Made by a program: the position numbers and the translations under genes. The notes beneath the pieces were generated by a model that had not been told where the DNA came from, did no database searches, and saw nothing but the letters and a program-made list of their open reading frames with translations. This document shows, piece after piece, positions 1 through 21,199 of a stretch of DNA of 21,199 bases (position 1 is its first letter; every line of letters starts with the position of its first letter). Source of the stretch: a virus; IMG/VR virus record IMGVR_UViG_3300027973_001265, positions 1-21,199 of that record; one strand, written 5' to 3'.

Positions 1-2
1 GA

Positions 3-179
3 TTAACTAAATTGTTTAAAGACGCAGGTATGGAATTAATTGCACAAGCATTCACCCTCCTGGGCTTCTTTATCGCATGGCTAACTTTGACGGGATCAGC
101 AAGAGACATTGTTGGTATTGCTGTAATGGCAACAACAGTTATCTGGTTAATCACAATCCCGCTAAGAAAGGATAAATAA
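3..179 (+). CDS. Partial small membrane protein, 5' end outside window
   Basis: The frame is open from base 3 to the TAA at 177-179, so the gene is probably cut by the window edge. An internal ATG at 30 gives a 49-residue product, but it has only a weak ribosome site. From that ATG the protein is mostly two hydrophobic stretches (around IAQAFTLLGFFIAWL and IVGIAVMATTVIWLITI) followed by a short basic tail (PLRKDK), as expected for a two-span membrane protein. It abuts the next membrane gene, whose ATG starts one base after this stop. A role in lysis or the virion is possible. No family is recognised. Confidence 0.55.
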   Translation, partial: LTKLFKDAGMELIAQAFTLLGFFIAWLTLTGSARDIVGIAVMATTVIWLITIPLRKDK

Positions 180-404
180 ATGAAAGATAAAACAATGTAT
201 TTACTTTCTATGCTAGTGGGTATAGCAATACTTGCAGCAATTATAGGAGACTATGTAGTTGCAGGCATAGAAACACAAACTACAGGAGAAGCCGTTGAGG
301 TTTCTTCAGATGTTATGACCCTTGTTCAGACAGCCCTTGGAGGAGTTATAGGTATCCTTGGTGGATATTTTGGATCAAAGGGAAATAAGGATAAGGAGGA
401 CTAA
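180..404 (+). CDS. Small two-span membrane protein, holin-like
   Basis: The 74-residue product has one hydrophobic segment near residues 6-29 and a second, glycine-rich one near 47-66, with a charged tail ending KGNKDKED. Size and topology fit small phage holins, which oligomerise in the inner membrane and release endolysin, but no holin family motif is recognised. It starts directly after the preceding membrane gene, and two bases separate it from the next one. The endolysin lies about 7.8 kb downstream, so a lysis role is an inference from size and topology only. Confidence 0.6.
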   Translation: MKDKTMYLLSMLVGIAILAAIIGDYVVAGIETQTTGEAVEVSSDVMTLVQTALGGVIGILGGYFGSKGNKDKED

Positions 405-406
405 AC

Positions 407-691
407 ATGGCAACTAAAAAAATAGTAGAACCCACAAAGCAGGAGCACCCACAGAAAGCAATAACAAATATTCTAATGAGAATTCTTGCGGTATTTGCAG
501 CATCAGGACTATCAGTCTTGGGAGCAGGAGCCGTAGTAGGAATTGACACAGTTCAGGCAGTTATGCTTGCAGGACTCTTAGGAGTAGCAACAGTTATTGA
601 GAGACTGGCAAGGGCTTTTTTGGACGATGGAAGGCTATCATTATCAGAAATAAATGATGCCTTTAAAACGGTAGATAAAAAGGCTAATTAG
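407..691 (+). CDS. Small membrane protein, holin-like
   Basis: The 94-residue protein has a hydrophilic N-terminus (about 20 residues), two hydrophobic segments near residues 22-46 and 49-65, and a charged C-terminal tail. The ribosome site is AAGGAGG at 394-400, seven bases before the ATG. It is the third consecutive small membrane protein and closes this operon; a strong promoter follows at once. Topology again suggests a holin or other small phage membrane protein. The exact role is not determinable. Confidence 0.6.
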   Translation: MATKKIVEPTKQEHPQKAITNILMRILAVFAASGLSVLGAGAVVGIDTVQAVMLAGLLGVATVIERLARAFLDDGRLSLSEINDAFKTVDKKAN

Positions 692-707
692 TCATTATCA
701 CCCATAG

Positions 708-747
708 TTGACAGCCCTCTCTGGGCAATGGTATACTTGAGTATAAT
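708..747 (+). promoter_or_regulatory. Sigma-70 promoter with palindromic -10 region
   Basis: A perfect TTGACA lies at 708-713, with a TATACT -10 box 18 bases further on at 732-737. A TATAAT at 742-747 is a second possible -10. The bases TATACT-TG-AGTATA (732-745) form an inverted repeat over the -10, a possible operator or a two-way -10 element. It would drive the Ntn hydrolase gene at 771, whose ribosome site GGAGAGG is near 753-759. Confidence 0.7.
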
Positions 748-770
748 CTATCTGGAGAGGGCTTCTACCT

Positions 771-1295
771 GTGACCTGCATTGCCGTTGTAAAACATGAA
801 GATAAAATTTATATGGCTGGAGATCGTGGAGCATCAGATGATGGCACCATTCTAGCATTAGACGCCCCGAAAGTTTGGAAGATAGGTCCATACTTAATTG
901 GATATGCTGGATCAATGGACGGAGAAAGAATCCGTTACAACTTTAAACCATCAGCCCCAATCTTAAAAGATACTGACAAACACATGCAAACAAAATTTAT
1001 TAAAGAACTAAAAGAATTCTACAATGAGTTCTGGGTTGACACATCTAAAGATGGAGACCTTGGTTTAATTATTGCAGTTCGTGGAAATATCTATGAGCAT
1101 AGTTCTGCTGACATGTCCTTATCTAAATACACACTTCCGTATCTTGCCATGGGCTCTGGGGCAGAATATGCTTACGGAGTTTTATATGCAACAGACAAGC
1201 AAAAAAATGCAAGGAACAGAGTAATGCAAGCAGTTAATGCTGCTATTAAATTTAACCCATCTTGCATGGGTCCAGTTGACATTGTCAGTATTTAG
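771..1295 (+). CDS. Proteasome/HslV-like Ntn hydrolase
   Basis: The 174-residue protein matches the length of HslV, the peptidase chamber subunit of the HslUV protease. After removal of Met1 the chain starts with Thr (MTCIAVV), the nucleophile of this fold. AGDRGAS follows with Asp18, PKVWKI with Lys34, and the GSGAEYA motif with Ser129. Without Met1 these become T1, D17, K33 and S128, almost exactly the proteasome catalytic set. The start is GTG at 771, preceded by GGAGAGG; this start is needed to place Thr at position 2. No ATPase partner is visible in the window, so it may work alone, with a host unfoldase, or in virion assembly. The fold is well supported; the substrate is unknown. Confidence 0.8.
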   Translation: MTCIAVVKHEDKIYMAGDRGASDDGTILALDAPKVWKIGPYLIGYAGSMDGERIRYNFKPSAPILKDTDKHMQTKFIKELKEFYNEFWVDTSKDGDLGLIIAVRGNIYEHSSADMSLSKYTLPYLAMGSGAEYAYGVLYATDKQKNARNRVMQAVNAAIKFNPSCMGPVDIVSI

Positions 1296-1310
1296 GAGTA
1301 TACTTTTAAT

Positions 1311-1514
1311 ATGAACCACTTGCACGAAGATTTATCACCAGAAGAACAAGAGTTTGGTATTTGGCTTGAAAACGGTATTGAAAGAGGATGGGTAACACCT
1401 CCTTATTGCAATACCCATGATGGCGGATATGAATATATGGACGAAGAAGAAGTTGAAGAATGGGACCAAGGTGGAGACCCATGTTGTCATGTCGTAAGAC
1501 TGATGATTTCATAA
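1311..1514 (+). CDS. Small acidic hypothetical protein
   Basis: This 67-residue, strongly acidic protein has no recognised family. It contains WLENGIERGWVTPPYCNTHDGG near residues 18-39 (in two parts: WLENGIERGW and VTPPYCNTHDGG) and a later PCCHVV, so three Cys and nearby His could bind a metal. The ribosome site AGGAG is at 1294-1298, twelve bases before the ATG. It sits between the Ntn hydrolase and the subtilase and probably shares their transcript. Composition is biased to Glu and Asp, with an EEEVEEW run. Confidence 0.65.
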   Translation: MNHLHEDLSPEEQEFGIWLENGIERGWVTPPYCNTHDGGYEYMDEEEVEEWDQGGDPCCHVVRLMIS

Positions 1515-1529
1515 TAGAAAAGGAATAAA

Positions 1530-2423
1530 ATGAAAAAAGTAATACTATCACTACTAACAATTGCAGTTGCATTTACAGCACTTGCACCAGCACAAGCAGA
1601 AGATCAGAAAGTCCTAGCAATTATTGATTCAGCAATTAATTCAAAAAACTTTCCATCAATTATCCATGAGGTTTGCTTTACAAAGGTAAAGTCATCTATT
1701 CCTACAGAGAACATGTCTTGTCCTAACGGAGAACTGTTTATGGAAGGTACAGGAGCAGCAGCAGCACCATGGCCAATGCAAAAAAATGGCACTGATTTTG
1801 ATCTTAACAACGCAACATTCCACGGAGATACCATGGTTAAGGCAGCACTAACCGTTAATCCAAACCTAAAGATTGTCTTCATTAGATTTAATGATGTTAC
1901 AAGTCTTGGAAATTCACGAGGAGATGCAGATGTATTGGCTTTGGCTATCAAATGGGTAGCACAAAATGCATCAAAGTACAGTATTGATGCATTATCAATT
2001 AGCCAGTCTTCTGTTTCTGTAGGAAATCTTTCTAGATGCTTAACAGATACAGTTACAATCAATGCAGTTTCATCTCTTAGTTCAAACAATGTCCCAGTAT
2101 TTATTGCAACTGGAAATGATAAGCGAAGAGATGTAGTTGGGTTTCCATCATGTGTTAATGGCGCAATCGGTGTTGGAGCACTTGGAAATGCAACTCAACT
2201 TGAAAATGCAACAAACACAGGTCCAGGACTTGATATGGTCTCTCTTGGCAAGGTAAAGGTCACAAAGTACAATGGTTCACCTGTTGATACTGCTGGAAGT
2301 TCTGTAGCAACAGTTGTCTCAGCAGCAACATATGTAAACAAAAACACATTTAAATCATTTGGTGAGTATCTAAATTCTCTTCCAAAGATTTTAATTGGAA
2401 CCGCATCGTATATTCGTAACTAA
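1530..2423 (+). CDS. Secreted subtilisin-like serine protease (S8)
   Basis: The 297-residue protein starts with a classical signal peptide: KK, a hydrophobic core, and an AQA cleavage site about residue 23. The subtilase catalytic set is visible in order: Asp33 in VLAIIDSAI, His98 in FHGDTMV, oxyanion Asn196 in FIATGND, and Ser258 in TAGSSVA. The His and Asp motifs differ from the usual HGTHVAG and DTG, so it is a divergent member. Export would place it outside the cytoplasm, acting on envelope or extracellular proteins. A GGA-type ribosome site (AAAAGGA) precedes the ATG. Phages seldom carry a signal-peptide subtilase, so it could be host-derived. Activity is inferred from the intact residues. 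Confidence 0.85.
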   Translation: MKKVILSLLTIAVAFTALAPAQAEDQKVLAIIDSAINSKNFPSIIHEVCFTKVKSSIPTENMSCPNGELFMEGTGAAAAPWPMQKNGTDFDLNNATFHGDTMVKAALTVNPNLKIVFIRFNDVTSLGNSRGDADVLALAIKWVAQNASKYSIDALSISQSSVSVGNLSRCLTDTVTINAVSSLSSNNVPVFIATGNDKRRDVVGFPSCVNGAIGVGALGNATQLENATNTGPGLDMVSLGKVKVTKYNGSPVDTAGSSVATVVSAATYVNKNTFKSFGEYLNSLPKILIGTASYIRN

Positions 2424-2433
2424 GAAAAAGTCC

Positions 2434-2459
2434 TGGGCATGACATAAACTGCCTATTTT
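2434..2459 (+). terminator. Weak intrinsic terminator after subtilase
   Basis: TGGGCA (2434-2439) can pair with TGCCTA (2450-2455), with one G-U pair and a 10-base loop, followed by TTTT. The stem is short and the T run is only four bases, so termination would be partial. It abuts the tRNA-Asn gene. Confidence 0.3.
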
Positions 2460-2531
2460 GCCCTATAACTCAGTTGGTAGAGTGTCGAACTGTTAATTCG
2501 GATGTCCCTGGATCGAGGCCAGGTGGGGCAG
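2459..2531 (+). tRNA. tRNA-Asn (GTT)
   Basis: A full cloverleaf folds over 73 bases. The acceptor stem is TGCCCTA with TGGGGCA and discriminator G2531. The anticodon stem TCGAA/TTCGG closes the loop CTGTTAA, with anticodon GTT at 2492-2494. The T stem CCTGG/CCAGG closes the loop ATCGAGG, slightly off the usual TTCGANN. CCA is not encoded. It reads AAC and AAT, both common in this AT-rich DNA. It stands alone between the subtilase and the tailoring cluster. Confidence 0.9.
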
Positions 2532-2540
2532 CGATGGTGG

Positions 2541-2557
2541 TGTATAATTGTTATGAT
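2541..2557 (+). promoter_or_regulatory. Possible -10 boxes ahead of tailoring cluster
   Basis: TATAAT at 2543-2548 and TATGAT at 2552-2557 lie in the gap between tRNA-Asn and the gene at 2581. No good -35 box is seen at the right distance. The local string GGTGTATAATT also occurs at the strong promoter near 9950, which favours a real site. It would drive the operon from 2581 to 8183. Confidence 0.4.
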
Positions 2558-2580
2558 AGCAAACTTAAGATAAAGGTAAA

Positions 2581-3240
2581 ATGATAAAAACTAAAAACTA
2601 TATTTCAGGTTCAGAGTGGTGGATAAACTCTGGAAATTTATCTTTTCCAGAAATAGTAGTTCAGTCATATGTGCCAACCTATTGGGCTAAGTATAATTTA
2701 AATGATATTTTAAATATTGACAGTGTTCTAAAACCAGTAAATAGGTATGCACTTAACTTATACCCTAAGCCAAAAATTATAAAAATACAAGATAACCTAA
2801 TTACCTTTAGACAAAGAACTCATGCCGAAATTTGGGTTGAAGAAAAAGATAATGATGTTATTTATGCCCTAGATAAATGTCATCAAAGACAATTTTATCC
2901 ATCTTTAAATAATTTAGAAAATAAAGATTGCTTTAAGCCAAACTATAGGTTCTATATTCCTTGGTTTATAAATAAAAATATTGAAGTTAGAATAGATCCA
3001 GTAGAGGATGAAGATACCCCATTCAATGTAAATGCAAAAAATATTATGGGAATAGAGTTGGGCATGTACTCAGAGTATGCTGATACAGAGTTTGTTGATT
3101 TTAAGATTAAAAATACTGATAAATATTACTTAAAAGAAAAGTATGCTATTATTAGTAAGGATACACCAATGTACGACATGTCTGTTGTTTTGACTAATGA
3201 AGAGATATCAAAATTAAGGGATCAATATGGAAGAGAATGA
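2581..3240 (+). CDS. Hypothetical protein, first of a related pair
   Basis: The 219-residue protein has no recognised motif for catalysis, no signal peptide and no membrane span. Its C-terminal half (YIPWFINK ... AIISKDTPMYDMSVV) follows the same order as the next protein (MQWYYETP ... GIIPIGTPVFQMIPI), which suggests a shared beta-rich fold and an old duplication. A weak ribosome site (AAAGG, 2573-2577) precedes the ATG. It overlaps the next gene by 14 bases and opens the tailoring cluster, so it may bind the substrate or a product of those enzymes. That role is inference only. Confidence 0.7.
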   Translation: MIKTKNYISGSEWWINSGNLSFPEIVVQSYVPTYWAKYNLNDILNIDSVLKPVNRYALNLYPKPKIIKIQDNLITFRQRTHAEIWVEEKDNDVIYALDKCHQRQFYPSLNNLENKDCFKPNYRFYIPWFINKNIEVRIDPVEDEDTPFNVNAKNIMGIELGMYSEYADTEFVDFKIKNTDKYYLKEKYAIISKDTPMYDMSVVLTNEEISKLRDQYGRE

Positions 3241-3991
3241 ACTAGAGTTAAAGTTTATCCCACACTACCCAGGGGGATTGCTGCTATCTCCAGAGCCCTC
3301 TTATAAAAAAATACCTCAATGGTATAGGGATTTGGCAAAACATTTTAGTAGTAATGACCTAAAGTCTTTGTGTCCAGTAAATGACAGAGGTGGGGATGGC
3401 TCTAATGTTTCCACAAAACTTTGTCTACCCTTTCAAGACGCAATGTCTCTTGGATACATGTACCTGTTAGAGGATGATCTAGAGGTTAAACTTGATATAT
3501 CTGGAAAACCATCTTTGTCTTGGAAAAAAGACTTTATGATGATGGATAAAAGACCAAATGTGGATATGGCTATTCCAAAAGATGTTCATCCTATACATTT
3601 TGGCGTTAAGATGCAATGGTATTATGAAACACCAAAAGATTATTCATTGTTGATGACAATGCCAATAAATAGGCCAGACCTACCATTCTGGATTCCATCT
3701 GGCATAGTTGATTCTGATATATGGGGACTTCCCGCATTCATACCATTTTTTATAAAAAAGGATTTTGAAGGAATAATCCCTATAGGAACACCAGTCTTTC
3801 AGATGATTCCAATTAAAAGAGAGCCATGGAACTTGGTAATTGATGACTCTTTTGATGCTATAGAAAAGCATCAGTTGATATCAGAAAACAGAAGATCCGA
3901 TATAACAGCACACTATAGGAAGTTTGCATGGAGAAAAAAAGAATATGCAAAGTACAATAAAGAAGAAATAAACAACAAAGGAGATAAATAA
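3227..3991 (+). CDS. Phage protein of unknown function, DUF6065-like
   Basis: The 254-residue protein has the hallmarks of a family seen in aquatic phages and some bacterial clusters: an N-terminal PEPSYKKIPQWYRDL segment near residues 22-36, a central MQWYYETPKDYSLL, then MPINRPDLPF, and GTPVFQMIPIKRE near residues 190-202. From memory this resembles DUF6065; the assignment is tentative. No catalytic residues can be named. In related phage proteins these blocks appear as core beta strands. It starts inside the end of the preceding gene, and its last base is the first of the next start codon, so translation is probably coupled. Confidence 0.75.
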   Translation: MEENELELKFIPHYPGGLLLSPEPSYKKIPQWYRDLAKHFSSNDLKSLCPVNDRGGDGSNVSTKLCLPFQDAMSLGYMYLLEDDLEVKLDISGKPSLSWKKDFMMMDKRPNVDMAIPKDVHPIHFGVKMQWYYETPKDYSLLMTMPINRPDLPFWIPSGIVDSDIWGLPAFIPFFIKKDFEGIIPIGTPVFQMIPIKREPWNLVIDDSFDAIEKHQLISENRRSDITAHYRKFAWRKKEYAKYNKEEINNKGDK

Positions 3992-4656
3992 TGTTAAATA
4001 CAAATGGCCCTTCGTTACAAAGTAACAGAGAGCACAAGTTTTTTGAAAAATACTTAGACAACAATCTAGAAGACTTGACTAAGTTTCTAGAAGAAAAGTA
4101 TAAACTAATTGAAAACGCAAAACTTCGTGGCGTTAATACTATGGAAAATGATCCAGGATACTGGCTAGAGTCTGGAAGTTTGTCAACTGTAAAGTGGAGA
4201 GAGTACAATGTTTTTCAACTTTACCATCCAGGATTGTATAAACTATATTCTGAATTGTCAAATACTGTCAAAGAAGCATGTCTATACTATGGTGTAGATT
4301 TTGACAAGCAGCAATACTATGTTCAGGGTTGGTTTAATATTAACCAAAAGGGTAATGGAAAGTTAAACTGGCATGACCACGGTGCACCTGGTGCTCCTAA
4401 TTTCCATGGCTATTACTGCGTTAAGGCTGAGCCATCAAGCACATTCTATAGACTTTTTGGAGATCCAAATAGGGAAGTTGAAAATAAAAATATAGACAAC
4501 AGAATGATTGTTTCTGAAATGGGACACCCACATGCACAGGGTGACTGGGATTGGGACGGACCAAGAATTACAGTTGCCTATGACATTCAGCCTCTACGTT
4601 CTTTGCTTAGTGCAGGGGAACAGGTTACTGAACAGCACTGGATACCATTGTTGTAA
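3991..4656 (+). CDS. 2-oxoglutarate/Fe(II)-type oxygenase, atypical metal motif
   Basis: The 221-residue protein has a double-stranded beta-helix signature: NWHDHG with His128 and His130, a following GYYCVKAEPSSTFY, then HPHAQGDWDW (His179, His181) and PRITVAYDI with Arg192 in the place of the 2-oxoglutarate-binding Arg. The family normally uses HxD/E...H. Here the positions read H-D-H, so the acidic ligand is not obvious. Such enzymes hydroxylate, desaturate or halogenate peptides, nucleotides or small molecules. It overlaps its upstream neighbour by one base, and the glycosyltransferase-like gene starts one base after its stop. Confidence 0.75.
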   Translation: MLNTNGPSLQSNREHKFFEKYLDNNLEDLTKFLEEKYKLIENAKLRGVNTMENDPGYWLESGSLSTVKWREYNVFQLYHPGLYKLYSELSNTVKEACLYYGVDFDKQQYYVQGWFNINQKGNGKLNWHDHGAPGAPNFHGYYCVKAEPSSTFYRLFGDPNREVENKNIDNRMIVSEMGHPHAQGDWDWDGPRITVAYDIQPLRSLLSAGEQVTEQHWIPLL

Positions 4657-4657
4657 A

Positions 4658-5482
4658 ATGAACAGGATATTAGTTTATTTTTATGGTTATAAAAGTAGGT
4701 CTTTGCCACAGGCAGTAGAGCAACTCATAAAAAACCAAAGTGGTCAAAACAGCATACATGTTCTTGTATACGATCAAACGAACGTATCAAGACCAGAAAA
4801 GTTTTTAGGTGCTGAGTATAATCATATTACTTGGGATACTTTGACATCTAAATTTAAAAACTTTTCTTTTTTAAAAAAGAGAACTGATTTTGATTTTTTT
4901 ATGTATATTGATGGTGCCAAAATGTTTGAAAAAGACTGGGATATTGAACTATTGAATTATAAAAAATTAATAGTTTCAGGAAATCATGACATTATATTTA
5001 ATAAAGATAACTATAAATTTTATCCAGACTATATAAGAAAAGAAATAGAAACAGAAAAAAAGACTAACTGGGTCGTTAAAGATTTTTTCTTTATGCCATT
5101 TAGTTTATTTAAAACTTTGCCAGACATTTCAATTTTTAAATATTATGGAGTTGAGGAATATCTTTCATTGCATGCATCAAATATTGGTATTTCTGTTGTA
5201 GCAATTCCAACTAGGTTGATGATTGATCAAGAGCCTTCGATATTAGAAAAAGATTTTATTCCATTTTCTTTATATCATAACTATGCAAAAGTTATAGATT
5301 GCTTTAAATCAAAAGATGGCTCAATGGCTGGAGTTGACAAACTTATGGATATTATCGATTATGACTTTACTGGTTTGGAGTATTTTCCATATCCTGTAAA
5401 TGATGTAGACTATAAATTTGTATCAAATCTAGATAAGATGTCTGAACAAAGATTTTCTGTAACACAGAAAAGTATTTACTGA
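4658..5482 (+). CDS. Glycosyltransferase-like protein, GlcNAc-transferase type
   Basis: With the ATG at 4658 the protein has 274 residues. It starts with a beta strand (MNRILVYFYGY), then IHVLVYDQTN, then FDFFMYIDGAKMF with Asp85, which corresponds to the nucleotide-sugar and metal site of GT-A enzymes, followed by KDWDIELL. YYGVEEYLSLHASNIG near residues 162-177 matches the acceptor-side acidic motif of the GlcNAc-transferase family (PF11397). The canonical DxD or DSH is reduced to IDG. A longer frame opens at 4508 but overlaps the oxygenase gene, so the ATG one base after its stop is preferred. It could add a sugar in the tailoring pathway. Confidence 0.7.
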   Translation: MNRILVYFYGYKSRSLPQAVEQLIKNQSGQNSIHVLVYDQTNVSRPEKFLGAEYNHITWDTLTSKFKNFSFLKKRTDFDFFMYIDGAKMFEKDWDIELLNYKKLIVSGNHDIIFNKDNYKFYPDYIRKEIETEKKTNWVVKDFFFMPFSLFKTLPDISIFKYYGVEEYLSLHASNIGISVVAIPTRLMIDQEPSILEKDFIPFSLYHNYAKVIDCFKSKDGSMAGVDKLMDIIDYDFTGLEYFPYPVNDVDYKFVSNLDKMSEQRFSVTQKSIY

Positions 5483-5513
5483 TGAGTGTAGTATTTTTAA
5501 TTAAGGAGAAAAA

Positions 5514-6110
5514 ATGCACAGAATAGTAGTAGTAGATAACTTTATTGATCCAGACGATGCTAAAACATTGATTGATCAGCAGTTAGATCCAAACTCTATA
5601 AGAAATCCTTATCCAGATTACTATGAACAAAGATTTGGTGGTACTTCTTTACCATACAATCAAACAGTCATGGATATATTGATAAAGTATGGTCATAAGT
5701 CTAACGAGGTACATAAAGAACTTAATGGATTTAAAAATGACATTTATGTATTTAAAGGGTTTGGCTCTCATTGGACCACAGGAACAAAGGGTGGAATGCA
5801 TATTGACGCACAAGGACCAGAGCCTTTTATTGAGTGGAGCACTATAATGTATCTAAACAATGAATCTGAGTATGACGGAGGAAAAATTTATTTTCCTAAT
5901 CAAGAGTTTGAATACCAACCAAAACAGTATTCTGCTGTGTTTTTCCCAAGTGCTGGAACAGAATATATTCATGGTATAACAACCGTAACAAGAGGAAATA
6001 GATTTACTGCTTTATATATGCACACTAGTCTTCCAGAATCGGCAGATCCAGATTTCCACCCTGGTAAAAATGAATGGAAAGCAAAGGACTATCCACTTGT
6101 CAACATTTAA
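5514..6110 (+). CDS. 2-oxoglutarate/Fe(II) oxygenase, prolyl hydroxylase type
   Basis: The 198-residue protein has the full P4H-type set: GGMHIDAQG with His96 and Asp98 as metal ligands, then YDGGKIYFP, the distal His153 in EYIHGITTV, and Arg163 in GNRFTALYMH as the 2-oxoglutarate anchor. The length fits a minimal phage P4H-like enzyme. The ribosome site AAGGAG ends seven bases before the ATG. It would use O2 and 2-oxoglutarate to hydroxylate a peptide, sugar or base. A 31-base gap separates it from the glycosyltransferase, and it overlaps the next oxygenase by 14 bases. Confidence 0.85.
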   Translation: MHRIVVVDNFIDPDDAKTLIDQQLDPNSIRNPYPDYYEQRFGGTSLPYNQTVMDILIKYGHKSNEVHKELNGFKNDIYVFKGFGSHWTTGTKGGMHIDAQGPEPFIEWSTIMYLNNESEYDGGKIYFPNQEFEYQPKQYSAVFFPSAGTEYIHGITTVTRGNRFTALYMHTSLPESADPDFHPGKNEWKAKDYPLVNI

Positions 6111-6762
6111 CCACGAAGTCCTAGATTTAGGGCTAGTATATTATACAGATGTTATAAAAAATCCAGAGTCTTTAATTAAAAAGATAGAGGATCTAGATCT
6201 TATGATATCAAATGAAAAACGCCTTAATACATCTGTAAAACCTTGGACACCTTGGACCTATGGTGAAGGAGAAAATAAGTTGATGTTTTGTTGGCAAAAG
6301 TTTATTCCACAGGTAAAAGACATAGATCCTTCCGACTATTACAATGAACAGCAGACTGAAATATCTTCACAACTTTTTGAAGCATTAGATATAACGCTAG
6401 ACCACTACACAAAAGAACTTTATCCTTTTGCAAATAAAAACATAAAATCAAGAGAACAAACAATGCATCTTCTTAAATATGACGAAAGCGGACACCTTCC
6501 AGCACACCAAGATCAGGGAATTAGCAGCAGAGTTCTTTCTGTTCTCCTATACTTAAACGATGACTATGAGGGTGGAGAAATTGAATTTACGCACTCTAAA
6601 ATAAAGTTTAAGCCAAAATCTGGAAGCGTACTATTCTTTCCTTCAAACTTCCTTTATGTTCACGAGGTATATCCAGTCACAAAAGGACCAAGATATGCCT
6701 TGCCAAACTGGTACCACAATATTCCATTTAATGAAAAAAGAGATTCAACGGGTGAAGTATGA
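6097..6762 (+). CDS. 2-oxoglutarate/Fe(II) oxygenase, prolyl hydroxylase type
   Basis: A second P4H-type enzyme in tandem. Using the TTG at 6097 (AAAGGA at 6083-6088, eight bases upstream) it has 221 residues. An ATG at 6070 would add nine residues but lacks a good ribosome site. Metal ligands are His137 and Asp139 in PAHQDQG, with a distal His189 in YVHEVYP and Arg199 in GPRYALP. YEGGEIEF lies between, as in the family. It shares the fold, but little sequence, with the upstream enzyme. The stop overlaps the carbamoyltransferase ATG (ATGA). Confidence 0.85.
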   Translation: MSTFNHEVLDLGLVYYTDVIKNPESLIKKIEDLDLMISNEKRLNTSVKPWTPWTYGEGENKLMFCWQKFIPQVKDIDPSDYYNEQQTEISSQLFEALDITLDHYTKELYPFANKNIKSREQTMHLLKYDESGHLPAHQDQGISSRVLSVLLYLNDDYEGGEIEFTHSKIKFKPKSGSVLFFPSNFLYVHEVYPVTKGPRYALPNWYHNIPFNEKRDSTGEV

Positions 6763-8183
6763 TAATACTCGGTATTAATGAAACCAGTCATGACGCATCT
6801 GTGTCTTTAATTAAAGACGGAGAGATACTTTTTGCAGGGCATGCTGAAAGATATAGCAAACAAAAAAATGACTGGTACGTGAATGATAATTTAATAAAAG
6901 ATGCTTTACAGTACGGCAGACCAGATCACATTGCTTACTACGAAAAGCCCCTCCTAAAGGCCTCCAGACTGGCTTTAAAGGGTGGTTCTGGAGACTGGAA
7001 GCCAAGATTTGAACTTCCTGGAATTCCAAGAAAATCCTTCAGTCATCATTATTCACATGCAGCAGCAGGATACTACACAAGTTCTTTTAATGATGCAGTT
7101 ATCGTAGTGCTTGATGCGATTGGTGAATACAACACATCTACAATTTGGCTTGGCGAAGGCGATAAGATTAAGTTAAAGTATAAGCAAAATTATCCTATTA
7201 GTTTTGGATTGTTTTACTCAGCATTTACTCAGTTGATTGGTCTTATGCCTAACCAAGAAGAATATATTATGATGGGTATGGCTGCTTATGGAGACTGGAC
7301 AAAGTATTACAAAAAGGTAGATGAATATTTTCCACAGTACGATCAACAAAAATATAACTTTCATAAGGGAATTACTGACTGGGGATGGATTAGTTCAGAG
7401 CAAGATAAATTTGATATAGCAGCAGCAGTTCAAATGGTATATGAGCAAAGGCTTAACGATTTTATGCGTATGGCAAAGGCAATGACTGGGAAAAATAATT
7501 TAGTCTTTATGGGTGGATGTGCCCTTAACTCATCAGCAAATACTTTGTTGTGGAAAATATTTAAAGACATTTGGATCATGCCAAACCCAGGAGATGCTGG
7601 TAGTTCTTTGGGCGCAGCAGCAGCGTTATATGGAAAGCATGTTGACTGGAAAAGCCCGTACCTTGGGTACGATCTTGAAGGAAAATACCCTATTCAGAAA
7701 ATTGTTGACGGTATACTAAAAGATGGAATCGTAGCAGTAGCAACTGGTAAAGCAGAATATGGTCCAAGAGCACTTGGAAACAGAAGTATATTGGCCGATC
7801 CAAGAGACCCACTCATTAAAGATAAGGTTAATCTAATTAAACAGAGAGAAATGTTTAGACCATTTGCTCCAGTAGTTATGGCAGAGCATGCACATAAATG
7901 GTTTGATATGGACTTTGAAAGCCCTTATATGCAGTATACAGTTAAGTGCTTGCAGCCTGACAAGATCCCATCTGTAGTTCATGCAGACGGTACATCAAGA
8001 GTTCAAACAGTTACAAGAGAGCAGCATTCAGGCTTATACAGGGTTTTAAATAAGTTTTATCTTCAAACTGGTGTACCAATATTATTAAACACTAGCCTTA
8101 ACATAAAGGGACAGCCACTGTTGAATGACGAGGATGACATTATTAAATGGGAAAAAGAGTATAACTTCACAATATGCAGGTAA
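6759..8183 (+). CDS. NodU/CmcH-type O-carbamoyltransferase
   Basis: The 474-residue protein has both domains of the NodU family. The N-terminal Kae1-like part shows MIILGINETSHDAS (His11), FSHHYSHAAAG (His96-His100) and VVLDAIGE (Asp119). The C-terminal part shows AEYGPRALGNRSILADPR near residues 332-349 and the PFAPVVMAEH block. These enzymes activate carbamoyl phosphate with ATP to carbamoyl-adenylate and transfer it to a hydroxyl. The last stretch is slightly short, ending FTICR, as far as I recall also in other phage members. Oxygenases upstream could make the hydroxyl acceptor. Some viral homologues are reported to carbamoylate hydroxymethylated DNA bases. Confidence 0.92.
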   Translation: MIILGINETSHDASVSLIKDGEILFAGHAERYSKQKNDWYVNDNLIKDALQYGRPDHIAYYEKPLLKASRLALKGGSGDWKPRFELPGIPRKSFSHHYSHAAAGYYTSSFNDAVIVVLDAIGEYNTSTIWLGEGDKIKLKYKQNYPISFGLFYSAFTQLIGLMPNQEEYIMMGMAAYGDWTKYYKKVDEYFPQYDQQKYNFHKGITDWGWISSEQDKFDIAAAVQMVYEQRLNDFMRMAKAMTGKNNLVFMGGCALNSSANTLLWKIFKDIWIMPNPGDAGSSLGAAAALYGKHVDWKSPYLGYDLEGKYPIQKIVDGILKDGIVAVATGKAEYGPRALGNRSILADPRDPLIKDKVNLIKQREMFRPFAPVVMAEHAHKWFDMDFESPYMQYTVKCLQPDKIPSVVHADGTSRVQTVTREQHSGLYRVLNKFYLQTGVPILLNTSLNIKGQPLLNDEDDIIKWEKEYNFTICR

Positions 8184-8194
8184 ACTGGTATAAT
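8166..8194 (+). promoter_or_regulatory. Extended -10 promoter for endolysin
   Basis: TTCACA (8166-8171) and TATAAT (8189-8194) are 17 bases apart, and TGG directly precedes the -10 as an extended element. The promoter lies over the last codons of the carbamoyltransferase. The mRNA would start near 8201, with AGGAGG (8209-8214) then seven bases before the ATG. Confidence 0.75.
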
Positions 8195-8220
8195 ATAATC
8201 AAACCTATAGGAGGAACATA

Positions 8221-8829
8221 ATGGCAGTAAAAGGAAGTCTAGAAGCAATCATTGAGGTTGCAAAGAAAGAAGTGGGCACAATTGAAGGCCCAAAAGATAA
8301 CGAAACAAAGTACGGTGCATGGATTAAGGTTAACTTTCAACCATGGTGCCAGTCATTTGTTTCATGGTGTGCATTTACAGCGGGTGTTAAATCATTTCCA
8401 AAGTCTGCATCAACAGTAGCAGCATCAGATCAATTTAAGAAAGAAAAGCGTTGGTCAGATGCTCGTAATGATGATCCACAAGCAGGAGACTGGATCTATT
8501 TTGATTTCCCAGAAGATGGAGTAAATCGAATTTCACATGTTGGTCTTTGCATTAAGAACAATGGCGATGGAACTATTCAGGTTATTGAAGGAAACACTTC
8601 AGGAACTGCAAAGGGAGATCAACGTAACGGAGGAATGTGCGTAGAGAAGACTCGTGGTTATGTAAAGAATAACAAAAAGAAGTTGGTCAATGCCGTTGTT
8701 GGTTGGGGTCGTCCAGTTTATGCGGGAGAAGAGAATGCTCCACTATTGAATAAGGTAGCAACTACAGTTGCAACATCTGCTGCACCAAAGGCAGTAGTAA
8801 AGAAGCCAGTAGTTAAGAAGGCCAAGTAA
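8221..8829 (+). CDS. CHAP-domain endolysin (peptidoglycan amidase/endopeptidase)
   Basis: The 202-residue protein has a CHAP domain over roughly residues 10-168: Cys43 in PWCQSFVSW, His106 in RISHVGL and the Glu123-Gly-Asn125 (EGNT) element, which form the catalytic group. CHAP enzymes cut peptidoglycan stem or cross-bridge peptides and act as phage endolysins or virion lysins. A lysine, alanine and proline-rich tail follows (AAPKAVVKKPVVKKAK), probably for cell-wall binding. No signal peptide is present, so release would need a holin. It has a strong promoter and AGGAGG, and is followed directly by a DUF2061 membrane gene. Confidence 0.88.
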   Translation: MAVKGSLEAIIEVAKKEVGTIEGPKDNETKYGAWIKVNFQPWCQSFVSWCAFTAGVKSFPKSASTVAASDQFKKEKRWSDARNDDPQAGDWIYFDFPEDGVNRISHVGLCIKNNGDGTIQVIEGNTSGTAKGDQRNGGMCVEKTRGYVKNNKKKLVNAVVGWGRPVYAGEENAPLLNKVATTVATSAAPKAVVKKPVVKKAK

Positions 8830-9030
8830 ATGGAATCAACAAAGAGAACGCTATTGAAGACAGTAAGTTGGGAAACTTTTCATCTAGTTGGTGTTGCTGG
8901 AGTAATTTATCTTTTCACTGGTGAATGGGAGTACGCAAGTCTTGGTGCCCTAATTTACATTGGATGGGAAGCACTTGGATATTTCCTACATGAAAGAGTG
9001 TGGGCTAAATTTGGAAAGGGGATTAAATAA
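8830..9030 (+). CDS. DUF2061-family membrane protein
   Basis: The 66-residue protein has a DUF2061 layout: RTLLKTVSWETFH near the start, two hydrophobic segments (residues 18-29 and 36-51), and the HERVWAKFG ending typical of the family. It starts immediately after the endolysin stop, so it may be a lysis partner (holin-like or antiholin), although the family function is unknown. A second member lies at 12228. The stop overlaps the next ATG by one base. Confidence 0.8.
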   Translation: MESTKRTLLKTVSWETFHLVGVAGVIYLFTGEWEYASLGALIYIGWEALGYFLHERVWAKFGKGIK

Positions 9031-9134
9031 TGCGTATTAAAATTATTAGATTTGTTGTTAAAGCGCTTGGTTATGAGTGGGGTGGAGACGCACTCAAAGC
9101 ACCAGTTTGGACAGTAAAGGCTAAGAAGAAGTAA
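9030..9134 (+). CDS. Micro-protein of 34 residues
   Basis: An ATG overlaps the preceding TAA by one base (TAATG), with AAAGGGGA (9015-9022) seven bases upstream. The product is 34 residues: an amphipathic basic N-terminus (RIKIIRFVVKALGYEWGG) and a tail ending VKAKKK. No family is recognised. Coupled translation and a clear ribosome site support it as real. Confidence 0.65.
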   Translation: MRIKIIRFVVKALGYEWGGDALKAPVWTVKAKKK

Positions 9135-9136
9135 AA

Positions 9137-9322
9137 ATGGCACTGTATGAATATGATTGCATGAGATGTGCACAAAGATATGTTAAGGATCGCTCTATTA
9201 AAGAGGACGATCCTGGATATGAGTGTGAAATCTGTAACACTTCTTTGGTTCGTGTATATTCAAATGTGGGTTCAGTTTTTAACGGCAGTGGATTTTATTC
9301 CACAGATAATAGGAAAAAATGA
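9137..9322 (+). CDS. FmdB-family zinc ribbon
   Basis: The 61-residue protein matches the FmdB/CxxC regulatory family: YEYDCMRC near the start (Cys8, Cys11), ECEICN (Cys30, Cys33) and the typical GSGFYSTDNR ending. The four Cys should bind one zinc. It is the length of a minimal FmdB protein and may regulate transcription, though the family role is poorly defined. ATGA overlap with the next gene indicates coupling. Confidence 0.85.
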   Translation: MALYEYDCMRCAQRYVKDRSIKEDDPGYECEICNTSLVRVYSNVGSVFNGSGFYSTDNRKK

Positions 9323-9930
9323 TAACAAGAATTCCAGAAGGACAGATATGTCAAGCCTTTGATCCAATGATGTTTTTACCTGAAAAAACATTAAACATAA
9401 TTGGTGCAGAACAAAATGCAAACCCATCTTGCCTGGCTCCTGCATTTGTATATATTGAGGGCAGCCACGGTAACAAATACCTATGTGATTATCATTATTT
9501 TTATGAGACTAACATGACAAGATCTCGTGGAAACCCTAGTGTTGGTCTTCATTGGGAGTCTATTCAAAAGTTTATAATCGACGAAAGAGAAAGAGTTAAA
9601 GAAACTTTTGCAAAAGATGTAACAAGCACAATGACTTTAGGACACAAGTGCTCAGTATTCAGTACTCATAGACCAAGTTTGATATGCATTGCCGATGCAC
9701 TTGTTCATGTAATGCCTACAGAAAAGATTCCTGGTAAAATAAACTTTACCTATACAAAGACTTTTAATCCAGAAGTTGGTGTATTTTATTGTAATTTTCA
9801 TTTTAGAAAAAATTATTATAGATACTACAGCAACGGGATAAACTATGAAGATATTCACGAAATACTGGACGAAAGATATAGAATGAATACTACTATTGCA
9901 CAAGAATCACTAGATTTAACATGCGTCTAG
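9319..9930 (+). CDS. Protein with two degenerate DUF7455-like zinc-binding repeats
   Basis: The 203-residue protein appears to hold two copies of one unit. Copy 1 (residues 38-98) has PSCLAPAFVYI, KYLCDYHYFYE, then an IIDERERVKE helix. Copy 2 (residues 121-194) has LICIADALVHV, VFYCNFHFRKN, then EILDERYRM. The next gene carries the same order (CDVCNAEALVQV, LLFCGHHYNK, VVDEREKIVG) with the full CxxC. Here each first pair has only one Cys, so zinc binding may be altered. I infer a duplicated and degraded form of that fold. It overlaps the FmdB gene. Confidence 0.65.
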   Translation: MITRIPEGQICQAFDPMMFLPEKTLNIIGAEQNANPSCLAPAFVYIEGSHGNKYLCDYHYFYETNMTRSRGNPSVGLHWESIQKFIIDERERVKETFAKDVTSTMTLGHKCSVFSTHRPSLICIADALVHVMPTEKIPGKINFTYTKTFNPEVGVFYCNFHFRKNYYRYYSNGINYEDIHEILDERYRMNTTIAQESLDLTCV

Positions 9931-9959
9931 TTGACACATTTTGTGCATTGGTGTATAAT
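9931..9959 (+). promoter_or_regulatory. Consensus sigma-70 promoter
   Basis: TTGACA (9931-9936) and TATAAT (9954-9959) are exactly 17 bases apart: a perfect consensus. The -35 directly follows the TAG of the preceding gene. The mRNA would start near 9966 and carry a leader of about 57 bases, with AGGAG at 10012-10016. Confidence 0.85.
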
Positions 9960-10022
9960 TAAGTATAGGACAATCCAACAAACAGTAGCCATAAAGATGG
10001 TACAGGAATATAGGAGTATAAT

Positions 10023-10250
10023 GTGTTTACGATGATTAAGGATGAAGTAAAGCAAGACTGGTCCCTTTCTCCTTTAGATAGGTGCGATGTATGTAATGCA
10101 GAGGCACTGGTTCAGGTTAAAGGAATAAGTGGAGAACTATTGTTCTGTGGTCATCACTATAACAAAATTATGTCTACTCCAACAGGATATAACAATATGA
10201 TGTCCTTCATGATTAGTGTTGTTGATGAACGAGAAAAAATAGTTGGCTAG
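10023..10250 (+). CDS. DUF7455-type small zinc-ribbon protein
   Basis: The 75-residue protein shows LDRCDVCNAEALVQVKG (Cys21, Cys24), then GELLFCGHHYNK (Cys42, His44, His45), and a C-terminal VVDEREKI helix. This matches the actinobacterial DUF7455 layout. GTG at 10023 is preferred because AGGAG lies six bases upstream; an in-frame ATG follows at 10032. It is the best preserved of three similar units in the window and heads the sulfotransferase operon. Its function is unknown. Confidence 0.75.
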   Translation: MFTMIKDEVKQDWSLSPLDRCDVCNAEALVQVKGISGELLFCGHHYNKIMSTPTGYNNMMSFMISVVDEREKIVG

Positions 10251-10256
10251 TCCAAA

Positions 10257-10841
10257 ATGATAATTGACGGTGTAGACTATTCTGGAGTTTTGTTTGTACA
10301 CATACCAAAAACTGCTGGAACGTCTATATCTAATTTACTTAATCAAAACAATTTAGATAATTGGAATAGAGAGTGGCCTAGACACCATGATCCATATTAT
10401 TATTTAAAGCATGCAAACAATATTGATAGTTCTATTTTTTCTTTTTCTGTTGTAAGAAATCCATACACAAGGACTTATAGTTGTTTTAAAGAGTTTAATA
10501 GAACAAACAAAACAGAAATATCTTTTTCAAAGTATTTGGACAATATTTTAAATAAGGTTATATCTACGGTGACACCTCTTTTACATTTAGAACAGTCTTT
10601 TTATATTTCTAAAGATGAAGATATACAAGTAAACAAGGTTTATAATTTTGAAAACTTGAATGAACTAGAAAAAGATTTTGGGTGGATCCTTAAAAATAAT
10701 AATGTAGGTAACTATAAAAAAGATTCATACATAAAAGACTACAGTAACGAAGCAATAGAAATAACAAAAGAAATTTACAGTAAAGACTTTTCTTTGTTTA
10801 ATTATTCTACAGATTTTAATAAAACTTTGGAGAAGAAATGA
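10257..10841 (+). CDS. PAPS-dependent sulfotransferase
   Basis: The 194-residue protein has the 5'-phosphosulfate loop LFVHIPKTAGTSIS (residues 12-25) and the 3'-phosphate site FSVVRNPYTRTYSCF (residues 63-77), the two PAPS-binding signatures of the Sulfotransfer_2 family. A YSKDFSLFNY ending is also family-like. It would move sulfate from PAPS to a hydroxyl on a glycan or small molecule. It overlaps the hydroxylase gene (ATGA), and an APS kinase-like gene that could make PAPS follows that. Confidence 0.85.
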   Translation: MIIDGVDYSGVLFVHIPKTAGTSISNLLNQNNLDNWNREWPRHHDPYYYLKHANNIDSSIFSFSVVRNPYTRTYSCFKEFNRTNKTEISFSKYLDNILNKVISTVTPLLHLEQSFYISKDEDIQVNKVYNFENLNELEKDFGWILKNNNVGNYKKDSYIKDYSNEAIEITKEIYSKDFSLFNYSTDFNKTLEKK

Positions 10842-11401
10842 AAAAAATTTTAGAAGATTTTAATTTTAAAAAGCATAGTTCTTATAGTGTTGAAAAAATT
10901 AAAGAACACATCGATGGATTTTCTGATGAATGGTTTATTAATACACAGAGACAAGAAAATGCTATTGTGCATAAAGATACAAACTCATATTTTGTCTACA
11001 CCTCAGACCTTACTTGGAAAGAAGTAGATGACTTTGCTACTCACACAACATCACAAGATACTGTATTGCTTGAACTACTTGAGCCAATAATTCTAGATCT
11101 TGAAAAAATACATAAAGGAACCAGGGGCATGGTTCTTTTAATTAAATTAAAAGCAGGTCAAGACATTGCCCCACATAAAGATTCAGGAGACTATCTAATG
11201 CTTTCAAGAAGAAATCATATACCAATAGTTACTTCTGATGATGTTTTTTTTAATGTAGATACTGAAAAGGTTAAAATGAGGTCTGGAGAATGTTGGGAAA
11301 TCAATAACTCAAAAGTTCATTTTGTAAACAACGGTAGTACAATAGACAGGGTTCACCTAGTAATTGACATAATGCCATATAAGGAGATAGAAAAAAAATG
11401 A
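10838..11401 (+). CDS. Aspartyl/asparaginyl beta-hydroxylase-like oxygenase
   Basis: The 187-residue protein matches the Asp/Asn beta-hydroxylase fold (PF05118 type). LLIKLKAGQDIAPHKDSG carries His113 and Asp115, RRNHIPI follows, then SKVHFVNNG with His161 and RVHLVIDI with Arg171. It would use Fe(II) and 2-oxoglutarate and is the fourth oxygenase of the window. It sits between the sulfotransferase and the APS kinase fusion, with overlaps on both sides, so it may create the hydroxyl that is then sulfated. That coupling is inference. Confidence 0.85.
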   Translation: MKKILEDFNFKKHSSYSVEKIKEHIDGFSDEWFINTQRQENAIVHKDTNSYFVYTSDLTWKEVDDFATHTTSQDTVLLELLEPIILDLEKIHKGTRGMVLLIKLKAGQDIAPHKDSGDYLMLSRRNHIPIVTSDDVFFNVDTEKVKMRSGECWEINNSKVHFVNNGSTIDRVHLVIDIMPYKEIEKK

Positions 11402-12159
11402 TTATACAAATTATCGGTCTTCCAGGTTCTGGAAAAACAGAACTTGCGAAAGCACTAAAAGAAAGAATTAATGCCATTCATCTTAATGCAGATGAGATTA
11501 GAGCAACAGTCAATTCTGACTTAGGATTTACCCCTGAAGATAGAATTGAGCAGGCTCGTCGTATGGGCGAGATGGCAAGACTGATTGCCAAGCAGGGTAT
11601 TGCTCCAGTAATTGTAGATTTTGTATGTCCAACAGATTTAACTCGTGCAGCATTTGAAAAGCCAGACATTTTGGTATTCATGAACACGATTGAAGAAGGA
11701 AGATTTGAAGACACCAACAAGATGTTTGAAATGCCAACAAACTATGACATTGCTTTTATAAGCCATGAATGGGACGCAAATGAAAAGGCATCGGTAATCA
11801 TTAATCAGTTTAACTTACATGACTGGTCTGCACCCACAACCCTTATGCTGGGTAGGTACCAGCCCTGGCACGAAGGCCACCACGCCCTTTATGAAGAGGC
11901 AGGCAAGAGAACAGATCAGGTACTTCTTGGAGTTCGTAATACATACAATACAAGTGAGAAAGATCCTCTTAAATTTGATCAAGTAAAAGAATATATTGCT
12001 AAAGATGAATTTATGGATGGAGCATTGGTATTGAGACTTCCTAACATTACTAACATAGTATATGGTCGTGATGTAGGATACAAAATTGAGCAAGTGAAAT
12101 TGGGTGATGAAATTGAATCTATTAGCGCTACTCAAAAACGTAAAGAACTGGGTATATGA
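11398..12159 (+). CDS. APS kinase-like / nucleotidyltransferase fusion
   Basis: The 253-residue protein has two domains. Residues 1-135 are APS kinase-like: P-loop GLPGSGKT (7-14), NADEIRATVNSDLGF (30-44) and an EDRIEQARRMGE helix, then VDFVCPT and FEDTNKMFEMP. Residues 146-253 form a cytidylyltransferase-like fold with the HxGH motif in GRYQPWHEGH (His158, His161) and ISATQKR near 242-248. The kinase part could make PAPS for the nearby sulfotransferase. The second part may adenylylate or cytidylylate a different substrate; it is too small to be a classical ATP sulfurylase. Overlaps link it to its neighbours. Confidence 0.8.
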   Translation: MIIQIIGLPGSGKTELAKALKERINAIHLNADEIRATVNSDLGFTPEDRIEQARRMGEMARLIAKQGIAPVIVDFVCPTDLTRAAFEKPDILVFMNTIEEGRFEDTNKMFEMPTNYDIAFISHEWDANEKASVIINQFNLHDWSAPTTLMLGRYQPWHEGHHALYEEAGKRTDQVLLGVRNTYNTSEKDPLKFDQVKEYIAKDEFMDGALVLRLPNITNIVYGRDVGYKIEQVKLGDEIESISATQKRKELGI

Positions 12160-12241
12160 GGCTGGAAATGCCCTGGCAGATAATGAAATAAAGATGTATG
12201 AGAACTGGTTTAAAAAGGGAAAAGATAATGAACGTAACTAA
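12107..12241 (+). CDS. Overlapping micro-protein of 44 residues
   Basis: An ATG at 12107 opens a +1 frame inside the end of the APS kinase fusion and runs past its stop, covering the otherwise empty stretch 12160-12227, and ends inside the start of the DUF2061 gene. The product has a hydrophobic start (MKLNLLALLKNVKNW) and a charged helix (EIKMYENWFKKGKDNERN). No strong ribosome site is seen; a GTG lies just upstream. It is predicted from gene packing and a protein-like composition, not from homology. Confidence 0.45.
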   Translation: MKLNLLALLKNVKNWVYEAGNALADNEIKMYENWFKKGKDNERN

Positions 12242-12431
12242 ACAAAGATCAGCACTAAAAGCAATCACTTGGCGTATCATTGGAACGGCAGACACATTTG
12301 TCATATCTTGGGCAATAACCAAAGAGCCAGTTACCGCAGGGGCAATAGCAAGTTTTGAGGTATTTACAAAGACAGTCCTTTATTACTTCCATGAGCGTGG
12401 TTGGAATAAAATTAAATGGGGGAGAAAATAA
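12228..12431 (+). CDS. DUF2061-family membrane protein
   Basis: With the ATG at 12228 (AAGGGA upstream) the protein has 67 residues and the full DUF2061 pattern: SALKAITWRIIGTADTF, a hydrophobic VISWAITKEP segment, then FEVFTKTVLYYFHERGWNK. An in-frame upstream ATG at 12198 would add ten residues, but it has a poorer ribosome site and overlaps the preceding frame. It is the second copy of this family in the window. The stop overlaps the nuclease ATG by one base. Confidence 0.82.
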   Translation: MNVTKQRSALKAITWRIIGTADTFVISWAITKEPVTAGAIASFEVFTKTVLYYFHERGWNKIKWGRK

Positions 12432-12838
12432 TGTATGAATACTATGTAAGAAAAGTAGAGAATGTTGTAGATGGAGATACCATTGACGTTCTAATTGATT
12501 TAGGGTTTGATATCTTGTTTGCATCTCGTGTAAGACTGGCTGGTATTGATACCCCTGAGTCTCGCACAAAGGATATTGCTGAGAAGACTCTTGGTTTAGA
12601 AGCCAAAGAGTATCTAAAGAAATCACTAAAGGATGCCAAGTCTGTTGTTATTAAGACTGAAAAAATGGACTCATCTGAAAAGTATGGTCGCATTTTAGGC
12701 TGGGTATATGTAGACGGCAACACAGTATCTCTTAATGATATGATGATCAATGACGGCTATGCTTGGGGATATCTTGGAGACACCAAGGTTAAAGACTTTG
12801 CATTGCTTGCAAAGGTTAGAAAGAAGTCTGGCAAATGA
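12431..12838 (+). CDS. Staphylococcal nuclease-like thermonuclease
   Basis: The 135-residue protein is an SNase/TNase fold: VVDGDTIDV (Asp14, Asp16), SRVRLAGIDTPES with Arg35, Asp40 and Glu43, and EKYGRILGWVY with Arg87. These match the catalytic Arg35, Glu43 and Arg87 of the S. aureus enzyme, including numbering. It has no signal peptide, so it would act in the cytoplasm on host or phage DNA or RNA. The start at 12431 is preferred (GGGGAG six bases upstream) over an ATG at 12416. It overlaps its downstream neighbour (ATGA). Confidence 0.88.
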   Translation: MYEYYVRKVENVVDGDTIDVLIDLGFDILFASRVRLAGIDTPESRTKDIAEKTLGLEAKEYLKKSLKDAKSVVIKTEKMDSSEKYGRILGWVYVDGNTVSLNDMMINDGYAWGYLGDTKVKDFALLAKVRKKSGK

Positions 12839-13167
12839 ATGATGAGTTTGACGAGATAGACAGGCTAATCCTTGATGGTGGATTAGAGTTTGCAGGTAAA
12901 GACTTTGAAACTGGTGAAGCATTGTACAAGCCTACTGATAGGCTAAAAGATATTGATGCTAAACTAAGTGAGGACCTGTCTGTTTATTTTTCAGAAGTAA
13001 CTCTTAGACTTTGGGAAAAAGGATTTTTGGATATGGATATAACTCAAAAAGATCCTTTAGTAAGGTTGGCCCCAAAATCTTTTGATATTCGGTCAATAAA
13101 GTCCTTAGAAAAAAATGAAAGAGTTGTTGTTGAAGAAATAATTAAGGCCCTTTCCGCTAAAAACTGA
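12835..13167 (+). CDS. Hypothetical protein, acidic
   Basis: The 110-residue acidic protein has no recognised family. It contains predicted helices in its N- and C-terminal thirds (SEDLSVYFSEVTLRLWEKG and ERVVVEEIIKALSAKN). Its ATG overlaps the nuclease stop (ATGA), so it may be an accessory to the nuclease. Its TGA forms the TGn element of the next promoter. Confidence 0.65.
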   Translation: MNDEFDEIDRLILDGGLEFAGKDFETGEALYKPTDRLKDIDAKLSEDLSVYFSEVTLRLWEKGFLDMDITQKDPLVRLAPKSFDIRSIKSLEKNERVVVEEIIKALSAKN

Positions 13168-13173
13168 TATACT
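13165..13173 (+). promoter_or_regulatory. Extended -10 promoter using the stop codon
   Basis: TGA-TATACT (13165-13173) reads as an extended -10, where TGA is also the stop of the preceding gene. No clear -35 is seen. The bases TACTAGTA form a palindrome across the box. AGGAG at 13182-13186 and ATG at 13192 follow. Confidence 0.5.
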
Positions 13174-13191
13174 AGTAACATAGGAGCCTTA

Positions 13192-13605
13192 ATGAACAAC
13201 TTGTATGGTGCTATTGGGATAACAGGAATCTTCCTGTTAATTTTTTATATCTATATTCTTAGAAGTAAGGTAAGAAAAATAAGGCCTGAAATAATAAGCC
13301 AGTCTATGCTTCAGCATAGATATAGTAATAGGAAAAAGAAAGCAAGGAGATTAAAAACAGACTCTCAGTCCAAGGCGCACCACGATAAAAGTAACATTAA
13401 AGTTATTATTTTTGACAATGATGCATACTGGATTAAAGATAATATATTTTACAAGGCACCCCTTGTAGATCAACTTATTGACAAGGAATCTGCAGAGCAA
13501 GTTGACACGATACACATGGATAAGGTACAATTAGATAAGATGCTGTTTATAATGGACAAACTAAGAGAAGGGATTGACGATGATAGTAGGGGTTCAAGGG
13601 ACTAG
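13192..13605 (+). CDS. Hypothetical protein with N-terminal membrane anchor
   Basis: The 137-residue protein has one hydrophobic segment (residues 7-24), then a highly basic stretch (NRKKKARRLK) and a soluble domain with VIIFDNDAYWIKDNIFYKA near residues 70-88. DKVQLDKMLFIMDKLREG forms a C-terminal helix. The topology suggests a type II membrane anchor with a cytoplasmic domain. No family is recognised. It overlaps the next gene. Confidence 0.65.
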   Translation: MNNLYGAIGITGIFLLIFYIYILRSKVRKIRPEIISQSMLQHRYSNRKKKARRLKTDSQSKAHHDKSNIKVIIFDNDAYWIKDNIFYKAPLVDQLIDKESAEQVDTIHMDKVQLDKMLFIMDKLREGIDDDSRGSRD

Positions 13606-13930
13606 CAATTTTGATGACTATAATGTGTTCCTTAGATCAATGGCTGTCGCCCTTTCTGAGTTATTGCCAGAAGATAAAATATTTCACATATATTCTGCAG
13701 GTCCAAACAATATTAATATGATGGCAATGGAATTTTCAAATCTCTCTGAAAAGGGAATGAAGTCAAGAGGAAAGTCTATTAAACTTATTAGGGTGACTCC
13801 TCAGTGGCTAGAAGAAAATATATCTGAAATTAATCACTTTGCTTTCTTGGCTAAGCCTAAAGAGCCAGAGTCAAGAATTGTAAATGTTTCAAAACTAAAT
13901 AATATAAACACAAATGTGTACAACTTCTAA
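13580..13930 (+). CDS. Rossmann-like hypothetical protein, DUF2493/SLOG-like
   Basis: With the ATG at 13580 (AAGGGA six bases upstream) the protein has 116 residues. It opens MIVGVQGTSNFDDYNVF, close to the GSRDFxDY start of DUF2493/SLOG proteins, continues with a FHIYSAGPNNINMMAMEF segment and an IKLIRVTPQWL strand. SLOG-type folds bind nucleotides or their derivatives. The match is by eye and partial; the function is open. Confidence 0.55.
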   Translation: MIVGVQGTSNFDDYNVFLRSMAVALSELLPEDKIFHIYSAGPNNINMMAMEFSNLSEKGMKSRGKSIKLIRVTPQWLEENISEINHFAFLAKPKEPESRIVNVSKLNNINTNVYNF

Positions 13931-13936
13931 TCATTG

Positions 13937-13965
13937 TTGACAAACAACTTTTTATATGTTAGAAT
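13937..13965 (+). promoter_or_regulatory. Extended -10 promoter ahead of WhiB/halogenase operon
   Basis: TTGACA (13937-13942) and TAGAAT (13960-13965) are 17 bases apart, with TGT just before the -10. A short hairpin TGTGC-TTTA-GCACA (13981-13994) follows in the leader. It should drive the gene at 14014 and the operon that includes WhiB and the halogenase. Confidence 0.7.
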
Positions 13966-13970
13966 TTAGT

Positions 13971-14027
13971 ATGCCTAGAATGTGCTTTAGCACACAAACA
14001 GAATGGAAAGATAATGAAGATAATTAA
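13971..14027 (+). CDS. Possible leaderless upstream peptide, 18 residues
   Basis: An ATG at 13971 lies six bases after the -10 box, so the transcript may begin on or near it. The frame reads MPRMCFSTQTEWKDNEDN and its stop falls inside the next gene's start, which would couple translation. No homology is known, and so short a frame may be chance. Confidence 0.3.
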   Translation: MPRMCFSTQTEWKDNEDN

Positions 14028-14226
14028 CTCTTTAAGTGTAATGGAGTCGATAGTTAGCAAGAACAAGCAACTGTCTTGGAACGGATGGACAGTAGTTGAA
14101 ACCTTTCCATCGGAAAAAGCATACTTTTCAAAGTTTGGAGTCTACAAAAATAATAAGTGGCAGATGAAAAAAGAGTTTGTTCCTTCTAACTTAGGTTGGG
14201 AAATTCCTGATAAGTATGTGATCTAA
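14014..14226 (+). CDS. Hypothetical protein of 70 residues
   Basis: The ATG at 14014 follows GGAAAG (14004-14009). The protein has a central LSWNGWTVVETFPSEKAYF segment and a Trp-rich C-terminal half (NNKWQMKKEFVP, GWEIPDKYV), which suggests a small beta-rich domain. The family is not recognised. It is followed directly by the WhiB gene, which begins on the base after its stop. Confidence 0.65.
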   Translation: MKIINSLSVMESIVSKNKQLSWNGWTVVETFPSEKAYFSKFGVYKNNKWQMKKEFVPSNLGWEIPDKYVI

Positions 14227-14508
14227 GTGAATAAATTTAAGTGGAAAGACAATGCCACCTGTTTAGACTACGATACAAACTTATTTTTTGAAAAATATGA
14301 AGATGATGAGGCTCTAAGACCAGCAATAGATGCCCTATGTTTTTCTTGTCCAGTAAGAAAAGAATGTTTCTCTGTTGGTATTTCGGGCAAGGAGTGGGGA
14401 GTTTGGGGCGGTGTATATTTGGAGAATGGTGAAATATCTAAAGAGTTTTCCAGCCACAAAAGCAAAATTGATTGGGGCCAAACATGGCAATCTTTAACTA
14501 TGGAGTAG
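14227..14508 (+). CDS. whiB: WhiB-like iron-sulfur transcription regulator
   Basis: The 93-residue protein has the four invariant Cys of WhiB proteins: Cys12, Cys38, Cys41 and Cys47 (in CFSCPVRKEC), which bind a [4Fe-4S] cluster, then the GVWGG turn (58-62). A basic C-terminal stretch is present but poor in Lys/Arg compared with cellular paralogues. WhiB is restricted to Actinobacteria and their phages, so this is the strongest host clue. Phage WhiB proteins can block host WhiB action and septation. It starts with GTG at 14227. Confidence 0.9.
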   Translation: MNKFKWKDNATCLDYDTNLFFEKYEDDEALRPAIDALCFSCPVRKECFSVGISGKEWGVWGGVYLENGEISKEFSSHKSKIDWGQTWQSLTME

Positions 14509-14509
14509 T

Positions 14510-14749
14510 ATGTACACAGACTCAATGAAAAGAGCGTTTAGATCTCTTACACCTCCCAAAAATTTTTCTTTACAGATTATTGACAATGATAATTTTTTAA
14601 CAGTAAAGGCTAAAGAAAAAGATTTTATGTCCTTAGAAACAGTTGAACTTAAAAAACAGGCTATAGAATATATGATACGTGTAAAAAAAGCATTGGAAGA
14701 CAATGGCGCTATAGTTTTACTGGTTCGTGAAGGTGGGAAAGAGATTTGA
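14510..14749 (+). CDS. Hypothetical protein of 79 residues
   Basis: The protein starts with ATG at 14510 after GGAG (14502-14505). It opens MYTDSMKRAFRSLTPPKNFSL and has a predicted helix ELKKQAIEYMIRVKKALED followed by a strand AIVLLVREG. The layout suggests a small alpha/beta domain. No family is recognised. Its stop TGA is shared with the halogenase's TTG start. Confidence 0.65.
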   Translation: MYTDSMKRAFRSLTPPKNFSLQIIDNDNFLTVKAKEKDFMSLETVELKKQAIEYMIRVKKALEDNGAIVLLVREGGKEI

Positions 14750-16263
14750 AAAATATAGTTGTAGTGGGTGGAGGTACAGCAGGATGGTTAACAGCCCTTG
14801 CTGCACAGAAAGGATATCCTGAGTGCTCAATCACTGTAATAGAGAGCAGAGAGATAGGAATTCTTGGAGCAGGAGAGGCATCGACCACATCTCTTATTGG
14901 ATTTTTAGAATATTTAGATATAGCAATTGAAGATTTAATCAAAGAAACAAGATCAACAATAAAGGTAGGAATTAAGTTTAATAATTTTAATGAAGATGAT
15001 GAAAGTTATTATCACGAGTTTGCTATTAATAGGCCTAACCCAAAAGCAAAAGAACTTTATTTAAAAAATAAACTAGGCAGCAGTTATCCCGTTCTGCATC
15101 TTTCTTGTATGTCAGAAAATTTGCCAGAAAAAGAATACAAATTAAGCGCCATGGCATTAGATTCAAACAATTTGCCATTTGTAAGTAAAAATGAAAATCC
15201 ATCAAAAATATCAGACTTTGAAGTATATAACTTATACGGAATACATTTTGACGCAAGAGCAATGGCTAAATTTCTGTCAGAAATTGCAATAAATCGTGGA
15301 GTAATTCACATAGATTCAGTGGTAGATAACTTTGTTCAGGATAATAATGAAAACATAGAAAGTATTAAGTTGATCGATGGCTCAACAATCAAGGCAGACT
15401 TTGTTTTTGATTGTACTGGTTTTTATAGAGTAGTAAATAAAAAACTTTTTAATACAGAGTGGGTAAGTTTTTCAAACAATTTACCAGCCAAAAGAGCGGT
15501 ACCATTTTTTCTTGATATTGATAAAGATGAAATACCAGCATACACAGAGTCTACTGCCATGAACTATGGCTGGATGTGGAAAATTCCTTTACAGCATAGA
15601 TATGGTTGTGGATATGTTTTTGATTCTAATTACATAACTGACGAGCAAGCCATATTGGAGATTGAAGAAAAACTAGGGCATAAGATTGAATCTCCAAAAA
15701 CATTTAGTTTTGAACCAGGGTACTACAAGACAATATGGAATAAAAATACTATAGCGGTAGGTCTTTCAGCAGGGTTTGTTGAACCTTTAGAGGCAACATC
15801 AATTATGCAGTCTGTAGAAACTCTTAGCCTTATTTTTAAAAATGGCTATGATATATTTAATCCAAAGGGTTTAGTTGCAATACTTAATAAAAAATATGCT
15901 GAAGATTGTGAAGAAATTCGTGACTTTTTGTACTTGCACTATATGACAAACAAAACTAATACAGACTTTTGGGCTAATTTTACTAAAAATAATACGATGC
16001 CAGAAAGTCTCAAGACTACTCTTGAAACACTTAATGCTATAGAATATGGTGAACTAAGAAAATCTTACTTTAATAAAATAAATTATTATATTATTATGTA
16101 TGGAAATAAAATATTAGATAAAGAGTTTTTAGAAAAGGCTAATATTGTTTTTAAAACAGAAAAAAATACAATAGAAAAAATTAATAAAAATAAAAAAGAT
16201 TTATCAAACAGTTTTATTAATCATTCTGAATTTATTAAGAAAGTTGGTGGTTTTAATGAATAG
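14746..16263 (+). CDS. Flavin-dependent (tryptophan-type) halogenase
   Basis: The 505-residue protein belongs to the flavin-dependent halogenases. It has the FAD-binding VVVGGGTAGWLTAL (residues 5-18), GAGEASTTS (41-49), the candidate catalytic Lys73 in STIKVGIKF, the diagnostic WMWKIP (276-281) and FVEPLEATS (344-352) for the active-site Glu. These enzymes make HOCl or HOBr at the flavin and halogenate indole or phenol rings or other substrates with reduced FADH2 from a partner. The start is TTG (14746), overlapping the previous stop. No flavin reductase is visible, so a host one may serve. The substrate is unknown. Confidence 0.9.
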   Translation: MKNIVVVGGGTAGWLTALAAQKGYPECSITVIESREIGILGAGEASTTSLIGFLEYLDIAIEDLIKETRSTIKVGIKFNNFNEDDESYYHEFAINRPNPKAKELYLKNKLGSSYPVLHLSCMSENLPEKEYKLSAMALDSNNLPFVSKNENPSKISDFEVYNLYGIHFDARAMAKFLSEIAINRGVIHIDSVVDNFVQDNNENIESIKLIDGSTIKADFVFDCTGFYRVVNKKLFNTEWVSFSNNLPAKRAVPFFLDIDKDEIPAYTESTAMNYGWMWKIPLQHRYGCGYVFDSNYITDEQAILEIEEKLGHKIESPKTFSFEPGYYKTIWNKNTIAVGLSAGFVEPLEATSIMQSVETLSLIFKNGYDIFNPKGLVAILNKKYAEDCEEIRDFLYLHYMTNKTNTDFWANFTKNNTMPESLKTTLETLNAIEYGELRKSYFNKINYYIIMYGNKILDKEFLEKANIVFKTEKNTIEKINKNKKDLSNSFINHSEFIKKVGGFNE

Positions 16264-16540
16264 AATAAAGATTTTGCTTTCTGTTTTATCAAAAATGAAA
16301 AAGAGATCTTACTGGAATAAGGCAAACACTGTAGAGTTTTTTGCTTTCATGACTAAGGTAGTTATTATTGTTCCTGGTTTGTTATTTGGGATACAGTATT
16401 GGTGGCTATATATTTTTGCATTAGTCTCTAGTCTAGCATTGATATGGACTTCAACGGTAAAAACACTACCAACAATTATAATATTTAATGTTATATGGAC
16501 AACACTTGCTACAACTGCTATACTTAAGTATTGGATATAG
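16256..16540 (+). CDS. Small membrane protein, three spans
   Basis: The ATG at 16256 overlaps the halogenase end; GTG at 16244 would add four residues. The 94-residue protein begins with a basic stretch (MNRIKILLSVLSKMKKRSYW) and has hydrophobic segments near residues 29-47, 50-65 and 70-88, so three spans are likely. No family is recognised. Sharing the operon with the halogenase could mean a linked function, but this is not shown. Confidence 0.6.
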   Translation: MNRIKILLSVLSKMKKRSYWNKANTVEFFAFMTKVVIIVPGLLFGIQYWWLYIFALVSSLALIWTSTVKTLPTIIIFNVIWTTLATTAILKYWI

Positions 16541-16557
16541 AGAGAGTTGAGAAAAGT

Positions 16558-16959
16558 ATGACTAAACTAATAGCAATAGCATTTATATTTTCAACACTAT
16601 TTTTTTTATCAATGTATCTGTTGCAACTAAAAAAGAATCGTGCAATACTTGCAAATACTTTAAGGCTTTTAATTATGCAAGAGTCTGCTAATGCTGAAAA
16701 CAAAACTGACAAAGAAAAAACAGACGAGGCATTCTTAAAATTTATTTCAGACTCAAGAGATTGGGCATATACCTATATTGAAGAAGTTCAAGCATCATTA
16801 AATAAGTTTATTACTGATATTGAGCCAGAAATTAACTACTTTAGGGAATATGGTGATGTAGGATCTATGGCACCAAACTACCACTCTATGAAGAAAATAA
16901 CTAAATCTTACGAGGAACTAAAGAAAATATTACCAGAAGACTATGATAGAATAGGATAA
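16558..16959 (+). CDS. Hypothetical protein, N-terminal membrane anchor
   Basis: An ATG at 16558 is the likely start; a TTG at 16531 is in frame but inside the previous gene. The 133-residue protein has one hydrophobic segment (residues 4-21), then NRAILANTLRLLIMQE and DEAFLKFISDSRDWAYTYIE, two helix-forming stretches that suggest an extended helical domain. The sequence is typical of small actinophage proteins of unknown role. The next gene's start overlaps its stop (TAATG). Confidence 0.6.
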   Translation: MTKLIAIAFIFSTLFFLSMYLLQLKKNRAILANTLRLLIMQESANAENKTDKEKTDEAFLKFISDSRDWAYTYIEEVQASLNKFITDIEPEINYFREYGDVGSMAPNYHSMKKITKSYEELKKILPEDYDRIG

Positions 16960-17105
16960 TGATCATCCTTAAAGGCAGGGGCCATTGTAACATGTTGATA
17001 TGTGAAGAGGAACTTTGTCAAGATGATAGTACACAGATTTGGGCAAGTTCTGAAAGTAGGATTGTCGATTTGTGTGATTTACACTATAGTGAAGCAACAA
17101 AATAA
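16959..17105 (+). CDS. Micro-protein of 48 residues, zinc-binding
   Basis: A frame starts at the ATG overlapping the previous stop and ends at 17105. It has Cys10, Cys15, Cys20 and Cys39 with His42: HCNMLICEEELC and then IVDLCDLHYSEATK. The end matches LCDYHYFYE at 9319-9930 and LFCGHHYNK at 10023, so it appears to be a third relative of that zinc-binding unit. The Cys count and TAATG overlap support it. Function unknown. Confidence 0.6.
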   Translation: MIILKGRGHCNMLICEEELCQDDSTQIWASSESRIVDLCDLHYSEATK

Positions 17106-17118
17106 AAGGAGAAATAAA

Positions 17119-17391
17119 ATGAATACAACACAACTAAAAGCAATGCTTGCATCTTACGGACGATCAGTTCTTGGTGCTGCAATTGCACTTTACGCTTCAG
17201 GCGTTACAGATCCAAAGACACTTGCATACTCACTACTTGGAGCAATAGTGCCCGTAGTATTGAGAGCAGCCAACCCTAACGACTTGGCGTTTGGAAAGAT
17301 GCCATCAGTTGAAGAGGTAGATGTAGCAGTAAAGACTGCCAAAGTAGTCAAGAAGGCACCTGCTAAGAAGGCAGCAGTAAAAAAGAAGTAG
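17119..17391 (+). CDS. Small membrane protein with Lys/Ala/Pro-rich tail
   Basis: The ATG at 17119 has a clear AAGGAG (17106-17111) and yields 90 residues; a GTG frame from 17002 overlaps the micro-protein and is less likely. Two hydrophobic segments (residues 13-25 and 33-50) flank a short loop, then VEEVDVAVKT and a tail VVKKAPAKKAAVKKK. The tail resembles that of the endolysin. Topology would fit a holin, and the basic tail may contact DNA or the cell wall. Function uncertain. Confidence 0.65.
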   Translation: MNTTQLKAMLASYGRSVLGAAIALYASGVTDPKTLAYSLLGAIVPVVLRAANPNDLAFGKMPSVEEVDVAVKTAKVVKKAPAKKAAVKKK

Positions 17392-17403
17392 TATAATAGA
17401 TAC

Positions 17404-17528
17404 TATTCCGCTATGAGACTTTAAAAAGGTTTTACAACGGATGTTCCCCTTGATGGGAAAGTTAGCAGGAGTCGAATCTTCGTGGCTAATAGACCTGAGC
17501 AGTCGTCTATAAACTGCTCATTTATTAT
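17404..17528 (+). ncRNA. Candidate structured RNA upstream of hsp20
   Basis: No frame of reasonable size lies between 17392 and 17593. The stretch can form ACTTT/AAGGT, TTCCC/GGGAA around CTTGAT, TTAGC/GCTAA enclosing GGAG/CTTC, and a TGAGCAG/CTGCTCA stem ending in TTTATTAT. A TATAAT (17392-17397) sits just before the block, so a small RNA is possible. The same bases could instead be a leader or only the operon terminator. Confidence 0.4.
17496..17528 (+). terminator. Intrinsic terminator
   Basis: TGAGCAG (17496-17502) pairs with CTGCTCA (17514-17520) around an 11-base loop, followed by TTTATTAT. Seven pairs and a T-rich tail make a moderate terminator, ending the upstream operon or the candidate RNA, and followed at once by the hsp20 promoter. 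Confidence 0.5.
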
Positions 17529-17536
17529 GCTATAAT
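17528..17536 (+). promoter_or_regulatory. Extended -10 promoter for hsp20
   Basis: TGC-TATAAT (17528-17536) is an extended -10 without a visible -35. The mRNA would begin near 17543 and carry a leader of about 50 bases that folds into two hairpins before the ATG at 17594. No heat-shock operator such as CIRCE is seen. Confidence 0.55.
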
Positions 17537-17570
17537 ATTAATACCTGCCCAAATGGGGGGTAAATTAACT

Positions 17571-17593
17571 TATTCGCTTGAAAGGGGAATAAC
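17571..17593 (+). promoter_or_regulatory. Candidate RNA thermometer in hsp20 leader
   Basis: TATTC (17571-17575) can pair with GAATA (17587-17591). After an unpaired G, CTT (17577-17579) pairs with GGG (17584-17586), closing a GAAA loop. The ribosome site GGGG (17584-17587) is thereby held in a weak stem with G-U pairs and a bulge, as in ROSE-type thermometers of small heat-shock genes. Heating should free it. Confidence 0.45.
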
Positions 17594-17998
17594 ATGGTAA
17601 AAACAGCACTGGATCTTTTTAATGATCCATTTTTTAATACCTTCTCAAATTTTCAGAAGGTAACAACAACAACAAACTATCCACCTTATAACCAGATTAA
17701 ACTAAATGATAAAGAATATATTCTTTCATTTGCTTTGGCTGGATTCTATAAGGATGATGTCTCAGTATCGCTAGACAATCGCAAACTTACAATAAAGGGC
17801 GAGAAGCAGGATGCTGAGTTACCAGAGGGTGCGGAGTATCTACATAAGGGCATTGCTGCTCGTAAGTTTACTGATATCTTCACCCTTCCTGAGTTTGTTG
17901 AGGTAGTTGGGGCTGAGTTTAAAGATGGTATCTTAGATATCAGACTTGAAAAGCAGATCCCAGAAGACAAACTGCCAAAAACAATCGCAATTAAGTAG
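17594..17998 (+). CDS. hsp20: Hsp20 small heat-shock protein
   Basis: The 134-residue protein is an alpha-crystallin-domain chaperone like IbpA: ILSFALAGFYKDDVSVSLD near residues 43-61, RKLTIKGEK, then FKDGILDIRLEK and the C-terminal TIAIK (I-x-I type) that binds neighbouring subunits. It holds unfolded proteins in soluble form. Phage hsp20 may help capsid assembly or protect the infected cell. It has its own promoter and a leader hairpin over its ribosome site. It stands apart from the flanking candidate RNAs. Confidence 0.92.
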   Translation: MVKTALDLFNDPFFNTFSNFQKVTTTTNYPPYNQIKLNDKEYILSFALAGFYKDDVSVSLDNRKLTIKGEKQDAELPEGAEYLHKGIAARKFTDIFTLPEFVEVVGAEFKDGILDIRLEKQIPEDKLPKTIAIK

Positions 17999-18010
17999 TA
18001 CAATATAAAT

Positions 18011-18096
18011 GTCCCCACACAGGACCTTAGTGATGGATTAGTTACCCATTGGATAGAGACCGTGGCGCAAGTCAGGTGAATTGCCTGTGTGGGGCC
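18011..18096 (+). ncRNA. Candidate structured RNA with three-way junction
   Basis: CCCCACACAGG (18013-18023) is perfectly complementary to CCTGTGTGGGG (18084-18094). Inside, GATGG pairs with CCATT (18032-18050), and ACC-G-TGGC pairs with GTCA-GGT (18059-18077) around a GCAA tetraloop. That gives three helices meeting at one junction. A TACAAT lies six bases before the first stem, in the hsp20 stop region. No known riboswitch is recognised, and the T-loop needed for a tRNA is absent. It lies just upstream of the HNH gene. Confidence 0.5.
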
Positions 18097-18110
18097 TCAA
18101 TATTGCACGG

Positions 18111-18116
18111 TATAAT
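18111..18116 (+). promoter_or_regulatory. -10 box for leaderless HNH transcript
   Basis: TATAAT (18111-18116) is seven bases before the ATG at 18124, which has no ribosome site. The RNA would start at or just before the start codon. No -35 box is visible; the stem of the candidate RNA occupies that region. Confidence 0.45.
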
Positions 18117-18123
18117 AGAAGCA

Positions 18124-18396
18124 ATGACTGACAAAGAGTTAGACCATTATAACAAGCAACAGTTTAAGAAGATGCTTGCCAAGATAAAGGAAGACTCTGG
18201 CTGTGTAGATTGTGGAATCAATAATCATATTATATTAGATTTTGACCACATAAAAGACAAGAAATACAATGTGTCCAGAATGATCCATGATGGTTTTTCA
18301 TGGAAGGCTATTAAGAAAGAGATTGAAAAGTGTGAGGTGGTTTGTGCTAACTGCCACAGAATAAGGACCCATAATAGACTTAACGGCATGCTATAA
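18124..18396 (+). CDS. HNH endonuclease, small
   Basis: The 90-residue protein has a zinc-ribbon HNH layout: CVDCG (Cys27, Cys30), ILDFDHIKDKK with Asp41-His42, then EVVCANCHRIRTHNR with Cys74, Cys77 and His78. A frame from 18049 covers the candidate RNA and is less likely. Free-standing HNH enzymes nick DNA in phages and act as homing or packaging nucleases. It is not fused to any other domain, so it is not an IscB-type protein. A -10 box seven bases before the ATG suggests a leaderless mRNA. Confidence 0.85.
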   Translation: MTDKELDHYNKQQFKKMLAKIKEDSGCVDCGINNHIILDFDHIKDKKYNVSRMIHDGFSWKAIKKEIEKCEVVCANCHRIRTHNRLNGML

Positions 18397-18397
18397 T
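18389..18397 (+). promoter_or_regulatory. Extended -10 promoter for leaderless head-type gene
   Basis: TGC-TATAAT (18389-18397) overlaps the end of the HNH gene and precedes the ATG at 18404 by six bases. The A of the ATG is therefore at the expected +1 and no ribosome site exists. No -35 is seen, as is common with extended -10 promoters. Confidence 0.6.
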
Positions 18398-18403
18398 AGT
18401 TGT

Positions 18404-19390
18404 ATGCTAAAAGAAGGCGACTTTGTTATGGGATCAACCTCTGAGGGGGTTGTACACGGCGTTATAGAGCACATCATGACTGAGGGTGGGATACTTGGTA
18501 CACCTGGATCAGAGTATGCTTTGGTTTCAATGCCACCAGAAAATCCAGCAATGTCTGTTAGAATTTACAAAGAAGAAGACGGTACATGGAAGCCAACAGC
18601 ATACAGTATTGGCATGATGTACAAGGATGCTGAAAAAGCAGATATGGATAATCACACAATGGATTCAGAAGTTGCTATGGCAATGTACGACTCACAAATA
18701 GGCAAGTCGTATCATGAAGAAGAAGAAAAAGAAAAAATTAAAAAAGAGTATGAGGGCTGTGGCTGTCCAATGTGCAAAGAGTTAAATGTCACTTGTGAAG
18801 AGTGTCCAATGTGTCAGGCTGGGGAAATGAAGTCAGATTGCTGTGGCAATGTAAGCAAGCAAGCACCTTGCTGGGATGGTTATGTACAGCGTGGAATGAA
18901 GCCAGGAGCAAATGGTAGACCAGTTCCTAACTGTGTACCTGCTGCAAAGGCAGATGATCTTTTTGAAGATGATGATACAGTTGAATATGAAACAGATTCA
19001 GTATCAAAGGCTGAAGGATACTCACCACCAGCAGGAGCAAGATCTGCTGCTCGTAGAGCAATTAAATTTAAAGAAGATGGAAAAGCAAATGGTGCTGGAA
19101 CATCTGTAGGTTGGACTCGTGCAGGGCAGTTGGCAAGAGGAGAATCAATCTCTCTTAGTACTGTCAAGAGAATGTACTCATACTTCTCACGCCATGAAGT
19201 AGACAAGAAAGGTAAGGACTGGGGTAACTCAGCAAATCCTTCTAATGGATACATCATGTGGCTTGCATGGGGTGGAGACGCAGGATTCTCATGGTCAAGA
19301 GGAATTGTTAATCGTGAAAAAGATAAGGCTTTGTTTGCTGATTTTGGCAAGGATTACACAAAGTCACAAACAGAAAGACACACAGTATAG
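18404..19390 (+). CDS. Multidomain phage protein, head/structural-type
   Basis: The 328-residue protein has three parts. Residues 1-75 form a small beta-barrel-like domain (GDFVMGSTSEGVVHGVIEHI, later AMSVRIYKEEDGTWKPTAYSIG), as seen before the XkdF-type phage domain. Residues 115-180 are cysteine-rich (Cys119, 121, 124, 131, 134, 137, 146, 147, 156, 177), with a GMKPGANGRPVPNCVP motif. Residues 205-300 hold AGARSAARRAIKF, VGWTRAGQLARGE, YFSRHEVDKKG and WLAWGGDAG, a domain common in tailed-phage head genes. A capsid or protease role is plausible but unproven. Confidence 0.7.
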   Translation: MLKEGDFVMGSTSEGVVHGVIEHIMTEGGILGTPGSEYALVSMPPENPAMSVRIYKEEDGTWKPTAYSIGMMYKDAEKADMDNHTMDSEVAMAMYDSQIGKSYHEEEEKEKIKKEYEGCGCPMCKELNVTCEECPMCQAGEMKSDCCGNVSKQAPCWDGYVQRGMKPGANGRPVPNCVPAAKADDLFEDDDTVEYETDSVSKAEGYSPPAGARSAARRAIKFKEDGKANGAGTSVGWTRAGQLARGESISLSTVKRMYSYFSRHEVDKKGKDWGNSANPSNGYIMWLAWGGDAGFSWSRGIVNREKDKALFADFGKDYTKSQTERHTV

Positions 19391-19518
19391 TGCCAAAGAA
19401 AAAAGCATCAGCGTTTAATCCTATTCAGATTAAAGATGGCTGGATTGTAAGACTGTATAAAGATGGTCGTATTAAGTCTAAGATCGCACCATACGAAGCA
19501 AAGCATCCTAAAAAATAA
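19390..19518 (+). CDS. Micro-protein of 42 residues
   Basis: A GTG at 19390 overlaps the TAG of the head-type gene by one base and opens 42 codons to 19518. The product is strongly basic (MPKKKASAFN, then GWIVRLYKDGRIKSKIAPY, ending KHPKK). The GTG overlap indicates coupled translation. Its function is unknown. It ends three bases from the end of a tRNA-Arg on the other strand, with no terminator between them. Confidence 0.6.
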   Translation: MPKKKASAFNPIQIKDGWIVRLYKDGRIKSKIAPYEAKHPKK

Positions 19519-19520
19519 AG

Positions 19521-19593
19521 TACCCCTGGCAAGAATCGAACTTGCGACGCATGGCTTAGAAGTCCATCGTTCTGTCCACTGAACTACAGAGGT
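19521..19593 (-). tRNA. tRNA-Arg (TCT)
   Basis: A cloverleaf folds on the minus strand: acceptor ACCTCTG/CAGGGGT, discriminator A, D stem GTTC/GAAC, T stem GCAAG/CTTGC with loop TTCGATT. The anticodon loop CTTCTAA gives TCT at 19558-19560. It reads AGA, the commonest Arg codon in these phage genes by eye. CCA is not encoded. Confidence 0.92.
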
Positions 19594-19597
19594 AAAG

Positions 19598-19670
19598 TAT
19601 CTCCAACGGAATTTGAATCCGTGTTGCTGCCGTGAAAGGGCAGAGTCCTAGGCCACTAGACGATGGAGAC
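19598..19670 (-). tRNA. tRNA-Glu (TTC)
   Basis: The minus strand folds into a cloverleaf with acceptor GTCTCCA/TGGAGAT (first pair G-U), anticodon stem CTGCC/GGCAG around CTTTCAC with anticodon TTC at 19634-19636, and T stem ACGGA/TCCGT with loop TTCAAAT. Discriminator A, no CCA. It reads GAA. Confidence 0.93.
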
Positions 19671-19671
19671 T

Positions 19672-19745
19672 TGGAGCGGATGATGAGAATCGAACTCACC
19701 CCTTCTGCTTGGAAGGCAGAGGCACTACCAATATGCAACATCCGC
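19672..19745 (-). tRNA. tRNA-Gly (TCC) with encoded CCA
   Basis: On the minus strand GCGGATG pairs with CATCCGC, the anticodon stem TCTGC/GCAGA encloses CTTCCAA (anticodon TCC), and the T stem GTGAG/CTCAT encloses TTCGATT. After the discriminator T come CCA bases (19672-19674), so this tRNA alone of the five encodes its 3' CCA. One base separates it from tRNA-Glu. Confidence 0.93.
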
Positions 19746-19749
19746 ATCG

Positions 19750-19824
19750 TACACCAGGTAGGACTTGAACCTACGAATAGCCGAATTATGAGTTCGGTGC
19801 CTTAACCAACTTGGCTACTGGTGC
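19750..19824 (-). tRNA. tRNA-Met (CAT), elongator or Ile2-type
   Basis: The minus strand folds into a cloverleaf with acceptor GCACCAG/CTGGTGT and anticodon stem CCGAA/TTCGG around CTCATAA, giving CAT at 19788-19790. The T stem GTAGG/CCTAC closes TTCAAGT. Discriminator A, no CCA. A paired first acceptor position excludes initiator tRNA. If the C34 is modified to lysidine it would read the Ile codon ATA instead. Confidence 0.9.
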
Positions 19825-19830
19825 TAGTCC

Positions 19831-19974
19831 TTATTTAATCAGTAAGCCAAAAAATGTACCAAGCAAAAAACATAAAATTCCAACAGTAGAGTAGTAGTAT
19901 GTTTTCATATGTTCTTTAATAATATGATTCTTTATTTCTTTTGATATGCTATCTAGTTCGTTACGATCTACCAA
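19831..19974 (-). CDS. Small single-span membrane protein
   Basis: A TTG start at 19972-19974 (AGGAG eight bases upstream on the minus strand) gives 47 residues: a polar helix (VDRNELDSISKEIKNHIIKE) followed by a single hydrophobic span (VGILCFLLGTFFGLLI). No family is recognised. It follows the Lys-rich micro-protein and precedes the tRNA genes. Confidence 0.6.
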   Translation of the reverse strand: MVDRNELDSISKEIKNHIIKEHMKTYYYSTVGILCFLLGTFFGLLIK

Positions 19975-19985
19975 TTATTTATCTC

Positions 19986-20153
19986 CTAAATATTTTGAGA
20001 TGCTTGGAAAATGGATTGACCAATAATTTCTGACCTTAGCGCAGCCTGCTGTCTTTCAAATTTAGATAGAGATGGCTTTGCTTTAACTCTTTTTTTGTTT
20101 TTGTTTGCTCTTTTAATCTTATGCTGAGATACTTTGTTGTTAGACTTTTTCAC
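19986..20153 (-). CDS. Lysine-rich micro-protein of 55 residues
   Basis: A GTG at 20151-20153 overlaps the stop of the upstream gene (GTGA), with AAGGGG a few bases ahead. The protein is very basic at first (KIKRANKNKKRVKAK) and then has an amphipathic stretch (FERQQAALRSEIIGQSIF). It could bind nucleic acid, but no family is recognised. Confidence 0.6.
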   Translation of the reverse strand: MKKSNNKVSQHKIKRANKNKKRVKAKPSLSKFERQQAALRSEIIGQSIFQASQNI

Positions 20154-20287
20154 TTTGCCCCTTGGTTTTCTGCTACATTGTCACAAGGACAGATGATTGA
20201 CTCTGGAAGTTCGTGAACCTTTGTTACGATTGTAATCGTAGTTTCACATTCGCTGCACTTATAGATCTTCTTAATTTGTTTGCTCAT
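20150..20287 (-). CDS. Zinc-ribbon micro-protein of 45 residues
   Basis: The ATG at 20285-20287 opens 45 codons with CSEC (Cys11, Cys14) and CPC (Cys33, Cys35) as a probable zinc ribbon: YKCSECETTITIV and ESIICPCDN. The -10 box lies six bases before the ATG, so its mRNA should be leaderless. It heads the chain of micro-proteins that ends in the tRNA array. Confidence 0.65.
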   Translation of the reverse strand: MSKQIKKIYKCSECETTITIVTKVHELPESIICPCDNVAENQGAK

Positions 20288-20293
20288 GTATTA

Positions 20294-20322
20294 ATCATAC
20301 CATATTGAAGTTTATGTGTCAA
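20294..20322 (-). promoter_or_regulatory. Consensus-like leaderless promoter overlapping a stop codon
   Basis: On the minus strand TTGACA (20317-20322) and TATGAT (20294-20299) are 17 bases apart, with TGG before the -10. The ATG at 20287 begins at the expected +1. TGA inside TTGACA is the stop codon of the HAD gene, so promoter and stop share bases. Confidence 0.75.
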
Positions 20323-20786
20323 GACTTGTTTCCGTCCCATGTTCCGATCTTGGTAGTAGGAATACCATGGTCTTCCCAAAGCCTGATAACATTTGGGTTA
20401 TCATCTACGGCATGAAGAACATTCCAGTGCCTATTAATTTCAATTAATATATCTTTTTTTACTTCATAGTCTGGCCTGTTGTCATCATCTTTACGCATAT
20501 ACAATGCATGATGCCCAATATCATTTTTAGCAAGCCACTGAGAGGTTAGTCCACGCCATTTTTCTTTTCTTGATGTAACAACTATTATATGCCTTTGATC
20601 AAAGAAAGCCTGATTTAACATTTCAACTACCTCAAAATTTGGCAGGGCATCTATAGAAGCCTCATGAAAGGCTTCGTAGTCCCTATTAGAGCCACGAACA
20701 TGGTGCAGGTAGGGATCTACATTAGCAAGAGTTCCATCTACATCAAAGATGATTGCTGGAGTTGTAGGCTTAGTTTTGATCAACAT
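20319..20786 (-). CDS. HAD-family phosphatase, polynucleotide 3'-phosphatase type
   Basis: The 155-residue protein is a HAD phosphatase: motif I FDVDGTL (Asp15, Asp17), motif II VVTSRK (Thr71), Lys110 in YEVKKDIL, and motif IV VDDNPNV (Asp128, Asp129). The layout resembles the phosphatase domain of T4 polynucleotide kinase. No kinase P-loop is present. It would remove phosphate from nucleotide ends or a small substrate. It overlaps the micro-protein upstream, and its stop lies in the next promoter. It probably helps repair cut tRNA or DNA ends; this is inference. Confidence 0.82.
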   Translation of the reverse strand: MLIKTKPTTPAIIFDVDGTLANVDPYLHHVRGSNRDYEAFHEASIDALPNFEVVEMLNQAFFDQRHIIVVTSRKEKWRGLTSQWLAKNDIGHHALYMRKDDDNRPDYEVKKDILIEINRHWNVLHAVDDNPNVIRLWEDHGIPTTKIGTWDGNKS

Positions 20787-20859
20787 GATATGTCATAACA
20801 AAATAGCACACGGCATACCCTACTAGGAATGCTGGAACTAAAAAGAAAATGTTAATCAT
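20770..20859 (-). CDS. Membrane micro-protein of 29 residues
   Basis: The ATG (20857-20859) overlaps the upstream stop (ATGA), and the frame runs 29 residues: MINIFFLVPAFLVGYAVCYF then VMTYHVDQN. It is one hydrophobic span. Its end overlaps the HAD gene start by 17 bases. Coupled start and end support translation, but such short genes are uncertain. Confidence 0.5.
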   Translation of the reverse strand: MINIFFLVPAFLVGYAVCYFVMTYHVDQN

Positions 20860-21029
20860 TCAAAGTCCACCTGTCTTTCAAATAAGTTAGTCATATAGTT
20901 GTCTTCTCCCCTTGCAATATTAGCAGCAGTAATACGCATACCTAAAGCATTAGTTACTGATGGCTCAATAGGTAAGGCTTCAATAGCCCTTGCAATCTCT
21001 TCTCGTAATATCATTTCTTCTATACTCAT
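20856..21029 (-). CDS. Hypothetical protein of 57 residues
   Basis: The ATG (21027-21029) lies six bases after the -10, so the mRNA is probably leaderless. The product has an acidic helix (SIEEMILREEIARAIEALP) and a GMRITAANIARGED segment. No family is recognised. It leads the minus-strand operon that includes the membrane micro-protein and the HAD phosphatase. Confidence 0.6.
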   Translation of the reverse strand: MSIEEMILREEIARAIEALPIEPSVTNALGMRITAANIARGEDNYMTNLFERQVDFE

Positions 21030-21035
21030 ACTTTA

Positions 21036-21064
21036 AGTATACACCAGCCCCGACTGAATGTCAA
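21036..21064 (-). promoter_or_regulatory. Sigma-70 promoter for leaderless minus-strand operon
   Basis: TTGACA (21059-21064) and TATACT (21036-21041) are 17 bases apart. The ATG at 21029 sits on the expected +1. ATACTT-T-AAGTAT (21028-21040) is a perfect inverted repeat covering the -10 and start. Confidence 0.78.
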
Positions 21065-21070
21065 ATACTG

Positions 21071-21079
21071 TGATATAAT
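21071..21079 (+). promoter_or_regulatory. Extended -10 promoter for leaderless plus-strand gene
   Basis: TGA-TATAAT (21071-21079) is six bases before the ATG at 21086, so the RNA should begin at the start codon. No good -35 is seen. It is back to back with the minus-strand promoter at 21036-21064. Confidence 0.6.
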
Positions 21080-21085
21080 AATCTC

Positions 21086-21199
21086 ATGGTAGCACCAAGA
21101 GGAATATTCGGAGCAGGAACAGTAACAGGCTCAGGTAACATTAATGGCAGCGCAGGAACAGTATATTCAGTAGATCTAACAGCAACTGGAGGAACTTTT
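21086..21199 (+). CDS. Partial glycine-rich protein, possibly structural
   Basis: An open frame from the ATG runs to the window end (38 codons). The sequence is rich in Gly, Thr and Ala: VAPRGIFGAGTVTGSGNI and SAGTVYSVDLTATGGTF. This composition is common in phage tail-fibre or other appendage proteins, but so short a piece cannot be placed. The transcript is predicted leaderless. Confidence 0.55.
   Translation, partial: MVAPRGIFGAGTVTGSGNINGSAGTVYSVDLTATGGTF

Follow-up and report, generated by a model that had tools for sequence, protein, structure and literature searches.

A conserved phage-encoded small RNA as a probable trans-acting antisense RNA to H69 and H70 of host 23S rRNA

A small structured RNA, designated RNA1, is present in a window of 21,199 bases, an uncultured virus record described as a freshwater phage, and sequence comparisons suggest that it is probably a phage-encoded, independently transcribed, trans-acting antisense RNA to H69 of the host 23S rRNA and the adjoining strand of H70. 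The 87-nucleotide element (about 18011 to 18097, plus strand; cmsearch score of 94.1 bits) folds as a three-way junction. Its upstream neighbour, lying outside the RNA, is an Hsp20-family gene (17594 to 17998, plus strand; PF00011, E = 3.2e-16), while downstream there is a small HNH endonuclease gene of 90 amino acids (18124 to 18396, plus strand; PHROG 2255/3106/4234 HNH), to which RNA1 is genetically linked in these phages. The HNH gene had already been reported in a first-pass annotation of the same DNA, and its place downstream of the RNA is confirmed here.

The three-way junction proposed in that annotation is borne out. Its outer stem, P1, is an 11-base perfect inverted repeat in which CCCCACACAGG (18013 to 18023) is complementary at 11 of 11 positions to CCTGTGTGGGG (18084 to 18094; CCUGUGUGGGG in the RNA), with CG, UA, UG and AU exchanges in several pairs, and it encloses two inner stems, both found where they had been placed. 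The P2 hairpin, GAUGG-AUUAGUUAC-CCAUU (18032 to 18050, plus strand; as DNA, GATGG at 18032 to 18036 with CCATT at 18046 to 18050), has a loop complementary to the loop of H69 and is invariant in 60 copies save for variable loop positions. The P3 hairpin, capped by GCAA, reads ACC(g)TGGC-GCAA-GTCAGGT in the subclass of the window (18059 to 18077, plus strand) and GGC-NNNNGU-GCC in the other subclass. A weak U-rich tail follows the 3' strand of P1, reading CUUUUAA in many copies, and P1 therefore probably doubles as a terminator stem. With a minimum of -36.7 kcal/mol (z = -2.36) and 1 of 200 shuffles folding equally well, folding energy by itself is only moderate evidence for the structure. The comparative evidence is decisive, with P1 paired in 99.5% of cells across 60 distinct sequences and five of its pairs altered on both sides in 28 cells, a result matched by none of 500 shuffles and far above that of all slid versions. 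The exchanges include CACACAGG/CCUGUGUG to CAUACAGG/CCUGUAUG and, in the diverged copy L283, to CGUACAGG/CCUGUACG. RNA1 is thus a real, conserved and separate small RNA gene. The covariance search that had been advised in the first-pass annotation therefore came out clearly in favour of the fold, and the advised comparison with Rfam placed RNA1 in no family, with no match at either the gathering threshold or a relaxed E-value.

Pattern and BLAST searches of IMG/VR yielded more than 100 distinct copies of RNA1 in contigs of uncultured actinophages, with one copy per phage genome and some close relatives lacking it. On the host side, 84,980 species genomes gave 43 chance matches, none of them with the RNA1 fold, and 166 genomes of one actinobacterial order gave no RNA1 and one weak partial match of 19 nt. 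RNA1 was also absent from the Actinomycetia phage DSL-LC01, and searches for versions with a different P2 stem and the same loop returned no matches and then 14 coding coincidences.

The only invariant stretch of RNA1 is ACCUUAG(N)GAUGG(NN)UAGUUACC, together with the CAU that pairs within P2. In the window this core reads ACCUUAG-U-GAUGG-AU-UAGUUACC (18024 to 18046, plus strand) and is complementary to H69-H70 of actinobacterial 23S rRNA (GGUAACUAUAACCAUC-CUAAGGU), an identity that the first-pass annotation missed. When GGTAACTA-ATCCATCACTAAGGT is aligned with GGTAACTATAACCATC-CTAAGGT, the core corresponds to the reverse complement of actinobacterial H69 and the adjoining H70 strand, with 21 matches, 1 mismatch and 2 one-base indels. 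None of 40,000 shuffled cores reached its score against 23S rRNA, and H69-H70 was the best duplex site in the 23S piece (-28.0 kcal/mol; none of 60 shuffles as good). No match was found for RNA1 in 16S rRNA. The antisense match was a post hoc observation, and shuffling of the whole RNA gave a weaker, modest result in which 1 to 52 of 3,000 shuffles, depending on gap costs, did equally well; the main weight is placed on the core test, strong on its own, the core having been defined beforehand by conservation. Of the 21 complementary core columns, 20 are nearly invariant, and among the three variable columns two lack complementarity; the invariant columns are those pairing with rRNA or within P2. 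An extra nucleotide (A, U or C) is found at 18031 on the plus strand. Diverged copies retain the complementarity, with 21 or 22 columns matching in L283. As expected of a trans-acting antisense RNA, RNA1 is complementary to a specific target over a long stretch and more closely than by chance, and the pairing with 23S rRNA is computationally well supported and quite likely.

The host of the RNA1 phages is taken to be actinobacterial because whiB was detected in 14 of 14 related large phage contigs tested (among 14 control genomes one was positive, an actinobacterium). In the sampled actinobacterial order, the 23S genes found read CCATCCTAAGG / TAACTATAACCATCCTAAGGTAGCG, whereas E. coli 23S reads CGGTCCTAAGG / TAACTATAACGGTCCTAAGG at the same site. 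RNA1 scores 15.5 to 17 against actinobacterial 23S and 9.5 to 11 against that of E. coli. These readings and scores indicate a specific fit of the P2 strand GAUGG to the actinobacterial stem.

A follow-up search, in which the query had the form fitting E. coli-type 23S, revealed counterparts in other, unrelated phages. An IMG/VR contig (L506) carries CCUUAG-U-GACCGUUAUAGUUACGG, identical at 26 of 27 positions to antisense H69/H70, and intergenic antisense-H69/H70 elements occur in the cultured Enterovibrio phages 1.084.O, 1.101.O and 1.121.O, as well as in Aliivibrio phage HNL01, Pseudaeromonas phage KLEP7 and Vibrio phage IBT_VpB-34. The cultured phages with intergenic elements are under accessions MG592459.1 (L702), MG592473.1 (L706), MG592495.1 (L705), MZ456352.1 (L703), OM654377.1 (L707), OR712157.1 (L708) and PP468606.1 (L709). 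Staphylococcus phage SpP has a partial element, the 17-nt hairpin only. Most intergenic counterparts, including most of those in gamma-proteobacterial phages, share with RNA1 the extra nucleotide after CUUAG, and a consensus of [C]UUAG-N-GA(UG/CC)G followed by a loop with UAGUUAC, the complement of the host-type H69/H70, is found in RNA1, L506, 1.084.O, 1.101.O, HNL01, IBT_VpB-34 and KLEP7. A second element is also present in most of the gamma-proteobacterial phage RNAs: UCGCUACC is antisense to the next 23S stretch, GGUAGCGA, and absent from the query as well as from RNA1. A match in Rheinheimera Barba phage was dropped, being inside a coding gene and on the other strand. Downstream of the anti-H69 element there is an HNH nuclease gene in 1.084.O and a T5orf172-domain gene in 1.121.O.

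The cultured relatives were fetched with a query derived from H69, and their own match to H69 is not independent; independent evidence is given by the intergenic position, the second element and the empty controls. With a query antisense to the sarcin-ricin loop, the only records returned were 23S contaminants and a single match in coding sequence; a scrambled core found nothing. Among cultured phages, the actinobacterial-type query returned only 23S contaminants, and no cultured actinophage there had the element. These results bear on the reading that RNA1 is real and its likeness to H69/H70 coincidental, the core being conserved for contact with a protein, small molecule or other RNA. RNAs that bind proteins or ligands typically have invariant loops, and the search was open-ended, with up to 1.7% of whole-RNA shuffles doing equally well. 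A coincidence is nonetheless unlikely, considering that no shuffled core reached the observed score, that the stem matches the host type, and that intergenic elements with the same extra base recur in gamma-proteobacterial phages.

A large family of structured RNAs from uncultured phages, designated RNA-X and not in Rfam, comprises 123 distinct copies, 90 of which have a CGCUAC loop. The second element UCGCUACC is present in 90 of the 123. Two invariant segments, (C)UACCUUAGGACC and AUUCGCUAC, are jointly antisense to the contiguous 23S stretch GGUCCUAAGGUAGCGAA. The search patterns contained UUAGGACC, while AUUCGCUAC was outside them, and the evidence that counts is confined to UUAGGACC and AUUCGCUAC; UAGUUAC was rejected as evidence, having been imposed by the pattern, and in a pattern-free scan the hairpin was variable. 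RNA-X is a probable second antisense family, against H70/H71 of 23S rRNA; it fits the antisense theme less certainly and has a separate structure. A match to the 530 loop of 16S rRNA involves a 7-nt loop only and may be due to chance. Copies of RNA-X (L472 to L701, for example L595 and L534) follow stop codons and contain the segments CUACCUUAGGACC, GGCUGCUG, AUUCGCUAC and AAAGUGAGCA, and one IMG/VR contig bearing a copy (L550) also has a group I intron at 11273 to 11500.

RNA1 is predicted to be an independent short transcript starting at or beside P1, as a -10 box precedes it and a second one precedes the next gene. The first, TACAAT at 17999 to 18004 on the plus strand, had been pointed out in the first-pass annotation and predicts a transcription start at about 18010 to 18012; of 122 distinct copies, 119 keep TAYAAT no more than 24 nt upstream, compared with a frequency of 3.4% among random 26-mers drawn from these loci. 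The second, TATAAT at 18111 to 18116 (plus strand), belongs to the HNH gene, and a TATAAT or TATACT box occurs within 60 nt downstream of RNA1, between it and the HNH ATG, in 121 of 122 copies. The plus strand is taken to be the RNA because P1 has 20 G.U cells on this strand, with 3 unpaired, and each G.U would become A.C on the opposite one. It could be argued that the opposite strand is the functional one, as a mimic of H69 that titrates H69-binding enzymes or antibiotics, since the reverse strand also folds and contains an H69-like hairpin, a weak reverse-strand match. Such a decoy is highly improbable, as the 20 G.U cells of P1 and the G.U closing P2 would be lost to A.C, and both the -10 box and the weak terminator lie on the plus strand. 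In RNA-X, moreover, 108 of 110 cases have the antisense strand running in the same direction as the upstream gene, and all intergenic relatives inspected have it running in the direction of their nearest upstream gene.

The separate promoter of the HNH gene also bears on the suggestion in the first-pass annotation that RNA1 might act as a switch in the HNH leader through an alternative pairing of CAGG (18073 to 18076) with CCTG (18084 to 18087). Both motifs are present, but the pairing is limited to the window-type subclass; GUGCC stands at this place in the other one, and all copies require CCTG for P1. A P1-closed three-way junction ahead of an HNH gene would agree with a riboswitch or cis-acting leader, yet this reading is scarcely tenable when the HNH gene carries its own -10 box, the alternative pairing lacks conservation, a U-rich tail and no expression platform follows P1, and L283 and L314, the copies that diverge most, precede other genes with no HNH gene adjoining. 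No known aptamer family was matched in Rfam.

The association with the HNH gene was counted in loci fetched through neighbouring genes and not through RNA1. In two such sets, 47 of 52 and 38 of 68 loci had both RNA1 and HNH, and 5 and 28 had neither; two loci (L251 and L253) had HNH, at another site, without RNA1, and RNA1 without HNH did not occur. The linkage is therefore strong in these phages and not obligatory, with shared synteny contributing. It raises the question of whether RNA1 guides the adjacent nuclease to 23S rRNA or rDNA as a two-part, OMEGA-like system, a reading that these unbiased counts favour, as do the HNH ATG lying about 30 nt past RNA1 and the downstream HNH gene of phage 1.084.O, which follows a tRNA-like stretch. 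Such guidance is quite improbable, given that the two genes have separate promoters, that each occurs without the other in the four loci named above, and that the inspected regions beside the RNAs of HNL01, KLEP7, IBT_VpB-34 and L506 contain no HNH gene. The HNH protein also has only 90 amino acids, Rfam gives no HEARO match, and shared synteny largely explains the linkage. HEARO/OMEGA RNAs with IscB resemble RNA1 as non-coding RNAs adjoining an HNH gene, but in RNA1 the HNH gene is small and separately promoted, the RNA family is different, and HNH is sometimes missing. An assignment of RNA1 as a HEARO/OMEGA RNA was rejected, the partner being a PHROG HNH protein and not the RuvC-HNH type of IscB/IsrB.

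The RNA1 site holds exchangeable cassettes, each carrying a TATAAT of its own. In two phages without RNA1 and without HNH, it is occupied by a Dps-like gene (L168, 5537 to 5995; L222, 4457 to 4996) behind an RNA of RNA2 or RNA3 type. RNA2 is a second conserved stand-alone structured RNA (window 17404 to 17526, plus strand; -10 box TATAAT at 17392 to 17397; z of -3.4) that may form an H-type pseudoknot at its 3' end (ATAGAC/GTCTAT and TGAGCAG/CTGCTCA). Its 61 distinct representatives fall into two or more subtypes; RNA2 occurs also in phages without RNA1, and has neither rRNA complementarity nor an Rfam family. RNA3, a short RNA beginning UGUCGGGGGAGACAGCGACA (L046, L222, L307 and L252/L369), has a 3' pseudoknot-like segment in common with RNA2 and no complementarity to rRNA. 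In L252/L369 its 5' hairpin is fused ahead of RNA1, and phage RNAs of this kind thus recombine as modules. Elsewhere in the window there are a minus-strand cluster of four tRNAs at 19520 to 19824 (Arg-TCT, Glu-TTC, Gly-TCC and Met-CAT), a tRNA-Asn at 2459 to 2532, and genes for a tryptophan halogenase-like protein (14746 to 16263) and a Nol-like carbamoyltransferase (6759 to 8183).

In the proposed mechanism, the target of RNA1 would be H69 and the adjoining H70 strand, the core of intersubunit bridge B2a (structure, PMC3973299). P1 and P3 would serve as a scaffold displaying ACCUUAG at the junction and, within the P2 loop, UUAGUUAC, so that the latter would kiss the H69 loop and the former would pair with the CUAAGGU strand of 23S rRNA. 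Complementarity also links the 5' strand of P2 with the 3' strand of H69, so that the contact may extend into a duplex of about 21 bp, and we infer that such a duplex forms in the infected cell. The H69/H70 surface is largely buried in the 70S ribosome, and a complementary RNA should consequently meet free 50S subunits or their precursors. Tentatively, RNA1 may thus bind free or maturing 50S subunits with exposed H69 and hinder either the formation of 70S ribosomes or the maturation of 50S subunits, which would give the phage an advantage in competing for ribosomes. Counted against the antisense reading are the fact that the phage itself needs the ribosomes it would hinder, the lack of the second element in RNA1, and the lack of RNA1 in some close relatives. 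The main functional alternative to hindered subunit joining or maturation is that RNA1 pairs with H69/H70 as a shield from a host toxin, defence nuclease or modification. This alternative draws on the same complementarity, and the site is a known target in Actinobacteria, where mycobacterial MazF toxins cut 23S rRNA in H70 and TlyA and RluD modify H69. The antisense region stops short of the downstream UUCCU motif, however, and a shielding role is considered rather unlikely.

Several known RNAs share features with RNA1. Box C/D and H/ACA guide RNAs of Archaea and eukaryotes, whose targets include H69, are likewise small structured RNAs pairing with conserved rRNA centres. In contrast to them, RNA1 is phage-encoded in bacteria, has no conserved C/D or H/ACA boxes, and combines a covaried P1 scaffold with an antisense region covering the whole hairpin with a conserved extra base. 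Classification as a C/D-box guide was rejected, considering that the box C (RUGAUGA) position is variable (N at 18031) and the box D CUGA is absent from the window subclass. The expected pairing mode, a loop-loop contact followed by a longer duplex, resembles that of CopA/CopT, RNAI/RNAII and lambda OOP, but the target of RNA1 would be a host rRNA in trans instead of an mRNA or primer of the same replicon. T4 RNA C and RNA D are similarly short stable phage RNAs, the RNA1 locus also being near a tRNA cluster, and phi29 pRNA is another three-way-junction phage RNA; with none of these does RNA1 have a sequence or family relation, and Rfam finds none.

To our knowledge, no phage RNA has been described that controls the host ribosome by direct antisense pairing with its most conserved intersubunit bridge, and literature searches found no such RNA. 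It appears likely that several phage lineages of Actinobacteria, gamma-Proteobacteria and probably Firmicutes encode host-matched structured RNAs that pair with the H69-H70 bridge, as a general and previously unrecognised form of ribosome control. The existence of cultured members, such as phage HNL01 with Aliivibrio fischeri ES114 and Pseudaeromonas phage KLEP7, makes this proposal directly testable. If it is true, phages would control the host ribosome through direct antisense pairing with its most conserved intersubunit bridge, and many orphan phage RNAs would acquire a function. The stem sequence, GAUGG as opposed to GACCG, would serve as a predictor of host type, and antibiotics already target the site for which RNA1 would represent a natural antisense ligand.
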